A stretch of DNA of 64,000 bases from Deferribacter autotrophicus (lineage in GTDB: Bacteria > Chrysiogenota > Deferribacteres > Deferribacterales > Deferribacteraceae): the NCBI RefSeq assembly GCF_008362905.1, contig NZ_VFJB01000009.1, positions 62,001 to 126,000 of the forward strand, in the 5' to 3' direction. Made by a program: the position numbers and the translations under genes. Shown here one piece after another: positions 1-64,000 of this stretch (position 1 is its first letter; the number at the start of each line of letters is the position of its first letter). The notes beneath the pieces were generated by a model, which saw only the letters and a program-made list of their open reading frames with translations, did no database searches and was not told the DNA's origin.

Positions 1-315
1 TCTGTCACAACTCCAATAGCAATGGGAATCTCTGAAAAAATAGGTGGAATCCCTTCTCTTACTGCAGCCATTGTAATTGCTACAGGCGTTCTTGGAGCAG
101 TCATCGGACCCGCATTTCTAAAACTTACAGGAATTAAAAATAAAATAGCTATCGGACTTGCTATCGGAAGTGCCTCCCATGGTATCGGCACAGCCAGAGC
201 CTTTGAAGAAGGTGAATTGGAAGGAGCATCAAGCTCTCTTGCCATCTGCCTAAATGGAATTGCAACTGCTATCTTTACACCAATCATTTTTTACATTATT
301 TATAAGTTGCTATGA
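1..315 (+). CDS. lrgB: LrgB/CidB-family membrane protein, C-terminal part (5' end outside window)
   Basis: The reading frame is open from base 1, so the gene begins upstream; 104 residues are visible. The opening residues SVTTPIAMGISEKIGGIPSL match the conserved SVTTPIA-xxIG-G-PSLTA stretch of the LrgB/CidB family. Hydrophobic segments typical of the C-terminal membrane part follow, and a conserved SHGIGTARA segment lies near residue 58. The family works with LrgA/CidA in murein-hydrolase control and in pyruvate/glycolate export. The stop overlaps the next start as ATGA, so the two genes are probably cotranscribed. An lrgA partner, if present, lies outside the window. Confidence 0.85.
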   Translation, partial: SVTTPIAMGISEKIGGIPSLTAAIVIATGVLGAVIGPAFLKLTGIKNKIAIGLAIGSASHGIGTARAFEEGELEGASSSLAICLNGIATAIFTPIIFYIIYKLL

Positions 316-1067
316 AAATTTCTGAATATTTGGTAGACAAATACAAAATCTCCAAAAGACTTGCAAAAAAATATATTAAAGAAGGACTTGTCTTTGTTGA
401 TCAAAAAATTATCAAGAAAGACTTCGAAATTTCAAACAACTCAAAAATTGTACTCAATGTAAACCAAAAAACATTTGACTATAATATCAATGATTTTTTA
501 ATAAAAAAATACGATGATATTCTTTTTTTGTATAAACCACCTTTCATGCACACAGAACGTTTGAGAATTGAAGATGACCTAACAATTTCTGATATAGTAA
601 ACAAAGAATTTCCAGAGTACACCCTTATTTCAAGACTTGACTTTGAAACAGATGGAGTAATTGGAGCAATAAAAAAAGATTATATTATTGAAATAATGCA
701 AAAAAAATATTATGCAGTTGTGGAAGGAAATTTCCAAAAAGAAGTAAAATTGAGCAAAAAAATCGATTATAAAAAACGTAAAAAAGTAAAAGTGTTAGAA
801 GAAGATGATAAAAATGAAACGATTATAAGACCATTAAATTTTAATAACGGTTTTAGTCTCGTAGAAATAACTCTTGAAAAAGCCAAAAGACATCAGATTA
901 GAGCATATCTCTCTTATCTTGGCCACCCTATTTTGGGAGATAAACTTTATGGTGGAATCCCTTATAACAGAATGATGCTTTCCTGCATCTACACAAAAAT
1001 CAATGAATTTGAAGCCTATTCACTAAATAAAAATAACTTTCTCAAAATCTTCAATCAACTAATTTAA
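312..1067 (+). CDS. RluA-family RNA pseudouridine synthase with S4 domain
   Basis: The protein has 251 residues. An S4 RNA-binding domain occupies about residues 1-50 (SKRLAKKYIKEGLVFVD). The catalytic loop SRLDFETDG carries the Asp expected of the RluA family near residue 110, and the C-terminal family motif HQIRAYLSYLGHPILGDKLY is near residue 195. It should convert a uridine in rRNA or tRNA to pseudouridine; the exact site cannot be read from sequence. It is shorter than RluC/RluD (about 310-330 residues), mainly through a compact linker. It overlaps the upstream gene by 4 nt and its 3' end overlaps the convergent tonB-like gene by 17 nt. Confidence 0.85.
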   Translation: MKISEYLVDKYKISKRLAKKYIKEGLVFVDQKIIKKDFEISNNSKIVLNVNQKTFDYNINDFLIKKYDDILFLYKPPFMHTERLRIEDDLTISDIVNKEFPEYTLISRLDFETDGVIGAIKKDYIIEIMQKKYYAVVEGNFQKEVKLSKKIDYKKRKKVKVLEEDDKNETIIRPLNFNNGFSLVEITLEKAKRHQIRAYLSYLGHPILGDKLYGGIPYNRMMLSCIYTKINEFEAYSLNKNNFLKIFNQLI

Positions 1068-1857
1068 ACAAAACAGGAACTTTAATTTCAATTTTATCAT
1101 ATTCATGTGACGGATATCTTACTGCCTTAAGTGTTTTTATTGCAGCTTTCTTCAAAATTTCTTTTCCATCTTTCTTGAGAACTTCATATGATACCAAGTT
1201 TCCATCCCTATCAATTGATAACTGAAATAAGAAATATCCTTCATACCCCCTTTTCCTGGCAATATAAGGATATTCGATTTTATCCGAAATCAAACGAATA
1301 ACCCTTTCTCTATAAATTGAAATAATTTTTGGGTCTATAGTTTTGACATACTCAAACTGGGCAATCCTTTTAATTTGTTTTATTCCCTTTACTTTTCTTT
1401 CAACACCGTTTTTTACGTTAATATCGTTCTCATCTGAATCTTTTTTTACAATTTTTTGTTTTAAATCTATTACTTTTGTAACCTTTTTTTCTAAAATAGT
1501 ATTTTTATTAACTATTAAACCGTTATCACTTTTCTTTTTTATATTTTCAGTAAAATGTTCATGCTGTTTTGTAGATATTTTAGTTCTATTCCTAATATTT
1601 TTTTCTTTTTTTATCTTCAAATTGCGGTTTAGGTTATTATTAAACTCATTACTTTTTTTTGTGCTATTTTTATCGATTCTTTTTTTGAATTGTATAACAC
1701 ATTGTGTTTTTTTTATTGTTACGAACGACAGAGAAATATAATTGTTATTTAATCGTTTGAAATCATTTTCATACTTAAAAAAACTAAATAAAACTAAATG
1801 CACAAAAATAGATACGAGTAAAAAAGGGAGCAATGCTCCCCTAAACCTAAAACTCAT
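1051..1857 (-). CDS. tonB: TonB-family energy transducer
   Basis: This 268-residue protein has one N-terminal membrane anchor (about residues 9-28). A long, strongly Lys/Asn-charged periplasmic linker follows instead of the usual Pro-rich one. The C-terminal TonB domain spans about residues 190-268 (YPYIARKRGYEGYFLFQLSI, then a repeated beta-strand pattern ending VPVLFKLVD). TonB transmits proton-motive force from ExbBD to outer-membrane receptors. Its start overlaps the end of the receptor gene by 11 nt with little Shine-Dalgarno sequence, which suggests translational coupling. No exbB or exbD is in the window. The low-complexity linker makes orthology uncertain, but the function is well supported by context. 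Confidence 0.85.
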   Translation of the reverse strand: MSFRFRGALLPFLLVSIFVHLVLFSFFKYENDFKRLNNNYISLSFVTIKKTQCVIQFKKRIDKNSTKKSNEFNNNLNRNLKIKKEKNIRNRTKISTKQHEHFTENIKKKSDNGLIVNKNTILEKKVTKVIDLKQKIVKKDSDENDINVKNGVERKVKGIKQIKRIAQFEYVKTIDPKIISIYRERVIRLISDKIEYPYIARKRGYEGYFLFQLSIDRDGNLVSYEVLKKDGKEILKKAAIKTLKAVRYPSHEYDKIEIKVPVLFKLVD

Positions 1858-3826
1858 AAATATATTTTAAAGTAACTTTATAATTTCTTTCTGGCATTGG
1901 GTAACCTTTAACATATTCATAATTTTCATTAAATAGATTATCAACTACTGCAGTACCCAACAGTTTCCCATAAAATTTATTCTCATAAATTTTCTGCTCA
2001 ACATTCAATGTTGCTACAGTAAAACTACCTAATTTCATTCTTTCTGAAAACAAAGTAGCGGGATCATAATATTCTATATCTTGTTCACCTGTATATGCAA
2101 AATTTAGCCTAATTGAAGTACCAAGATCATAATGAGAAAAATATAATCCATAATTTGCCTGCAATCTTGATACATAAAGCAATTTCTCATCATTATCTTC
2201 ATCCCGAAATTTATCAAAATATGTTACATTAAAATAAGGTTCCAATATAAAAGGCCATTCTAATAGTTCTCCAATATCCCATTTAAAATTTATCTCACTA
2301 CCACGGAAAGTAGCCTTACCTTTATTTATCCAAGTCTTATAAGCTCCTGTATACTCTACCACTATTTTATCTTTATATTTTGTATAAAAATGGGTATACG
2401 AAAAACTTAGCCCTTTATTGTTGTAATCAAAACCAGCTTCATATGTCCTACTTTTTTCCGGATTAAGATCAGGATTACCCTTATAAGGAGTTCCCCAAAC
2501 AGAATAATCAGCATTCATCTGATCAGCTTGTGGTATTATGTAAGCTTCTCCATAATTAACTCTAAACTTAAAATGTTTATTTTTATTATAAGCTACCCCT
2601 GCACTGTAAATAACATTTGAAAAGTCTTCGCTACTTTCAGTCACATCATCCCTTAAAGGAGTATCATTTATTTTCAATTTAAACTTATCATACCTTATTC
2701 CACCAACAATCACTAATCTATTATTTATAAAAAAGAATTTTGGAATTAAAAATAAACCATAATTTTTATATAGACTATCCGGTGAATAAGGAGCTACACT
2801 GTCAGAATTTCTATTTTCATTTTCATATTTATTATAATCAACACCTGTAACAATTTTTAATATATTATTCTCCATACTAAAAGTACACTGAGCACCTTCG
2901 AAGTTAGTCTTATACTTACTTTTTTCAGGAGAACCCCAATAATCATTTTTCAATTTATCATAATAGATATTCTCATCCACTCCCTTATAATATTTAAGTT
3001 TTAACTGTCCTAATTCATAAACACCTTCATAATCTAAATCTATTGATTTTAACATCTTTTCAGCTTCATCATCTTTATAATTAGAAGTAAAATTGTATTG
3101 ACTAGTTAATCCAATGTCATAACCATTATATATTTTATAAATGACACCAAATCGATGTCTTTTAAGATTATAACCAAAGTTTATACTAATATTATTAACT
3201 CCGTAGTCTGTATTTTCGTATTCGCCATGTGTTGTTGCATAATTGTCTCTTTTAACTTCTGTCCCTGAAAAAGAATAATCTAGTACACCAAGTTTCCCAC
3301 TTCCACCCAATGTCGACTCTAAATAACCAAAGCTACCTATTCCTTGCTCTATGAAAATATTTTTATTTTTACTACCTCTTTTGGTTATAATATTAATTAC
3401 ACCACCCATAGCAGCTGATCCATACTGAATACCTGCCGGTCCTCTTATAATCTCAATTCTTTCCACATTTTTAGTTAACAGTTTAGCTAAATTACCTGTT
3501 CCCGCTCTTCTTCCATCAACAAGAATAAGGATATGCCCTCTCAAATCAATCCCATGAGTATCACTGCGAAAGCCTCTGATGGCAACGGAAGTGCTTAAAC
3601 CAGGATAATTATGGATATGTCCTATATTAAGCTGTTTAAGTAAATCTGCGACATATTCGGTTCCATAGCTTTTAATCTCTTCTTCATCAAGCGTAATAAT
3701 ATTTTGTGTAAAAGCGCTTTTTTCTCCTTTAACTCTCTCAGCTGTAACTAAAACAACATCTGAAGCAGAATAACCATTTACAAATAAAAAAATAACCAAA
3801 AACAATGTATAACATAGTTTTTTCAT
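1847..3826 (-). CDS. btuB: TonB-dependent outer-membrane receptor, probable cobalamin receptor (BtuB-like)
   Basis: The protein has 659 residues. A signal peptide covers residues 1 to about 20. The plug domain spans about residues 25-150: a TonB-box-like DVVLVTAERV segment, IRGFRSD, VLILVDGRR-like ILILVDGRRAG, VERIEIIRGPAGIQYGSAAM and GGVINIITKRG. A 22-strand-type barrel rich in aromatic residues follows and ends with a terminal Phe (YIYEF), as the BAM machinery requires. The start follows a strong GGAGGAG site at about 3832-3840. The gene lies downstream of a cobalamin riboswitch and of btuFCD, which is the main argument that the ligand is vitamin B12 or a related corrinoid. The barrel alone does not identify the ligand. 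Confidence 0.85.
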   Translation of the reverse strand: MKKLCYTLFLVIFLFVNGYSASDVVLVTAERVKGEKSAFTQNIITLDEEEIKSYGTEYVADLLKQLNIGHIHNYPGLSTSVAIRGFRSDTHGIDLRGHILILVDGRRAGTGNLAKLLTKNVERIEIIRGPAGIQYGSAAMGGVINIITKRGSKNKNIFIEQGIGSFGYLESTLGGSGKLGVLDYSFSGTEVKRDNYATTHGEYENTDYGVNNISINFGYNLKRHRFGVIYKIYNGYDIGLTSQYNFTSNYKDDEAEKMLKSIDLDYEGVYELGQLKLKYYKGVDENIYYDKLKNDYWGSPEKSKYKTNFEGAQCTFSMENNILKIVTGVDYNKYENENRNSDSVAPYSPDSLYKNYGLFLIPKFFFINNRLVIVGGIRYDKFKLKINDTPLRDDVTESSEDFSNVIYSAGVAYNKNKHFKFRVNYGEAYIIPQADQMNADYSVWGTPYKGNPDLNPEKSRTYEAGFDYNNKGLSFSYTHFYTKYKDKIVVEYTGAYKTWINKGKATFRGSEINFKWDIGELLEWPFILEPYFNVTYFDKFRDEDNDEKLLYVSRLQANYGLYFSHYDLGTSIRLNFAYTGEQDIEYYDPATLFSERMKLGSFTVATLNVEQKIYENKFYGKLLGTAVVDNLFNENYEYVKGYPMPERNYKVTLKYIYEF

Positions 3827-3925
3827 TGTATACTCCTCCTATTTAAATTTGTCGAAAATGTACTTTCAATAATACGCTGCCTATTTTTTGTTTTAAGAAA
3901 GTAAGAAGATAAAAAAATAGATTAT

Positions 3926-3949
3926 TTATGAACTATTCAGTCTGCACAT
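3926..3949 (-). CDS. Possible 7-codon leader peptide after the cobalamin riboswitch
   Basis: On the minus strand a perfect AAGGAGGT (plus-strand complement 3955-3962) stands 5 nt before ATG at 3949. The frame reads MCRLNSS and stops at 3926. The Shine-Dalgarno sequence lies in one arm of a small hairpin (3954-3980), so its exposure could depend on the riboswitch fold. Receptor translation has its own strong site 100 nt further on, so this would be a true leader ORF. Only the start signal and spacing support translation; the peptide resembles nothing known to me. Confidence 0.35.
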   Translation of the reverse strand: MCRLNSS

Positions 3950-3953
3950 CACG

Positions 3954-3980
3954 CACCTCCTTATCCTCGTAAGGTTAGTG
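3954..3980 (-). promoter_or_regulatory. Hairpin masking the Shine-Dalgarno sequence of the leader ORF
   Basis: Minus-strand transcript order is CAC-taa-CCTTA-cgagga-TAAGG-ag-GTG. The second arm contains most of AAGGAGGTG, so when folded it hides the ribosome-binding site of the 7-codon ORF. It follows directly on the riboswitch core, where expression-platform hairpins usually lie. That this is the regulatory switch is inference. Confidence 0.4.
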
Positions 3981-4138
3981 CCGAGAACTTCTGGCTGGGT
4001 CTCCTGGCTCGCCTTCATCCTACTCACCCGCCTTCCCATCCGACCGCGCGGACAGTGGCTTAATGGGCTTTCGTCAGGCTCACAGTTGCGGGACAGCGCC
4101 GGATTTTCACCGGACTTCCCCTACACCAGAAGCATCGA
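3963..4138 (-). promoter_or_regulatory. Cobalamin (B12) riboswitch
   Basis: Read on the minus strand, the segment contains the B12 box GCCACTG (plus-strand complement 4053-4059). It also has the upstream family elements GGTGTAGGGGAAGTCCGGTG and GCTGTCCCGCAACTGTGA, and downstream GATGGGAAGGCGGGTGAGTA and GAGCCAGGAGACC. All are characteristic of adenosylcobalamin-class riboswitches. Binding of the cofactor should lower expression of the downstream receptor and TonB genes. The 5' end almost touches the btuD stop codon, so the aptamer can be read through from btuFCD or from a promoter inside btuD. The local G+C content is much higher than in the flanks, as expected for a structured RNA. Confidence 0.93.
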
Positions 4139-4139
4139 C

Positions 4140-4895
4140 TTAAAAATATACAATATACTTTTCGTTATTTGAGAAACTTTTCAAAGGAATGTTATATAAA
4201 TTTTTCAACTTTTGTAAATTAAAATCTTCTATTCCATTCCAGATAAAATCGATTTTACCATCATTAAAAGCTATCAATTTATCAAAAACAGTTAATGCTT
4301 CATTTATATTATGCAAAATCACTATAAAAGTTATCTTTTTTTTCAACTCAACAAGTAAATCCAAAAAATCTTTTATATGCTTCAAATCAAGATTAGATGT
4401 GGGCTCATCCAATATTGCATATTTTGTCTCTTGGCACAAAACCTTTGCCAGATATGCCCGCTGAATCTCCCCATCGGAAAGCTCATACAACATTTTATCC
4501 CATTTATTATTTAAATCTACATTCTCCAATGCATGAAAAATTTTATCTTTGTCCTCACTATTCAATTCGAAAAAAACAGTTTTTTTATGTGGAAATCTCC
4601 CAAAAGAGACAAATTCATATACAGAAATATTATAGTCCCTCAATAATCTCTTATTCATGTAAGTAATTTTTTTACTTAAAGTATCATACTTGAGTTTTGT
4701 TATATCGGTTCCATCAATAGCAACTTTACCTGAATAGTTTCTTATCATGCCGGTTAAAATTTTTGCAAAAGTACTTTTACCACTTCCATTTGGGCCAATT
4801 AATACATGTAAATAATTATCTTCAATAATCATATTAGGAATTTCTAAACCAAACTCTTTATCATACGAAAAAGATAATCCATCAATTGATATCAC
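4140..4895 (-). CDS. btuD: ABC transporter ATPase of the B12/metallophore type (BtuD-like)
   Basis: A 251-residue ATPase with Walker A GPNGSGKST (about residues 34-42), signature LSDGEIQRAYLAKVL (about 138-152), Walker B YAILDEPTSNLD (about 158-169) and the switch His in ILHNINEAL. The order of elements and the length fit the FepC/BtuD/FecE subfamily. It overlaps the permease gene by 14 nt and completes a binding-protein / permease / ATPase set. The signature has Asp in place of the usual Gly (LSDGE), a known variant in this subfamily. The stop codon abuts the 5' end of the cobalamin riboswitch. Import of iron-siderophore cannot be excluded from sequence alone; the riboswitch favours corrinoids. 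Confidence 0.88.
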   Translation of the reverse strand: MISIDGLSFSYDKEFGLEIPNMIIEDNYLHVLIGPNGSGKSTFAKILTGMIRNYSGKVAIDGTDITKLKYDTLSKKITYMNKRLLRDYNISVYEFVSFGRFPHKKTVFFELNSEDKDKIFHALENVDLNNKWDKMLYELSDGEIQRAYLAKVLCQETKYAILDEPTSNLDLKHIKDFLDLLVELKKKITFIVILHNINEALTVFDKLIAFNDGKIDFIWNGIEDFNLQKLKNLYNIPLKSFSNNEKYIVYF

Positions 4896-5877
4896 TTCTA
4901 TGCTTCCTTAAAAGTATTATTAAAAAAGGACTTCCCAGCAAGGCAGTAATAACTCCCACTGGTATCTCCACCGGATAAAAGATGGTTTTAATCACTGTAT
5001 CTAAAACAATCAACATATTGCCACCTATAAAAAATGTCATCAAATATTGCATCTTGTAGTCCGTTTTCATAATAAGTCTGACAATATGAGGCATAACAAG
5101 CCCCACAAATCCGATGGCACCGCATTTTGAAACAACAGCAACGGTTATCATAGAACCCAAAATGTACTGGCGATAAATCAAATTTCTCACATCAACTCCT
5201 GTAGTTTGTGCAAAAGATTCCCCTATTCTGCAGATATTTAACTTATCCATATCCAAAAACATAAAAAATGATAACAAAACAATTATAAATAAAGAAAAAA
5301 CAGATTCATTTAAAGTAAGTCCACCGGTATTCCCCATATACCAGAGTAAGATATTTTTTACAAACCTATCACTCAAAAATACACTCATTACGGCAATTAC
5401 AGCACTAAAAAAAAAGCTAACCGCTACACCTGTAAGAATAAGACTTGAAATACCGATTTCATGTTTTTTAGTACCGAGATAAAGCACAAAGATAACGGTA
5501 GTAATTGAAATTATAATGCTCAACAAATATGAACCAACAATAAAATTACCAAAAAATATAACTCCAAAAATATATCCAAAAGCTGCAGCACCTGATATCC
5601 CAAATAGATAAGGATCAGCGAGAGGATTTCTTACGATTGTTTGAAAACTAAATCCCACCACCGATAAACCTGCTCCCACCATAAAATCAGCCAAAATTCT
5701 TGGAAGTCGAAGATGAAAAATTAAGAGTTTATTCTCTTCTTGAAAAATCTCTTTTATCTTCAGTAAATTTCCACCATATTTTAGCGAAATTAAAATAATA
5801 ATCAAAGTTATAAAAATAAAAATCAAAGCAAAAAAAGTTAATTTAAATCTTTTAATTTTTCCCTCAAATCTATGCAT
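4882..5877 (-). CDS. btuC: FecCD/BtuC-family ABC transporter permease
   Basis: A 331-residue, highly hydrophobic protein with about ten predicted membrane segments. It carries the family hallmarks LRLPRILADFMVGAGLSVVG near the N-terminus, VRNPLADPYLFGISGAAAFG near residue 90, and the coupling-helix region CGAIGFVGLVMPHIVRL near residue 252. Two copies should form the inner-membrane channel for the corrinoid delivered by BtuF. The gene overlaps btuF by 40 nt upstream and btuD by 14 nt downstream, so the three are translated as a tightly coupled operon. Confidence 0.9.
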   Translation of the reverse strand: MHRFEGKIKRFKLTFFALIFIFITLIIILISLKYGGNLLKIKEIFQEENKLLIFHLRLPRILADFMVGAGLSVVGFSFQTIVRNPLADPYLFGISGAAAFGYIFGVIFFGNFIVGSYLLSIIISITTVIFVLYLGTKKHEIGISSLILTGVAVSFFFSAVIAVMSVFLSDRFVKNILLWYMGNTGGLTLNESVFSLFIIVLLSFFMFLDMDKLNICRIGESFAQTTGVDVRNLIYRQYILGSMITVAVVSKCGAIGFVGLVMPHIVRLIMKTDYKMQYLMTFFIGGNMLIVLDTVIKTIFYPVEIPVGVITALLGSPFLIILLRKHRSDIN

Positions 5878-6656
5878 GCATCCACTATCCGATAGGAAGG
5901 CCTATTGTAAAGGTCAGGATCTACAATAAACAATTTCGAATTTAAAGAAAACCTTTTTATTACCTCTTTCATTAAATTGTTTTGCCTTTTATTCATCATA
6001 GACAGTATTATAATTTCAGGTTGCTTTTCTAACAAATATTCTCCGTTTATTTGTGAATATCCAACAAAATTATCAACAAGATTTTTAATTCCGGCACATC
6101 TTAATATCTCATCTATAAACGTTTTTTTGCCGGCAGCTATAAAAGGGGATACACTCACCAAAAAAATCCCATTATTTTTGATGTCGTTAAAACTCTTGCC
6201 ATAATATTTATCTATCTTTTCAATTAGCTTATCAGGGCTTTTGCCTGTAAGTTTTGCAATATCTCGAATAATGTATTTAATATCATTTACATTATTTGCA
6301 GAGTAAAATTTACTTTTTATATTCAATTCATCTAACTTAATCTTAATTGTTTTATCCATCCCCTCCTTCATTCCCAGAACTATATCAGGTTTTAAGATTA
6401 ATATCTTTTCAATACTGGGATTTATATAGCTCCCAATTTTCGTAACGTATTTTGCTTCTTCAGGGTAATTGCAAAATGTTGTATTGCCCACAAGCATATC
6501 GCCGGCACCAAGAGCAAAAATAATTTCGGTAATGCTTGGAGACAAAGATACAATTTTCAATCCATAGGCATCAAAAAATGTAAAAAATAAAAATAGAAAA
6601 ACAAAAAAACTGTGCCTTAAAATCCAAGTTTTAACAACCAATTTATTCAATATCAT
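5838..6656 (-). CDS. btuF: Periplasmic corrinoid-binding protein (BtuF-like)
   Basis: This is a class III periplasmic binding protein: a hydrophobic signal peptide, then LKIVSLSPSITEIIFALGAG, which is the classic start of the BtuF/TroA-like fold, then IGSYINPSIEKILILKPDIV. I place the start at the ATG at 6656, with AAGGGA 8 nt upstream and a normal signal peptide beginning MILNKLVVKTW. An in-frame ATG at 6683 is also possible; its nearest GAGG lies 10 nt upstream. The mature protein delivers cobalamin to BtuCD. No second riboswitch is visible upstream of this gene, so btuFCD may not be under direct riboswitch control. Confidence 0.87.
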   Translation of the reverse strand: MILNKLVVKTWILRHSFFVFLFLFFTFFDAYGLKIVSLSPSITEIIFALGAGDMLVGNTTFCNYPEEAKYVTKIGSYINPSIEKILILKPDIVLGMKEGMDKTIKIKLDELNIKSKFYSANNVNDIKYIIRDIAKLTGKSPDKLIEKIDKYYGKSFNDIKNNGIFLVSVSPFIAAGKKTFIDEILRCAGIKNLVDNFVGYSQINGEYLLEKQPEIIILSMMNKRQNNLMKEVIKRFSLNSKLFIVDPDLYNRPSYRIVDACIDLREKLKDLN

Positions 6657-7030
6657 TGGAAAATTCCCTTCGAACAAACACATAGGGCTTCATCCTCTAC
6701 CTCCTGAGCACCTTCCATGAACTTTATTGCTTACTAAATCATATACTATCAAACAAATAAAATTTGACAATTTCAAATTTTATTTCAAGGTACACAGCAA
6801 AACAATTTAATATCTACTGCCACAAAAATTGTCAGAAATAATAGATCGTATTTGGAAGGAAAAGCAATCTCATTAGACGCTACACGCCTTATTATAACCA
6901 TTTCCCCCAGATTTTTTATAAAATCAAGCACAAACCTGGGGATTTATTTATATACCTTTAAATAATTAGTTGACACTTTTACAGTGCCAATTAATCAAAA
7001 ACACCTTTAGAAGTCTTATAATGAATATAT
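6657..7030. other. Intergenic region upstream of btuF
   Basis: About 370 nt without a convincing gene. It holds a palindrome of the TTAGTT/AACTAA family (6965-6995, separate entry), a CCCCAG/CTGGGG inverted repeat at about 6904-6941 with an AT-rich loop, and an AGGAGG-like stretch on the minus strand near 6700 that may serve an alternative btuF start. No B12 box was found. The minus-strand btuFCD promoter must lie here unless ligA-ppsR transcription reads through. Confidence 0.5.
6965..6995. repeat. TTAGTT-type palindrome, copy 1
   Basis: A 13-bp stem with one mismatch and one G-T pair around loop TTTAC. The arms are ATTAGTTGACACT and AGTGCCAATTAAT. It shares its outer TTAGTT/AACTAA ends and inner CACT/AGTG with the palindromes in the fliE-flgC gap but has a different core, so it belongs to a dispersed hairpin family in this genome. 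Confidence 0.6.
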
Positions 7031-7882
7031 CTAAAAGAATTCCTGTTCTCTTCCGTAAATACTGCTTATGATTTCTCTGGCAGTTTCTTCTACAGATTTA
7101 TTTGTAGTATCCACAATATGCCACTGTCTATTCTTCTTCACCAGATCATACACAAATTCCAATTCTTCAAAAATTCTTCTTAAATCTGTATAGTTATTAT
7201 TTCCTCTATAATGTTTCATCCTTTCTTGACGTACTTTCTGTAAAACTTCAGGATCCATCACAAGACACACAATTTTTCTCTGATCAATTTTAAAAAGCTC
7301 TTTTGGCAAAGGTATCTCTGGCACAATGGGTATATTTACCACCTTATAACCAAGCTGAGCCAAGTAAAATGATGTGGGAGTCTTTGAAACTCTTGAAAGT
7401 CCCAAAATAACTATATCAGCCTCATTTAAGCCTTTTAAATTTTTGCCATCATCATGATTAATAGTAAATTCGATTGCCTCAATTCTCTTAAAATATTTAT
7501 CATCCACTCGTCTTAAAAGGTTTGGATTCTCAAGAGGTTTTGCATTCAAAAACTTTGAAAGTTTCTCTACTGGAGGTCCAAGTATATCAAAATGCATTAT
7601 ATCATACTCATGACAAAGCTCATGCATATATTTTCTTAACTCTTTTTTTACAAGAGTAAAAGCTACAAACCCTTTGTGTTCTCTAGCGCTTTTCAAAACC
7701 TTGTCTATCTGCTCAGTTGTATTTATTTTAGGATAAATAGTAAATCTTATATTATGTTCTTCAAACTGAATCAGACAAGCCCTCATCAAGTTTATTGCAC
7801 TTTGCCCCGTACCATCAGAAATAATAAAAATCCTTTTCACATTATCATTGCTCTTTCCTATAAAAACATCGATATTTTTCAT
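7031..7882 (-). CDS. ppsR: Pyruvate, phosphate dikinase regulatory protein (bifunctional kinase/pyrophosphorylase, DUF299)
   Basis: About 283 residues, the normal length for this family. N-terminal IFIISDGTGQSAINL and the P-loop-like GLSRVSKTPTSFYLAQLGYK near residue 165 are the family signatures; PEIPLPKELF follows. The enzyme phosphorylates PPDK or PEP synthase with ADP to inactivate it and reverses this by phosphorolysis, so it controls pyruvate-to-PEP flux. I chose the ATG at 7882, preceded by GGTGAG, over the upstream TTG at 7894 that would overlap ligA. It follows the ligA stop by 1 nt and is probably cotranscribed with it. Confidence 0.9.
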   Translation of the reverse strand: MKNIDVFIGKSNDNVKRIFIISDGTGQSAINLMRACLIQFEEHNIRFTIYPKINTTEQIDKVLKSAREHKGFVAFTLVKKELRKYMHELCHEYDIMHFDILGPPVEKLSKFLNAKPLENPNLLRRVDDKYFKRIEAIEFTINHDDGKNLKGLNEADIVILGLSRVSKTPTSFYLAQLGYKVVNIPIVPEIPLPKELFKIDQRKIVCLVMDPEVLQKVRQERMKHYRGNNNYTDLRRIFEELEFVYDLVKKNRQWHIVDTTNKSVEETAREIISSIYGREQEFF

Positions 7883-7883
7883 A

Positions 7884-9860
<1,977 letters not shown>

Positions 9861-9952
9861 TCACAACCAAACCTTAATTTTTATATTTCAATGTTATAGT
9901 TTTGATTTCTAAACCTATATTACTATCCAATAAATTAGATCGCTTCGCTAAC

Positions 9953-9986
9953 ATTTGCAATGACAAACAATTACGTCATTGCAAAT
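9953..9986. repeat. REP-like hairpin between ligA and the U32 gene
   Basis: A perfect 12-bp stem, ATTTGCAATGAC / GTCATTGCAAAT, surrounds a 10-nt loop. An imperfect outer stem is formed by GCTTCG at about 9941 and CGAAGT at about 10006. The 164-nt gap holds no other structure. A related phrase (GATTGCTTTGCTATCGCTC) occurs at about 19263, which suggests a dispersed element. Confidence 0.5.
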
Positions 9987-10021
9987 CGGCCGCAGGGCGG
10001 ACGAAGTAATCCCAAATTTAT

Positions 10022-11224
10022 CTATACCTTGTATCTTCTAATTAAAGAACCTTTCTGAAAATTTATCCCACAATCCAAAATATAATCTCTGTTAGGTTTT
10101 GTAAATTCAACTCTCTCACCATTCAAATCTAATATTTTATCAAAAATTATTTCCTGTTCAACTAGGTTCTTATCAAGAATATGCAGAGTTTCCCCACTGT
10201 TGATCTTCCCTTTACATTCAAAAATCACTTTGCCCCCATCACTTTCCTTTACGACACCTAGAAAATCGGTATTTCTCACATAACTTGATGTTTTATAATT
10301 CATAGATGTCTCATCAGCAAAACCGGTATAAAAACCGGTTGTATATTCCCTATTACTTACAGAATTGAGTAAATTTTGTAGATACTCATAATCAGGTGTT
10401 CTGCCGGCACTCAAGTCATCAATCACTTTTCTATAAACTCCTGTCACCACAGATACATACATGATACTTTTCATTCTGCCTTCGATTTTAAAGCTTTTGA
10501 CCCCCATATCAATCAGATCACCAATATATCTCAACAAACATAAATCTTTTGAATTGTAAATATATGTACCTCTTTCATCCTCAAAGATAGGAAAGTACTC
10601 TCCGGGTCTCGTCTCTTCCATAAGGTAATAATTCCAACGACATGGATGGGTACATTCCCCACGATTAGCATCTCTTTTCGTCATATAATTACTCAAAACA
10701 CACCGTCCAGAATGGGAAATACACATGGCCCCATGAACAAAAACTTCTATCTCCATATCCGTGTTTTCACATACTTCTCTTATCTCATCTCTGGAAAGTT
10801 CTCTTGCAAGCACCACCCTTTTTGCACCAAGCTCTTTCCACATATTTATGGCATAATAATTAGTGGTATTTGCCTGAGTACTGATATGAACAGGAATATC
10901 TATCTTTTCATCTCTGATAAGTTTAAAAATTCCCAGATCACTTATAATGATACCATCAGGATTGATTTCTTTTAATTCATGAAGATAATTTTTTAAATCC
11001 TTAAAATCATAGTTTCTTGCATAAATATTGACAGTTACATACCCTTTTTTACCTTTAGAATGAAGGTATTTAAAAGCTTCATCCATCTCTTCCAGAGAAA
11101 AATTACCTGCTTGAGCTCTAAGGCCAAAGCTTTTGCCGGACAAATAGACGGCATCGGCTCCAAAATCGATAGCTGATTTAAGTTTTTGGAAGTTTCCTGC
11201 AGGACTTAATAACTCAACACTCAT
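10022..11224 (-). CDS. Peptidase U32-family protein, probable tRNA wobble-uridine hydroxylation protein (TrhP-like)
   Basis: The 400-residue protein opens VELLSPAGNFQKLKSAIDFG and carries the U32 core EVFVHGAMCISHSGRCVLSN, followed by RGECTHPCRW. The Cys residues in this stretch are the presumed Fe-S ligands of the family. Bacterial members of this type (TrhP/YrrN/YrrO) are needed for 5-hydroxyuridine at position 34 of tRNAs, using prephenate-derived chemistry, rather than acting as proteases. It overlaps by 11 nt the upstream gene, a TrmR-like methyltransferase that would act on the product. This matches the yrrM-yrrN/O arrangement of Bacillus and supports the tRNA role. It is the last gene of a long run that starts with flgB. 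Confidence 0.82.
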   Translation of the reverse strand: MSVELLSPAGNFQKLKSAIDFGADAVYLSGKSFGLRAQAGNFSLEEMDEAFKYLHSKGKKGYVTVNIYARNYDFKDLKNYLHELKEINPDGIIISDLGIFKLIRDEKIDIPVHISTQANTTNYYAINMWKELGAKRVVLARELSRDEIREVCENTDMEIEVFVHGAMCISHSGRCVLSNYMTKRDANRGECTHPCRWNYYLMEETRPGEYFPIFEDERGTYIYNSKDLCLLRYIGDLIDMGVKSFKIEGRMKSIMYVSVVTGVYRKVIDDLSAGRTPDYEYLQNLLNSVSNREYTTGFYTGFADETSMNYKTSSYVRNTDFLGVVKESDGGKVIFECKGKINSGETLHILDKNLVEQEIIFDKILDLNGERVEFTKPNRDYILDCGINFQKGSLIRRYKV

Positions 11225-11840
11225 AATTTAACAATAATACCCCGTTTCCAATTGGAAGTAAATAAACATTATTATTAAATCTATCGTACATTTCTTTTAA
11301 GAATTCACTTAATAATTCAGTGGATTTCTTATATTTTTCAGGCACTTCAGCTGCTTCATCAGCCATAAGTCCATACATTAAAACATCATCAAAAATAACA
11401 AAGCTTCCATTCTCTAAATGCGGCTCAAGTAAATAAAACATTTCCAAATAATCCCTTTTTACTGAATCCACAAAGACAAAATCAAATTTTTCATTGCACT
11501 CTTTAAGAAATCTTTTTGCGTCATCAAAAACAAACTCCACATTGTCAAAATCTTTCAAAAACTGCTTTGCTTTCTCAACCCTTTCTTTATTATAATCAAT
11601 TGCCGTAACTTTAGCACCCGTTGAAGATAAGTAAGCAGTGGAAAAACCTACGCCAGCTCCAATCTCCAGTATTTTTTTTGGTTTTTTGAGATTAACCATA
11701 AACCTCAAAAATTCTGCTACACATTTGTGGGCAGCAGGAATTTTATTTTCCAATGAATAGCTCTCAATCTCACTAAAATCATCGGAATAAAAATTTGATA
11801 AAAATTTAACAATATGAGGCATCATAACTGAAGATTTCAT
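11214..11840 (-). CDS. SAM-dependent O-methyltransferase, probable tRNA 5-hydroxyuridine methyltransferase (TrmR-like)
   Basis: A 208-residue class I methyltransferase of the COMT/YrrM type. SAM-binding motif I is ILEIGAGVGFSTAYL (about residues 57-71), followed by VTAIDYNKERVEKA, then the acidic FDFVFVDSVKRDYLEMF and VIFDDVLMYG. These Asp residues bind metal and catechol-like oxygen in the family. With the overlapping U32 gene, the likely reaction is methylation of ho5U34 to mo5U34 in tRNA. Its start overlaps the upstream MotE-like gene as ATGA, tying it to the flagellar operon. A small-molecule O-methyltransferase role is the alternative. Confidence 0.78.
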   Translation of the reverse strand: MKSSVMMPHIVKFLSNFYSDDFSEIESYSLENKIPAAHKCVAEFLRFMVNLKKPKKILEIGAGVGFSTAYLSSTGAKVTAIDYNKERVEKAKQFLKDFDNVEFVFDDAKRFLKECNEKFDFVFVDSVKRDYLEMFYLLEPHLENGSFVIFDDVLMYGLMADEAAEVPEKYKKSTELLSEFLKEMYDRFNNNVYLLPIGNGVLLLNYEC

Positions 11841-12352
11841 TTTATTTCTCCAAAATCAACATTTTTAGGTGTCATCGCTTCACTAATTTTAGATGCCTTT
11901 TCAGGATCAATTTTCCCAAGCTGACTCAATATGCCACCTGCAGCCATCGGACTCATCCTTTTAAAAAGCTGTACAGCTTTTTTCAACTCCATCTTTGAAA
12001 TAATCTTAGCAGCTGATTTTGGATTTGTTGAAGCATAATATTTCGCCAATCTATCCAAATCCTCATCCTGTATTTTCTTTATCTCATCATAAAGCTTTAT
12101 TAATTTAGTTAATTTTGCATCGATCTCTTTCTCTTTCTCATTCAAAATACTTTCCAATAATCTCAATTCTTCTTCCCTCTTTTTAAGTGCAGCTTCTTTT
12201 TTAAGCAACTCTTCTTCTTTTTTCTTTAAATTTCGAGAAATTCTATCAAGATCCGTAATATTATCCGCTGCCCTCAAATCAATGCAAAAAATAAAAATCA
12301 TAAATAATATTAAAATGTTACCTATTATACCTCGTAATAACCAACTCATCAA
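11837..12352 (-). CDS. MotE-like flagellar coiled-coil protein (MgtE N-terminal-like domain)
   Basis: The protein has 171 residues: an N-terminal hydrophobic signal or anchor (about 7-27), a Lys/Glu-rich coiled coil (about 35-95), and a C-terminal MgtE-N/FliG-like helical repeat (SAAKIISKMELKKAVQLFKR, then MSPMAAGGILSQLGKIDPEK). This architecture is that of the periplasmic flagellar chaperone MotE and its relatives, often encoded next to fliJ. It overlaps fliJ by 35 nt and trmR by 4 nt. The probable role is in stator or motor assembly in the periplasm; assignment rests on domain order and position. Confidence 0.72.
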   Translation of the reverse strand: MMSWLLRGIIGNILILFMIFIFCIDLRAADNITDLDRISRNLKKKEEELLKKEAALKKREEELRLLESILNEKEKEIDAKLTKLIKLYDEIKKIQDEDLDRLAKYYASTNPKSAAKIISKMELKKAVQLFKRMSPMAAGGILSQLGKIDPEKASKISEAMTPKNVDFGEIK

Positions 12353-12746
12353 TCAGCTTTAACTCCTCTTTCTTTAGAAAATTCCTGTAATCAATTATAT
12401 GTTTTTCTTTCAACTTTTCCATTATTTTTTTATCATTCAATGCCTCAACCACCTCTTTTTTTTTCTTTTCAATTTCGATTTTCTTTTTATCAATTCTCTT
12501 TTTTACATTTTCAATAGCTTTTTCCACTTTATCCTTATATTTGTCATATATCGGTTTCATCAATATCATTTTACTATCTAGAGACATTATTTCTTTATTT
12601 AATCTGTCATACTCTGCTGTAAGTAGTTTTTTCTCACTTTCCAAATTTTGTAGTTCACCTCTTAATCTCTCAAGTTCCTGCAACTTGATTTCATAAACTC
12701 TATTTCTATGCTCTAATACTTTCTGAAGAGGGAAAACTCTTTTCAT
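12318..12746 (-). CDS. fliJ: Flagellar export chaperone FliJ
   Basis: A 142-residue, almost entirely coiled-coil protein. It begins MKRVFPLQKVLEHRNRVYEI, typical of FliJ, and is rich in Lys/Glu heptads. FliJ forms the central stalk of the FliH-FliI ATPase ring of the flagellar export apparatus. Its ATG is immediately adjacent to the terminal repeat of a MITE (12747-12980). The only ribosome-binding site, GGAG followed by TGATACCAG, comes from that repeat. The start codon also overlaps the stop of an ORF crossing the MITE (ATGA). Normally fliJ follows fliI directly, so this gene's translation start has been rebuilt by the insertion. Confidence 0.88.
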   Translation of the reverse strand: MKRVFPLQKVLEHRNRVYEIKLQELERLRGELQNLESEKKLLTAEYDRLNKEIMSLDSKMILMKPIYDKYKDKVEKAIENVKKRIDKKKIEIEKKKKEVVEALNDKKIMEKLKEKHIIDYRNFLKKEELKLIDELVITRYNR

Positions 12747-12991
12747 CTGGTATCACTCCAAAAATTACAATAACGCTTTAGAAATACAGAGGAAAAACAT
12801 TTTTCGGGTTCAGGTTTCCAAAAAATCGCCATGGATGGCGATTTTTGAAAAACCTGCCTCGCAGTGGCACTGGACGTGCCACGAGAATGAGAAAAATGTT
12901 TTTCCTCTGTATTCACTATGTAATCTACTAATAATACACATAAAATTACTATTCTTTTGCAAAAAATGGGGTGACGCCAGTTTTCATTCAT
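12743..12991 (-). CDS. 82-codon ORF crossing the MITE between fliI and fliJ, possibly a coupling ORF
   Basis: The ATG directly follows the fliI stop (TAAATG) and the TGA overlaps the fliJ start (ATGA). Ribosomes leaving fliI could therefore run through the MITE and re-initiate at fliJ. The product is unlike known proteins, includes Cys/Trp-rich segments encoded by inverted repeats, and probably has no function of its own. The unbroken frame may be chance, because the MITE is only 234 bp. Confidence 0.25.
   Translation of the reverse strand: MNENWRHPIFCKRIVILCVLLVDYIVNTEEKHFSHSRGTSSATARQVFQKSPSMAIFWKPEPEKCFSSVFLKRYCNFWSDTR
12747..12980. mobile_element. MITE (234 bp) inserted between fliI and fliJ
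   Basis: The right end AAAAAATGGGGTGACGCCAG (12961-12980) is identical to the right end of the MITE at 46376. The left end CTGGTATCACTCC is a decayed version of CTGGAGTCACCCC. The flanks carry a 7-bp direct repeat TTTTCAT (12740-12746 and 12981-12987). Internally it has GAGGAAAAACATTTTTC / GAAAAATGTTTTTCCTC arms and a central palindrome around CGCCATGGATGGCG, so the whole element can fold as a long hairpin. It encodes no transposase. Its length matches the IS110-invaded copy once the IS is removed (about 235 bp). Confidence 0.85.
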
Positions 12992-14299
12992 TTACACACC
13001 AGCTAATTTATAAAGTTGCAGCAAGGTTCCATCAAAATTTGCAACTTCATCAATCCCCTGCTTCAAGAAATTGTTTATAGCATCGATTTTTGCAATCGCT
13101 TCATCAATTTTTTTATTACTTCCTTTTACATAAGCACCAATATTTATCAGATCCTCTGCTTCCCTGTATGTGGCTATTAAATCTCTCAATCTACCTGCAG
13201 CCTCAAAGTGTTTCTTATCAACGATCTCTTTCATTAATCTACTTGCACTCATCATAACATCAATGGCAGGGAAATGATTTTTGGCAGCCAAATTTCTATC
13301 CAGTACGATATGCCCATCTATTATAGAACGAACTGAATCAGCTATAGGGTCATTCATATCATCCCCTTCTACCAATACCGTATATAATCCCGTAATCGTC
13401 CCTTCCCCTTTTTTCGTCCCCGCTCGCTCCAAAAGTTTTGGCAAAAGTGCAAATACAGATGGAGTATAACCTTTTGTAGTGGGAGGCTCTCCCACAGTCA
13501 ACCCTATTTCCCTTTGAGCCATAGCAAACCTTGTAACGGAATCCATCATAAACATTACGTCCAAACCTTGAGCTCTAAAAAATTCTGCAATTGTGGTAGC
13601 CACAAAGGCACCCATCTTTCTAATAAGGGGAGACTGGTCACTTGTAGCCACTATTACAACAGATTTTTTCAACCCTTCTTCACCAAGGTCCCGCTCTATA
13701 AACTCTCTAACCTCTCTTCCTCTTTCACCTATGAGAGCAATAACATTTACATCAGCACTACTGTTTCTTGCAATCATACCCAACAAAACACTCTTACCCA
13801 CACCACTGCCTGCAAAAATACCAACTCTCTGCCCTTTACCAACAGTTAATAGAGCATCAATAGCTCGAACACCTGTTTGTATTTTCTCTTTAATTATTTC
13901 CCTCTCAAGAGGTTTGGGAGGATCACGATAGATATTAAGCAGTTCAAACTCATTAATGTTACCTTTGCCGTCAAAGGGCTTACCAAGACCATCCAATACT
14001 CTACCAAGTAATTCATTACTAACCTTCACTACATTACCATAAGCTACATTTCTTACAATGCTCCCTGGAGCTATCCCCTCACTCTCAGCATACGGCATAA
14101 GAATCACTCTATCATCTTTAAAACCTATTATCTCTGCCAAAATGTTTTTACCATTTACGTTTTCAATCTCACAGCGTGTACCAATACTGAGAAGGGGACC
14201 ATCTGCTTCAATGGTCAATCCCACTATTTTAGTAACTCTTCCGGAAATGATTATGGAGTCGTCAATTTTTAGATTTTTAAGAAGCTTCAATCTCTTCAT
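12992..14299 (-). CDS. fliI: Flagellum-specific ATPase FliI
   Basis: The 435 residues are the standard length. The N-terminal beta-barrel (about 1-95) precedes the ATPase core with Walker A GIFAGSGVGKSVL (about 159-171). The catalytic Glu follows in VIALIGERGREVREF, Walker B is DVMFMMDSVTRFAMA, and GLTVGEPPTTKGYTPSVFA is diagnostic of FliI/SctN. It powers unfolding and release of export substrates at the flagellar type III gate. Its 5' end overlaps fliH by 23 nt. Its stop is followed at once by the MITE-flanked fliJ start region. Confidence 0.97.
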   Translation of the reverse strand: MKRLKLLKNLKIDDSIIISGRVTKIVGLTIEADGPLLSIGTRCEIENVNGKNILAEIIGFKDDRVILMPYAESEGIAPGSIVRNVAYGNVVKVSNELLGRVLDGLGKPFDGKGNINEFELLNIYRDPPKPLEREIIKEKIQTGVRAIDALLTVGKGQRVGIFAGSGVGKSVLLGMIARNSSADVNVIALIGERGREVREFIERDLGEEGLKKSVVIVATSDQSPLIRKMGAFVATTIAEFFRAQGLDVMFMMDSVTRFAMAQREIGLTVGEPPTTKGYTPSVFALLPKLLERAGTKKGEGTITGLYTVLVEGDDMNDPIADSVRSIIDGHIVLDRNLAAKNHFPAIDVMMSASRLMKEIVDKKHFEAAGRLRDLIATYREAEDLINIGAYVKGSNKKIDEAIAKIDAINNFLKQGIDEVANFDGTLLQLYKLAGV

Positions 14300-15035
14300 T
14301 CAATGTCTTTTCAAAATTTTTCAAAATTGTTTCCACTGTAAAATCAAATTCACCAATATTTGTCTTAATTTTAAATCCTCCAGGGGCAACTTCCTCAGTG
14401 GGCTGAAAATTATAATCAGGGAACTCAGCTTTAATAACATCCAAATCTTTTGGATTCACATATATTATTGCATCAACAGCACTTTTTATTTTTTCAATAT
14501 GTTTCTTAAAAACAGATAGTATCATTTCATCATTTATTTTTCTTTCATACCCTATCAACTCTTTTACATAACCGAGCACCAATTGAGGAAGATCTTCATC
14601 CAATGCGTTTATCATTTTCCTGATTTCTTCCAAATTCGAAATAGCTTTGTTAATCCCATCTCTTAAAATATTTAAATAATCTTCTTTTTTTGCCTCATAT
14701 TCTCTTTGAAACTCCTTAGCTTTCTTCAACCCCTCTTGAAGCCCCTTTTCATACCCCTCTTTAAATCCTTCCTCTTTGGCTTCTAATTTAATCTTTTCAA
14801 CATCTATTGATTTAACCTGTTGTTCTTCATATTGCTTCTCATTTTTCTGTAAAGACTTATCTTCTTCAATTTTTTGTAGTTTTTGAGGTTTTTCCTTTTC
14901 TTGGCCTAAAACTTCTTCTTTATCAAAATGCTTAAAAACAAATTGAGATACACCACGTTTGCCAGCATGAAATATTTGAAACTTAAAACTTTCTATCTTG
15001 TAAGATTCCTCGGCTTTAATAATTTTTCTACCCAT
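14277..15035 (-). CDS. fliH: Flagellar assembly protein FliH
   Basis: A 252-residue protein with a charged N-terminus, a central helical region with Gly-containing repeats (EAKEEGFKEGYEKGLQEGLK, about residues 88-107) typical of FliH GxxxG-type helices, and a C-terminal V-ATPase E/FliH-like domain (VNPKDLDVIKAEFP and ETILKNFEKTL). FliH dimers bind FliI and tether it to the export gate and C-ring. Position between fliG and fliI and a 23-nt overlap with fliI confirm the call. Confidence 0.92.
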   Translation of the reverse strand: MGRKIIKAEESYKIESFKFQIFHAGKRGVSQFVFKHFDKEEVLGQEKEKPQKLQKIEEDKSLQKNEKQYEEQQVKSIDVEKIKLEAKEEGFKEGYEKGLQEGLKKAKEFQREYEAKKEDYLNILRDGINKAISNLEEIRKMINALDEDLPQLVLGYVKELIGYERKINDEMILSVFKKHIEKIKSAVDAIIYVNPKDLDVIKAEFPDYNFQPTEEVAPGGFKIKTNIGEFDFTVETILKNFEKTLNEEIEAS

Positions 15036-15055
15036 AAAAAATTACCCGATAATAA

Positions 15056-16066
15056 CTAAACATATTGATCTTCTTCGCCACCGGAAATACTAATCACACC
15101 CTCTTCATCAAGCTCCCTCACAATCTGCACAATCTCATGTTGAGCTTTTTCAACCTCCTTAAGTTTAACAGGTCCCATATAATCCATCTCTTCTTTCATT
15201 GTCTCAACAGCTCTCTTTGACATATTGGAGAAAAATTTATTTTGAAGCTCTTCATCGGCACCTTTTAAAGCAAGGGTTAATGTATTTTTGTCTGCACGTT
15301 TTAAAATCTCTTGGATAGCGGTATTATCCAGTCTTCTAATATCATCAAAGGTAAACATCATATCTCTAATCTGTGCCACAAGCTCAGGTGCATCTTTCTC
15401 TAGTCGCTCAAGGGTTACTTTAGCAGTACTTCTATCCATCCTGTTTAAAATCTCTGCCACTGATTTTACACCACCAACATCTACTTTATAAGAACTTATG
15501 GACTCAAAACGTTCTTCCAACGTTTTCGAAAGTGTTTTAATAACAGAAGGAGAAATATCTTGCAAATTTGCAATTCTTAGAGCTACATCAGCTTTTAAAT
15601 CTTCAGGCAACTCACTTAAAGCTTCAGCTGCCTGAGAAGGATCAAGATGAGCCAAAATCAGTGCAATTGTTTGAGGATGCTCATTCTGAATAAATTTTGC
15701 AAGTTGTTTTGGATCAATTTTGGTAAGAAACTCAAAACCTGTGGACTGTTCAAGAAGTTTTGTTAGTCTATCGATAATTTTCCTTGCTCTTTCAGGTCCC
15801 AAAGACTTGGTCAAAACAGATTTTGCATAGTCAAGACCACCTTTGGAAATAAACTTTTTGGCAAGATACATATTATAAAATTCTTCAATCACATCATCAG
15901 CTATATTCGGATCAACTATCTTGGTAAGAGCAATCTCTTTCGAGATCTCCTGAACCTCATCATCATCAAGCTCAGCTAAAATTCTCGAAGATACCTCTTC
16001 ACCTAATGTTATTAATAAAATTGCTGCTTTTTTTATCCCAGATAATTGCTGTTTTTCTTCTGCCAT
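15056..16066 (-). CDS. fliG: Flagellar motor switch protein FliG
   Basis: The 336 residues are full length. The N-terminal domain starts LSGIKKAAILLITLGEEVSS, the middle domain holds the EHPQTIALILAHL motif (about residues 126-138), and the C-terminal torque-generating domain includes MFTFDDIRRLDNTAIQEIL and LTLALKGADEELQNKFFSNM. FliG links the MS ring to the C ring and contacts MotA for rotation. Its ATG begins one base after the fliF stop, and fliH follows 20 nt downstream. Confidence 0.97.
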   Translation of the reverse strand: MAEEKQQLSGIKKAAILLITLGEEVSSRILAELDDDEVQEISKEIALTKIVDPNIADDVIEEFYNMYLAKKFISKGGLDYAKSVLTKSLGPERARKIIDRLTKLLEQSTGFEFLTKIDPKQLAKFIQNEHPQTIALILAHLDPSQAAEALSELPEDLKADVALRIANLQDISPSVIKTLSKTLEERFESISSYKVDVGGVKSVAEILNRMDRSTAKVTLERLEKDAPELVAQIRDMMFTFDDIRRLDNTAIQEILKRADKNTLTLALKGADEELQNKFFSNMSKRAVETMKEEMDYMGPVKLKEVEKAQHEIVQIVRELDEEGVISISGGEEDQYV

Positions 16067-17740
16067 TTACCAACCCTCTTTAATCCATACCTTAATCAGA
16101 TTTGCAAGCACTTCTGGATCTTCATTTGCAGCTTCTTCAAGTTTTTTAATCATAACTTTTGTTTTTACCGTATCAATATCCACAGGTGCACTCTCTTCCA
16201 ACTCACTTTCAATCTCTTTTTCAAGCTCTTCTATAGTTTTTGGAAATTTTATCTCTTCTCCCAAAGTAATATCAAGGGCCTCACCTTTCCCAGCCCCTAC
16301 ACCTGCTGCTACAAAAGTCCCTTCTTCAGTCTCTCTGACATGTTCAAGTCTTTTCATAATTGGCCTGATTGCAAGGAAGTAGAATAGTAAAATAATTACA
16401 AGGGCAAAGACATATTTTGCAATTGTAAAAATCAAATTCATTTTTTCCTGCCTTTGATAAAAAGAAGCTTCCACTACATCATGAGTTGTATCAAAGGATA
16501 TATTGGTTACTTCAATCCTATCCCCTCTTTTCTCATCTATACCTGCAGCAGATGCCACAAGTTTTTTAATTTTTTCTATTTCATCAGGCTTCCACTGTAC
16601 ATACTCAATCTCTGTTTTATTCCCATTTTTTTTCAAAATCTTTTTATCATTAAGTAATACCGCTACAGTAATTTTTTTAACCTCACCAATAGCTTTTTCT
16701 TCTTTTGTTACTGTTTTACCCACTTCAAAATTTTGAGTAGTTTCTGCCCTAGTATATTCGGAATTGTTACCAGTTGGTGCAGGAGTTGGTTCTGCTAAAT
16801 TAGATGCTACCCCAGGAACACCTCCTGGTGCACTTGGAATATTTTTACTCTCTACCTCAACAGTCTGCTGAGATCTCAGTACCGGGTTTGGATCATACTC
16901 CTCTTTTGAAATCACTCTTTTTGTAAAATCGATCTCCGCTGTCACTTTAGCTACAGCATTATCAGGACCAAGAACTCTGGACAAAATAGCATTTATCTTT
17001 GCTTCAAGGTTTCTTTCAATGTTTCTTTGATATTCAAGTTGTGTCTGTGTCATTAAAAGTGGAGCATTTTCCTTTGATAAAAAATCGCTTAACAGTCTTC
17101 CTTTAGAATCTATGATTTGCACATTTTCAGGAGTTAACCCTTTAACTGCACCGGACACAAGGGATGCTATAGCTTTAATATTTTCCCTACTTATTCTAGC
17201 ACCATTTTTAAATTTCAATACCACGGTGGCTTTAGGTTCACTCTCCTCTGACACAAAAATCCTTTCCTTTGGCAAAGTTAAATGAACCCTCGCATCCTCC
17301 ACTTCTTCAAGGCTCCTTATTGTCCTTACCAATTCTCCCTGAAGGGCTCTTTGATAATTCACATTTTGGGCAAATTCTGAAACACCAAATGAAGATTTAT
17401 CAAAAAGCTCAAACCCTGCACCACCCCCTGTGGGGATACCTTCCTGAGCAAGATCCAACCTGAGTTCGTAAACCTCTTTTTCAGGTACAAGTATAGTTTT
17501 CCCATCATCTTTTAATTTATAAGGAATTCTTTTCCCTTTTAGACTTTCCACAATTTTTGATGCATCATCTGGTGACAAATTTGCATAAAGAGTCTTATAA
17601 ACTGGTTTATTTGCCCAGATTACTAATACTACAATAGATAAAAAAACAGCAGCAGTAGCAGAAATAATAGAAACTTTTTGTACAAGACTTAAATTATTAA
17701 ATACGGTTTTAAACTGGTTAATAAAATCTTTTAATGCCAT
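16067..17740 (-). CDS. fliF: Flagellar MS-ring protein FliF
   Basis: A 557-residue protein with a first membrane segment at about 22-44. The periplasmic ring-building domains follow (YANLSPDDASKIVESLKGKR, GFELFDKSSFGVSEFAQNVN, QRALQGELVRTI, LPKERIFVSEESEPKATVVL). A long Pro/Ser-rich loop spans about residues 300-340, a second membrane segment lies at about 437-460, and a cytosolic tail ends in the FliG-binding region EDPEVLANLIKVWIKEGW. It forms the MS ring on which export gate and rotor assemble. The gene lies 1 nt after fliE. Confidence 0.97.
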   Translation of the reverse strand: MALKDFINQFKTVFNNLSLVQKVSIISATAAVFLSIVVLVIWANKPVYKTLYANLSPDDASKIVESLKGKRIPYKLKDDGKTILVPEKEVYELRLDLAQEGIPTGGGAGFELFDKSSFGVSEFAQNVNYQRALQGELVRTIRSLEEVEDARVHLTLPKERIFVSEESEPKATVVLKFKNGARISRENIKAIASLVSGAVKGLTPENVQIIDSKGRLLSDFLSKENAPLLMTQTQLEYQRNIERNLEAKINAILSRVLGPDNAVAKVTAEIDFTKRVISKEEYDPNPVLRSQQTVEVESKNIPSAPGGVPGVASNLAEPTPAPTGNNSEYTRAETTQNFEVGKTVTKEEKAIGEVKKITVAVLLNDKKILKKNGNKTEIEYVQWKPDEIEKIKKLVASAAGIDEKRGDRIEVTNISFDTTHDVVEASFYQRQEKMNLIFTIAKYVFALVIILLFYFLAIRPIMKRLEHVRETEEGTFVAAGVGAGKGEALDITLGEEIKFPKTIEELEKEIESELEESAPVDIDTVKTKVMIKKLEEAANEDPEVLANLIKVWIKEGW

Positions 17741-17741
17741 A

Positions 17742-18047
17742 TTATACCTGAGTTCTCATTATTTCTTGATAAGCCTCCAATAATTTATTTCTCACTTCCA
17801 GCATTAATTTTAAAGAAACATCAGCCTTTTGCAAAGCAATCATTGTCTGATGGATATCTTTCGTCTCACCATTTAACACCTTTTTAACCGCCTCATCAGC
17901 TTCAAGCTGGGCATCATTTACCTCTTTTATGGCCTTTTTCAAAAGGTCTGAAAAGTCAACAGAATTATCATTCTTTTCCTGCTCAACTTTTTGCCCAGTA
18001 TCTAATTTATTTGGTAAGAGAAAATTAACCTTGTTAATTCCAGACAT
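17742..18047 (-). CDS. fliE: Flagellar hook-basal body complex protein FliE
   Basis: The 101-residue length is typical. The conserved C-terminal half carries SFxDLLKKAI-like FSDLLKKAIKEVNDAQLEAD and MIALQKADVSLKLMLEVRNK, ending YQEIMRTQV. FliE connects the MS ring to the rod. It is separated from flgC by about 300 nt containing two strong palindromes, unlike the tight spacing elsewhere in the operon, so expression may be re-initiated or modulated here. Confidence 0.95.
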   Translation of the reverse strand: MSGINKVNFLLPNKLDTGQKVEQEKNDNSVDFSDLLKKAIKEVNDAQLEADEAVKKVLNGETKDIHQTMIALQKADVSLKLMLEVRNKLLEAYQEIMRTQV

Positions 18048-18096
18048 ATTAACCTCTTTAATAAGTATACATTTTTTTTACTTATCTATCAATATT

Positions 18097-18131
18097 AAAT
18101 TAGTTGCCACTGAAAAAGTGGCAACTAATTT
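18097..18131. repeat. TTAGTT-type palindrome, copy 2
   Basis: A perfect 15-bp stem, AAATTAGTTGCCACT / AGTGGCAACTAATTT, with a 5-nt loop GAAAA. It lies in the transcribed gap between flgC and fliE. Confidence 0.85.
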
Positions 18132-18173
18132 ATAATAGTTAAAAACTATTAAAATTAAAAAATTCTATTTAAT

Positions 18174-18206
18174 AATTAGTTCTCACTTTTTCAGTGAGAA
18201 CTAATT
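18174..18206. repeat. TTAGTT-type palindrome, copy 3
   Basis: A perfect 14-bp stem, AATTAGTTCTCACT / AGTGAGAACTAATT, with loop TTTTC. Compared with the neighbouring copy, GCC/GGC in the stem is replaced by CTC/GAG, so both arms have changed together. Confidence 0.85.
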
Positions 18207-18289
18207 TATTATGGCAACACCCTAATTTTTGTAAATCTGGGTAATAGGGTTAAAGTTAAGGTTGAGGTTATGGAAATAAAATTCCTGTA

Positions 18290-18352
18290 CCACTTCTACA
18301 ACCATTACAACCTTTACTACCCCTAATACCCCTACTACCTTTAATACATTCA
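18290..18352. repeat. Pyrimidine-rich degenerate tandem repeat
   Basis: Runs of CTACTACC, CCTAATACC and CCTTTACTACC units. Similar tracts occur at about 37435-37490 (opposite strand), 37750-37790 and 44640-44755, always in intergenic DNA. Confidence 0.5.
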
Positions 18353-18757
18353 CTAAGCTCTACCAATTTCAAGAGCTTTCAAAGCAAGTTGCTTTGCAGT
18401 GTTTAATACTGTAACGTTTGCTTCATAACTTCTTGATGCCTCAAGCATATTAACCATCTCTTCTATTGGATTTATATTAGGATAGGCCACATATCCTTCT
18501 TCATTGGCATCTGGGTGTCCTGGTTCATATTTCAAAACTGGAGGTTTTTCATCTTCGATGACCTTTTCTACCTTTACACCACCGGCAAGTTCCCCTTCTA
18601 AAATCTCTCTAAATACAATATCTTTCCTTTTGTAGGGACCACCCTCTTCCGTTCTTGTAGTATTGGCATTGGCAAGATTTGATGAGATAACATTAATTCT
18701 TATTCTCTGTGCTGACAAACCTGTTGCTGATATCTTTAAAACATCAAAAAAACTCAT
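18353..18757 (-). CDS. flgC: Flagellar basal-body rod protein FlgC
   Basis: A 134-residue rod protein. The N-terminal rod motif is SATGLSAQRIRINVISSNLA-NANTTRT, the internal segment is GGPYKRKDIVFREIL, and the conserved C-terminal helix is NPIEEMVNMLEASRSYEANV followed by LNTAKQLALKALEIGR. It forms part of the proximal rod with FlgB and FlgF. It lies 8 nt downstream of flgB. Confidence 0.97.
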   Translation of the reverse strand: MSFFDVLKISATGLSAQRIRINVISSNLANANTTRTEEGGPYKRKDIVFREILEGELAGGVKVEKVIEDEKPPVLKYEPGHPDANEEGYVAYPNINPIEEMVNMLEASRSYEANVTVLNTAKQLALKALEIGRA

Positions 18758-18765
18758 AACTCCTC

Positions 18766-19170
18766 CTATCTACCCTGAATTGCACTTTTCAACCTTGTAA
18801 ATTCATAACCAGTAATTTGTGAAAGCATATTAAAAAGAATACCATTTGATGCCATTTCACTCATTTCATATTCGAGATTCACATCATTCCCATCATTTCT
18901 GACAGACATATTATTTTGGTATTTCACAAAGGATGCGGGAGATATCAAATCATTTTTTCCCATTAAATGTTTTGGATTCGTAACATAGAGAGGAAGTTTT
19001 TTCCCGTTATCAAATGCGTTCTTCATAACTTCATTAAAATCAAGTTTTTTCGCTTTATAAAAAGGGGTATCTACATTTGCAATATTTTCAGCAATTATCT
19101 TGTTTTTATAAGAGGTTACATCAAGAGCAAAACCAAGTTTATCAATTTGTGTAGCGCTAAAGATATTCAT
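18766..19170 (-). CDS. flgB: Flagellar basal-body rod protein FlgB
   Basis: I start the protein at the ATG at 19170 (MNIFSATQ), preceded by GGAGG, rather than 12 nt further upstream. It has 134 residues with the rod motif NKIIAENIANVDTPFYKAKK and a C-terminal helix ending GYEFTRLKSAIQGR. FlgB is the innermost proximal rod component. It is the first gene of the flagellar run, so its promoter should lie in 19171-19430, where a long inverted repeat is found. Confidence 0.95.
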   Translation of the reverse strand: MNIFSATQIDKLGFALDVTSYKNKIIAENIANVDTPFYKAKKLDFNEVMKNAFDNGKKLPLYVTNPKHLMGKNDLISPASFVKYQNNMSVRNDGNDVNLEYEMSEMASNGILFNMLSQITGYEFTRLKSAIQGR

Positions 19171-19302
19171 TTCCACCTCCATCTACACTAAAAAATAAAC
19201 AAAATTTATGCCAATTTTTGTGGAATGCTATTGTAGTTTATACTGAAAAAATAATTTTGTAGATTGCTTTGCTATCGCTCAGAGTGACTAAAAAACGTAA
19301 CG

Positions 19303-19371
19303 CGTGACACGTAACAACCGTAATGCGCTTAACGCATCACGCTTTACGTGTTACGATTGTTACGTGTCACG
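19303..19371. repeat. Long imperfect palindrome upstream of flgB
   Basis: A 15-bp perfect outer stem, CGTGACACGTAACAA / TTGTTACGTGTCACG, encloses a second stem ATGCG-cttaa-CGCAT. CGTAACG/CGTTACG-like words recur inside. The G+C content is well above the surroundings. The 268-nt gap between flgB and the NifX-type gene holds no gene. Whether it acts at DNA level (cruciform, binding site) or in RNA is unknown. Confidence 0.7.
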
Positions 19372-19431
19372 GTATTTTTGAATAAAGCTTGTTATTAAAA
19401 ACTTGGATAAATCAAAATATCAAACAAATTA

Positions 19432-19454
19432 AAAAAAGGAGGAAACCTCCTTAA
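19432..19454 (-). terminator. Rho-independent terminator of the NifX/ParA operon
   Basis: Minus strand reads AAGGAGG-ttt-CCTCCTTTTTTT, a 7-bp stem followed by a T-run, and overlaps the stop codon of the last gene. Confidence 0.85.
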
Positions 19455-19801
19455 TGACAGCTATTTCCTCCAGAACAAAATCCGCCAACTTTAGTCAATT
19501 CACTTTTTAAAAACTTTTCAATTGCTTCAGTAGGATTGTAACCTGGCACATTGGAAAAAACTTCTATACCTTTACTCTCAAGCATCTCAACAGCCTTATG
19601 CCCTATACCTTTACACAACAAAACACCTACCCCTTGTGAAATAAGCCACATTGGGTACGAACCAAACTGATGTGCAGGAGCTACATAATAATTTGATTCA
19701 ACAATATTTTCATTTTCAACGGTTGCAATAAAAAATTTTGAAGCATGGCCAAAATGTTCACTAATCCTATTATCTTCAGTTAAAGGTATTGCTATTTTCA
19801 T
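19451..19801 (-). CDS. NifX/NifB-associated (dinitrogenase Fe-Mo cofactor) domain protein
   Basis: 116 residues. MKIAIPLTEDNRISEHFGHASKFFI is the typical opening of the NifX/NafY-type cofactor-binding domain, and LISQGVGVLLCKGIGHKAVEML is the conserved second half. A Cys/His tail (FCSGGNSCH) could bind metal. It is the last gene of a five- or six-gene operon that also encodes two ParA/ferredoxin ATPases. No nitrogenase genes are present, so the protein probably handles an Fe-S or Mo/W cofactor of another enzyme. Confidence 0.8.
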   Translation of the reverse strand: MKIAIPLTEDNRISEHFGHASKFFIATVENENIVESNYYVAPAHQFGSYPMWLISQGVGVLLCKGIGHKAVEMLESKGIEVFSNVPGYNPTEAIEKFLKSELTKVGGFCSGGNSCH

Positions 19802-19817
19802 TTTATCCTCCTAATGG

Positions 19818-20177
19818 TTATATGTGTGGCTTACCAGCACTTTGTATTTCTTCTAACTCATCTTTATTAAAACCCTCGATATTTTCTTTTACACTTAAAT
19901 CCGCATACCCTTTAAAAATCCTTATGTTGTTTGCTTCCAAAACACTAAAAGCTTTAGGTCCAACACTTCCCGTAATTAACACATCTACTCCCTCGTCCAC
20001 AATTGAAGTAGCAGCCTGAATCCCTGCACCATGATCAAGAGACATATTTTTAGAATTATCTATAAAATACCCCTCATTCTTTTCAGTATCATAAACATAC
20101 CAGTATCTCGCACGTCCAAACCTTGGATCCATCTTCTCATTTACATCATCTTTTAAGGCTGTAACCAATATTTTCAT
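19818..20177 (-). CDS. NifX-type cofactor-binding domain protein
   Basis: About 119 residues from the ATG at 20177, which has GGAGGTGAGT immediately upstream. MKILVTALKDDVNEKMDPRFGRARYWYVYD and VDEGVDVLITGSVGPKAFSV mark the same family as the next gene, which it precedes by 16 nt. The paralogous pair may act as carriers or chaperones for a metal cluster. Function in this genome is not known. Confidence 0.8.
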   Translation of the reverse strand: MKILVTALKDDVNEKMDPRFGRARYWYVYDTEKNEGYFIDNSKNMSLDHGAGIQAATSIVDEGVDVLITGSVGPKAFSVLEANNIRIFKGYADLSVKENIEGFNKDELEEIQSAGKPHI

Positions 20178-20192
20178 ACTCACCTCCAAAAC

Positions 20193-21059
20193 TCACATTT
20201 TCTTTAACCCATCAAAAATTTCAGCAAAAACTTTTTTATAAAGTTCAGCGTACTCAGGTAGCACCATACATCTTTTTAATGAATCTACAACATTCAGCGA
20301 ATAATCAACTTTCCCAAGCATCTCAACTTCTTTATCTTCAAAATAATTTAAAATTTCGCAATCTATGTCAGGGTTTAATCCAAATTTATTAATAATTACG
20401 CATATCTTACTCTTAAAATGTTGTAATAGCTCCATACACCTTTTTATATCGTGTAATCCTGAAACTGTTGATTCCACCACTAACAACGCTATATCAGCAT
20501 TAGATAGTGCAGATATAGTACTACATCCTACTCCAGGAGGCCCATCCACAAGAATAATTTCACTATTTTGCTTTTCGGCCAATTCTCTCGCATCTTTTTT
20601 AACCTCAGCCACCAATTTACCGGAATTCTCCTCCGCAACATTTAGTTTTGCATGAACCATTTTAAAGCCGAACCTTGTGTTCGAAATATATTTTTTACCG
20701 GTTAACTTCTCACTTGATGAAATGGCTTCCACTGAGCAAACATAGCTACAAAAACCACACCCTTCGCAAGCAATCCCATCAATAAGATAACGCCCATCAA
20801 TTACATTTATGGCGTCATATTCACACTTCTGACGACATTCATCACAATTAGTACAAACATCATTATCGATTACGAACTCTAATCCGGAATAAAAATCCTT
20901 TTCCGTTTCAATATCAGGCTTCATCAAAATATGTAAATCAGCCGCATCAACATCCGCATCCACTAATACATCATTGTGGTTCAAAAAATATGCAAGGGAT
21001 GCAGTTACCGTAGATTTACCTGCACCACCTTTTCCACTAACAACCACTATCTCTTTCAA
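20193..21059 (-). CDS. MinD/ParA-family ATPase with inserted 2x[4Fe-4S] ferredoxin domain
   Basis: The 288 residues begin with the deviant Walker A GKGGAGKSTVTASLA (about 9-23). An inserted ferredoxin domain has two cluster motifs: CTNCDECRQKCEYDAI near residue 69 and CEGCGFCSYVCSVEAI near residue 96. The switch motif ILVDGPPGVGCSTI follows near residue 170. Proteins of this type occur as tandem pairs in anaerobes and resemble Mrp/NBP35 Fe-S carriers. The start overlaps the paralogue upstream by 4 nt, so a heterodimer is plausible. Confidence 0.87.
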   Translation of the reverse strand: MKEIVVVSGKGGAGKSTVTASLAYFLNHNDVLVDADVDAADLHILMKPDIETEKDFYSGLEFVIDNDVCTNCDECRQKCEYDAINVIDGRYLIDGIACEGCGFCSYVCSVEAISSSEKLTGKKYISNTRFGFKMVHAKLNVAEENSGKLVAEVKKDARELAEKQNSEIILVDGPPGVGCSTISALSNADIALLVVESTVSGLHDIKRCMELLQHFKSKICVIINKFGLNPDIDCEILNYFEDKEVEMLGKVDYSLNVVDSLKRCMVLPEYAELYKKVFAEIFDGLKKM

Positions 21060-21901
21060 TTTTCTACCTCAATTAACTTATTATAAACATCTCGAAAAAC
21101 TTCGTCATACTCATCCAGCGCAAATTCTCCCTTTGAATACTTATATGCTATATTTTTCTCCAATGGAATTTTAGCAAGAACATTAATACTTTCTTTATCA
21201 CAAAAAGGTATTATTTCTTTCCCATCTTTAAATTTATTTATAACGAGATGATAATCTTTATTTAATTCGCTAAGCAAATCGTGAATCAATGTAAAATCAT
21301 AAAATCCAAAAGGGGAATCTTCAGCTACAACAATCACCTTATCAACATCCTTTACCACTTCAATAACAGGGCATGATGTTCCAGGAGGGGCATCCATTAC
21401 AACCACTTCGTATTTTTCTTCAATTCTCTTTATTTTCTTTTTCACATCTTTGATCAAAGAAGTTGTAAGCACTTCACCGACATTTAATCTCCCCTCAATA
21501 AATGAAGGATTATTCACTTCATTAATACCTATTTTCCCTATGCACCTTTTATCTTCCGCTATAGCTTCAAATTTACATACGTATTCACACGCTCTACAAC
21601 CATGGCAAAGCTCCGGAAAAAGCATCCAGAAACCTTTAGAAACCGCTAAAGCTTTAAACATGCACTTCTCTGCACATTCTCTGCAGTATGCACAATTTTC
21701 CTTTATCAGTTTTGGAATATAAGTATAAGACTCACTATATTTTAATGGATAGTTAAAAAATAGATTACCGTTCGGCTCTTCCACATCAAGGTCAGCCAAT
21801 AAAACTTTTTTACCTATTTTGCTAAGAAATTTTGAAAAATTAATGGCAAAGGTGGTTTTACCTGTACCACCCTTGCCACTAATAACTGCAACTTTCACCA
21901 C
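21056..21901 (-). CDS. MinD/ParA-family ATPase with inserted 2x[4Fe-4S] ferredoxin domain (paralogue)
   Basis: The 281 residues carry GKGGTGKTTFAINFS (about 9-23), the cluster motifs CAYCRECAEKCMFKAL and CHGCRACEYVCKFEAI, and the switch motif VVMDAPPGTSCPVIEVV. The domain order equals that of the overlapping downstream gene, indicating an old duplication. Both P-loops are intact, so both copies should hydrolyse ATP. The likely role is Fe-S cluster or cofactor handling; the adjacent redox operon may be the client, but this is inference. Confidence 0.87.
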   Translation of the reverse strand: MVKVAVISGKGGTGKTTFAINFSKFLSKIGKKVLLADLDVEEPNGNLFFNYPLKYSESYTYIPKLIKENCAYCRECAEKCMFKALAVSKGFWMLFPELCHGCRACEYVCKFEAIAEDKRCIGKIGINEVNNPSFIEGRLNVGEVLTTSLIKDVKKKIKRIEEKYEVVVMDAPPGTSCPVIEVVKDVDKVIVVAEDSPFGFYDFTLIHDLLSELNKDYHLVINKFKDGKEIIPFCDKESINVLAKIPLEKNIAYKYSKGEFALDEYDEVFRDVYNKLIEVEN

Positions 21902-22111
21902 TTATCCTCGTCTACATCCAAAACCACGTCCGTATCCTCTGCCTAACCCTTGACCTCTACCATTATGGCAGCTGCCATCTCTTAATCTTCTTCTTACTGG
22001 ATATTCCGCATTAGTATTTTCTCTGTTTTCAACATTCCCATTACATCTTCCAAGGCCTCTACCTGTTCTTGGGCCTTCACCTATTGGTCCAGTTCTATCA
22101 AATCCTGGCAT
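21902..22111 (-). CDS. DUF5320-type small Gly/Arg/Cys-rich protein
   Basis: 69 residues starting MPGFDRTGPIGEGPRTGRGL at the ATG at 22111, which has an AGGAGG site 6 nt upstream. It is rich in Gly and Arg, with Cys in RCNGN, SCHNG and the terminal GCRRG. This small family accompanies ParA/ferredoxin and NifX-domain genes in anaerobes; its function is unknown. The stop is directly followed by the first ATPase gene. Confidence 0.82.
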   Translation of the reverse strand: MPGFDRTGPIGEGPRTGRGLGRCNGNVENRENTNAEYPVRRRLRDGSCHNGRGQGLGRGYGRGFGCRRG

Positions 22112-22130
22112 ATTGCACCTCCTTCTATTT

Positions 22131-22502
22131 TTATTTTTCAACTTTTTTGCATTTATGCTTACTTCCTAAAAATCCTGTTTCCTTACCACATCTACGGCAT
22201 CTGTGCCTTCTAACAAACTCAACACTTCCACCCTCAATAACAAGCTCTTTCGATTCTATGAGCATTTCTGCCACCTTTCTTCTAGCCTTTTCTACCAACC
22301 TTGAAAAAGTGGGTCTAGAAATCCCCATAAGCTCTGCAGCTTCTTCGTGATCAAGCCCTTCATAATCTGCCAACCTGACCGCTTCCAACTCATCCATAGC
22401 AAGTTCCACTTTTTCAAGCTCCGTACTTGGAACTCCCTTCGGCTTAAATTCATAATATTTTGGTTTAAAAGCAACCATTCTTACCTTACTTGGTCTTGCC
22501 AT
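22131..22502 (-). CDS. DUF134 (UPF0251) HTH regulator, copy 1
   Basis: About 123 residues from the ATG at 22502 (MARPSKVRMVAFKPKYYEFK). The helix-turn-helix EAVRLADYEGLDHEEAAELM and GISRPTFSRLVEKARRKVAE is the sigma-70 region 4-like fold of UPF0251. A C-terminal Cys motif follows (CRRCGKETGFLGSKHKCKK). Such genes sit beside NifX-domain proteins and may sense a cofactor or redox state. It is the first gene of the ParA/NifX operon and faces the end of the first molybdoenzyme operon. AACATATGTT stands just upstream (22528-22537). Confidence 0.87.
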   Translation of the reverse strand: MARPSKVRMVAFKPKYYEFKPKGVPSTELEKVELAMDELEAVRLADYEGLDHEEAAELMGISRPTFSRLVEKARRKVAEMLIESKELVIEGGSVEFVRRHRCRRCGKETGFLGSKHKCKKVEK

Positions 22503-22703
22503 TTTCCACCTCACCTATAATATAATAAACATATGTTCATAACGCAACCCTTTTTTTAATTTTACATTATTTCATAATTAACACAATAAAAAACCTATCA
22601 ACCTAATAGTATTTATGTTTATTGGTATATACAAATATGCTACAACTTATTGAAATGAATTAGGATTTAAAAGTTAAGATTATATATCAGATATGAAGAT
22701 AAT

Positions 22704-22733
22704 AAAAAAGGGGAGCCTTTAAGCTCCCCTTTA
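22704..22733 (-). terminator. Rho-independent terminator of the first Mo-oxidoreductase operon
   Basis: Minus strand reads AAGGGGAGC-ttaaag-GCTCCCCTT followed by TTTT. It lies just after the NrfD stop at 22739. Confidence 0.88.
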
Positions 22734-22738
22734 CATTT

Positions 22739-23929
22739 TTAGTGATGCTCTGTTTCCAAATTCAGAAACTTTTCAGCGGCAAAATATAAGAAGAGAAATA
22801 CACCCCAACCAAGTGCAAATATCATCCATTCTCCAGTAGATGGAGAATAATGAGCCAAACCGGAAATGGTTGTATGAACTCCAGAACCTTCATAACCAGC
22901 TCTCATTGGTGGTAACTGACCTGCCACAATAAAATCGTATCTCGTAAAGAATAGCCCTATCATGTAAATAAATCCAGCCACACCCAAAGCTTTCATGCTT
23001 TTAGCTTTAGTAACTACAATAATGAGTAATGGTAACACAACAGCCAATAAAACTTCACCAATCCAGAAATTCAAACTTAAAGGTCCTTTTAACAAAGCAA
23101 GAATAGCTTCATACGCTCCCTTTGGCTCAGTGTACAAAGATGACATTATCTTCCAGAAATAAAGGAATATCATCATCCCTATTCCCATCCCCATTAATTT
23201 ACCAAGAGCAGTCATTGATTCTTCTAAATCGGATGGGATTCTTCCTTTATAAACAATATTGTGGATTAACATAAGCATAGCAGCGCCAGCTGTAATCCCT
23301 GAAATTACAAGAAATGTTGAGAAATATATACCATGGTAAAAAGGTCTCGCATTTAGGGATCCGAAAACATAACCAAGGTTACTTGTAGCAACTGTACCTA
23401 CGAGCAGTGCAAAAAATCCCACAATAGCTGATGCAGTATGGCTTGCACCCTTAGGATTAAACACAAGGTATAATTCTATGGCAAGGATTACAAGCTCGAT
23501 GGAATAGAACACACCCATCCAAACAATAGGAGCTCTCAAATTAGGAGATAAAATCAAATATATCATAAGTCTAATAGGATGGCCAATCTCCATACCAATT
23601 TGAGTAAAACCTGCCAATAGGATCACAAACGCCATAACAACTATTCTTTTGCTGATTTTTCCATATTTCTCATAACCGAAAGCGTGAGCCAAACCACCTA
23701 TAAAAGCAAGCCCGGTAGAAGTAATAACAAAATATGCGTAGGTTGCAATCAGCAATCCCCAAGGTACTTCTCTATTGACAGCATAAACAGCTTCATGTCC
23801 TTTCATCAATACTTGCAAAACAGCTATCCCACCAATAGCCAACAAAATTAAACCTATGAAAATAAATGGATAGGCTGGAATTTCCTTATTTACGCTAAAA
23901 AATGATTTCTTTTCTACATGAGCAGACAT
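22739..23929 (-). CDS. NrfD/PsrC-family quinol-interacting membrane subunit (operon 1)
   Basis: A 396-residue protein with about nine to ten membrane helices. The opening GHEAVYAVNREVPWGLLIAT contains the NrfD-type PWG motif, and later segments include MEIGHPIRLMIYL and GSLNARPFYHGIYFSTFLVI. It should anchor the catalytic and electron-transfer subunits and exchange electrons with menaquinol. It follows the ferredoxin-like gene by 9 nt and is paralogous along its whole length to the protein at 30850-32037. Confidence 0.9.
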   Translation of the reverse strand: MSAHVEKKSFFSVNKEIPAYPFIFIGLILLAIGGIAVLQVLMKGHEAVYAVNREVPWGLLIATYAYFVITSTGLAFIGGLAHAFGYEKYGKISKRIVVMAFVILLAGFTQIGMEIGHPIRLMIYLILSPNLRAPIVWMGVFYSIELVILAIELYLVFNPKGASHTASAIVGFFALLVGTVATSNLGYVFGSLNARPFYHGIYFSTFLVISGITAGAAMLMLIHNIVYKGRIPSDLEESMTALGKLMGMGIGMMIFLYFWKIMSSLYTEPKGAYEAILALLKGPLSLNFWIGEVLLAVVLPLLIIVVTKAKSMKALGVAGFIYMIGLFFTRYDFIVAGQLPPMRAGYEGSGVHTTISGLAHYSPSTGEWMIFALGWGVFLFLYFAAEKFLNLETEHH

Positions 23930-23938
23930 ATTATCCTC

Positions 23939-24493
23939 CTACTTTAAGTAAAATAATCTTGGGCGAGTATTTCTATCAGGTTTCAACTGATAATATGCCC
24001 TTGATGCCAGCAACTTGCTCACTTCACTATTAGGATCATTCAGATCTCCAAACACCCTAACCTTAGTTGGGCATGTTTCCACACATGCTGGCTCTCTACC
24101 TTCACTGAGTCTGTGATAACACATTGTACATTTTTCAATAGCCTTATGATGCTCGCTGACAAATCTTGCATCATAAGGACATGCAGTCATACATGCCTTA
24201 CAAAGTATACATTTATCATAATCAACCAATACCACCCCTTCTTCGGTCTTATATGTCGCATGAGTAGGACATACACTTTCACAAGGGGTGTTTTCACAGT
24301 GCTGACATTGAGAAGGTTGATATTCCTGATGTAAATTAGGAAAATGTCCTTGTAATGGCAACTCAGTTACCCAAATTCTATATGTTTCATCTCCGACAGG
24401 AACACCGTTTTCAAACTTACAGGCAACGGTGCAGGCCTTACAGTTTAAACATTTTTTTGTATCTAAAACTATAGCATAATGCTTTTTACTCAT
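23939..24493 (-). CDS. 4Fe-4S electron-transfer subunit, PsrB/PhsB/NrfC type (operon 1)
   Basis: The 184 residues hold four cluster motifs: CLNCKACTVACKFENG (about 15-30), CQHCENTPCESVCPTHA (about 63-79), CILCKACMTACPYDAR (about 96-111) and CTMCYHRLSEGREPACVETC (about 122-141). All sixteen expected Cys can be found, so four [4Fe-4S] clusters should pass electrons between the membrane NrfD subunit and the molybdenum subunit. It has no signal peptide; it is presumably exported with the Tat substrate. Confidence 0.93.
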   Translation of the reverse strand: MSKKHYAIVLDTKKCLNCKACTVACKFENGVPVGDETYRIWVTELPLQGHFPNLHQEYQPSQCQHCENTPCESVCPTHATYKTEEGVVLVDYDKCILCKACMTACPYDARFVSEHHKAIEKCTMCYHRLSEGREPACVETCPTKVRVFGDLNDPNSEVSKLLASRAYYQLKPDRNTRPRLFYLK

Positions 24494-24507
24494 AGCCGCA
24501 CCCCTAT

Positions 24508-26841
24508 TTACGCTTTCCTGATTTCAACAAAAGTTTCATGCATTGCTGCATTGCCTGAAATCGGTTCAATGGCACTCTTTATAATAGCAGCTTGTGATCC
24601 GCCTTTCTTATAAACCAGCTTCAACCAAGGAGATAATCTTCCATAACCATGGGCATAATAAACACAATCAGGCCTAATCTTTTCTGTAACATATGCTTTT
24701 ACTCTTTGTTCACCCACTTCACTCTTCACAATTACATAATCCCCTGTGTTAATACCCAGTTTCTTAGCCTCTTTGGTATTTATCCAGATCACATTCTCTT
24801 TTAAAAGCTCCCATAAATATGGGTTATTCTGGGTACTTGTATGGGTATAAAACCCATGTCTTCCCACAATAAATCTATACTTACCAGGCGCATCTTTTGG
24901 CCTTCTGTATACTGGAAGAGGATCAAGCCCTTTCGCTTCATATTTAAGGTTGTACAGTTCAATTTTACCGGAACGTGTTTTAAATCTGAATCCTGGTTTC
25001 CTTGTTTTGCCATAATGGGGTTTATCTGTTAGATAAAAGGTCCCTTCCTTCTTACACTTTTCAAAAGCACCTGGATATTTAGATAGCTGATGTCTTACAA
25101 ATTCTTCTGTTGTTTTATGGAAAATCTCTTCAACTACAGTCTCTTTAAATTCTTCCACCTCTTCAGGATCAGCATCATCCCAAAGTGCAGGAATCTTCAA
25201 CATTTCATCCACGATTCCAGCAGCAATTTCATGCATTGACTTTGTATCAAACAATGGCTTGATTACAGGTTGTCTAAAAGCAACTACTGGCCATATACCT
25301 GACTCACCATGACAAGGATCCCATCTTTCAAGATATGTAGATTCAGGCAACACAATATCTGCAAACCAAGCTGTATCGGACATCTGCACATCAATTACGC
25401 AGATAAATTCCATCTGTTCAAGCATTTTCAGTGTCTTACGTCTTTCTGGTACAGATTCAACAGGGTTTTGTTTGTAAACCATCATCCCTTTCACAGGATA
25501 TGGCTCACCTTTAAGCACAGCTTCCCTTAATGCAAGCCAGCTACCATCCTTTTCACCTAAGAAGGTACAGGAATCAGTGGGTAGTCCAGCTGATGTTCTT
25601 TCATCATCAGGGAGAAGTTCTTTGATAATTCCTTTAGCTTCCTTATCAATTCTATCTTCAGCCATATCGAAAACAGGGAAAACTATGTCATCATGTTTAG
25701 CCAAAGCTATCTTTGATTTAGGTACAATACCGCCAGGAACATCCCAGCTACCACAAATAGCCGTTAAGATGGCACATGCTCTTCTGAAATATGTGTCATT
25801 TACATACCAAGAGCTCCTTCTACCTGGATACACAAGACTTCTTGGAGCGTACTTTGCGAATTCTCTAGCAATCCATCTGATTTCAGATGCAGGAATTTCA
25901 CACTCTTTTTCAGCCCACTCAGGTGTGTATTTTTTTACATGTTCTGCAAGCTTATCAAAACCGTAAGTATATTTCTCAACAAACTCTTTATCATACAAAT
26001 TCTCGCTAATGATTACATTTATCAAAGCGAGAACAAGAGCCATATCGGTACCAGGCTTAATTGGATACCATTTATCCGCTTTGGCAGCAGTATTGGTAAA
26101 TCTTGGGTCAAAGTATATAAGCTGCTGCCCTTTTGGTTTAAATCTCTGAAAATCTACAGAATCAGGAGTCACAAGCCCTTCAGCTCTATTTGCTCCAAAC
26201 ATAAGAACAAATTCAGCGTTTCTCATATCCGCATCTGGATATGTCCCAAAAACAGACATCCATCCTTGAATTACTGATGCCAGACAAAGGGTTGGATGTC
26301 TAACGGTATTGAGAGAACCATAAGACTGTGCCAAGAAGTAGAAAAATTCTTCTTGAAACCCTTCAGTGGATGCAAACAATACGGTAGATCTATTTTCATA
26401 TTTCTGTTTCAACTCAGCCAGCTTGTTTGCCACATATTTGAAAGCCTCATCCCAGCTAATCTCTTTCCACTTACCTTCACCTCTTTTTCCAACTCTCAGT
26501 AAAGGTTTTTTCAACCTGTTTGGATCATAAGGAACTGCAGCCCCTGCATTTCCTCTAGCACACAACATCCCTCTACTTTTAAGATATTTTGGGTTAGGGT
26601 TTAGCTTTTTGATTCTTCCATCCACAACTTCAGCAATCAATCCACACTTATTAACGCATATTGCACATGTAGAAGGAATGAACTTTCTTCCACGTTCACC
26701 ACCATTACTTGATTCTGCACTGTGCTCAGATGCCACTGCTTTTAAACTTGATAATCCACCAGCCATTGCGATGGCTGCTGCAGTAGTACCTGAGGCTGCT
26801 AAAAACTTTCTTCTGCTAATTTTTAAATCTGCTAGCTTCAT
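24508..26841 (-). CDS. Molybdopterin oxidoreductase, polysulfide/thiosulfate reductase-like catalytic subunit (operon 1)
   Basis: The 777-residue protein has a Tat signal (ISRRKFLAASG, about 9-19). An N-terminal [4Fe-4S] motif CAICVNKCG has its fourth Cys in GMLCARGNAG. The candidate molybdenum ligand is Cys in RHPTLCLAS (about residue 187), and the C-terminal pterin-binding domain contains RHGFYTHTSTQNNPYLW. The relatives are PsrA/PhsA and similar respiratory reductases of sulfur compounds; arsenate or tetrathionate cannot be ruled out. It heads a three-gene operon with PsrB- and PsrC-like subunits. A close paralogue lies at 32619-34946. Confidence 0.9.
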   Translation of the reverse strand: MKLADLKISRRKFLAASGTTAAAIAMAGGLSSLKAVASEHSAESSNGGERGRKFIPSTCAICVNKCGLIAEVVDGRIKKLNPNPKYLKSRGMLCARGNAGAAVPYDPNRLKKPLLRVGKRGEGKWKEISWDEAFKYVANKLAELKQKYENRSTVLFASTEGFQEEFFYFLAQSYGSLNTVRHPTLCLASVIQGWMSVFGTYPDADMRNAEFVLMFGANRAEGLVTPDSVDFQRFKPKGQQLIYFDPRFTNTAAKADKWYPIKPGTDMALVLALINVIISENLYDKEFVEKYTYGFDKLAEHVKKYTPEWAEKECEIPASEIRWIAREFAKYAPRSLVYPGRRSSWYVNDTYFRRACAILTAICGSWDVPGGIVPKSKIALAKHDDIVFPVFDMAEDRIDKEAKGIIKELLPDDERTSAGLPTDSCTFLGEKDGSWLALREAVLKGEPYPVKGMMVYKQNPVESVPERRKTLKMLEQMEFICVIDVQMSDTAWFADIVLPESTYLERWDPCHGESGIWPVVAFRQPVIKPLFDTKSMHEIAAGIVDEMLKIPALWDDADPEEVEEFKETVVEEIFHKTTEEFVRHQLSKYPGAFEKCKKEGTFYLTDKPHYGKTRKPGFRFKTRSGKIELYNLKYEAKGLDPLPVYRRPKDAPGKYRFIVGRHGFYTHTSTQNNPYLWELLKENVIWINTKEAKKLGINTGDYVIVKSEVGEQRVKAYVTEKIRPDCVYYAHGYGRLSPWLKLVYKKGGSQAAIIKSAIEPISGNAAMHETFVEIRKA

Positions 26842-27124
26842 AATAGCAGTCCTCCTGTATTTAATAGCTTAGCTACCTTAGAATTGTATACAATATACAT
26901 ATTTTGTTAGCATATGCAAGAAAAATTTTTATCTTTTGACAAATAGTTGCATAACTTCACAAAAGTTTTCAAACGGAATTTTATTTTAAATAACAATGGG
27001 TTAAATTAGGACCAATATTGTATTATTCAAATAATCAAATATTTTAAAATTTTTTTATTGAAGTTACGAACATATGATTATAATTTATTTCGTATTAAAA
27101 CTACTACAAGAGGGAGGATGTATT
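26842..27124. promoter_or_regulatory. Divergent promoter region of Mo-oxidoreductase operon 1 and the OYE gene
   Basis: A very AT-rich gap between divergent genes. It contains the palindromes TTGTATACAA (26884-26893) and GCATATGC (26910-26917), and GAACATATG near 27068-27076. AGGAGGACT on the minus strand serves the molybdoenzyme start; GAGGGAGG at about 27111-27118 serves the plus-strand gene. No clear -35/-10 pair could be assigned. Confidence 0.45.
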
Positions 27125-29026
27125 ATGATTTACAAAGAACCTGTTTCAATCAAAAACTTAAAATTCAAGAATAGATTTATCATGGCACCGATAAAAACCG
27201 GGTACGGCTCACCTAATGGTGATGTCAATGAAAGACATCTCACCTACTACGATAATGTATCAAAAAGTGGCGTAGCAATGATTATTTTAGAACCTGTGTC
27301 CGTATCCCAAAGTGGCAAAGAACACCCAAAGCAGATTACCATACATCTTGAGAATAGCGTAGAAAATTTAAAAAAGATTGTGAATTTACTACATAAAAAC
27401 GATTGTCTTGCTTGCATCAATTTAAACCATGCAGGCCGGGCTGCCAATCCCAAGGCAACAGGAATGCCCCCAAAGGCACCATCATCCATAACCTGCCCAT
27501 CCACAGGACAGACCCCAGAAGAACTTACCAAAGATGAAATTGAAGCAATTTTACACGATTATGAAGTAGCTGTAAAAAGAGCCGTCGAAGCTGGATTTGA
27601 TGCCATTGAAATACAGTGTGGACACGGATACCTGGTGCATCAGTTTTTATCAGAGCGATTAAACAAAAGAAATGACGAATATGGTAAAGATAAAACTCTC
27701 TTTTTAAGAAAAGTTTTAGAAATCGCTGCAAATAATGCACCTAACACCGTGAAATTTATAAGAATCTCCGCAAATGAATTCGTAGAAGAAGGTATTACAC
27801 CTGAAAAAAATAAAATAATTTTAGACCTTGCTAAAGAATATGGCTTTGACGCTATCCATTGCGGCCTTGGAAATGCTTGTGATACTTCACCATGGTATTA
27901 TAGCCACATGGCACTACCTGAAAATATGCAAATTGAAGCATTCAAAGCAATAAAAAATATGACAGACCTGCCTATAATTGCTGCAGGTAGAATGGCTGAT
28001 TTGGAGAAAATCAAGCTTTTCGAACGTGAAAATATTGCAGATTTTATTGCATTTGGAAGACCTCTTATTGCTGATCATAATTTGGTTAATAAAATATTAG
28101 AAGATAAAACCGATGATATTGTTTATTGCGGCTATTGTTTGCAAGGATGTTTATATAATGTAAGAAATGGTAAGGGACTTGGCTGTATTGTAAATCCAGA
28201 AATTGATAAAAAACCTGTCACAAAAACAGACAATCCTAAAAAAGTTGCCGTTATAGGTGGTGGTCCTGCCGGTATGAGTGCAGCAATTACACTTTCAAAA
28301 ATGGGACATAAACCAACTTTATTTGAAAAAAACAATGAGCTTGGTGGGCAATTCAGATTAGCTCCCCTTGCTCCTCACAAAGAAACAATGACAAGACCAT
28401 TGGAAGGGTTAATTAATGAAACTATAAAACATGTAAAAGATATTAAATTGAATTATGCTTTTACTGAAAATGACATAGACGGTTTTGATTATTATATTGT
28501 AGCCACAGGCTCAAGACAAAACATCCCTGAAATTGAAAATTTAGACGCTCAATATTGGATAACAAGCCTAGAGTTTTTTGAAAACTCAAAACCGGTTAAA
28601 GGTAAAAGAGTCCTAATAATCGGTGCTGGAATGGTGGGGATGGAAGCTGCAGAGGTATTGGTGGAAAAAGGGTATGATGTGGTAATTACAAAAAGAACAG
28701 ACACCATTGCCAATGATATGGAGCCTATAACCAAAAACCTTATGTTAAAGCGTCTCCAAAATAAACCAAATATCAAGATTATGCCTAATACTAAGGTCTT
28801 AAAGTTTGAAAAAAATGGTGTAGTTTATGAACACGAAGGTAAAAAGGGGAAATGGGAGCCTTTCGACACTGTAATTGTGGCCTCAGGAATGTTGCCAAAC
28901 CACGAATTGCATACATTACTTGTGAAAAAACGCAAAAATGTTTTAGTTGTCGGAGATGCAAACTGTCCAGAAGATATTTTCGCAGCCACTCAACAAGGAT
29001 ACAAAGCAGCAATCTCAATCGAATAA
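27125..29026 (+). CDS. NADH:flavin oxidoreductase of the Old Yellow Enzyme / 2,4-dienoyl-CoA reductase type
   Basis: 633 residues from the ATG at 27125, which has GGAGG 7-8 nt upstream; a start 51 nt earlier lacks this. The FMN TIM barrel (about 1-340) includes NLNHAGRAANP and DAIEIQCGHGYLVHQFLSER. The [4Fe-4S] motif CGYCLQGC has its fourth Cys in GLGCIVNPE. Two Rossmann motifs follow: VAVIGGGPAGMSAA (FAD) and VLIIGAGMVGMEAAEVL (NAD(P)H). The layout equals FadH/trimethylamine dehydrogenase-type enzymes that reduce activated double bonds. The substrate is unknown. It is transcribed divergently from the molybdoenzyme operon, and a MITE starts 4 nt after its stop. Confidence 0.88.
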   Translation: MIYKEPVSIKNLKFKNRFIMAPIKTGYGSPNGDVNERHLTYYDNVSKSGVAMIILEPVSVSQSGKEHPKQITIHLENSVENLKKIVNLLHKNDCLACINLNHAGRAANPKATGMPPKAPSSITCPSTGQTPEELTKDEIEAILHDYEVAVKRAVEAGFDAIEIQCGHGYLVHQFLSERLNKRNDEYGKDKTLFLRKVLEIAANNAPNTVKFIRISANEFVEEGITPEKNKIILDLAKEYGFDAIHCGLGNACDTSPWYYSHMALPENMQIEAFKAIKNMTDLPIIAAGRMADLEKIKLFERENIADFIAFGRPLIADHNLVNKILEDKTDDIVYCGYCLQGCLYNVRNGKGLGCIVNPEIDKKPVTKTDNPKKVAVIGGGPAGMSAAITLSKMGHKPTLFEKNNELGGQFRLAPLAPHKETMTRPLEGLINETIKHVKDIKLNYAFTENDIDGFDYYIVATGSRQNIPEIENLDAQYWITSLEFFENSKPVKGKRVLIIGAGMVGMEAAEVLVEKGYDVVITKRTDTIANDMEPITKNLMLKRLQNKPNIKIMPNTKVLKFEKNGVVYEHEGKKGKWEPFDTVIVASGMLPNHELHTLLVKKRKNVLVVGDANCPEDIFAATQQGYKAAISIE

Positions 29027-29141
29027 TAAACTGGAGTCACCCCATTTTTTGGAAAACTTTGTTTTAATGAGTTTGCGGGAAAACATTTTTCGTAGTTTTC
29101 ATTTACGAAAATTAAATTTATAAAAATAATACTTTCTATTT

Positions 29142-29275
29142 TTATCCTATTTTCGGGGGGTTTTAAAGGGGGGTTACCCCCTAAATTAGTTTTCTGAAAA
29201 GAAAACTAATTTCCTAAAACATTTATTTACGGTCTTATCCTATTTTCGGGGGGTTTTAAAGGGGGGTTACCCCCT
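29142..29275. repeat. Two 41-nt direct repeats inside the larger MITE
   Basis: Both copies run from TTATCCTATTTTC through a six-G tract, TTTTAAA, a second six-G tract and TTACCCCCT; they start at 29142 and 29235, 93 bp apart. Identity is complete over the 41 nt as read. A palindrome of the TTAGTT family sits between them. Confidence 0.8.
29183..29212. repeat. TTAGTT-type palindrome, copy 4
   Basis: A perfect 12-bp stem, AAATTAGTTTTC / GAAAACTAATTT, with loop TGAAAA, inside the larger MITE. The outer half equals the fliE-flgC copies and the inner pairs differ. Confidence 0.8.
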
Positions 29276-29455
29276 TTATGTTCTGTTATGGATGGCGGTT
29301 TTAGAGGGACAACCTCGGAAAAAAACAGGATGTTTTTTGAGAATGAGCAAGAAAATAGCAGACACATTTTCTCTCAATAAAACATATATTTCGTTTTAAT
29401 ATCAATTAATTACAAGTTTGAAAACTTAAAAAATGGGGTGACCCCAGAATAATAA

Positions 29456-29480
29456 AAAGAGGGGGTGTCCCCCTCATTTC
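29456..29480 (-). terminator. Rho-independent terminator after the small cytochrome gene
   Basis: Minus strand reads GAGGGGG-aca-CCCCCTC-TTTTT just downstream of the stop codon at 29481. It directly abuts the right target duplication of the MITE. Confidence 0.88.
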
Positions 29481-29831
29481 TTATTTTACGAAATACTCTG
29501 TAGTTTCGCAACTCTCAGGCTGATTAGAATCATATGCATGATTTACCACAAACATTTCGATCTTTTTCCAATCAATATCCTTTAACTTGCCAAAATCTAT
29601 ACCCTTATGTACATCCATCAAATATTTTCTATTATTGGCAAAAACATTTTTCCATTGTTCTTGAGTCTTTGAATTTGGAGCCAACTTAGGAAAATCGACT
29701 TTTTTACCATCATGACACGCAAGTCTACAATACTTTTTCCAAATGTTTCTTCCTGCATCTGGTGATTTCCCAGCATAAATTGTCATAGAAGCAAAAAAAC
29801 TAACTAAAACAAAAATAAGAACTTTTTTCAT
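29481..29831 (-). CDS. Small exported cytochrome c-like protein with CX3CH motif
   Basis: 116 residues with a signal peptide (about 1-20, ending YAGKS). The only haem-binding candidate is CRLACH (C-x3-C-H), one residue longer than the canonical CXXCH. The surroundings are class I cytochrome-like: DAGRNIWKKYC before, and a distal KYLMDVHKGIDFG in which Met or His could be the sixth ligand. It is the last gene of the second molybdoenzyme operon or its 3' neighbour, 16 nt after the WtpA-like gene. Haem attachment is inferred, not certain. Confidence 0.65.
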   Translation of the reverse strand: MKKVLIFVLVSFFASMTIYAGKSPDAGRNIWKKYCRLACHDGKKVDFPKLAPNSKTQEQWKNVFANNRKYLMDVHKGIDFGKLKDIDWKKIEMFVVNHAYDSNQPESCETTEYFVK

Positions 29832-29847
29832 GACATCCTCCCACTTT

Positions 29848-30792
29848 TTAAAACTTTACACAATATTTAACAACAGATTTCAGCTCTTTATCCAGATGGT
29901 CAATATTCCCTGTCACTTCTGGCTCGCACAAAACAAAGAAACCATGCTTTTCAAGAATAGAAGCCACATCATTTGAAAGTAAGTATTTCACAAACTTTAC
30001 AGCCAAATCCCTTTTTTGAGTTGTTTGTGGAATTGTTACACTGTAAAAGATACATGTTGCAGGAATTTCTTTTAGCCCAAGCCCATACTTATGATCTTTT
30101 ATTTTTACTTTCTTGTAAAATTCACCATATCTGGAAGAAAATAGATTAATTTCTTTTGGAAGCTTTAAATAATTGAAGTTATATTCTTTTGCGTAAGTCT
30201 TATATGAAATAATATAATCTACTTTCTTACTTAATAAATCTTTTACTATATCTAGATCACTTTTTCTTTCAAAAATAGCCTTCTGTACCGCATCTTCAGC
30301 AAAATTATCTTTTTTATAAAATAGTTCGGCAAGTTTTAAAACCATTAAACTTCTATAACCGCAAGGTTCATCCGTCGCTGCAGAAAGTCCAAACTTTACA
30401 TCCGGTTTCATGATAATCTCATACCAATTATTTGCATTTATTTTATTAGCATACTTACTATCAGCTCTATAACCTACAACCATCTCGTTTTTAGCAAATT
30501 TTATATTCCAATCGGCAAATCCTTTTTCCACAAGTACATTATCAATAACTGAATAATCAGCACTTACAATCACATCAATTATCTTGCCATAATCATGGAT
30601 GAGTTTTGCTGCCTTACCACTACAATTGCTTTCATACTTAATTTTTATCTTATGCTTATCATAAAAATCTTTAGCTATTACCGAAAAGCTTTTTTCAAGG
30701 CTTTTCGGTATCAATACCTTTAAATATTCTTGAGCATATGCTGATATCGAAATTGCCAACAATAATCCCAAGACTACAAATAGTTTTTTCAT
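29848..30792 (-). CDS. Tungstate/molybdate-binding periplasmic protein (WtpA/ModA-like)
   Basis: A 314-residue binding protein with a signal peptide (1-20). LKVLIPKSLEKSFSVIAKDF is the ModA-type opening, and ATDEPCGYRSLMVLKLAELF contains the (D/N)PCGYR motif of the WtpA/TupA-like branch. It binds the oxyanion in the periplasm. No partner permease or ATPase genes are in the window. It lies 57 nt downstream of the NrfD gene of the second molybdoenzyme operon, so supply of molybdate or tungstate for that enzyme is the likely role; sensing is an alternative. Confidence 0.8.
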   Translation of the reverse strand: MKKLFVVLGLLLAISISAYAQEYLKVLIPKSLEKSFSVIAKDFYDKHKIKIKYESNCSGKAAKLIHDYGKIIDVIVSADYSVIDNVLVEKGFADWNIKFAKNEMVVGYRADSKYANKINANNWYEIIMKPDVKFGLSAATDEPCGYRSLMVLKLAELFYKKDNFAEDAVQKAIFERKSDLDIVKDLLSKKVDYIISYKTYAKEYNFNYLKLPKEINLFSSRYGEFYKKVKIKDHKYGLGLKEIPATCIFYSVTIPQTTQKRDLAVKFVKYLLSNDVASILEKHGFFVLCEPEVTGNIDHLDKELKSVVKYCVKF

Positions 30793-30812
30793 AACTCACC
30801 CCACAATTTTTT

Positions 30813-30842
30813 TTATTCGGGAGGTGGCCTTAACCACCTCCC
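30813..30842. repeat. Inverted repeat between NrfD-2 and the WtpA-like gene
   Basis: GGGAGGTGG and CCACCTCCC arms with a short CCTTAA centre. On the minus strand it is followed by A-rich, not T-rich, sequence. It is therefore more likely an mRNA processing or stabilising hairpin than a terminator for the minus-strand operon. Confidence 0.6.
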
Positions 30843-30849
30843 TATGATT

Positions 30850-32037
30850 TTACTCTTCGCTTAAATTAAGAACTTTTTCTGCTAGAAGATAAAGGAAGAT
30901 ACAAAAAGATATTGCTCCAACTACAATGGAAATTTCCGCAAAAGATGGAGTATAATGTACAAGACCATCTAAGCCTGCACCCTGAACTCTCGCACCAGGA
31001 ACTGGCTCTCTCATTGGTACCATTTGACCTGCAATTACAAGATCATAACGCATGAAGAAAATACCGATAACAGCTGAAATTGCTGCTACCAATGATGCCT
31101 TTAAGTTATTCCCTTTTGTAGTAATAATTATTAAGAAAGGTATAACCATTCCAAGCAACACTTCAAAGAACCAGAAATTGATTGACAAGTCTCCAGTTAA
31201 AAGCACTTTCACAGTTTCATATTTTTCAGGTGGTGCACCATATACGGAAGTTAAAACTTTCCAGATATCAAAGAATATGATTATTCCGAGTAATAAACCA
31301 AAAATTTTAGAAAGCCCTTTAAGCGCTTCATGAGCCTTTTCTGGTAATCTGCTAGGACCACCATAAGCAACATTCATAATGATGAGAATTAATGCAGTTC
31401 CAGAAATAAGAGCAGAAAGAATGAAGTAAATAGGAAGATATGGCCCATGCCAGAAAGGTCTTGCTTCAAGAAACCCGAAAATAGCACCAAGGTTTGAGTG
31501 AGCAGAGATACCAGCAATAAAACCGGCAAGACCAGCAATCTGAGCACCAGTATGATTATGAGTCATGAGAAAATAAAATTCAATAGCAATGCAAATGAGA
31601 TACAAACCGTATAGTGTACCCATCCACCAGATAGCAGAATGAAAATTTGGTGAAATAATATTGTAAATCATCATTCTAAATGGATGACCGAGCTCAAGAC
31701 CGATAACACCAAAACCACATAAAAGAGTAAAAATAGCTAAGACAATCGCTCTTTTACCAATAACTTCATACTTTTCAATTCCAAAAACGTGCCCCATTGA
31801 AGATATCAAACATAATCCAGTACTTGAAACAACAAAGAATACATATGTGGAGATCAAAATTCCCCAAGGTACTGTTTTGGTAACACCGTAAGCAGCATCA
31901 CCTAAAGTAAGCTTTTTAAATACACCATACAAACCGATTAATGCTATGAGCAAAAACAAACCCAACCATACATTAGAAATCCTTTTGTTACCATTAAAGA
32001 TATCACTTTTATTTATTGTAGTTGCATGAGCACTCAT
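30850..32037 (-). CDS. NrfD/PsrC-family quinol-interacting membrane subunit (operon 2)
   Basis: A 395-residue polytopic protein. GDAAYGVTKTVPWGILISTY contains the PWG motif, and later segments include LELGHPFRMMIYN and FLEARPFWHGPYLPIYFILS. It aligns end to end with the operon 1 subunit at 22739-23929 and should have the same quinone-linked membrane role. It lies 9 nt after the 4Fe-4S subunit gene. Confidence 0.9.
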   Translation of the reverse strand: MSAHATTINKSDIFNGNKRISNVWLGLFLLIALIGLYGVFKKLTLGDAAYGVTKTVPWGILISTYVFFVVSSTGLCLISSMGHVFGIEKYEVIGKRAIVLAIFTLLCGFGVIGLELGHPFRMMIYNIISPNFHSAIWWMGTLYGLYLICIAIEFYFLMTHNHTGAQIAGLAGFIAGISAHSNLGAIFGFLEARPFWHGPYLPIYFILSALISGTALILIIMNVAYGGPSRLPEKAHEALKGLSKIFGLLLGIIIFFDIWKVLTSVYGAPPEKYETVKVLLTGDLSINFWFFEVLLGMVIPFLIIITTKGNNLKASLVAAISAVIGIFFMRYDLVIAGQMVPMREPVPGARVQGAGLDGLVHYTPSFAEISIVVGAISFCIFLYLLAEKVLNLSEE

Positions 32038-32046
32038 GATAACCCC

Positions 32047-32604
32047 CTATCTTTTAATATAAATAAGCTTAGGTTTTGTACCTTTTTCAGGCTTTAAAAC
32101 CTCAGTATCATGCATCTTCACAAGCTTGGAAACTTCACTATCAGGATCATTCAAATCACCAAATACTCTAACTTTTGGAGGACATGTTTCCACACAAGCT
32201 GGAATTCTACCTTCAGCTAATCTGTGATAACAGAATGTACATTTATCAATAGCCTCAATCTCTTCATTTACATATCTGGCATCATAAGGACATGCTGTCA
32301 TACAATATTTGCAAAGGATACATTTTTCGTGATCCACAAGCACCACACCATCTTCTGTCTGATATGAAGCCCTGGTTGGACACACATGAACACAAGGGGG
32401 GTTTTCACACTGTTGACATTGAGATGGTCTGAACATTCTTTTTATCATAGGAAACTCTGATTCTTTTGTCCTTTCAGCAACCCAGTTTCTATAAAAATAC
32501 ATCCCCAAAGGAACATGGTTCTCCATTTTACATGCAACAGTGCAAGCCTTACAATCAATACATTTGCTATCGTCTAAAACTATAGCCCATTTTTTCTTAC
32601 TCAT
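32047..32604 (-). CDS. 4Fe-4S electron-transfer subunit, PsrB/PhsB/NrfC type (operon 2)
   Basis: The 185 residues have four cluster motifs: CIDCKACTVACKMENH, CQQCENPPCVHVCPTRA, CILCKYCMTACPYDAR and CTFCYHRLAEGRIPACVETC. All sixteen Cys are present. It differs from the operon 1 paralogue mainly between the clusters. It forms the electron relay between the quinol-linked NrfD subunit and the molybdenum subunit. Confidence 0.93.
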   Translation of the reverse strand: MSKKKWAIVLDDSKCIDCKACTVACKMENHVPLGMYFYRNWVAERTKESEFPMIKRMFRPSQCQQCENPPCVHVCPTRASYQTEDGVVLVDHEKCILCKYCMTACPYDARYVNEEIEAIDKCTFCYHRLAEGRIPACVETCPPKVRVFGDLNDPDSEVSKLVKMHDTEVLKPEKGTKPKLIYIKR

Positions 32605-32618
32605 CTCACACCCCTAAA

Positions 32619-34946
32619 TTAAATTTTCTCTATAGTTACAAATGTTTCATGCATAGCTGCATTTCCTGAAATAGATTCCATATAATCTACAATAATCTCT
32701 GCATCAGAAGCACCTACACGATAAATATTTGACAATCCTTTTGAAAGTCTACCAAAACCGTGAACATAGAATACCACATCCGGTCTTATATACTCTGTAG
32801 GTAACGCTTTAACAATCTGCTCCCCTACAGGGCTTTTAACTTTTACTTTATCTCCAGCCTTAATACCCATTTTGGCAGCTACTTTTGCATTTATCCAAAC
32901 AGCATTCTCTTTATCTCCGTACGCTTCAAGTAACCATGGGTTATTCTGTGTTGAAGCATGGGTAAATTGACCATGTCTACCTACAACAAATCTAAATTGG
33001 CCAGGTTTTGGATCGGTATGTCTTGTGTAAACAGGTAATGGATGCAAACCTTTTTCTTCATATTTCACATTATAAAGTTCAATCTTACCTGTTCTGGTTT
33101 TAAATCTAAACCCATCTTTTAATGTTTTGCCATATTTTGGTTTGTCACTTAAATAAAATACACCCTCTTTTAACAACTGCTCAAAGGCACCTGGATATTT
33201 GGAAACCTGATATTTTGCAAAATCTTTTACAGGATTTTTAGTCAATCTTTTCAAACATGTTTCTTTAAACATCTCAAGATCTTCTTCAGAGGTATCTTCC
33301 CAGAAATCTTTTCTTTCCATAAATTTGTGAGCAAGATTACACATAATCTCAAACATAGACTTTGTATCAAATAGAGGTTCAATTACTGGTTGTCTCATTA
33401 CTGCAATAGGTACCACACCGTTTAATGAGTGAACTGGATCCCATCTTTCAAGATAAGTTGATTCAGGCAACACCACATCGGAATACCAGGCAGTATCACT
33501 CATTGCCACATCAATAGTACAGATAAATTCCATCTGCTCAAGCATCTGCAATGTTTTCTTTCTGTTTGGCACCGACTCAACAGGGTTTTGTTTGTATACA
33601 AACAACCCTTTCACAGGATAAGGTACACCTTTTAAAATAGCTTCTCTAAAAAGTATCCAGCTACCGTCTTTTTCAGATAGATATTGACATGAGTCTGTTG
33701 GAAGACCTGCATCTGTTTTATCTTCTTCTGGCAAAACATCACCAAGGAAAGGTACTTTACCAGCATCAATTCTATCTCTAGTCCAATCGAAAATTGGAAA
33801 TTCTATTTCATACTTTCTCAAAGGTATCTTTGATTTTGGAATCAAACCGCCAGGTCTATCCCATGCACCACATATTGCATTTAAGATTGCACAAGCCCTT
33901 CTATAATATACATCGTTAGCATAGAAAGAGCTCCTTCTTCCAGGATACCATATAGATCTTGGAGCATGTTTGGCAAACTCTCTTGCAAGCCAGTAAATTT
34001 CACTGGCAGGTATTTCTGTCTCTTTTTCTGCCCATTCTGGAGTATACTGTTTTACATGCTCAGCAAGCTTATCAAAACCGTAAGTATATTTTTCAACGAA
34101 TTCTTTATCGTAAAGATTTTCCTTAATAATCACATGGATCATTGCCAAAACCAAAGCCAAATCGGTACCAGGCTTAATTGGATACCACTTGTCAGCTAAA
34201 GCGGTTGTTTTAGTAGCTCTTGGATCTATATATATTAATGTCTGTTTCCTATGATTTTTAGCCATATCGATAGTGTCCGGAGTAACTATAGCTTCAGCTC
34301 TGTTTGAACCTGCAATTATTACAAACTCTGCATTAGCAATATCTGCATCTGGAAAGGTCCCGAAAACAGAAGAATAACCTTGAATATTAGATGCAAGACA
34401 AAGGGTGGGGTGTCTTACAGTATTTGTAGTACCTATAATATTTGCAAGATCAATAAAATATTCTTCTTGAAACCCCTCTGTTGATGCGAAAGCAATGGTT
34501 GATCTGTTTTTGTATTTTCTAACCAGCTTAACGACATTATCAACGATATAGTCGTAAGCCTCTTCCCAGCTAACCTCTTTCCATTTACCCTCGCCCCTCT
34601 TACCTACTCGAATAAGAGGCTTTTTTAGCCTGTCTGGATCATAAGGAACTTTAGCACCAGCATTACCCCTTGCACATATCATTGCACGTGACTTGAAAAA
34701 CTTTGGATTAGGGTTAATTTTTCTTATTACACCGTTATCAACTTCTGCAATAAAACCGCACTTGTTAACACAAATGGCACAAGTGGAAGGAACAAATTTT
34801 CTGCCATACTTCGAATTACCCTTTTCCTCTGACGCCCCAACCTTTTTCAAAACACCAAAATTTGACATTACTAAAGTTGAAGCCAATGCCCCGCTCGTGA
34901 GCCCAAGGAACTTTCTCCTTGAAACTTTCGTTTTCAATAAAGACAT
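32619..34946 (-). CDS. Molybdopterin oxidoreductase, polysulfide/thiosulfate reductase-like catalytic subunit (operon 2)
   Basis: A 775-residue Tat substrate (VSRRKFLGLTSG, about 8-19). The 4Fe-4S motif is CAICVNKCG, with the fourth Cys in AMICARGNAG. The likely Mo-ligand Cys is in RHPTLCLASNIQG, and the C-terminal domain contains RHGQFTHASTQNNPWL. Similarity to the operon 1 enzyme is high throughout, but the middle region and charged surface loops differ, so substrates may differ. Sequence does not show which sulfur or metalloid compound is used. It heads operon 2; a DUF134 regulator lies upstream on the same strand. Confidence 0.9.
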   Translation of the reverse strand: MSLLKTKVSRRKFLGLTSGALASTLVMSNFGVLKKVGASEEKGNSKYGRKFVPSTCAICVNKCGFIAEVDNGVIRKINPNPKFFKSRAMICARGNAGAKVPYDPDRLKKPLIRVGKRGEGKWKEVSWEEAYDYIVDNVVKLVRKYKNRSTIAFASTEGFQEEYFIDLANIIGTTNTVRHPTLCLASNIQGYSSVFGTFPDADIANAEFVIIAGSNRAEAIVTPDTIDMAKNHRKQTLIYIDPRATKTTALADKWYPIKPGTDLALVLAMIHVIIKENLYDKEFVEKYTYGFDKLAEHVKQYTPEWAEKETEIPASEIYWLAREFAKHAPRSIWYPGRRSSFYANDVYYRRACAILNAICGAWDRPGGLIPKSKIPLRKYEIEFPIFDWTRDRIDAGKVPFLGDVLPEEDKTDAGLPTDSCQYLSEKDGSWILFREAILKGVPYPVKGLFVYKQNPVESVPNRKKTLQMLEQMEFICTIDVAMSDTAWYSDVVLPESTYLERWDPVHSLNGVVPIAVMRQPVIEPLFDTKSMFEIMCNLAHKFMERKDFWEDTSEEDLEMFKETCLKRLTKNPVKDFAKYQVSKYPGAFEQLLKEGVFYLSDKPKYGKTLKDGFRFKTRTGKIELYNVKYEEKGLHPLPVYTRHTDPKPGQFRFVVGRHGQFTHASTQNNPWLLEAYGDKENAVWINAKVAAKMGIKAGDKVKVKSPVGEQIVKALPTEYIRPDVVFYVHGFGRLSKGLSNIYRVGASDAEIIVDYMESISGNAAMHETFVTIEKI

Positions 34947-35137
34947 GGTTATGACCTCCTTTATGGATTTTGATAAATCCGAATATAACTATATTATAAT
35001 AATGTCAATATTAAATTTACTTGTTTATCAATAGGTTATGAGATTATGCTAGGTAAATTAATAGGATATGCCAATAATATAGAACAGTATATTATTTTTG
35101 GCATTTGCTAAAATTAATAAGTTTTTTTGCTTAAAAG

Positions 35138-35596
35138 TTAGATTTTAGAATTCACTCTTAATGGACACTGACAATAAACGCCGCAACGCTGTCTTTTTAT
35201 TACTTCACTCTTACCACAACTTGGACAAACTATATCTTTATCTTCAATACCATCAGCTAAAACCCATTCATACCCACATTCAATACATTTTACTTCTCTA
35301 GGTATAAACTCGATGTAATCATCATAAGTTATTGTTATTCTTTTACCATTTACTAATGCATCTGTAACAATTTTACGAGCCTGTTCCACAATCCTACCAA
35401 AAGTCTGCCTGGATACATGCATCACTTCAGCGGCTTCTTCTTGTGAATACCCTTCAAGATCAGCCAATCGCATTGCCTCTAGCTGATCCACTGACAAATT
35501 TATTGAACGAATATGCTCGTAAAAATTACAATAAGGACCAAACTCAAAAAAACGCGGTCTATGTTTAACTTTTCTCTTCTTTGGTGGTCTAGCCAT
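35138..35596 (-). CDS. DUF134 (UPF0251) HTH regulator with C-terminal zinc ribbon, copy 2
   Basis: The 152 residues begin MARPPKKRKVKHRPRFFEFG. The HTH is EAMRLADLEGYSQEEAAEVM-HVSRQTFGRIVEQARK. A C-terminal zinc ribbon (CIECGYEW to CPSCGKSE) is followed by a further Cys cluster CGVYCQC. It is longer than copy 1 at 22131. It lies about 190 nt upstream of the second molybdoenzyme operon on the same strand. A palindrome AGCATATGCT stands upstream at 35669-35678. It may regulate the respiratory operon; this is inference. Confidence 0.87.
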   Translation of the reverse strand: MARPPKKRKVKHRPRFFEFGPYCNFYEHIRSINLSVDQLEAMRLADLEGYSQEEAAEVMHVSRQTFGRIVEQARKIVTDALVNGKRITITYDDYIEFIPREVKCIECGYEWVLADGIEDKDIVCPSCGKSEVIKRQRCGVYCQCPLRVNSKI

Positions 35597-35893
35597 ATCT
35601 AACCTCGAATTTTTATATATACAAATTAAGCAATGATGTCAAACAATTTATAACATCGTTCTATAAATAGCATATGCTCATTATTTCATATATAACAGGT
35701 ATAGATTTTCATTATAAATTCTCTCCTTATATTATTAGCATTTGACCATTTATTAAAAATTTTTCCACCTATTTTTTCGATTAAATAACCTTAAAAACCT
35801 TTACCAACAAATATTAGCTTTGCTCTTATCAAAAATATAAAAATTATTATTATTGGCTTAATCCAAAAACTTATAATTTTATCAATTATTTGC
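35597..35893. other. AT-rich intergenic region upstream of DUF134 copy 2
   Basis: About 297 nt, extremely AT-rich, with the palindrome AGCATATGCT (35669-35678). No gene, terminator or other repeat was recognised. Confidence 0.5.
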
Positions 35894-36124
35894 TTATAAT
35901 TTTTTAAGCATTTCCTCTATATCCTTAGCAGAATATCCATCTGAAAAACAGCCTAAACCTGCCTCAGGATTGAAGTTTTCCACATACTCAATTAATGCAT
36001 CCAGCAATTTTTCATTATTTACTTTTTCAATTTTTAATATCTTATCTAACAAATAATTAGGTAAATCAGATTCTGTATTTTGCAATTTGGCCAAATACTT
36101 TAATTTATCCAATTTTTCTTTCAT
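35894..36124 (-). CDS. Small hypothetical protein (76 aa)
   Basis: A short helical, charged protein with one Cys in GLGCFSDGYSAKDIEEMLKKL. I do not recognise a family. It overlaps the preceding methyltransferase gene by 4 nt (ATGA), so it is real by position and probably translated by coupling. A role together with the two methyltransferases is likely but unspecified. Confidence 0.6.
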   Translation of the reverse strand: MKEKLDKLKYLAKLQNTESDLPNYLLDKILKIEKVNNEKLLDALIEYVENFNPEAGLGCFSDGYSAKDIEEMLKKL

Positions 36125-36750
36125 AATCCCCCCCCCTTTTTATAAACATGCAAAAAAACAGGATATTCTCTGTTAATTCCTCTCACCTTTTTCCTTATAA
36201 TATATGGGATATCACTTTGAATAAATTTTAATCCTGATTCTGTCGCTAACTGTTTTAACATTTTTTGATTGATTCCATTATGAACGGTATCCCCATCTTG
36301 ATGATACGTTCCATCCTCTTCTTCCAAATCTGCAATGGCAAGATATCCAGCTGGTTTTAACATACTAGAAAGCCTTTCCAACACACCTTTTAAATCTTCA
36401 ATGTGATGAAATGTCATTAAAGTAATAACCATGTCATATTCGTCTATAGGTATATTTTCATCTAAGATATCCACCAATTTTGGATTCATATTGGAAAGTT
36501 GCAAGCTTTCCAGCTTTTCTTTCAAAACACTTAACATATTTTCAGATAAATCAATCATATCAATTTCTCTTACATCATCAACAAAATTAAATCCAAGTAA
36601 TCCTGTCCCACATCCAAAATCCGCCAATTTCCAATCTTTCTGCATAGGTACAATCCTTTTAATAGCATCAGCAACTGCTTTTGCCCTTTCTACATGCATC
36701 GGCTTGCAGTCATATGTAAAAGCTGTTTTATCAAATTTCTTCACACTCAT
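36121..36750 (-). CDS. Class I SAM-dependent methyltransferase
   Basis: 209 residues with motif I LADFGCGTGLLGFNFVDD (about 43-60), the acidic IDMIDLSENML (about 65-75) and the post-motif MVITLMTFHHIEDLKGVLER. It belongs to the Methyltransf_11/UbiE-like group, with an N-terminal FDKTAFTYD. The substrate is unknown. It overlaps both neighbours by 4 nt in a three-gene operon. Confidence 0.82.
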   Translation of the reverse strand: MSVKKFDKTAFTYDCKPMHVERAKAVADAIKRIVPMQKDWKLADFGCGTGLLGFNFVDDVREIDMIDLSENMLSVLKEKLESLQLSNMNPKLVDILDENIPIDEYDMVITLMTFHHIEDLKGVLERLSSMLKPAGYLAIADLEEEDGTYHQDGDTVHNGINQKMLKQLATESGLKFIQSDIPYIIRKKVRGINREYPVFLHVYKKGGGL

Positions 36751-37379
36751 AGCTTCTCCCCCACTATCACCACAAAACTCCCCTCACCATAACCAGCCTT
36801 AGGCTCCTGAACATTATTTCTAATTTCATCAAAATCACCATAAAGAGTCTGCCATACATTAAGATGGGTAAATCCGACACTTTTCATCATATTTAGTAAC
36901 TCGCTCGTACCAAAAAATGTTGCCTCTTTATAAAATTTACTTTTTTCTTTCTTTTTCTGATAAAGCCTACCAATGGGAGAATCCTTATCCACAAAACCCA
37001 AAGCACATTTGCCATTCTTTTTTAAAATTCTATACATCTCTTTGATGGATAATAATGGGGCTACTACAAAACAGATTGTGGTAATCATTACAGTCCAATT
37101 CATCACTCCGGTTTTTATAGGTAAATACTCTGCTACTCCCTCCACAATGTTTACTTTATCTCTTATTTTCTCATACATCTCCTTTGTAGGCTCAACGCCA
37201 TATTTTATCCCAAGAGGTCTGGCAAACTTGCCGGTGCCTATACCAATCTCAACAGATTCCCCTCCAATACCTAACTTTTGAAAGATTTTTAGCTCAGATA
37301 AGTATAGATTCTCATTTTCAATAAACCAATCATCATAATTTTCAAAAAACTTCTTAAAAGCAACATTCCTGATTTTCAT
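36747..37379 (-). CDS. Class I SAM-dependent methyltransferase
   Basis: 210 residues. The binding motif ESVEIGIGTGKFARPLGIKYG (about 40-60) is followed by GVEPTKEMYEKIRDKVNIV, the LSIKEMYRILKKNGKCALGF region and a C-terminal beta unit. The Methyltransf_11 type is clear, the substrate unknown. It is the first gene of the operon at 35894-37379 and is followed by another methyltransferase with little similarity outside the core, so they are not simple duplicates. Confidence 0.82.
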   Translation of the reverse strand: MKIRNVAFKKFFENYDDWFIENENLYLSELKIFQKLGIGGESVEIGIGTGKFARPLGIKYGVEPTKEMYEKIRDKVNIVEGVAEYLPIKTGVMNWTVMITTICFVVAPLLSIKEMYRILKKNGKCALGFVDKDSPIGRLYQKKKEKSKFYKEATFFGTSELLNMMKSVGFTHLNVWQTLYGDFDEIRNNVQEPKAGYGEGSFVVIVGEKL

Positions 37380-37553
37380 AGAATAAATCTAAAACATTTT
37401 TGAGTTTTTAGCAATAGCTGATAACTATTTTGGAGTAGTAGGTATTAAAGGTTATGAGGGTAATAAGGGTAATAAAAAGGTAGGTAAAGCTACAAGATAC
37501 TAAAATAAAAAGATCTCAATTCTATGCTGACATATTAAAAAGAAAAGATGAGA

Positions 37554-37642
37554 TGGTGCCGAAGGGGGGACTCGAACCCCCACGGGATTTTACTCCCACA
37601 GGATCCTTAGTCCTGCGTGTCTACCAGTTCCACCACTTCGGC
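37554..37642 (-). tRNA. tRNA-Leu with anticodon AAG as read
   Basis: A full class II tRNA with an encoded CCA end. The acceptor stem is GCCGAAG / CTTCGGC, the D arm GTG..CAC with GGTAGA, and the anticodon stem CAGGA / TCCTG around the 7-nt loop CTAAGGA. The long variable arm is GGGA-gtaaaa-TCCC, and the T arm is GGGGG-TTCGAGT-CCCCC. The middle of the loop reads AAG, which decodes CUU; with A34 changed to inosine it could also read CUC and CUA. Leucine identity fits the long variable arm and A73. An A34 leucine tRNA is unusual in bacteria. Confidence 0.93.
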
Positions 37643-38021
37643 AAGTGCTCAATTGCTTTATATTTTTTTTAGAAAAATGTCAAGTATTTTAAATCGAGGT
37701 TAGGGGAAATGAGAGACAGTTTTGTAGGGTGATAACATCCACAAAGTTTCTTATAACCTTTACTACCTTTATTAAACTTTAATAACATCCAAAAATTTTA
37801 TCCCAACACCTTAAATAGTAAGAAATAGTAAGCAAGAAAATTCCTACCCACTTTATGTGTAATATTTACACAGTTGCGTAATATTTACACAGTTTCCAAG
37901 TAACGCTATTCTAGCTATTCCCTTTAATATCAACCAGTTATCAACTTTTGGCATTCTGGCATCCTTTATGCTCTAAATATAAATGTAAACGTTGATAAAA
38001 AATACATTAGGAGGTGCAGTT
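37643..38021. promoter_or_regulatory. Upstream region of the Gly/Met-rich protein with tandem operator-like sites
   Basis: About 380 nt without a gene. It holds two near-identical sites, GTGTAATATTTACAC (37857-37871) and GCGTAATATTTACAC (37876-37890), 19 bp apart and nearly palindromic. A pyrimidine-rich tract lies at about 37750-37790, and GGAGGTG stands before the start at 38022. The tandem sites probably bind a dimeric regulator. Confidence 0.5.
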
Positions 38022-38477
38022 ATGAAAAAACTGTTAATTTTAGCAACAATCGTAGTTTTTGGAGCAACTTTAGCTTTTGCTCACGGGCCAGGATTCGGTA
38101 GAGGTTTTGGTTATGGATACGGAATGGGACCTGGAATGATGGGTCATGGTATGATGGGACCTGGTTACAATCAAGGTTATGCCCCAGGTGCTGGCTATGG
38201 CTATGGTCCAGGCTATTGCATGGGTTACGGTACAGGTTTTCAAGGTAACGTAAAACAGATCACAGAAGAAGATGCAAAAAAAGCAGTGGAAAAAGTTTTG
38301 GAAGAATATTTTAAAGGTTACACAATAAAAGAAGTTGAGAAATTCAGAATGCCAATGGGAACAATGTACGAAGTTGATGTTGTAGATTCTGCAGGCAATA
38401 AATTTGAATTTCATGTTAATCCATGGGGCTACGTAATGGGACCTTTCCCAGACAATTATGACGAAGATAGAAATTAG
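38022..38477 (+). CDS. Exported Gly/Met/Tyr-rich protein with C-terminal PepSY-like domain
   Basis: 151 residues from the ATG at 38022, which has AGGAGGTG 5-6 nt upstream; a start 30 nt earlier is less likely. A signal peptide covers 1-20 (ending AFAHG). A Gly/Met/Tyr/Pro low-complexity region of about 55 residues follows, with Met and one Cys that could bind copper or another soft metal. The C-terminal domain (ITEEDAKKAVEKVLEEYFKG, then YEVDVVDSAGNKFEFHVNP) is PepSY-like. It is monocistronic: its own terminator follows, and paired operator-like sites precede it. A metal-stress or envelope role is a guess. Confidence 0.75.
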   Translation: MKKLLILATIVVFGATLAFAHGPGFGRGFGYGYGMGPGMMGHGMMGPGYNQGYAPGAGYGYGPGYCMGYGTGFQGNVKQITEEDAKKAVEKVLEEYFKGYTIKEVEKFRMPMGTMYEVDVVDSAGNKFEFHVNPWGYVMGPFPDNYDEDRN

Positions 38478-38503
38478 AGGGGTATGGGCACCCCCCTCTT
38501 TTT
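38476..38503 (+). terminator. Rho-independent terminator of the Gly/Met-rich protein gene
   Basis: AGAGGGG-tatgggca-CCCCCCTCT followed by TTTT, overlapping the stop codon. Confidence 0.88.
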
Positions 38504-38687
38504 AAAGAATGTATACTATGATGCATATTAAGTACTAAGAATAAATTAGTATACATACATTAAGAATTTGTTATAAATTTCCTTCCTTAGACACCATATC
38601 TTCAAAAAATAATCTTATAGCTTAAATTTAGAATTGATTTATAAATCTACTTAGACCATATTAAATTACTATATAATGGGATTTTGT

Positions 38688-39152
38688 ATGAAAAACATAG
38701 TAATTAGAACAATAACCATTGATGATTTACCGCATATTTATAAGCTTGGAGAAAAGGTCTTTACTTTACAAAATTACCCAAATCTCTACAGGGTATGGGA
38801 TGAAAATGAAGTCGCCGAATTCTTTATAAATGATAAAGAAAGCTGCTTTGTAGCTGAAATAGACGGTAAAATCGCAGGTTTTATACTTTCTTATGTGGTC
38901 AATAAAGCACTAATAAAATATGGTTATCTTGTATGGTTGTGCGTAGATGAGGAATATAAAAAACAAGGAGTAGCATCAAAACTTTTTGACGAATTTAAAA
39001 AATATATGGAAAAAAATGGCGTTGTAACTCTTTTTGTAGATGTTGAAAAAAGCAACGAAGAAGCATTAAATTTCTTTAGAAATAAAGGTTTTAGTGAACC
39101 AAAAGAACAAATTTATTTAACACTTTATTTAAAAGAAAGAGAGAACAGATGA
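38688..39152 (+). CDS. GNAT-family N-acetyltransferase
   Basis: About 154 residues. The start at 38688 (MKNIVIRTITIDD) has GGGA 8 nt upstream; an ATG 12 nt earlier is possible. The acetyl-CoA motif VCVDEEYKKQGVASKL-like segment (LCVDEEYKKQGVASKLFDEF, about 84-103) and the C-terminal NEEALNFFRNKGFSE mark a RimI-like acetyltransferase. It overlaps an M20-type deacylase gene by 4 nt. Paired action on one acylated metabolite or amino group is possible, but the substrate is not known. Confidence 0.82.
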   Translation: MKNIVIRTITIDDLPHIYKLGEKVFTLQNYPNLYRVWDENEVAEFFINDKESCFVAEIDGKIAGFILSYVVNKALIKYGYLVWLCVDEEYKKQGVASKLFDEFKKYMEKNGVVTLFVDVEKSNEEALNFFRNKGFSEPKEQIYLTLYLKERENR

Positions 39153-40225
39153 TAAATGTAGAACGACTTAGGAATTTACTTACAGATATGATCAATATTT
39201 ACAGTCCATCAGGTAAAGAAGAAGAAATAATAAATTTCTTAAAAGATTTTTTAAAAAAATATAATATTGATTTTGTATATCAAGAGGTTGAAGATTCAAG
39301 AGGCAATATTTTAGTTCTTCCTGAAGAAGGGGAATGTGATCTCGTCTTTGTAGGCCATATTGATACCGTACCTGCCTTTGACTATGAAAATTATGAAGCT
39401 GACATATACGACGACGAAATTTATGGTCTTGGTTCTGCAGATATGAAAGGTGGCTGTGCCGCTATGATTGAAGCATTTTTAACATATAGAGAAAAGAACA
39501 AATCAGATTTTCCTTGTTCACTTGCACTTGTTGTGGGAGAAGAAGAATCTGGTGACGGTGCTTTTGAACTTGCCCGTGAATATTCCTTTGATTGGGCAAT
39601 TATAGGTGAACCTACAAGTTTAAATCCATGTTTTGGTCATTATGGCTATGTAGAGATGTCACTGGTAACTTACGGACAAAAATTACACGCATCCATTTCA
39701 AAACCTGACAAAAATGCAGTAAAATTAATGATGGACTGCCTTAACCTGATAATAAACTATATCGATAAAAAAGGAGATATCCTTTACAATATTAGGGATT
39801 TTAATAGTTCACAGGCTGGGTTTGCAAGTCCTGATAGATGTGAAGCATACCTTGACTTACATCTACCCACTAAATACCCTATAGGTACATTAACCTTTGA
39901 AATAGAAGAATTAATTTATAGTAAGTTTAATGATAAAGAAATAAAATTTTCATTAGAAACGATACATCATGGCTACGAACTATCCGAAAAAGCATATTTA
40001 CCAAAACAACTGAAGAAAATTTACAATGAACAAAACATCGATTTTACCCCTTCACTCTTTAAAAGTGATTCCGATGCTCCAATTTTATGGCAATCAGGTA
40101 TTAAACCTATTATTTTAGGTCCAGGAGATTTATCCAGTGCCCATACTGGAGATGAGTATGTAAATTTTACAGAAGTAGTAAAAGCATCAAACATTTATTA
40201 TTCTGTAATGGAGGGAGAAAAATAA
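39149..40225 (+). CDS. M20-family metallo-deacylase/peptidase (ArgE/DapE/LysK-like)
   Basis: 358 residues with the M20 metal-site motifs VFVGHIDTVPA (about 65-75), YGLGSADMKGGCAAM (about 92-106) with the bridging Asp, and VVGEEESGDGA (about 128-138) with the catalytic Glu pair. The C-terminal GPGDLSSAHTGDEYV contains the last metal His. The length is close to LysK-like hydrolases. It probably deacylates an amino-acid derivative. Its TAA stop overlaps the putative AUA start of the next gene. Confidence 0.87.
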   Translation: MINVERLRNLLTDMINIYSPSGKEEEIINFLKDFLKKYNIDFVYQEVEDSRGNILVLPEEGECDLVFVGHIDTVPAFDYENYEADIYDDEIYGLGSADMKGGCAAMIEAFLTYREKNKSDFPCSLALVVGEEESGDGAFELAREYSFDWAIIGEPTSLNPCFGHYGYVEMSLVTYGQKLHASISKPDKNAVKLMMDCLNLIINYIDKKGDILYNIRDFNSSQAGFASPDRCEAYLDLHLPTKYPIGTLTFEIEELIYSKFNDKEIKFSLETIHHGYELSEKAYLPKQLKKIYNEQNIDFTPSLFKSDSDAPILWQSGIKPIILGPGDLSSAHTGDEYVNFTEVVKASNIYYSVMEGEK

Positions 40226-40566
40226 AAACTATTTTTTTTATTATTCTATTAATAACAGAGCTTATCAATGCTGCCCACTTTTTAAGAAGAGGAAATATCT
40301 TTTTAACCGTAATTTTTATGAGTATGATTCTGCTCTTTTTTATAAAAAACAAATTTGCAATGTATATACTTCAAATCTCCTTTGTACTCGGCACAATTAT
40401 ATGGATAATCACTGCTTATAAACTGTCAATTATTCGTTTGCATTTTCATGAACCTTATATGAGAATGCTTATAATTTTATCAAGTGTGGCACTGGCAAAT
40501 CTTTTACTTTTAGTTTTCTCTTTTCATAAAAAAATAAAAACTCACTTTTATAATGAAAAAAAATAA
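40222..40566 (+). CDS. Small four-helix membrane protein, probable non-ATG start
   Basis: From the first in-frame ATG (40318) only 82 residues and about three helices remain. The frame extends upstream without a stop and encodes another hydrophobic helix (TIFFIILLITELINAAHF). A strong GGAGGGAG at 40210-40217 stands 4-5 nt before ATA at 40222, with no ATG, GTG or TTG nearby. I therefore give 40222 as the likely start (about 114 residues). The family is unknown; the pattern suggests an integral membrane protein. The next gene begins about 50 nt after its stop. Confidence 0.55.
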   Translation: MKTIFFIILLITELINAAHFLRRGNIFLTVIFMSMILLFFIKNKFAMYILQISFVLGTIIWIITAYKLSIIRLHFHEPYMRMLIILSSVALANLLLLVFSFHKKIKTHFYNEKK

Positions 40567-40617
40567 TAATTCTTTTTCATTTGACTTTTTTTTTCGTTTA
40601 TTGTTTAAAATAATCTT

Positions 40618-41787
40618 ATGAAGTCACTTTTCTTGAAAAAAGGTTTTGAACGACGAGTCCAAACTGGTTATCTCTGGATATTTTCAAACGAAGTGGAAAA
40701 CCTAAAAGATTTTGTTCCTGGTGAACTTGCAAAAATTTTTACACATACCAAAGACTTTGTGGGAATCGGATATGTCAATCCTCATTCTCTTATATGTGCC
40801 AGGATCCTAAGTAAAAAAGATACAAAAATTGACATTGATTTCGTAAAAAATAGAATTACCACAGCACTTTCATTGCGAAAAAAATTGTATAACAAGCCTT
40901 ATTATCGATTACTGTTTAGTGAAGGTGATTTCTTCCCCGGTGTTATAATCGATAGATACGATAACATCTTCTCCATTCAATTGAATACATTTTGGGCTGA
41001 TAAAAATAAAGATCTCATTATAACAGCCCTAAAAGAAATATTTTCTAATAATATAAATATCGTATTGAAAAATGATAACAACGCAAGGCTTCTCGAGACG
41101 TTACCCCTTTCGGTAGAATCTCTTAATAGCGAATTTAATGGTGACATATTTTTTGAAGAAAACGAAATAAAAATGTATGTAAATATTCTTAAAGGTCAGA
41201 AAACCGGCTATTATTTCGATCAACGGGAAAACAAAAAGTTAATGCAATTTGTGGCAAAAGATAGCTATGTGATAGATGTATTCTCTTACATAGGAGGATG
41301 GGGATTAAACGCATTAAAAAACGGTGCTAAAAAGGTTACTTTTGTAGATATTTCCGCTTTCCCCCTTGAATGTGCTGAGGAAAACGTAAAATTGAATAAA
41401 TTCAAGGCAGAAACAGAGTTTATAAAAATGGATGCCATAGATTTTTTAAAGAATCTAGCCCAAAGTAATGAGAAGCCTGATGTTCTTGTCATAGACCCAC
41501 CGGCCTTTGTAAAATCTAAGAAAAAATTAAATGAGGCTCTCAAAGGATATATTAATTTAAATAAATGGGCGTTGAAGTCTGTGAAAAAAAATGGATTTAT
41601 CTTTACATGCAGTTGCTCGCAGCATGTAGATGAAGAAAAATTTCACTGGATATTAAATAATGCAGCAAAAACAGCTGGTAAAAAGTTTAAAATTCTCTCC
41701 AAGCTATCACAAGGTTTTGATCATCCGGTCAACCCCAAAATGAAGGAAACATTTTATCTCAAAGGATTTTTTATTCAGGTATTATGA
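40618..41787 (+). CDS. rlmI: RlmI-like 23S rRNA (cytosine-5) methyltransferase
   Basis: The 389 residues have an N-terminal PUA domain (KKGFERRVQTGYLWIFSNEV), a central RlmI/RlmK-type region (GEGDFFPGVIIDRY-like SEGDFFPGVIIDRYDN) and a SAM domain with YVIDVFSYIGGWGLNALKNG. VLVIDPPAFVKSK is the substrate motif and FTCSCSQHVDEEKF holds the Cys pair. It methylates a cytosine of 23S rRNA (C1962 in E. coli). No ribosome-binding site is visible, and a -10-like TAAAAT ends 7 nt before the ATG, so the mRNA may be leaderless. It overlaps the helicase gene by 4 nt. Confidence 0.87.
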   Translation: MKSLFLKKGFERRVQTGYLWIFSNEVENLKDFVPGELAKIFTHTKDFVGIGYVNPHSLICARILSKKDTKIDIDFVKNRITTALSLRKKLYNKPYYRLLFSEGDFFPGVIIDRYDNIFSIQLNTFWADKNKDLIITALKEIFSNNINIVLKNDNNARLLETLPLSVESLNSEFNGDIFFEENEIKMYVNILKGQKTGYYFDQRENKKLMQFVAKDSYVIDVFSYIGGWGLNALKNGAKKVTFVDISAFPLECAEENVKLNKFKAETEFIKMDAIDFLKNLAQSNEKPDVLVIDPPAFVKSKKKLNEALKGYINLNKWALKSVKKNGFIFTCSCSQHVDEEKFHWILNNAAKTAGKKFKILSKLSQGFDHPVNPKMKETFYLKGFFIQVL

Positions 41788-44561
41788 TAGAATCTGTTGT
41801 CAGGTATATAAAAAACGGTAAATTTGCAAATGATCTTGTTTTTGAAAAAATTTTGGAAGAACAAAAAGGCTCTTTTGTAGACTTAGAAATCATAGAAAAT
41901 CAAATTTTTAAAGAAACATTAAAAGAGATGGGAATATCCCACCTTTACTCCCATCAAGCAAAAGCTTACAAATTAATAAAAGAAGGTAAAAACGTTCTTA
42001 TTACCACCCCCACAGCTTCAGGAAAAACATTATGCTACAATCTTCCCATACTGGAAGATATCTATCTAAACGGATCAAAAGCCCTTTATCTTTTTCCTAT
42101 AAAAGCCTTGGGTTATGACCAAAAAGAAAAATTAGAAGATTTTGCAAATAAAATACCTCTTTTTGATTTTAAGGTTGAAGTGATCGATGGAGATACAGAC
42201 AAAAAAAAGCGAAGAAAAATTTTAACAAATCCACCTGATATTATTATATCTAACGTGGATATATTACATTATTCTATATTACCCAAAATCACGGAATGGG
42301 AAACTTTTCTAAAAGATTTAAAATACATTGTAGTAGATGAACTGCATATTTATAGAGGTGTTTTCGGCTCACACGTAAGAAATATTTTTCAAAGGTTAAA
42401 ACGTTTTTTACCTCATCTACAAATCATCACAGCATCAGCCACAATTGGTAATGCAAAGGAGTTTGCAAGGGATCTTTTTGATATAGATTTTGAACATATT
42501 AACGAAAATGGCGCACCCTCCAGTAAAAAATATTTTCTTTTTTTCAATCCGGAAACCGTTCCTGCTGCAAATTTAAGCTCTTATTTTATGAAAATATTTA
42601 TAGAATCAGGAATTAAAACCCTTTGCTTTACAAAATCAAGAATTCAAACCGAAACGATTTATAGAAGACTTATCTCTGACGTAAATGTTAAAAAAGATTC
42701 CATATCATCGTATCGTGCCGGTTTTTTGCCTGAAGAGAGAAGAGCCATTGAAAAGAATTTTAGAGACGGTAAGCTCAAAGGTGTAATCGCCACAAGTGCC
42801 TTCGAACTTGGAATAGATATTGGTGGAATTGACGCCACAATCATTTTAGGCTTTCCGGGCTCCCTTATGAGTCTTTGGCAAAGAGCAGGAAGAGGAGGCA
42901 GAAACGGCAACGAAAGCCTTATTATATTAATTGCTACCAACGATGCCCTCGATCAATACTTTGTAAAAAATCCCGATAAACTTTTATCTTCGAGCTTTGA
43001 GGATGCCCTAATTGATATAGACAACGAAATTATTCAAAAACAACACATTCAATGTGCAGCCTTTGAAAAGCCGATAAGTAATAGCGAATATTATTACAAT
43101 CATTATTCCAGAATCATTGATAATATGCTTGAATCAAAAGAACTTTTTCAGGATGAAGAGAACAGAGTTATCGTCACTTTCAAAAACTACCCCCACAAGG
43201 AAGTGGATTTAAGGGCAAGCGGTAACACTTACACCATTATGATGAACAATATTATCATAGGCACAAATTCTGCAAAAAAAGCATATACTGAAAATCATAT
43301 AGGTGCCATCTATCTTCACCGAGGAGAAACCTTCATAGTGGAAAAAATTGACCACTCAAAAAGGGAAATACACGTCAAACCTGCAAATCCAAATTACTAC
43401 ACACGCCCCCTGGTAGAAAAACAAACTGCAATATTAAAAATTCATAAAGAAACAAATATAAGTAATTTTAACTGCAAATATGTTGATCTCCTTGTGACAG
43501 AACATTTGACAGGTTATGAAAAAATCGCTGAAAAAACAGGAGAAAAACTTGGGAAAGTGGATATCGAAACAGAACCCATCCAGTTTGAAACTAAAGGTAT
43601 TGTAATAGAGATACCTGAAACTCAACTAATCGGTAACCTAATGGGTTCAATTCATGCGATAGAGCATGCAATTATAGCAATGATACCCACCGAAATTCTT
43701 TGCGATAGGAATGATATTGGTGGTATATCATATCCAGCCCATCCACAAACAGGAAAAATATCTATCTTTTTATACGATGGATACCCAGGTGGTATTGGTA
43801 TAACAAAACGTGTTTTTGATAAAATAGAAAAAATTCTTCAAATCACATTGTTAAATATAAAAAACTGCCAGTGTGAAACTGGTTGTCCAGCATGCATCAT
43901 CTCCCCAAAATGTGGATCAGGTAACTACCCCCTTGATAAAAATGGCGCAACAGCTCTTCTTGAATTCATTTTAAATAAAAAATCTGACACAAAAAAAGTA
44001 TCAAACTCAGTTCATAAAGATGACATACTTGTATTTGATATTGAAACAAAATATTCGGCCAATGAAGTGGGCGGATGGAAAAATGCTCATAAAATGGGAG
44101 TAGCAATCCTCGTGGCCTATTCTTTTAAAAAGGATGACTATCTAATATTTTATGAAAAAGATATGAGATTCTTTGAAGATATTATAAAAAATGCCAAAGC
44201 ACTCATCGGTTTTAATATCATTAATTTTGACTTCAAGGTATTGAGTGCTTACTTAAGCATAAATAAAAAGCATTCTATAATTTTAGATATACTGCACGAT
44301 ATTAAAAATATCACAGGAAAGCGTTTTTCTTTAAACAACATTGCTAAAGCCACATTGAATATTCAAAAATGTGCTGATGGGCTGCAATCATTACAATGGT
44401 ATAAAGAAGGTAATTTTGATAAAATTATAGAATATTGTAAAAAAGATGTTGAAATAACCTATAAGGTTTTTGAATACGGAATTCAACACAAAAAAGTATA
44501 TTGTGACAACAAAGGATTGAAAATAACAATCCCCGTCAACTGGAACTACGTATTTATGTAA
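41784..44561 (+). CDS. DEAD/H-box repair helicase MrfA-like fused to a MrfB-like DEDD exonuclease
   Basis: 925 residues. The helicase core has TTPTASGKTL (Walker A, about 74-83), VVDELHIYRG (DEAH-type), ITASATIGNAKEFA, and motif V/VI GVIATSAFELGIDIGGID and WQRAGRGGRNG. A C-terminal zinc-binding region (CQCETGCPACIISPKCGSG, about 693-711) is of the DUF1998/MrfA type. From about residue 745 comes an RNase H-like exonuclease with DIETK, IGFNIINFDFKVL and YCKKD (YxxxD), as in YprB/MrfB. In Bacillus the two are separate proteins acting in mitomycin-damage repair. Here they form one polypeptide. Confidence 0.85.
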   Translation: MIESVVRYIKNGKFANDLVFEKILEEQKGSFVDLEIIENQIFKETLKEMGISHLYSHQAKAYKLIKEGKNVLITTPTASGKTLCYNLPILEDIYLNGSKALYLFPIKALGYDQKEKLEDFANKIPLFDFKVEVIDGDTDKKKRRKILTNPPDIIISNVDILHYSILPKITEWETFLKDLKYIVVDELHIYRGVFGSHVRNIFQRLKRFLPHLQIITASATIGNAKEFARDLFDIDFEHINENGAPSSKKYFLFFNPETVPAANLSSYFMKIFIESGIKTLCFTKSRIQTETIYRRLISDVNVKKDSISSYRAGFLPEERRAIEKNFRDGKLKGVIATSAFELGIDIGGIDATIILGFPGSLMSLWQRAGRGGRNGNESLIILIATNDALDQYFVKNPDKLLSSSFEDALIDIDNEIIQKQHIQCAAFEKPISNSEYYYNHYSRIIDNMLESKELFQDEENRVIVTFKNYPHKEVDLRASGNTYTIMMNNIIIGTNSAKKAYTENHIGAIYLHRGETFIVEKIDHSKREIHVKPANPNYYTRPLVEKQTAILKIHKETNISNFNCKYVDLLVTEHLTGYEKIAEKTGEKLGKVDIETEPIQFETKGIVIEIPETQLIGNLMGSIHAIEHAIIAMIPTEILCDRNDIGGISYPAHPQTGKISIFLYDGYPGGIGITKRVFDKIEKILQITLLNIKNCQCETGCPACIISPKCGSGNYPLDKNGATALLEFILNKKSDTKKVSNSVHKDDILVFDIETKYSANEVGGWKNAHKMGVAILVAYSFKKDDYLIFYEKDMRFFEDIIKNAKALIGFNIINFDFKVLSAYLSINKKHSIILDILHDIKNITGKRFSLNNIAKATLNIQKCADGLQSLQWYKEGNFDKIIEYCKKDVEITYKVFEYGIQHKKVYCDNKGLKITIPVNWNYVFM

Positions 44562-44867
44562 TTATCGCTTACTTAAAAAAAAATCCCAATGTATTGTTGC
44601 AATTTCGTTTTTAAGAAAAAGAAAATAAATTCTCTCAGCCTTTTCTATAATTTTTTCCCCTCAACCTTAACCTTAACCTCACCCTACCCCCATTTCCTCT
44701 TTTCCCCCTAAAACCTCTACTACCTTTACTACCCCTAATACCCTTTTTCAGTACCGATTAACTAGCACTTACATTGGTTAACTATTTAACTCTGACTTAA
44801 TCGCATTTAAGAGATCAGACTATGGTCGAAAAAGGTTGTAAGTACGACTATGTAAAACTTGTTAATC
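44562..44867. other. Intergenic region between the helicase and the MITE/IS110 insertion
   Basis: About 306 nt, no gene. It has a pyrimidine-rich degenerate repeat tract (about 44640-44755; units resembling CCTTAACC and CTACTACC) related to tracts near 18290 and 37440. It ends with the left target duplication TGTTAATC (44860-44867) of the MITE. Confidence 0.5.
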
Positions 44868-44963
44868 CTGGAGTCACCCCATTTTTTCGGAGGCTGTTTT
44901 GAATTATAATTATATATCAATAAATTATGTTGAATTGTTTGTGGGAAAACATTTTTCTCATCG

Positions 44964-44969
44964 TATATT
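44964..44969 (+). promoter_or_regulatory. -10 half of the circle-junction promoter (left end of IS110)
   Basis: TATATT begins 2 nt inside the left end. If the two IS ends are joined through one CAT core, it lies exactly 17 nt after TTGACA from the right end (15 nt from 46221-46235 plus CG at 44962-44963). Transcription would start near 44976 and read into the bridge-RNA region. Confidence 0.75.
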
Positions 44970-45023
44970 AGAAATATGGAATAAACAATTAACAAAGAGT
45001 TAAAAAAAGGTTATGTAATGTAT

Positions 45024-45160
45024 GGAGCACTGAAGGTGAACAAGGACATTTTTCTCATTGGTTGTAAGAAACCGTTGAGAATGTTGTCCCCACCTTCAGC
45101 TTTCCAAATACTGGACGGAACATTAGGCTACGAGCCTGTATTATGTTGCGATGATAGTAT
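45024..45160 (+). ncRNA. Candidate bridge RNA core of the IS110 element
   Basis: Two stem-loop domains lie in the left non-coding end. Domain 1: CTGAAGGTG / CACCTTCAG (45030-45038, 45091-45099) and GGACA / TGTCC enclose a loop. In that loop ACATTTTTCTCAT (45046-45058) equals the left target and core, and TGAGAATG (45076-45083) is the reverse complement of core and right target CATTCTCA (46233-46240). Domain 2: AACAT / ATGTT and AGGCT-acg-AGCCT. Here ACGGAACAT (45115-45123) equals the IS right end (46227-46235), and CGATG (45149-45153) is the complement of CATCG at the IS left end. The transcript probably spans about 44976 to 45190. Confidence 0.8.
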
Positions 45161-45204
45161 AAAGGGAAGCAAAGCTCAAGAAAAAATATAGGAGACATTA
45201 TAAA

Positions 45205-46218
45205 ATGAGAAGATTTGAAAATGTGGTAGGTATTGATGTATCAAAGTCGACATTGTCAATAAGTTTTTATGATGGATCTACGCACAAGTATTACGAGACG
45301 AGCAATAGTGTAAGATCTTTTACTAAAGATTTTCTTAAGAAAGTAAAAGGAGTAGATTGGTCGAAAGTACTTTTTATGATGGAAAGTACAGGAGTATATC
45401 ATTTAAAATTAGCCACCCATTTGAGTAGGGAGTTAGGTTACGAAGTAAGTGTAGCTAATCCGATGTCAATAAAGAAATATTCAGATATGAATTTAAGGAA
45501 GGCAAAGACAGACAAATCGGATTCCAAATTGATAGCGGAATATGGGCTGGAATATGGTTATAAATGGAGATTTAAACCTAAGGATGAATTATATTATGAG
45601 ATAGATAGTCGTTTAAAAGCAATAGAGGATTTTCAATCTCAGATAAATAGATTGAATAATCAGATAGAGGGATTTAGCCAATTGCCATATGAACAAGAAG
45701 AGGTTATATCGTGTTATAAAGATGTAATTTCCGCCTATAAGAGCAAGATTAAGAAATTGGAGCAGGAACTAGAGGTTTTGTTGAAAAGTCGTTATAGAGA
45801 GGAATATGAGTTAGTTATGAGTATTCCTGGAGTAGGTATGAAGTTAGCGTCGATAGTGTTGGGCAAATTGGAGTGTTTTCGTAATTTCAAGAGGGCGAAG
45901 GAGGTTGTTAGTTATATAGGTTTGTGTCCTTCTATTAGGGAATCTGGGACATCTGTAAGGGGAAGGGGACATATATCAAGGAGAGGAAATGCTTATATAA
46001 GGAAGATATTGTTTGTATGTTCATTGTCAGCGATACGGTATAATAAATTTTGTTCAAATTTGTATAGAAGGCTTTTATCATCAGGTAAAGCGAAGAAATT
46101 GGCGATAATAGCAGTAGCGAATAAATTGATAAGGCAAATATTTGGTGTATTAAAAAACGGTAGGCCATATGATCCAGAATATTTAAAAAATTTAACAGAG
46201 GTTACAGAAAATGGTTGA
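45205..46218 (+). CDS. IS110-family transposase (DEDD plus serine recombinase-like domain)
   Basis: The 337 residues have an N-terminal RuvC-like DEDD domain with D11 (VVGIDVSKST), E60 (FMMESTGVY), and D103 and D106 (AKTDKSDSKLIAEYG). A coiled-coil linker spans about 135-195. The C-terminal Tnp domain has VMSIPGVGMKLASIVLGKLE and the candidate nucleophile S247 in RESGTSVRGRGHISRRGN. All catalytic residues are present, so the protein should be active. GGAG stands 12-15 nt before the start. The stop TGA (46216-46218) lies inside the TTGACA box of the circle-junction promoter. Confidence 0.93.
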   Translation: MRRFENVVGIDVSKSTLSISFYDGSTHKYYETSNSVRSFTKDFLKKVKGVDWSKVLFMMESTGVYHLKLATHLSRELGYEVSVANPMSIKKYSDMNLRKAKTDKSDSKLIAEYGLEYGYKWRFKPKDELYYEIDSRLKAIEDFQSQINRLNNQIEGFSQLPYEQEEVISCYKDVISAYKSKIKKLEQELEVLLKSRYREEYELVMSIPGVGMKLASIVLGKLECFRNFKRAKEVVSYIGLCPSIRESGTSVRGRGHISRRGNAYIRKILFVCSLSAIRYNKFCSNLYRRLLSSGKAKKLAIIAVANKLIRQIFGVLKNGRPYDPEYLKNLTEVTENG

Positions 46219-46220
46219 CA
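46215..46220 (+). promoter_or_regulatory. -35 half of the circle-junction promoter (right end of IS110)
   Basis: A perfect TTGACA, overlapping the transposase stop codon, 15 nt before the right edge of the core CAT. It has no suitable -10 in the integrated state; paired with TATATT of the left end at 17-bp spacing it would become a consensus-like promoter after circularisation. Confidence 0.75.
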
Positions 46221-46441
46221 ATTAACACGGAACATTCTCACAAAACGTCCAGTTTTGTTCCGAGGCAAGTTCCTCTAAAACCGCCATCCATGGCGGTTTT
46301 ATGGGAACTTGAACCCGAAAAATGTTTTCCCACAAACTCATTAAAAAAAGTTTTGTAAAAAATGGGGTGACGCCAGTGTTAATCTTCTTGAAAAAGATTC
46401 GATTTATAATAAAATATCTTTAAACACAATTGGAGGAACTT

Positions 46442-48040
46442 ATGCAATTGAGTTTGAAAATCAAAATAGCAATTGGAATTTTATTCGTAGGAATTATTGG
46501 AGGTATCATTGGTCTATTTAATATCTATTCTTTGACAACTGACTCATTTGATAAAAACACAATAATTTACATAAATGCTATTCTTATGCTCATAGGCACT
46601 GTTTCAGCTGTATCAGTCATTATTTTTATTCTAAAATATCTCTTCAAATACTTAGATATCTTAAAAAAATATACTGAAGAAATTAAAAAAGGTAATATTG
46701 AATTTCAAAAAATTGATATACCAAGTAATGACGAGCTTTCAGAATTGGTTACAAACTTTACCGATTCAATGGAAAAATTCAGTGAAGTTATAAAAAACTT
46801 TTACAATACATCTATTACATTAAAATCTGCTTCTGAAGATTTGAGTTTAACGAGTGAAAAAATGGAAACAAATATTGTCAGCATAAACGATGAGATCCAA
46901 AGCGTCTCATCTGCTGCAGAAGAACTAAATTCTACAAGTAAAAACATTCTTGATAACATATTTGAAATAAGTGAAACATCAAATCATGCCGAAGAAAAAT
47001 TATTAAAATCTATTGAAATGATTGAACACAATAAAAACCAAATAGAAAACATTGCTTATACTTCAAATCAAATTGCTGAAAAGGTATCAAATTTTAAGAA
47101 ACTATCTGATGAAATAGGTAAAATTATACTTACTATCAATGACATAGCTGACCAAACCAATCTTTTAGCATTAAATGCTGCTATTGAAGCCGCAAGGGCT
47201 GGAGAGCATGGTAGAGGTTTTGCTGTAGTTGCTGATGAGGTAAGAAAACTTGCTACCAAAACCACTGATTCCACAAAACTCATAGAAGAATCAATCAAAA
47301 ATATTCAAAAAGAAACCAATGACATAATAGATGTCGTCAATAGAGAAATAGAAGAAGTGGACAAAGGTGTTAATACAGCCAATACTTCCATATCAGCTAT
47401 TAGAGAAGTAAATGAATCCTTTGCTGAAATAAAAACAAAACTGGAGACTATTACCACTGCCATAAATGAAGAGTCATTTGCAATCGAAGATATTTCTAAA
47501 AACATATCAGATGTAGCCACAAAAATATCAAACATAAAAGACTTGTCACTTAAAACAAAGCAGGCAAGCGATGATCTTCTTGAAATATCAGAAGAATTAA
47601 TGCAGGAATTAGGTTATTTCAAGATTGTTCACACTGAAAAATTTTTTGAATGGTCAGAAAAACTGGAAACAGGTATTTCAAAATTTGACAATCAACATAA
47701 AAAGTTAGTAGAAATCATTAACAAATTATATGACGCTATAAAAGCTGATAAATCATCTCAAATTCTTGAAAATATCTTAAATGAATTAGTTGAATACACT
47801 GTGTATCACTTTGATTCAGAAGAAGAGGCTTTCAGGCAGTTTAATTATCCTGAATATGAAACCCATCATAAGATACATGAAAAATTAAAAGCAACTGTAA
47901 TTGATTTTATAAATAAATACAAAAGTGGTGATGAAGCGATTGGTTTTAACTTAATGAATTTTTTAAAAAAATGGCTTATAAAGCACATAATGGGTGAAGA
48001 TAAAAAATATGCTCCATACTTGAAAGGGAAGGTGGAATAA
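46442..48040 (+). CDS. Methyl-accepting chemotaxis protein with C-terminal bacteriohaemerythrin domain
   Basis: 532 residues from the ATG at 46442, which has GGAGG 5 nt upstream; a TTG 12 nt earlier is inferior. Two membrane segments (about 5-25 and 40-64) have almost no periplasmic domain between them, so sensing is internal. A HAMP-like linker follows, then the MCP signalling domain with [20 protein letters not shown] and [13 protein letters not shown]. The C-terminal haemerythrin (from about 400) has [43 protein letters not shown] and [11 protein letters not shown], which carry the usual His/Glu/Asp di-iron ligands. It probably senses oxygen. The stop overlaps the next start as TAATG. Confidence 0.92.
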
Positions 48041-49173
48041 TGAATCTAGAAGTACAGGCAAAAAATATTATTGAAAATGCTTTTGAATTGAAAAAAGAAG
48101 AACGACTTTTAATACTTTCCGAATTATTTGAAGATATCAATGATGTTAATGATAAAGATAAAGTTAGATGGCAAGAACTAAACAAATTCACGGAAAACCT
48201 TTATGTAGAGTTAAAAAAGTTGCATAAAAACACCTATTTATTGGAGTATCCATCCACAAAGGGGCATGGAAAAGAGCCCGATTTAAAGGTATGGGAGTTT
48301 GTTTTTGGAGAAGATTTCATATCTTATTTAAATTCTCACGGCTTGTCTGAAAAACTTTTAACCAAAAGTTTAACAGTAGAGGATAAAGGTTTAATTGGTA
48401 AATTTGTTTTTTCAAGAAAAGCAAATTTTGATGTAATAATGGCTATTACAAATTTCTCAACCAGTCATACTTTTTTTAGAAAACTATTTACAGAAATTGC
48501 TGGTGGTAGATACGCTAGTATGCCACTATTTGACCCAGAAATGTTTAATACATCCATGACAGCAGACATAAATGAACTTTCAGATTTTACCACAAATCTT
48601 GCAGATTATTTAGATAATTTTGTTGGTTTTCAAATACTAAGTGATAATGGTACAAATATATACATTTCAAAAGAAGATAGAAACGTCATTCCTGACACAG
48701 GAAAACTTAATAAACCAGGTAGTTTTAGCAACCTTCCAGCTGGAGAGGCTTTTTTTGCACCAGTAGAAGGTAAAAGCCATGGAACCTTGATATTAGAATA
48801 TGCACCCACCAGAAAACTTGACTCTTCAATCAAAATTACTGTTGAAAATGGCATAATTAAAGAAATCTCAGGAAATGAACCTTATGTGGATGAAATGCTT
48901 GAAAAGATAAATCGTCATCCTAATAACAAATTTGTAGCCGAACTTGGATTTGGTACAAACAATAAAGCCATTATGCTTGATAATATTCTGGAATCAGAAA
49001 AGATTTATGGCACTATTCACATTGCATTTGGTGATAATCACGCTTTCGGTGGGAAAAATCAAGCTCCTTTTCATGAAGACTATTTAGTGCTTTATCCTGA
49101 AGTGTATGGAATTGATAAATCAGGTAATAAAACTTTAATTTTGAAAGATAGGAGCTACATGCTAAAATTTTAG
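48040..49173 (+). CDS. M29-family aminopeptidase
   Basis: 377 residues. Family features are NLPAGEAFFAPVEGKSHGTL (about 229-248), KFVAELGFGTNN (about 297-308) and YGTIHIAFGDNHAFGGKNQA (about 327-346) with downstream FHEDYLV, which together supply the two-metal site (Glu, Glu, His, His, Asp). M29 enzymes such as aminopeptidase T are cytosolic metallo-aminopeptidases common in thermophiles. The start overlaps the chemoreceptor stop by 1 nt, so both belong to one transcript, although no functional link is obvious. Confidence 0.83.
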   Translation: MNLEVQAKNIIENAFELKKEERLLILSELFEDINDVNDKDKVRWQELNKFTENLYVELKKLHKNTYLLEYPSTKGHGKEPDLKVWEFVFGEDFISYLNSHGLSEKLLTKSLTVEDKGLIGKFVFSRKANFDVIMAITNFSTSHTFFRKLFTEIAGGRYASMPLFDPEMFNTSMTADINELSDFTTNLADYLDNFVGFQILSDNGTNIYISKEDRNVIPDTGKLNKPGSFSNLPAGEAFFAPVEGKSHGTLILEYAPTRKLDSSIKITVENGIIKEISGNEPYVDEMLEKINRHPNNKFVAELGFGTNNKAIMLDNILESEKIYGTIHIAFGDNHAFGGKNQAPFHEDYLVLYPEVYGIDKSGNKTLILKDRSYMLKF

Positions 49174-49187
49174 AATTGTTTTTCACT

Positions 49188-51068
49188 CTAAAATGGTGAA
49201 CCACGAAAATATCTGAGACCTGTAGTTAAATATTTTGATATGGTATGCAACGCTTCTTTCAATCTCTCCTGATTAAATAATGATAATTCATTCGGATTTA
49301 CAAATTTATTAACCTCTTCTCCATTCTTTGCCTGTATCACTTGATTATTGAAAATGATATCTGTTACCACTTCATAGGCATTCAAAACGTTTGCAGTTTT
49401 CTCCTCTGAGAGAACATTATGTCTTTGTAAAGTCTTAAGTCTCTCCACAGTATTTAGCGCTGTCATTTTTTTATAGAGAGTAAATGCTCTTGTAACATCC
49501 ACAATAAAAGAAAGTGCAGCTCTTTTAAGATTTATTTTCCCTTTGTATTTCCCTTCTTTCTCCACAATAAATTTGCCAAAAATAGATATTGGAATCCTCA
49601 AATTAGAATCACTTTCAAGTATCTGTAAAAGAAAAGCCGGTTTTTTACTAATTTTTTCAAGGATAAAATCTCTCAACTCCCATACAAGTCTTTCTTCGCC
49701 ATGCAAAAGTGAAAGGTCAAAAACAATTGATGACCATCTTATCCCCTTATCTCCAGGGTTATCCACCCATCCACCAATAAATTCTTTCCAACCACTTACA
49801 GTATTTGCCATTTCTGGATTTGTTACCATAATATTACCGATACATTTTTCATAACCAACATATTCAAGATTATCAGAAAACTTCGCTCCAAATTCCATCA
49901 AATATTTTTTTTCTTCCTCAGTTATATTATCAGGAAAAATAAAACCATTATCCTGGTCAGGATCAAGCATTGCCTCTTTTCTTGCACAACTTCCCATAAT
50001 TATTACAGCATGTTTTATAAGTCTTACATCCACCCCTGTCTCTTCTAAATATTGTTCAGCTGTAATATTATAAATTTTTCTCTGAATACTTATATGCATC
50101 GTACTGATAACAGGAAGAATTTCACTTGTGAGCTTCGAATTGTTAATCATATTTTCAGCAATTTTGTATAACTCATTGAAATTTATTTTTAATTCATCAA
50201 GTGTAGATGATGAATCAATTGTAGCTGAAAAAATGGAAGAATTTCTAAAAAGAACTCGTAATATATCCTTACCTGAAATAATTCCTAACGGTTTATTGCG
50301 TCTTGCAACAATGGCATAATCTTCATTTTTTCTCTGAATTTCAGAAAATGCTTCCACTAATGGAAATTCAGGAGGAAGCATTATAGGATTATGATCCATA
50401 TATTTAGCAAGAGATAAATCTTTTAAATTATTTTCAAAATCATCAAAAAAATTGTGAATTACATCCTTTGATGATAACAACCCCTTTACATTTTCATCAT
50501 CATCCACTACCACTATTGAGCCTATTCTATATTTTGACATTAACTTACAGGCATCTACTAAACCTTCATTCTCATTTACCGTAATCACAGGAGAACTCAT
50601 ATAAGAACCTATTGATTTAAAAGTTGATGACAAAAGCTGCTCACTACCCTTATCCCCTTTTATTTGAGAAATTCTATAAAGTACCATAGAATTGAATCTA
50701 TCTCGAAAATCATCATATTCATCCATTAATTTATAAATACACACTTCAGGAAAAAATACTAAAGTAGAGTCTTCTTCACAGATTGCTGTTACAAGATATT
50801 TGGATTTACCAAGAAATGTGGTAAGGCCAACAAAATCACCAGGTTTTAAAACTATATCTTCATGGCCAAAATCAGATTTATAAACTACGGTTCCTTCTAC
50901 AATCAAATAAACACCACGGTGATATTTATCACCTTTATAAAAAATAACATCACCCTTACTTAAAGTAACAATTTCAGCATTTTTAGCTACAGGTTTTAGT
51001 CGATCAGGTTCAATACCTTGAAATAAATAAAAGTTCGTAAGCAGATTTAATATCTCATCATTAATCAT
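49188..51068 (-). CDS. cNMP-binding / double CBS / DUF294 nucleotidyltransferase-like regulator
   Basis: The 626-residue protein has an N-terminal cyclic-nucleotide-binding domain (about 10-125: KGDVIFYKGDKYHRGVYLIV, VLKPGDFVGLTTFLGK). Two CBS domains follow (about 155-280: VNENEGLVDACKLMSKYRIG; YAIVARRNKPLGIISGKDIL). A DUF294 nucleotidyltransferase-like domain (about 315-450) carries GSCARKEAMLDPDQDNGFIF and is followed by its helical partner domain. Such proteins are often encoded beside acetate/solute symporters and probably adjust transport to energy state. The symporter genes lie directly upstream on the same strand. Confidence 0.87.
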   Translation of the reverse strand: MINDEILNLLTNFYLFQGIEPDRLKPVAKNAEIVTLSKGDVIFYKGDKYHRGVYLIVEGTVVYKSDFGHEDIVLKPGDFVGLTTFLGKSKYLVTAICEEDSTLVFFPEVCIYKLMDEYDDFRDRFNSMVLYRISQIKGDKGSEQLLSSTFKSIGSYMSSPVITVNENEGLVDACKLMSKYRIGSIVVVDDDENVKGLLSSKDVIHNFFDDFENNLKDLSLAKYMDHNPIMLPPEFPLVEAFSEIQRKNEDYAIVARRNKPLGIISGKDILRVLFRNSSIFSATIDSSSTLDELKINFNELYKIAENMINNSKLTSEILPVISTMHISIQRKIYNITAEQYLEETGVDVRLIKHAVIIMGSCARKEAMLDPDQDNGFIFPDNITEEEKKYLMEFGAKFSDNLEYVGYEKCIGNIMVTNPEMANTVSGWKEFIGGWVDNPGDKGIRWSSIVFDLSLLHGEERLVWELRDFILEKISKKPAFLLQILESDSNLRIPISIFGKFIVEKEGKYKGKINLKRAALSFIVDVTRAFTLYKKMTALNTVERLKTLQRHNVLSEEKTANVLNAYEVVTDIIFNNQVIQAKNGEEVNKFVNPNELSLFNQERLKEALHTISKYLTTGLRYFRGSPF

Positions 51069-51088
51069 ACTAAATTATAAAATAAATA

Positions 51089-51313
51089 TTATTGCCCTTC
51101 AAGTTTACTTCTTAATTGCTTTATCTGGTACGTCATAAAGATTGCAAAACCGAAAGATAAAAGACTTACAAGCATCAATTCACCTACATGCACAAAGAAA
51201 TTTCTTGTAATTATCAAATCCAGTACCATAGAAAAAAAAGCCAAAACAATTGCTGCATTAACTATAAACTTTCTTATCTTAATACCTCTTAAAATTTTCT
51301 CTTTTTCAGTCAT
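51089..51313 (-). CDS. Small two-helix membrane protein (74 aa)
   Basis: MTEKEKILRGIKIRKF is followed by two hydrophobic helices (about 17-35 and 43-63) and a charged tail. I do not recognise a family. It lies between the symporter gene and the cNMP/CBS/DUF294 gene on the same strand, where small unnamed membrane proteins are common in such operons. It may be an accessory subunit of the transporter. The start follows AAATTTATTTTGGGGG, a G-rich but atypical ribosome-binding site. Confidence 0.65.
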   Translation of the reverse strand: MTEKEKILRGIKIRKFIVNAAIVLAFFSMVLDLIITRNFFVHVGELMLVSLLSFGFAIFMTYQIKQLRSKLEGQ

Positions 51314-51329
51314 CTGCTACCCCCAAAAT

Positions 51330-51360
51330 AAATTTTAGGGAGAGGTGATGCCTCTCCCTC
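51330..51360 (-). terminator. Hairpin after the symporter gene, possible attenuator/terminator
   Basis: AGGGAGAGG / CCTCTCCCT stem of 9 bp, 5-nt loop, immediately after the symporter stop. Minus-strand sequence after the stem is AAAATTTATTTT, a weak T-tract, so termination may be partial and permit some read-through into the two downstream genes. Confidence 0.6.
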
Positions 51361-51369
51361 TATTATTGT

Positions 51370-53010
51370 TTACTCAGTAATATTGTGCATTACCTTCAAT
51401 ACTTCATTTGCAGCATGAATATCTTCTTCTGTAAGTTTTTCCTGAGTAGCATTTGAAACAATAATGTTAACAATAGCGTTTAATGGTGCAAGGATAAGGG
51501 CTGAACTTGTAGCTGGCATGATACCATGAGGACCAAAGAACGGTACCTTATTAATCCAGCCAATCATAGCCACAACTGCACCAACAAGCCCCACAATCAT
51601 ACCAGCCATTGCGCCATATTTATTGGATTTACCATACCATACACCAAGTATTATTGCTGGGAATATGGCAGAACCAGCTATCGCAAAAGCCATAGCCACA
51701 ATCTGCGCAATAAGTGCAGGAGGCTTCAATGCTGTAAAAATAACGATAACTACCAATGCAGCTGTGAATACTCTTGCCATAAAAAGTCTTTCTTTCTCAC
51801 TTGAGCTTGGCTTAAATACAGTGGCGTACCAGTCATGTGCAATAGCAGCAGCTCCCGCCACCATCAAACCAGCAACAGTTGAAAGACCAGCTGCAAGAGC
51901 ACCTGAAGCAAGATAACCCATGAAGAAGAGACCAAGCCCTGCTCTTTCTGGTGCTGAAAGGATAATAACGTCAGCTACTTTTTTACCACCATCTGGGTTG
52001 AAGTAGTGACCAAGTGCAGCATAAGCTGGAGATGACCAGTAAAGAAGACCTATGAAGAAAAGTCCCCAAACAACAGATTTTCTTGCCACATCCTCATCTT
52101 TAACAGTGTAAAATCTTACAAGAATATGAGGAAGACCAGCTGTACCAATCATTAATGTGGTTGCCAAAGCAAATAACTGATAAAAGTTACCTTTTGCCCA
52201 AGGTGTAATATAGTATGCAACATATTTATCACTGGAAGGATTAGCAATGTAATTTGAAATAATAGAACCATATTCAATTTGTGGTAAAATACCAGGTGTC
52301 CCAAGCTGTGAAGCATACTTTCTAAAAATTATGAAAAGAGGAAGTAAGAAGCCTGTAATTAATACAACATACTGAATTTGCTGGTTTTTTGTAACACCTT
52401 TCTGACCAGACATCAGCATATATACAAGTACAATACCAGCAGCAAAGAATACTGAACCAGCATAACCCATTCCAAATATCCAACCAGATATTAGAGCAAT
52501 ACCTTTAAACTGAGCAGTAGAATATGTAATAGCAATTATTACAGTTACTACTGCAGTGATAAGACGAATTCCATGAGAATTATATCTGTCACCTAAAAAC
52601 TCAGGAATTGTAAACTTACCAAATCTTCTAAGCTGAGAAGCACTAAGTGTAAGAAGTAAAACGTATCCACCAGTCCACCCAATAATATATGCAAGACCAA
52701 ACCAACCTTTCAGGTAAAGCAAACCTGCCACACCCATGAAGGATGCCGCTGACATCCAGTCTGAAGCAATTGCCATACCATTACCAACACTACCAATGTT
52801 ACGTTCAGCCACCCAGTAACCTTCTGTGGTCTGAACCTTCATCATCCAACCTACTGCAAGATATAAAACAATAAAAGCAATCATAATAATTGCAGGAACT
52901 AATTTAAAACCTTTTTTAAGCTCGAAAAGTTCCTCCCCAGCAGCAAAAACAACAGGTGATGACATTAAGAAAACAAAAAGAGTTAAAAGCCAAAATCTAA
53001 TTTTCTTCAT
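51370..53010 (-). CDS. Sodium:solute symporter (SSS family, acetate/monocarboxylate type)
   Basis: 546 residues from the ATG at 53010, with AGGAGG 6-7 nt upstream, giving a signal-like first helix (MKKIRFWLLTLFVFLMSSP). The longer frame up to 53070 would overlap the small subunit gene. About 13 membrane segments follow. SSS features include GWMMKVQTTEGYWVAERNIG-SVGNGMAIASDWMSAASFMG and GTAGLPHILVRFYTVKDEDVARKS. Members paired with a DUF4212 subunit transport acetate or other short carboxylates. This suits an anaerobe oxidising acetate. Confidence 0.9.
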   Translation of the reverse strand: MKKIRFWLLTLFVFLMSSPVVFAAGEELFELKKGFKLVPAIIMIAFIVLYLAVGWMMKVQTTEGYWVAERNIGSVGNGMAIASDWMSAASFMGVAGLLYLKGWFGLAYIIGWTGGYVLLLTLSASQLRRFGKFTIPEFLGDRYNSHGIRLITAVVTVIIAITYSTAQFKGIALISGWIFGMGYAGSVFFAAGIVLVYMLMSGQKGVTKNQQIQYVVLITGFLLPLFIIFRKYASQLGTPGILPQIEYGSIISNYIANPSSDKYVAYYITPWAKGNFYQLFALATTLMIGTAGLPHILVRFYTVKDEDVARKSVVWGLFFIGLLYWSSPAYAALGHYFNPDGGKKVADVIILSAPERAGLGLFFMGYLASGALAAGLSTVAGLMVAGAAAIAHDWYATVFKPSSSEKERLFMARVFTAALVVIVIFTALKPPALIAQIVAMAFAIAGSAIFPAIILGVWYGKSNKYGAMAGMIVGLVGAVVAMIGWINKVPFFGPHGIMPATSSALILAPLNAIVNIIVSNATQEKLTEEDIHAANEVLKVMHNITE

Positions 53011-53020
53011 AAATATCCTC

Positions 53021-53317
53021 CTATTCTCCCGCTTTAACAAACTTATTCCAAAGATAGACAAAGAGAGCACAAAGCAGAACGAAGCTTATTGTAGAACCTT
53101 GAGCTAACAACCAGTAATGTAATGGGAACCCAAGAAACTTTGCCTTTGTCAATGGCCCAATCCCTTTTTCATCACCCGTAATCCAGATTAGGAAAACTGG
53201 TAAAATCCACGCACAGGCCCAAAGAAAGATTGTAATAGAGGCTGCTCTTACCTCAGCCTTAACGTGGGGCCTTTTGGGGTTAAAAAAACTGATATCAATT
53301 ACTTTTTCTTTGTCCAT
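53021..53317 (-). CDS. DUF4212 small subunit of the sodium/solute symporter
   Basis: 98 residues with two membrane helices and the family signature segments VRAASITIFLWACAWILPVF and FPLHYWLLAQGSTISFVLLC. DUF4212 proteins are encoded directly before SSS permeases as here (10 nt gap) and are thought to be a second subunit. It is the first gene of the operon; AGGAGG precedes the start. Confidence 0.9.
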   Translation of the reverse strand: MDKEKVIDISFFNPKRPHVKAEVRAASITIFLWACAWILPVFLIWITGDEKGIGPLTKAKFLGFPLHYWLLAQGSTISFVLLCALFVYLWNKFVKAGE

Positions 53318-53703
53318 AAAGACCTCCTATAAATTTATTGCAGCGATGCTGCAACGGTTATATGAATAATACAATGTTTTAATTTTGTCAACTATTAAAT
53401 TGGCGCTAAAAATACTCAATTTGTGTATACTGTGTATTGTATATTGTATACAGTATTCAAACATATATAATTTATTGCTATCACATATATTTTTATTCAT
53501 CAATTTTATCACATTGTTATATTTGCGTCACTACCTACCGCTTATTTTCATAACCTTTTTTTATTTTATATGATTATACTTAGAACCACTTTAATTTCAG
53601 GCACAAAAAACATATTAGTCCACATAACAAAAAAAACTTGACACAGTTTGGCTCAAGCATATTTTATTAAATAGAAAAAATAAAAAAAAATAGGAGGTGG
53701 GTT
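53318..53703. promoter_or_regulatory. Divergent promoter region of the symporter operon and hsp20
   Basis: About 386 nt, no gene. An inverted repeat ATACTGT (53427-53433) / ACAGTAT (53450-53456) frames TATATTG-like sequence and looks like an operator for the symporter side. For hsp20, TTGACA (53638-53643) and TATTTT (53660-53665) are 16 bp apart. CTTGA/TCAAG arms also surround the -35 region. No CIRCE element was seen. Confidence 0.5.
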
Positions 53704-54168
53704 ATGTTAGAGAGATGGAGAGGTAATAAACCCGCAGTAACAAACCCTTTTAAAGAGTTGTTAGCATTCCAGGAAGAAATTAACAAACTGTTTGATGATT
53801 TCTTTAAAGTACCAAAAACATTAGATGATGTCGTTAAATTTATACCTGACATTGATATTGCAGAAACTAAAGATGCATTCATCATTAAAGCTGACCTACC
53901 AGGATTATCTGAAAAAGATATTGAAGTCAGCCTTACAAACAACATACTAACAATAAAAGGTGAAAGAAAAGAAGAAAAAGAGGAAAAAGATAAAAATTAT
54001 TATAGAAAAGAAAGGGTATTTGGTAGCTTCTTAAGAGAAATCCAGATCCCCAAAAAAGTGCAATCTGACAAAGTTAAAGCTAAATTTAAAAACGGAGTTC
54101 TTGAGATAGAGCTTCCAAAAGCTGAAGAAGAAAAGGAAAAAACAGTAAAAATTGAAGTTGAAAAATAA
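53704..54168 (+). CDS. Hsp20/alpha-crystallin small heat-shock protein
   Basis: 154 residues. The alpha-crystallin domain spans about 45-140: PDIDIAETKDAFIIKADLPG, VSLTNNILTIKGERKEE, YYRKERVFGSFLREIQIP and the closing KFKNGVLEIELPKAEEE with an IEVEK tail. Small heat-shock proteins hold unfolding proteins as ATP-independent oligomeric chaperones. A strong AGGAGGTGG site precedes the ATG. The gene is monocistronic with its own terminator. Confidence 0.95.
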   Translation: MLERWRGNKPAVTNPFKELLAFQEEINKLFDDFFKVPKTLDDVVKFIPDIDIAETKDAFIIKADLPGLSEKDIEVSLTNNILTIKGERKEEKEEKDKNYYRKERVFGSFLREIQIPKKVQSDKVKAKFKNGVLEIELPKAEEEKEKTVKIEVEK

Positions 54169-54173
54169 AATCT

Positions 54174-54202
54174 AAAAGAGGCCCAAAAGGCCTCTTTTTT
54201 TT
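54174..54202 (+). terminator. Terminator after hsp20, probably bidirectional
   Basis: AAAAGAGGCC-caaaa-GGCCTCTTTTTTTT. The A-run on the left gives a T-run on the minus strand too, so it can also end the convergent REC gene, whose stop lies at its edge. Confidence 0.92.
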
Positions 54203-55262
54203 ATATATTTTTATAAATTTCTTTCAGTATAATTTGATGCATTTCCTCGAATTTATTATTAAACCCCTTCTCAACACTTAATTCAAAAGGGTTATCCGGA
54301 AATAAATTACTACTGACATCTTCTATCATAAATAGTATCTCTTTAACTGATTTTCTTTGTAAATCTTCAAAAAAGTTTGGCATTTTTATTGGGCAATTCT
54401 GAAGAAACATTTTATAAAAAAGTAAAAACTGCTTCTTAATTAATTGGCTTAATATCTCCACATCATATTTAAGCCTACCGCAATATTCTCCAATTATAAA
54501 TAGATTCAAAATATACGTTATAATAAGAGAGTACATCTCTGTCTCATAAATACCTTTCAATATCACATAAAGGTAAAATCCTAACAAAAGTCCTATGACT
54601 TTCTCTTTTAACTTTTCAATAAATGAATACTCCTGCCATACAAAAATAGGTTTCTGCTTTTTAAGAAAAATAGCACCTGCCAAAATCCTTATTCTCAGAT
54701 CATTTTCTAAATTACTAAGTTTGTAACTTTTATTTACTACTTTCAAACCTCTATTAAGTTCCTCTAAAACATCCATGTCTAGAGAAGAATAATCTCCATC
54801 ATAAAGCAAATCAAAAAGCTGCTGAAACCATCTATCCTTCAAAGAAATAAATTCACTAACTCTTGAAAACTGCTTCAGTCTATTTATCTCTGATGGATTT
54901 TTAATAAATTTTTCAATCTTATCTCTTATATTTGCTAAATTATTCTTAACCACATATCCATCTATTCCTAACTTTGCCAACTCCAAAATAAGCGCTTTTT
55001 CAGTAATACTTGTCAACATCACAATGGGTAAATCTGAATAATAACTCAAACTGCGAATCTCTTTTAAAAAAATATTTCCTGATTTTATAGGCATCTTCAC
55101 ATCAAGAAGCATTAAATCAATAATGTATTCTTTTAAAATCTTCTCCGCTTCCACAGGATTTTTGGCGCACAATACAACTAAATCCTTATCTATCTTGAAT
55201 AACTCTTCTTTCAAACTTTCCTGAACAAACAAAGAATCATCAACTATCAAAATAGTTGTCAT
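54201..55262 (-). CDS. Response-regulator receiver protein with uncharacterised helical C-terminal region
   Basis: 353 residues. The N-terminal REC domain (about 1-120) has the acidic pair in ILIVDDSLFVQESL, phospho-acceptor D in LMLLDVKMPIKSG, conserved Thr/Ser in VMLTSITEKA and Lys in GYVVKNNL. The remaining 230 residues are mostly helical and hydrophobic in part, with no DNA-binding or enzymatic motif that I recognise. The gene diverges from the chemosensory operon by 29 nt, so it is likely an output protein of that pathway. Confidence 0.78.
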   Translation of the reverse strand: MTTILIVDDSLFVQESLKEELFKIDKDLVVLCAKNPVEAEKILKEYIIDLMLLDVKMPIKSGNIFLKEIRSLSYYSDLPIVMLTSITEKALILELAKLGIDGYVVKNNLANIRDKIEKFIKNPSEINRLKQFSRVSEFISLKDRWFQQLFDLLYDGDYSSLDMDVLEELNRGLKVVNKSYKLSNLENDLRIRILAGAIFLKKQKPIFVWQEYSFIEKLKEKVIGLLLGFYLYVILKGIYETEMYSLIITYILNLFIIGEYCGRLKYDVEILSQLIKKQFLLFYKMFLQNCPIKMPNFFEDLQRKSVKEILFMIEDVSSNLFPDNPFELSVEKGFNNKFEEMHQIILKEIYKNI

Positions 55263-55291
55263 TTATACCTATTTGTATATAATTTTATTTA

Positions 55292-55708
55292 ATGGATACA
55301 ATGTCTTTATTTTATATAAAAAATATAGGTTTCGCAATAGAGTTAAAATATATTTACAAATCTACGTCTATTTCAAATCTCAAAAGACTGCCTAACTTAC
55401 CACCTCAACTGTTAACTTTCACCGTTTTTAACGAGCAAATCACACCTGTCTACAATTTAGGTCATTTCTTTGACATAACTTCATATAACATTAACTACTT
55501 ACTATTTTTCTCTAAAAATAATATATTTATCTCCTTTGCAATCGAAAAAATCGATACTGCTACTGATTATAAAATTATAAGCAGCGAAAATATTACAAAC
55601 ATTTCATTTTTAAATAAAAATAAAATCTTACTCTATAACAATTTAAATCATTTTTTACTAAATCATGATATGCTTTTTCAGGCATCTGAATTGAAAATTA
55701 GAGAATAG
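55292..55708 (+). CDS. Divergent CheW-like coupling protein
   Basis: 138 residues. LFYIKNIGFAIELKYIYKST, LPPQLLTFTVFNEQITPVYN and LLFFSKNNIFISFAIEKID reproduce the CheW order (F..G..yAi....V.......lP..... G.........pvidL), but with many changes, so assignment depends on position before an MCP and CheA. It should link receptor and kinase. It is the first gene of the operon; the next ATG is 10 nt downstream, after GGAGG. Confidence 0.7.
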   Translation: MDTMSLFYIKNIGFAIELKYIYKSTSISNLKRLPNLPPQLLTFTVFNEQITPVYNLGHFFDITSYNINYLLFFSKNNIFISFAIEKIDTATDYKIISSENITNISFLNKNKILLYNNLNHFLLNHDMLFQASELKIRE

Positions 55709-55718
55709 GAGGCATAAA

Positions 55719-57728
55719 ATGAATAAAGGTACCACTGCTAAATATTTAAACAGAATTATTTATATTTATATATTATTTTCAGCATTTTTATTATTTGTTT
55801 CATCCACATATTTTTATAAATACCTTAAAAACAAATATGAAGCTTTAGCACAGATTGAATCACTAAAACTTGAAAACATAATAAAATCAAAAGAAGCAGA
55901 AAATTTTACTATTTTAAAGTCTATTCTTGAAAATGGTCTGAAAGATTTTAAACCTTCTGAAAATTACAAAATAGTGAAACTTATAAAAAATAGTGATGAT
56001 AATTTTCTTCCTCTCCAGGTAATTAATGAGATAAAGACAACTCCTGTCACAAAAATATCATTCATTTACAATGATCTTATCATTGGCAAACCAGTTACTG
56101 CTGTTACAGGCAACCAAAACAAAATAAATATTAATACCTTTTATAGATTGGACGAAAAAACATTATACATTATTAGTCAGGAAATCACCTTTTCAAACAG
56201 CAAAGTTGCTTTTTATCCAGTTTATCAGAGCATTAATGATCCTGAACAACCTGTTGAAACAGAAAAACATTACGCATTTAACAATCAAATAATCATTAAA
56301 AACAGTGCAAACATCTTTAATAAAGCATTACTCTTCACCTTTATCATTGCCTTAATTCTGTTAGTAGGTTTGTGGGGTGTAATCAGGTATTCAAAAATTT
56401 ATCAATCAGAAGTGGATTATTTATACAACCTTTTAAAATCTTTGCAAAATAAAAAACTTAAGGATATTGATATAAAAAATCTGCCTGACGAACTTAAAAA
56501 CATATTCGAAACCTTTATTGATGAGATTAATAAAGAAACTCAGGAAAAAAATGCTTTTAAAAATATTATCAGAACTACCACAAATCTTGTTTTACTAAAA
56601 AATCTAGAAAATGAGATTATTTTTGTTTCAGATTCTGTTTACAAATATTTTGGTGTTGAAGTTGGTAAAAAAGATGAACTTTTAAAACACAAATCTTTTA
56701 ATGATTTATTTAACATCATTGATGTACTGGAAGACAATAAGGAATTTCAATTTGAAAATGACACTTTATTACTTCGCAAAAGGACAACCTCTGATAATAA
56801 CACACTTTTTATCATAACTGACATCACAAAGTTTAAAAAGCAAATTGAATTTATATCTAATAAATATAATAGCTTGAAATCAAATATTGAGCAGATAGAA
56901 TCTACCATTTACGAATTGACTTCTATATCTAATGAGTTGAAATCTACCGTACTAAACACTTCATCCTCTCTCTCAGAACAAAGCTCAGCACTTTCAGAAA
57001 TCAGCTCTGCCCTTGATGAAATAAGAAATGTGGTAAAAAATCTTGATATCTCTTTAGAAAAAATGAAAAAACTCATAGAAAATATTGAAGAAAGCAGTTA
57101 TGAGAGCACAGATAAACTGTTAGAATTTGAAAAAGTTATAGATAAAATAAATCAATCTGCAACTTTTATATCAAATGAAATTGCAGGACTAACAGAAAAG
57201 GCTTATAGCATTACCTCCTTTGTTGACAGTATCTTTGACATAGCTAATCAAACAAAGATTCTTGCAATTAATATAGCCATTGAAGCAGCAAAATCTGAAG
57301 ACGAATCCGAAAAATTTACTATTATAGCGCAAGAGGTAAAAGAACTTGCCCACAAAGCAGAATCAACGTCATCTGATATTAAAAAAATGGTAAATGATAT
57401 AATCACCAGTATAAACAAAACCACTATGACTACAGAAGAAGCACTGAAAAACATCCTTCACTCCAAAGATTATTTTGAACCGTTAAAGAACCTTATAATG
57501 AAAAACAAAGATTCAGTTTCAAAAATAGCTGTAAATATTACTGACATTACCGAGTCTTTTAAAGACCACACAATAGGGCTCAATGATATAACAGCCACTG
57601 TAAAAGACATCTCTCAGGCAATTACTGATATTACTAAATCAAGTGAAGAAACTAAAGAATCAGCAAACATTATTTCAGAAAATATTATAAGACTAAGAGA
57701 AATTATGAAACAGGTAGATAATGAATAA
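55719..57728 (+). CDS. Methyl-accepting chemotaxis-type receptor of the chemosensory cluster
   Basis: A 669-residue protein. A first membrane helix (about 12-32) and a periplasmic domain of about 170 residues precede the second helix (about 206-226). A linker region then contains a PAS-like segment (VLLKNLENEIIFVSDSVYKY, LFIITDITKFKKQ; about 290-380). The signalling coiled coil (about 390-665) has the tip SIFDIANQTKILAINIAIEA and FTIIAQEVKELAHKAESTSS. The tip differs from the usual [19 protein letters not shown] (K, I and KSED substitutions), which suggests a dedicated kinase partner. The gene overlaps cheA by 8 nt. Confidence 0.88.
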   Translation: MNKGTTAKYLNRIIYIYILFSAFLLFVSSTYFYKYLKNKYEALAQIESLKLENIIKSKEAENFTILKSILENGLKDFKPSENYKIVKLIKNSDDNFLPLQVINEIKTTPVTKISFIYNDLIIGKPVTAVTGNQNKININTFYRLDEKTLYIISQEITFSNSKVAFYPVYQSINDPEQPVETEKHYAFNNQIIIKNSANIFNKALLFTFIIALILLVGLWGVIRYSKIYQSEVDYLYNLLKSLQNKKLKDIDIKNLPDELKNIFETFIDEINKETQEKNAFKNIIRTTTNLVLLKNLENEIIFVSDSVYKYFGVEVGKKDELLKHKSFNDLFNIIDVLEDNKEFQFENDTLLLRKRTTSDNNTLFIITDITKFKKQIEFISNKYNSLKSNIEQIESTIYELTSISNELKSTVLNTSSSLSEQSSALSEISSALDEIRNVVKNLDISLEKMKKLIENIEESSYESTDKLLEFEKVIDKINQSATFISNEIAGLTEKAYSITSFVDSIFDIANQTKILAINIAIEAAKSEDESEKFTIIAQEVKELAHKAESTSSDIKKMVNDIITSINKTTMTTEEALKNILHSKDYFEPLKNLIMKNKDSVSKIAVNITDITESFKDHTIGLNDITATVKDISQAITDITKSSEETKESANIISENIIRLREIMKQVDNE

Positions 57729-59835
57729 AAGACTGAAAGAAATTTTTCTTTCAGAAAGCATAGATAACACTGTAAACATTAAATCTGCTGCCAGTAAACT
57801 ACTTGATCCTAAACAGCAAAAGGATAATCTCGAACTCATAGCTAGATATCTCCATACAATAAAAGGCTCATCCCGAATGATGGGTTACAAGGCTTTTTCC
57901 AGCTTTATTCATGCCATTGAAGATAAAGTAAAATCAATGAGAAATATTCCTGATAAAATTGATAGCAGTTTTATAAATTTTTTATACTCAGTAGCTGATA
58001 AAATCATTTCTATACTTAGTGACATTGACAATGTGTCTGATGAAGAAATAGAAAGTCTAACAGAAGAGATTTCAAAACTGCAGGATTTCTCTTCTTACAG
58101 CCATACAACCAACGACAAAATAACATCTTTGCCATTTGAGGAAGACAATAGTAACCTATTAAAACAAAATATTTACAAAATACATGAAATAGAGCTGAAC
58201 CAACATCTACAAAACCTTTATAATATGATATCTAAATCTGAAAATTTATTCTTTTTAAAAAGCAACATTATTTCATTAATTGAGTCAATATTTGATAATC
58301 TTAAGTCACTAAAATCAAACATAGCAGATGAAAAATATAAAAACTTTATTCAAAATATCATTCAAACAAATGAAATAAAACTCCATAATCTTTCAAATGA
58401 TTTGGAAAAAATAATTACCGATATAAAAATAAGCAGTAGAATAAACCATGAAACTGCACTCTCTTTCAAAATGCTAAAATTTAAAGAAATTACACAAACA
58501 TTAAAAGAAAGTGCTAAAACATTGGCAGCAGAGCTTGGAAAAGACGTAAAAATTATAATAAAAGGCGAAGATATAAAATTTGACAAAGATATCTTACTGA
58601 AACTGCAGGAGCCTCTTATCCATTTGATAAGAAACAGTGTGGATCACGGTTTGGAAACACCGGCTGAAAGAATTAAAAAAAATAAAAATCCCGAAGGGAC
58701 AATTGAGATAGAATGCATAGCTGATAAAAATTATGCAAAAATTACCATAAAAGATGATGGTAGAGGTATCAATATAAACAAAATAAGGAATAGAGCTAAG
58801 TCTTTAGGATACAACGTAGATGATATGAGCGACAATGAAGTAATTTATCTCATTTTTCAATCTTCCTTTTCCACAAAAGATAAAACCACAGATATCTCCG
58901 GTAGAGGTGAAGGACTATACATTGTAAAGGATGTAATGAATAAAGTCGGTGGTAAAATCGAGATTGATCACAAAACTGATTTATTTACAAAATTTTCTCT
59001 TATTGTTCCTGTTAGTTTTATGGAAACTGAAGTCCTAATATTTCACTATGCTGGGTTAGATTTTGCGCTTTTTTTAAATTCTATCGAATCAATAATGACT
59101 TTTGATGAATCAAAAATTATTTACAGTGACAATGCAATGCTTTACACGGTAAATGACAATGCTTATAAATTCTCTTACACTTCTGATATTTTAAACTGTG
59201 AAAATGACTTAAATAACTACATCATCTTCATAAACTACCGTGGTAAAATCTTTGGTATCACAGCTAAAGATATAAAAACAAACTCAAAAATGAAGCTTTA
59301 CAAATATGGTGGGCTTGTTGAACATTTAAAAACCTATTCTCATTTCATCGCAAACTATGATGGCTCAGTTATACCTTTAATAGATCTTGATTATCTGTAT
59401 GAAAAAATCAATCAAATAACACCTGTTAAGCAAATTACCATAGAAGACACAAAAGAACGACCAAAAGTCCTTCTTGTAGAAGATTCTTTTGCCACAAGGG
59501 AACTTGAAAAACACATTCTTTTAACAGCTGGTTTTGACGTCATTGAAGCAACAAACGGAAAAGAAGCATTGAATATTTTCAATAATAGGGATGATATAAA
59601 AATTATTATATCTGATATTGAGATGCCTGAAATGGATGGCTATACTCTGACAAAGCAGATAAGAACTGGTGTAAAAAATCCAAATATCCCTATCATACTT
59701 ATTTCAACTCTCTCTGATAAAGAAAGCATAAATAAAGGGTTAAAAAGTGGTGCAAATTTTTTCATAACAAAAAGCCAATTTTCCGGTGAAGAATTTTTAG
59801 ACAAGATAAGGAGTTTAATAGGTGCACAATATTAA
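57721..59835 (+). CDS. cheA: CheA-type histidine kinase with fused receiver domain
   Basis: 704 residues: an HPt domain with phospho-acceptor H45 in ARYLHTIKGSSRMMGYKAF; a long linker and dimerisation region (about 150-280); an HATPase with N box LIHLIRNSVDHGLETPAERI, G1 KDDGRGI and G2 GRGEGLYIVKDVMNKVGG; a CheW-like domain (about 425-560); and a C-terminal REC (about 580-704) with LLVEDSF, IIISDIEMPEMDGY and ILISTLSDK. No separate CheY is encoded in the cluster, so the fused REC may be the output or a phosphate sink. It overlaps cheB by 14 nt. Confidence 0.93.
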   Translation: MNKRLKEIFLSESIDNTVNIKSAASKLLDPKQQKDNLELIARYLHTIKGSSRMMGYKAFSSFIHAIEDKVKSMRNIPDKIDSSFINFLYSVADKIISILSDIDNVSDEEIESLTEEISKLQDFSSYSHTTNDKITSLPFEEDNSNLLKQNIYKIHEIELNQHLQNLYNMISKSENLFFLKSNIISLIESIFDNLKSLKSNIADEKYKNFIQNIIQTNEIKLHNLSNDLEKIITDIKISSRINHETALSFKMLKFKEITQTLKESAKTLAAELGKDVKIIIKGEDIKFDKDILLKLQEPLIHLIRNSVDHGLETPAERIKKNKNPEGTIEIECIADKNYAKITIKDDGRGININKIRNRAKSLGYNVDDMSDNEVIYLIFQSSFSTKDKTTDISGRGEGLYIVKDVMNKVGGKIEIDHKTDLFTKFSLIVPVSFMETEVLIFHYAGLDFALFLNSIESIMTFDESKIIYSDNAMLYTVNDNAYKFSYTSDILNCENDLNNYIIFINYRGKIFGITAKDIKTNSKMKLYKYGGLVEHLKTYSHFIANYDGSVIPLIDLDYLYEKINQITPVKQITIEDTKERPKVLLVEDSFATRELEKHILLTAGFDVIEATNGKEALNIFNNRDDIKIIISDIEMPEMDGYTLTKQIRTGVKNPNIPIILISTLSDKESINKGLKSGANFFITKSQFSGEEFLDKIRSLIGAQY

Positions 59836-60850
59836 CATTTTATTAACAGATGATTCCCTTTTTGTTAGAGAAACAATAAAGGAGTTGCTTTCAAAGTATG
59901 ACGAAATAAATCAAATTTTTACAGCTGAAAATGGTAAAGAAGCCGTAGAAATCTGTGAAAAAGAAAAAATAGATGTGGTATTTATGGACCTTGATATGCC
60001 TGTTATGGATGGTGAAAAGGCATCAAGGATTATTTTTGAGAAATTTGGATTGCCTATTATAGTTCTCACTTCTTTAGACAATAACATAATAAAGGAAGCT
60101 TTTGATTTGATACACAACTATTGTATTGATGTGATAAATAAACCTGAAAATATAAATGAAAGTTTTGCAAAGATTCTACTCAGAAAAATTAAAAATGCCT
60201 TTATTATGAAAAAACGGATATCAGAGTATAAGAATAAGAAAAAGAAAGTAAAACGAGAGATTATAATACCTGACCCATTTGAAACTGATTCTAATAAAAT
60301 TATCATTTTTGCCATGTCTACAGGTGGTCCAAAAATCACACCTGACATTTTAAAACAAATAGAGGTCATTCCCTCACCTTTTGTATTAATACAACATATA
60401 GAACCAATGATGTTTGATGGTTATATAGATTGGCTGCGCTCTAAAACCAACAAAGAGGTGATAGCAGTAGATTTTGACATCCCTTTTGAAATAAAAGATT
60501 GTTTATATGTCCTTCATCCGAATTATCACACCACCTTAAAGAAAACAATACTTACAAAATTTATCACCAAGCCCCATTTAGAAACAGACCTTTATTCCCC
60601 ACCTGCTGACCCATTCGTTATCAGTGTTGCTGAAATTTTTCGAGAAAAAACCATATTTGCCATATTCTCCGGAATGTGCTCTGATGGCTTAAAAGGTGCT
60701 GAAGCTGTGAAAAAATATGGAGGCATGGTATTTTGTCAATCTCCTGATGAGGCTTTAATTGATACAATGCCTAAATCTGTACTTAATGCTGGATTTTGTG
60801 ATAAAGTATTTGAGTTGTGCTCACTGAATGAGGTGTTACTAAATGGATAG
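59822..60850 (+). CDS. cheB: Chemoreceptor glutamate methylesterase CheB
   Basis: 342 residues from a GTG start. The REC domain (about 1-120) carries ILLTDDSLFVRETI, VVFMDLDMPVMDGE and IVLTSLDNN. A short linker precedes the methylesterase with the catalytic triad S in FAMSTGGPKITPDIL, H in LIQHIEPMMFDGYIDWL and D in FSGMCSDGLKGAEAVKKYGG. It removes methyl groups from (or deamidates) the receptor. Phosphorylation by CheA should activate it. It overlaps cheA by 14 nt and cheR by 8 nt. Confidence 0.95.
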   Translation: MHNINILLTDDSLFVRETIKELLSKYDEINQIFTAENGKEAVEICEKEKIDVVFMDLDMPVMDGEKASRIIFEKFGLPIIVLTSLDNNIIKEAFDLIHNYCIDVINKPENINESFAKILLRKIKNAFIMKKRISEYKNKKKKVKREIIIPDPFETDSNKIIIFAMSTGGPKITPDILKQIEVIPSPFVLIQHIEPMMFDGYIDWLRSKTNKEVIAVDFDIPFEIKDCLYVLHPNYHTTLKKTILTKFITKPHLETDLYSPPADPFVISVAEIFREKTIFAIFSGMCSDGLKGAEAVKKYGGMVFCQSPDEALIDTMPKSVLNAGFCDKVFELCSLNEVLLNG

Positions 60851-62159
60851 GACTCTCTTCAACATGCTTTGCAAAAAAATAGAAAATGTGAGTGGCTTTA
60901 GGGTTTATGGTTTTTATGAATCTAACCTGCATACAATTTTAAATCGTATAGCTGAAAAAAGATTATCATCCATCGATGATATAATTGAAGAATCACTGAA
61001 AAACACAAATCTGTTAGAAGATATTATCGAATCTCTTGTCATAAACGAGACTTTTTTTTACAGGCATGAAAACCAGTTTAGAGCTATTGAAGATGTTATA
61101 ATTCCTGAAATTGCTAAAAACTTCAATAACATCAAAATCTGGTCTGCAGGTTGCTCCACAGGATGTGAACCCTATACCATTGCTATAATTATAGACAAAA
61201 AATATCCTCATCTTAAAGACAGAATTACCATTATCGGTACAGATATCGACAGAGATGCCCTTGCAGTGGCTGAAAAGGGAGAATTTTCAAAGTGGCATAT
61301 AAGAAATCTCGATAGTAATATTTTAAACACCTATTTTGATAAAAAAGACAACGTTTACCATATAAAAGAAAACATAAAAAAAATGGTAACTTTCAAAAGA
61401 CATAATATATTGCACGACCCTTTTTTCCCAAATTGTCATCTTATCCTTTGCAGAAACGTATTAATATACTTTTCTCAAAAAAATATTGCCCACATACTAA
61501 AACGCTTTATAAATGATTCCCTGGTTGATAATGGTTATCTATTTTTAGCTCCAGGAGAGTTTACTCTGCTAAATCAATCAGGTTATACTCCATTAAATAT
61601 TCAAGATACATTTGTATATAAAAAGACTGGTGATATCACAGACATTACTTATAAAAAACCAAAACCTGTTATCAATTTCAAGAAAGTTAAAAAGGATATA
61701 AATGCCCTTTTATTATCAAACAGAAAAGATGACGCCTTAAATTATCTACACAATATAAGTGTTGAATCATCCCATGAACTTAAAGACTCCAAATTAGAAG
61801 AATTGATGATACACATTGATTCTGAGGATACATACAATTTAGAAAAAAAATTAAATGAATTCAAATACTCTTTAAAAGATGATGAATATTTCTTTTTGGC
61901 AGGTATGTATTATTATCTCAAACAGGACTACAGAAATGCTCTTGATAATTTCAGAAAAGCTGCAATGTTAAAAGATGATTATGTATATTACTTTTATCAA
62001 GCCCTTTCATTAAAGGCGCTGGGTGACCTAGAAAATGCAAGAGTCTTTTTTACGCTTGCATTGAAATTTTTGAATATTAATAGTACATTTGAGCCGTTAG
62101 CTAACAAAGAAGCAATAAAAAAAATAATTTTAAATCATATAAATTTTAAATTATCTTAA
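60843..62159 (+). CDS. cheR: Chemoreceptor methyltransferase CheR with C-terminal TPR domain
   Basis: 438 residues. CheR-type NETFFYRHENQFRAIEDVII (about 61-80) precedes the SAM site IKIWSAGCSTGCEPYTIAII (about 98-117), IGTDIDRDALAVAEKGEFSKW and HLILCRNVLIYF. From about 290 there are helical TPR-like repeats (FFLAGMYYYLKQDYRNALDN, YYFYQALSLKALGDLENARV). Such TPR-CheR fusions are typical of alternative chemosensory systems such as Frz/Dif-like ones. It overlaps cheB by 8 nt. Confidence 0.93.
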   Translation: MDRTLFNMLCKKIENVSGFRVYGFYESNLHTILNRIAEKRLSSIDDIIEESLKNTNLLEDIIESLVINETFFYRHENQFRAIEDVIIPEIAKNFNNIKIWSAGCSTGCEPYTIAIIIDKKYPHLKDRITIIGTDIDRDALAVAEKGEFSKWHIRNLDSNILNTYFDKKDNVYHIKENIKKMVTFKRHNILHDPFFPNCHLILCRNVLIYFSQKNIAHILKRFINDSLVDNGYLFLAPGEFTLLNQSGYTPLNIQDTFVYKKTGDITDITYKKPKPVINFKKVKKDINALLLSNRKDDALNYLHNISVESSHELKDSKLEELMIHIDSEDTYNLEKKLNEFKYSLKDDEYFFLAGMYYYLKQDYRNALDNFRKAAMLKDDYVYYFYQALSLKALGDLENARVFFTLALKFLNINSTFEPLANKEAIKKIILNHINFKLS

Positions 62160-62173
62160 TAATGAGGTGAAAT

Positions 62174-62863
62174 ATGACATTTAGGAAAAAAAATATAGTT
62201 GCCATTGATGATGAAGAATCTGTTTTAATAAATCTTGAAAAAAAACTAAATAAATTTATTGAATGCAATTTCTATGGCTTTAAAAATTCAGATGAAGCGC
62301 TAAATTTCATACGAGAAAACCATGTAGATTTAATTCTCCTTGATTTATTAATGCCTGAAAAAAGTGGTTTTGAAGTTCTATCTGAAATAAAAGATGATGA
62401 AAACTTAAAAAGAATACCTGTCATAATACTCACAGTAAAAGCTGATGCTGAAGCCATTGACGAAGCCTTTGAAAGAGGAGCTGATGATTATATCTTAAAA
62501 TCATCTTATGAAAATGAGCTTCTTGCAAGAGTAAAAAGGATTTTACGCACTAAAGAAATGGAAGAAGAGCTATTAAATTATGAAAGGGATAAGGTTGCAC
62601 TCCAGCTTGGTGGAGGTATTGCCCATCACTTTAATCAACCTCTAACTGTTTTAACCATGGGATTTGAAATAATAAGAACTCTATTAGAAACTCAACATCC
62701 AGAAGCTCTTAAGACTATCGATAAATATCTGAAGATGTGCGAAGATTCTGCTGAAAGAATTTCAAAGATTGTAGACAAATTATCCTCTCTAAAAAAATAC
62801 AGTATTATGAAATATGTGGGAGATATGCATATTTTTGATCTCTCATTAGATAATGAGGATTAG
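62174..62863 (+). CDS. Receiver domain fused to a histidine-kinase dimerisation (DHp) domain without ATPase
   Basis: 229 residues. The REC domain has VAIDDEESVL, LILLDLLMPEKSG, VIILTVKAD and the Lys in DYILKSS. A coiled coil then leads to a HisKA-like helix LGGGIAHHFNQPLTVLTMGF with the phosphorylatable His near residue 154. It ends after the second DHp helix (ERISKIVDKLSSLKKYSIMK) with a short tail; no catalytic ATPase domain follows. The tail looks like a natural end, not a broken gene. It may relay phosphate between CheA and another protein. An IS3 element starts about 60 nt downstream. Confidence 0.8.
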   Translation: MTFRKKNIVAIDDEESVLINLEKKLNKFIECNFYGFKNSDEALNFIRENHVDLILLDLLMPEKSGFEVLSEIKDDENLKRIPVIILTVKADAEAIDEAFERGADDYILKSSYENELLARVKRILRTKEMEEELLNYERDKVALQLGGGIAHHFNQPLTVLTMGFEIIRTLLETQHPEALKTIDKYLKMCEDSAERISKIVDKLSSLKKYSIMKYVGDMHIFDLSLDNED

Positions 62864-62989
62864 TAGCTTTTTTAAAAAGGGATAATTTGCTGAGGATAAA
62901 TTTTAACAGCAAAAAATATGGATTTGCTACAATAAAGTAGACAAAGAGTTAAGGAAGTATTAGACTAAAGGAGAAAGGCAGGTTCAGTT

Positions 62990-63301
62990 ATGATTAAATC
63001 AAGAAGAAGTTACAGCAAGGAATTTAAGCTGGAAGCGGTCCAACTGACACTTAATAGTGATAAGAGCGTAAAAGAGATAGCCTCAGATCTTGGCATATCG
63101 TATCAATTGCTTTGTAAGTGGCGTTCTGCTTACAAGTCTGATAATGAGGAATGTTTTCCAGGCAAAGGTAATTTAAAGCCATCGGAGAAAGAGTATCATG
63201 AGCTTCGCAAGAAGGTATTGGATTTGGAGGAGGAGCGAGAAATATTAAAAAAGGCGTTGGCCATTTTCTCATCAGCTCGCTCGAAAAATACAGGTTTATA
63301 A
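62990..63301 (+). CDS. IS3-family transposase OrfA
   Basis: 103 residues. HTH_Tnp_1 motif RRSYSKEFKLEAVQLTLNSD and VKEIASDLGISYQLLCKWRS precede a leucine-zipper-like helix (YHELRKKVLDLEEEREILKK). It binds the IS ends and regulates or forms the fusion transposase. GGAGAAAGG stands upstream of the ATG. The 3' part contains an A6G slippery site. Confidence 0.92.
   Translation: MIKSRRSYSKEFKLEAVQLTLNSDKSVKEIASDLGISYQLLCKWRSAYKSDNEECFPGKGNLKPSEKEYHELRKKVLDLEEEREILKKALAIFSSARSKNTGL
63247..63253 (+). promoter_or_regulatory. Programmed -1 ribosomal frameshift site A AAA AAG
   Basis: The heptamer AAAAAAG is phased A AAA AAG in orfA. Slippage by -1 leads into GVGHFLISSLEKYRFIRDN and on, without a stop, into orfB, as in IS150-like elements. 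This would yield the OrfAB transposase. Confidence 0.8.
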
Positions 63302-63309
63302 GGGATAAT

Positions 63310-64000
63310 ATGAGGAATTATAGTGTAGAGAGAATGTGCCGATTATTAGGAGTGAGTCGCAGTGGTTACTATAAATGGAGATGTCAAGGTTTGAGTAAAC
63401 GAAGGATTTACAGGCAAAAATTATTATCTAAAATACGAGAGATATATGGGGACAGCCGGGGATTATATGGCAGTCCACGTATTCATGCCGAATTAATTCG
63501 TATTGGTTATAAATGCAGTCGCAAATTGGTTTCAGATATAATGCGCAAGGCTGGAATCAGGAGCAGGATTCGTAAGAGTTATAAACGAACAACAATCAGG
63601 AATTATAAGGATAAATACAGTGAGAATTTGTTGAAAAAGAATGATGTTATTCATGGTTCAGATTCTGTATGGGTATCAGATATAACGTATTTGAAAGTAT
63701 CAGGTGGTTGGAAATATTTAACGACGATAATGGATTTGTATAGTCGTAAGATTGTTGGTTATGCATTTTCTACTGGTATGAGTGCGAGAGAGACAGTGTT
63801 ACGAGCCTTTCGTTTTGCAGTTAAACATTGTGGAAGGATACCATCAATATTTCATTCAGATAGAGGGAGCCAGTATAGCAGTTTAGAATTTCGTAATGAA
63901 TTGAAGAGATTAAAGATTTCTCAAAGTATGACATCTGATGGCCATTGTTATGATAATGCGTATGCTGAGAGTTTTTTTAAGACTGTAAAGGTAGAATTGG
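63310..64000 (+). CDS. IS3-family transposase OrfB (DDE integrase), 3' end outside window
   Basis: At least 230 residues, open to the window edge. An in-frame ATG is at 63310, but the native product is probably the OrfAB frameshift fusion. CRLLGVSRSGYYKW, IHAELIRIGYKCS and the integrase core are present, with first D in VWVSDITYLK, second D in IFHSDRGSQYS and E in DNAYAESFFKTVK. The catalytic triad is intact as far as visible. Confidence 0.9.
   Translation, partial: MRNYSVERMCRLLGVSRSGYYKWRCQGLSKRRIYRQKLLSKIREIYGDSRGLYGSPRIHAELIRIGYKCSRKLVSDIMRKAGIRSRIRKSYKRTTIRNYKDKYSENLLKKNDVIHGSDSVWVSDITYLKVSGGWKYLTTIMDLYSRKIVGYAFSTGMSARETVLRAFRFAVKHCGRIPSIFHSDRGSQYSSLEFRNELKRLKISQSMTSDGHCYDNAYAESFFKTVKVEL

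What the first reader, a model, noticed from the sequence alone, without database searches (positions are those of the whole stretch)
44962..46240. Candidate bridge RNA whose four guides match both target flanks and both transposon ends
Seen directly. The left non-coding end of the IS110 element folds into two stem-loop domains. In loop 1, ACATTTTTCTCAT (45046-45058) is identical to the left target plus core (44949-44961), and TGAGAATG (45076-45083) is complementary to core plus right target (46233-46240). In loop 2, ACGGAACAT (45115-45123) is identical to the right transposon end plus core (46227-46235), and CGATG (45149-45153) is complementary to core plus left end (44959-44963). One guide of each loop is in target sense and the other antisense, the arrangement known for IS110 bridge RNAs. 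So the element's own RNA appears to explain where it inserted. The bridge-RNA mechanism is established for IS621 and relatives; this instance and its guide assignment are inferred here.
Basis: partly seen in the sequence, partly recalled or inferred. Interest (0 to 1): 0.92.

Follow-up and report, generated by a model that had tools for sequence, protein, structure and literature searches.

The report
IS110 transposon with self-targeting bridge RNA
A small jumping gene of the IS110 family carries an RNA whose two loops match both the place where it inserted and its own ends; relatives confirm that loop and insertion site change together, so it is a well-supported new example of the known bridge-RNA (seekRNA) system, not a new kind of system.

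Summary
All four matches exist at the stated coordinates, and 0 of 20,000 shuffles of the left end reach the joint match. The element (44962-46235) encodes a 337-aa DEDD transposase with all five IS621 catalytic residues. Its left end holds a conserved two-domain RNA (45025-45177; 9 compensated pairs).

I set element ends from the donor guides only. Target guides then match their own insertion flanks far better than those of other elements: left 4.2 versus 2.4 of 6 bases, right 4.2 versus 1.3 of 5, 0 of 200,000 permutations each. In the same genome, a 56% sister family has a different target loop and sits in a different repeat. A sigma-70 promoter (TTGACA-17-TATATT) forms only across the circle junction.

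Additions: all eight identical copies, plus a 77% cousin, sit at one point of a ~235-bp MITE (about 40 copies). Occupied MITEs always match the guide fully (9/9, versus 9/27 empty sites). The "13-nt" left guide is functionally about 10 nt.

Mechanism known since 2024: new member of a known kind. RNA expression and activity are untested.

The parts
44962..46235 (+). IS110-group insertion sequence (1274 bp), 8 copies identical over 1277 nt in this genome
   Evidence: ends defined by donor guides and by a near-identical empty site (L030)
45205..46218 (+). DEDD transposase / bridge recombinase, 337 aa (D11, E60, D103, D106, S247 = IS621 D11, E60, D102, D105, S241)
   Evidence: Pfam PF01548 and PF02371; IS621 8wt6 E=1.5e-25, ISCro4 9t56 E=4e-28
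45025..45177 (+). bridge RNA structured region: closing stem, target-binding domain, donor-binding domain
   Evidence: covariance model R1
45049..45058 (+). left target guide (LTG), functional core TTTTTCTCAT; match extends to 45046 but 45046-45048 lie in the closing stem
   Evidence: identical to 44952-44961; covaries with targets
45076..45083 (+). right target guide (RTG) TGAGAATG
   Evidence: reverse complement of 46233-46240; covaries
45115..45123 (+). left donor guide (LDG) ACGGAACAT
   Evidence: identical to 46227-46235; G to A change in family B mirrored in its right end
45147..45153 (+). right donor guide (RDG) TGCGATG
   Evidence: pairs with 44959-44965 CATCGTA, one G.T wobble
44952..44961 (+). 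left target plus AT core (44960-44961)
46236..46240 (+). right target; core copy at 46234-46235
46215..46220 (+). -35 box TTGACA of the junction promoter (right end)
   Evidence: 17-bp spacer to TATATT across the circle junction
44964..44969 (+). -10 box TATATT of the junction promoter (left end)
44868..46376 (.). host MITE (235 bp without the IS), TIR CTGGAGTCACCCC / GGGGTGACGCCAG
44860..44867 (.). left copy of the MITE's 8-bp target duplication TGTTAATC
46377..46384 (.). right copy of the MITE's 8-bp target duplication TGTTAATC

Best explanation
This is a recently active IS110-group insertion sequence that uses a bridge RNA. On excision the right and left ends join (ACGGAACAT^CGTATATT), creating a sigma-70 promoter that transcribes the left end into the bridge RNA. 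The first loop pairs with the target (LTG with the left bottom strand, RTG with the right top strand). The second loop pairs with the joined ends in the same way (LDG, RDG). The transposase, with a RuvC plus serine composite active site, then recombines the two DNAs at the shared AT core. The target here is one fixed point in a ~235-bp MITE. Shown here: the sequence matches, the structural covariation, the guide-target covariation, the catalytic residues and the promoter geometry. Inferred from IS621 and ISEc21: RNA expression, RNA-protein binding and strand exchange.
For: All four matches exact; joint match 0 of 20,000 shuffles. RNA: 33 pairs, 98.7% paired, 9 pairs with double changes, 0/500 shuffles, every slid version far worse. 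Model R1 finds the RNA just upstream of the transposase in about 30 distant loci at E<1e-3. Target guides covary with insertion flanks, with ends set by donor guides only: 16 left and 15 right guide types, 0/200,000 permutations each; e.g. L078 guide AAGCAGTCAT, flank AAGCAGTCAT. Within this genome, family B has LTG TGATTGTCAT / RTG CGCAATG and sits at GTCAT|TGCGAG; its LDG (ACAGAACAT) follows its own right end. Nine of 9 occupied MITEs match the guide fully, versus 9 of 27 empty ones, p=0.001. Junction promoter 11/12 with a 17-bp spacer in the circle, 8/12 when integrated. IS621 and ISCro4 structures are the only PDB hits.
Against: No expression or activity data. The target loop's two guides are complementary to each other, so the free RNA is predicted to close that loop. 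Two scored copies in genome G010 (L071, L073) carry RTG CGCAATG but sit at CTCGA/CCCGAG (2 of 5 bases mismatched), and four Hymenobacter elements with other guide types (L111, L097, L089, L150) match their left flank at only 2-3 of 6 positions. The RDG match is weak by itself. The handshake rule seen here does not hold in the Prevotella-like relatives (inspection).
Confidence: 0.94

Rival explanations
1. The transposase protein itself recognises the MITE or its hairpin; the left-end matches are relics, for example target sequence captured next to the end, and the RNA plays no role in aiming.
For: All A copies use one repeat family, so those copies alone cannot separate protein from RNA recognition. 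IS elements targeting palindromic repeats were known before bridge RNAs (PMC1525189).
Against: Guide and target change together across 16 left and 15 right guide types while the transposase family stays the same. Family B in the same genome goes to a different repeat. The matches sit at the two loop sides of a conserved fold, in opposite strand sense. Many empty MITEs differ from occupied ones within the guide-matched stretch.
Confidence: 0.03
2. The left end is a translational attenuator or antisense-type regulatory leader of the transposase gene, and the matches to flanks are chance or low-complexity (TTTTTCTC).
For: Structured leader directly upstream of the start codon; part of the target is T-rich.
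Against: Joint match 0/20,000 shuffles; guide-flank covariation.
Confidence: 0.01
3. It was a bridge-RNA element, but the copies spread passively as cargo inside moving MITEs, so the eight sites do not represent RNA-guided insertions.
For: Most composites show their own MITE duplication, e.g. 8 bp at L002, L004, L005 and L007; L026-L028 MITEs are nearly identical.
Against: The IS is 100% identical while the surrounding MITEs differ by up to about 20% (L031, L037, L041), so at least five insertions were independent. L030 is an empty MITE 97% identical to the occupied ones.
Confidence: 0.05

Closest known systems
IS621 bridge RNA and recombinase (Durrant et al. 2024, PMC11208160; structures PMC11208158, 8wt6)
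   Same: Left-end RNA with target loop then donor loop; left guides pair with the bottom strand and right guides with the top strand; guides include the core; junction sigma-70 promoter; D11/E60/D102/D105/S241 all conserved; RuvC-coiled coil-Tnp protein of similar length.
   Different: Only distantly similar protein (93 bits by phmmer); core AT instead of CT (an AT core was accepted by IS621 in that work); LTG and RTG mutually complementary; target is a MITE in this host.
ISEc21 / seekRNA of the IS110 type (Siddiquee et al. 2024, PMC11187229)
   Same: Upstream non-coding RNA with short matches to top and bottom target strands that selects the site.
   Different: Different target and sequence; not compared directly here.
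ISCro4 (PDB 9t56)
   Same: Closest solved protein (E=4e-28); same active-site residues.
   Different: Different element and target.
REP-targeting IS elements (ISPpu9, ISPpu10, ISPa11, ISRm19/22; PMC1525189)
   Same: Insertion at a fixed point of a dispersed palindromic repeat.
   Different: Here the repeat is a MITE with TIRs and 8-bp duplications; the sister families B and C use another repeat (GTCATTGCGAGG...GAAGCAATC).

Membership tests
IS110 family (IS110 group) | DEDD RuvC-like plus Transposase_20 domains with catalytic D, E, D, D and Ser | tested here: met
   Pfam both domains above cut-off; all five residues align with IS621
IS110 family (IS110 group) | Long non-coding left end upstream of the gene, short right end (IS1111 reversed) | tested here: met
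   243 bp left, 17 bp right
IS110 family (IS110 group) | Circular intermediate | not testable with these tools
   Only the junction promoter geometry supports it
Bridge RNA | Two stem domains with internal loops, conserved structure | tested here: met
   9 compensated pairs, 0/500 shuffles; note that this copy's own minimum-energy fold closes loop 1
Bridge RNA | Loop 1 pairs with target (left guide bottom strand, right guide top strand) and covaries with it | tested here: met
Bridge RNA | Loop 2 pairs with the element's own joined ends | tested here: met
   LDG 9/9, RDG 5/5 plus wobble; LDG follows right end in family B; RDG alone weak
Bridge RNA | Promoter reconstituted at the right end-left end junction | tested here: met
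   TTGACA-17-TATATT
Bridge RNA | RNA is expressed and binds the recombinase; recombination depends on it | not testable with these tools
   needs bench work
Any RNA family curated in Rfam 15 | Match above a curated threshold | tested here: not met
   no hit at the left end

The most novel reading that the evidence does not exclude
One genome holds bridge-RNA sister families that were naturally retargeted by a handful of base changes confined to the target loop (about 3 in LTG and 3 in RTG between the A and C families, with LDG and the core-proximal RDG unchanged), from a REP-like repeat to a MITE. In a related genome, near-identical copies already differ in RTG (CGCAATG, CGAGATG, CGAAATG), giving a natural series of bridge-RNA retargeting in progress.
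Probability: 0.45. Interest if true: 0.5.

Novelty: new member of a known kind. Interest (0 to 1): 0.36.

Why it matters
It shows that bridge-RNA aiming can be read and verified from sequence alone. It adds a lineage with an AT core and MITE targets, and it supplies paired sister elements (nearly the same donor loop, different target loop) in one genome, which are useful for studying how these programmable recombinases change targets in nature. The mechanism itself is already established.

Tried and rejected
Viral contigs: no relative found. Rfam on the left end: only sub-threshold noise. The antisense hits of model R1 (20-29 bits) arise from the palindromic stems and were excluded. The apparent 15-nt match at window 53551 is an A/T-run coincidence. 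The first-look Fisher table counted two loci twice and included truncated MITEs; the corrected table (9/0 vs 9/18, hand-counted) is used, p=0.001. L129/L130 scored badly on RTG only because of a 3-nt register slip of the alignment; they were left as scored. No structure prediction was run because IS621 and ISCro4 homologues settle the fold. Handshake guides: consistent in families A, B and C (TBL GU pairs with donor AC, DBL GA with target TC; inspection), not general in distant relatives, so given little weight. The regular expression failed to extract guides; only its flanks are usable.

Full report
OBSERVATION. The window holds an ORF of 337 aa (45205-46218) with the two IS110 domains PF01548 and PF02371. 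All four guide matches are present exactly as described. In 20,000 dinucleotide shuffles of the 243-bp left end, the left-target match of 13 nt never recurs (10 nt: 2 times), the right-target 8 nt recurs 203 times, the left-donor 9 nt 21 times and the right-donor 5 nt 2157 times; the sum of the four never recurs. The four also stand in the order LTG, RTG, LDG, RDG that IS621 shows (PMC11208160).

COPIES. The genome (2.54 Mb, 10 contigs) has eight copies identical over 1277 nt, one 77% cousin (A', L017), three copies of a 56% relative (B, L018-L020) and more distant IS110s. A genome of the same order but another family (G010) has about 11 copies of a 61% relative (C), some broken; none was found in the congener G001.

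RNA. Region 44962-45204 folds at z = -6.4. Aligning A, A', B and C and counting a two-domain structure with open guide loops gives 98.7% paired cells and 9 pairs changed on both sides, against 1.6 in shuffles (0/500 reach it); sliding the partners destroys it. Most of those double changes come from family B, so they are few independent events. A covariance model (R1) finds the RNA immediately upstream of the transposase in about 30 distant loci at E<1e-3, best L078 (Thermoanaerobaculaceae, 92 bits) and many Bacteroidota.

COVARIATION TEST. For each hit the element's ends were placed with the donor guides alone, and the target guides were then compared with the flanks. Left: 16 guide types, own flank 4.2 of 6 non-core bases, other flanks 2.4. 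Right: 15 types, 4.2 of 5 versus 1.3. No permutation out of 200,000 reached either value. Examples: L078 AAGCAGTCAT / AAGCAGTCAT; L116 AATAATCGT / AATAATCGT and CGTTCGAG / CGTTCGAG; L122 GTATTTTCAT / GTATTTTCAT. Exceptions: L071 and L073 (RTG 3/5), L128, L136, and four Hymenobacter elements on the left. The permutation treats guide types as independent, which overstates significance somewhat, but the gap is wide.

WITHIN-GENOME SWITCH. A and A' carry LTG TTTTTCTCAT and RTG GAGAATG and sit at TTTTTCTCAT|TCTC. B (and C in G010) carry TGATTGTCAT and CGCAATG; B sits at GTCAT|TGCGAG and most C copies at YGTCAT followed by TGCGAG, CTCGA or CCCGAG. The donor guides scarcely change, and where they do (ACGGAACAT to ACAGAACAT in B) the right end changes with them. 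In G010 and G003, copies differ in RTG: CGCAATG, CGAGATG, CGAAATG.

TARGET. The A target is a MITE: TIR CTGGMGTCACCCC, 235 bp without the IS, 8-bp duplications such as TGTTAATC at 44860-44867 and 46377-46384, about 40 copies. L030 is an empty site, 97% identical over the whole MITE. Empty MITEs differ often inside the guided stretch (TTTTGCTCAT, TTTTCTTCAT, TTTTTTTCAT and others). Counting intact sites by hand, occupied copies match TTTTTCTCAT|TCTC in 9 of 9 and empty ones in 9 of 27, Fisher p = 0.001. Copies are not fully independent, but MITE divergence of up to about 20% around an identical IS implies at least five separate insertions.

PROMOTER AND PROTEIN. Joining the ends gives TTGACA-17 bp-TATATT (11/12 consensus matches); the integrated left end has 8/12. 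The -35 box overlaps the stop codon. The transposase aligns with IS621 (8wt6) and ISCro4 (9t56) over residues 6-324. D11, E60, D103, D106 and S247 fall on IS621 D11, E60, D102, D105 and S241, allowing for the two-residue offset of the 8wt6 chain.

The outer three bases of the 13-nt LTG belong to the closing stem, so the guide is about 10 nt. RDG pairs with up to 7 nt (one wobble). This copy's LTG and RTG are complementary to each other, so the free RNA should close loop 1; whether that damps activity is untested.

VERDICT. A sound and now well-tested instance of the bridge-RNA system of IS110 elements (PMC11208160, PMC11208158, PMC11187229). New member, known mechanism; its value lies in the natural retargeting pairs and the MITE target.

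Noticed in passing
window 44868-46376; L030:1411-1646: The MITE hosting the IS folds very strongly (-95 kcal/mol, z=-10), its inner hairpin shows compensatory changes between copies (CAAAAC/GTTTTG, GTGGCAC/GTGCCAC, CTCTAC/GTAGAAG), and its minus strand scores just below the Rfam threshold for the orphan RNA TwoAYGGAY (42.6 vs 43 bits)..
   Followed up: partly
L038 (G000:C8:118722-118821) and L046 (G000:C6:41764-41864): Two MITE copies carry about 100 bp of extra sequence at the same point, the tip of the GCCATCCATGGC hairpin: possibly another element targeting the MITE.
   Followed up: no
L018, L019, L020, L056-L077 flanks: Sister families B and C insert next to a different dispersed palindrome (GTCATTGCGAGG...GAAGCAATC and CTCGAG/CCCGAG variants).
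   Followed up: partly
window 37554-37642 (-): tRNA-Leu with anticodon AAG; AAG is unusual for bacteria (own knowledge).
   Followed up: no
window 3976-4145 (-): Cobalamin riboswitch, 103.5 bits.
   Followed up: no
L050 (G000:C4:20991-21290): MITE whose middle is replaced by the other palindrome (TGTCATTGCGAGCGAAGCGAAGCAATC), i.e. nested repeats.
   Followed up: no
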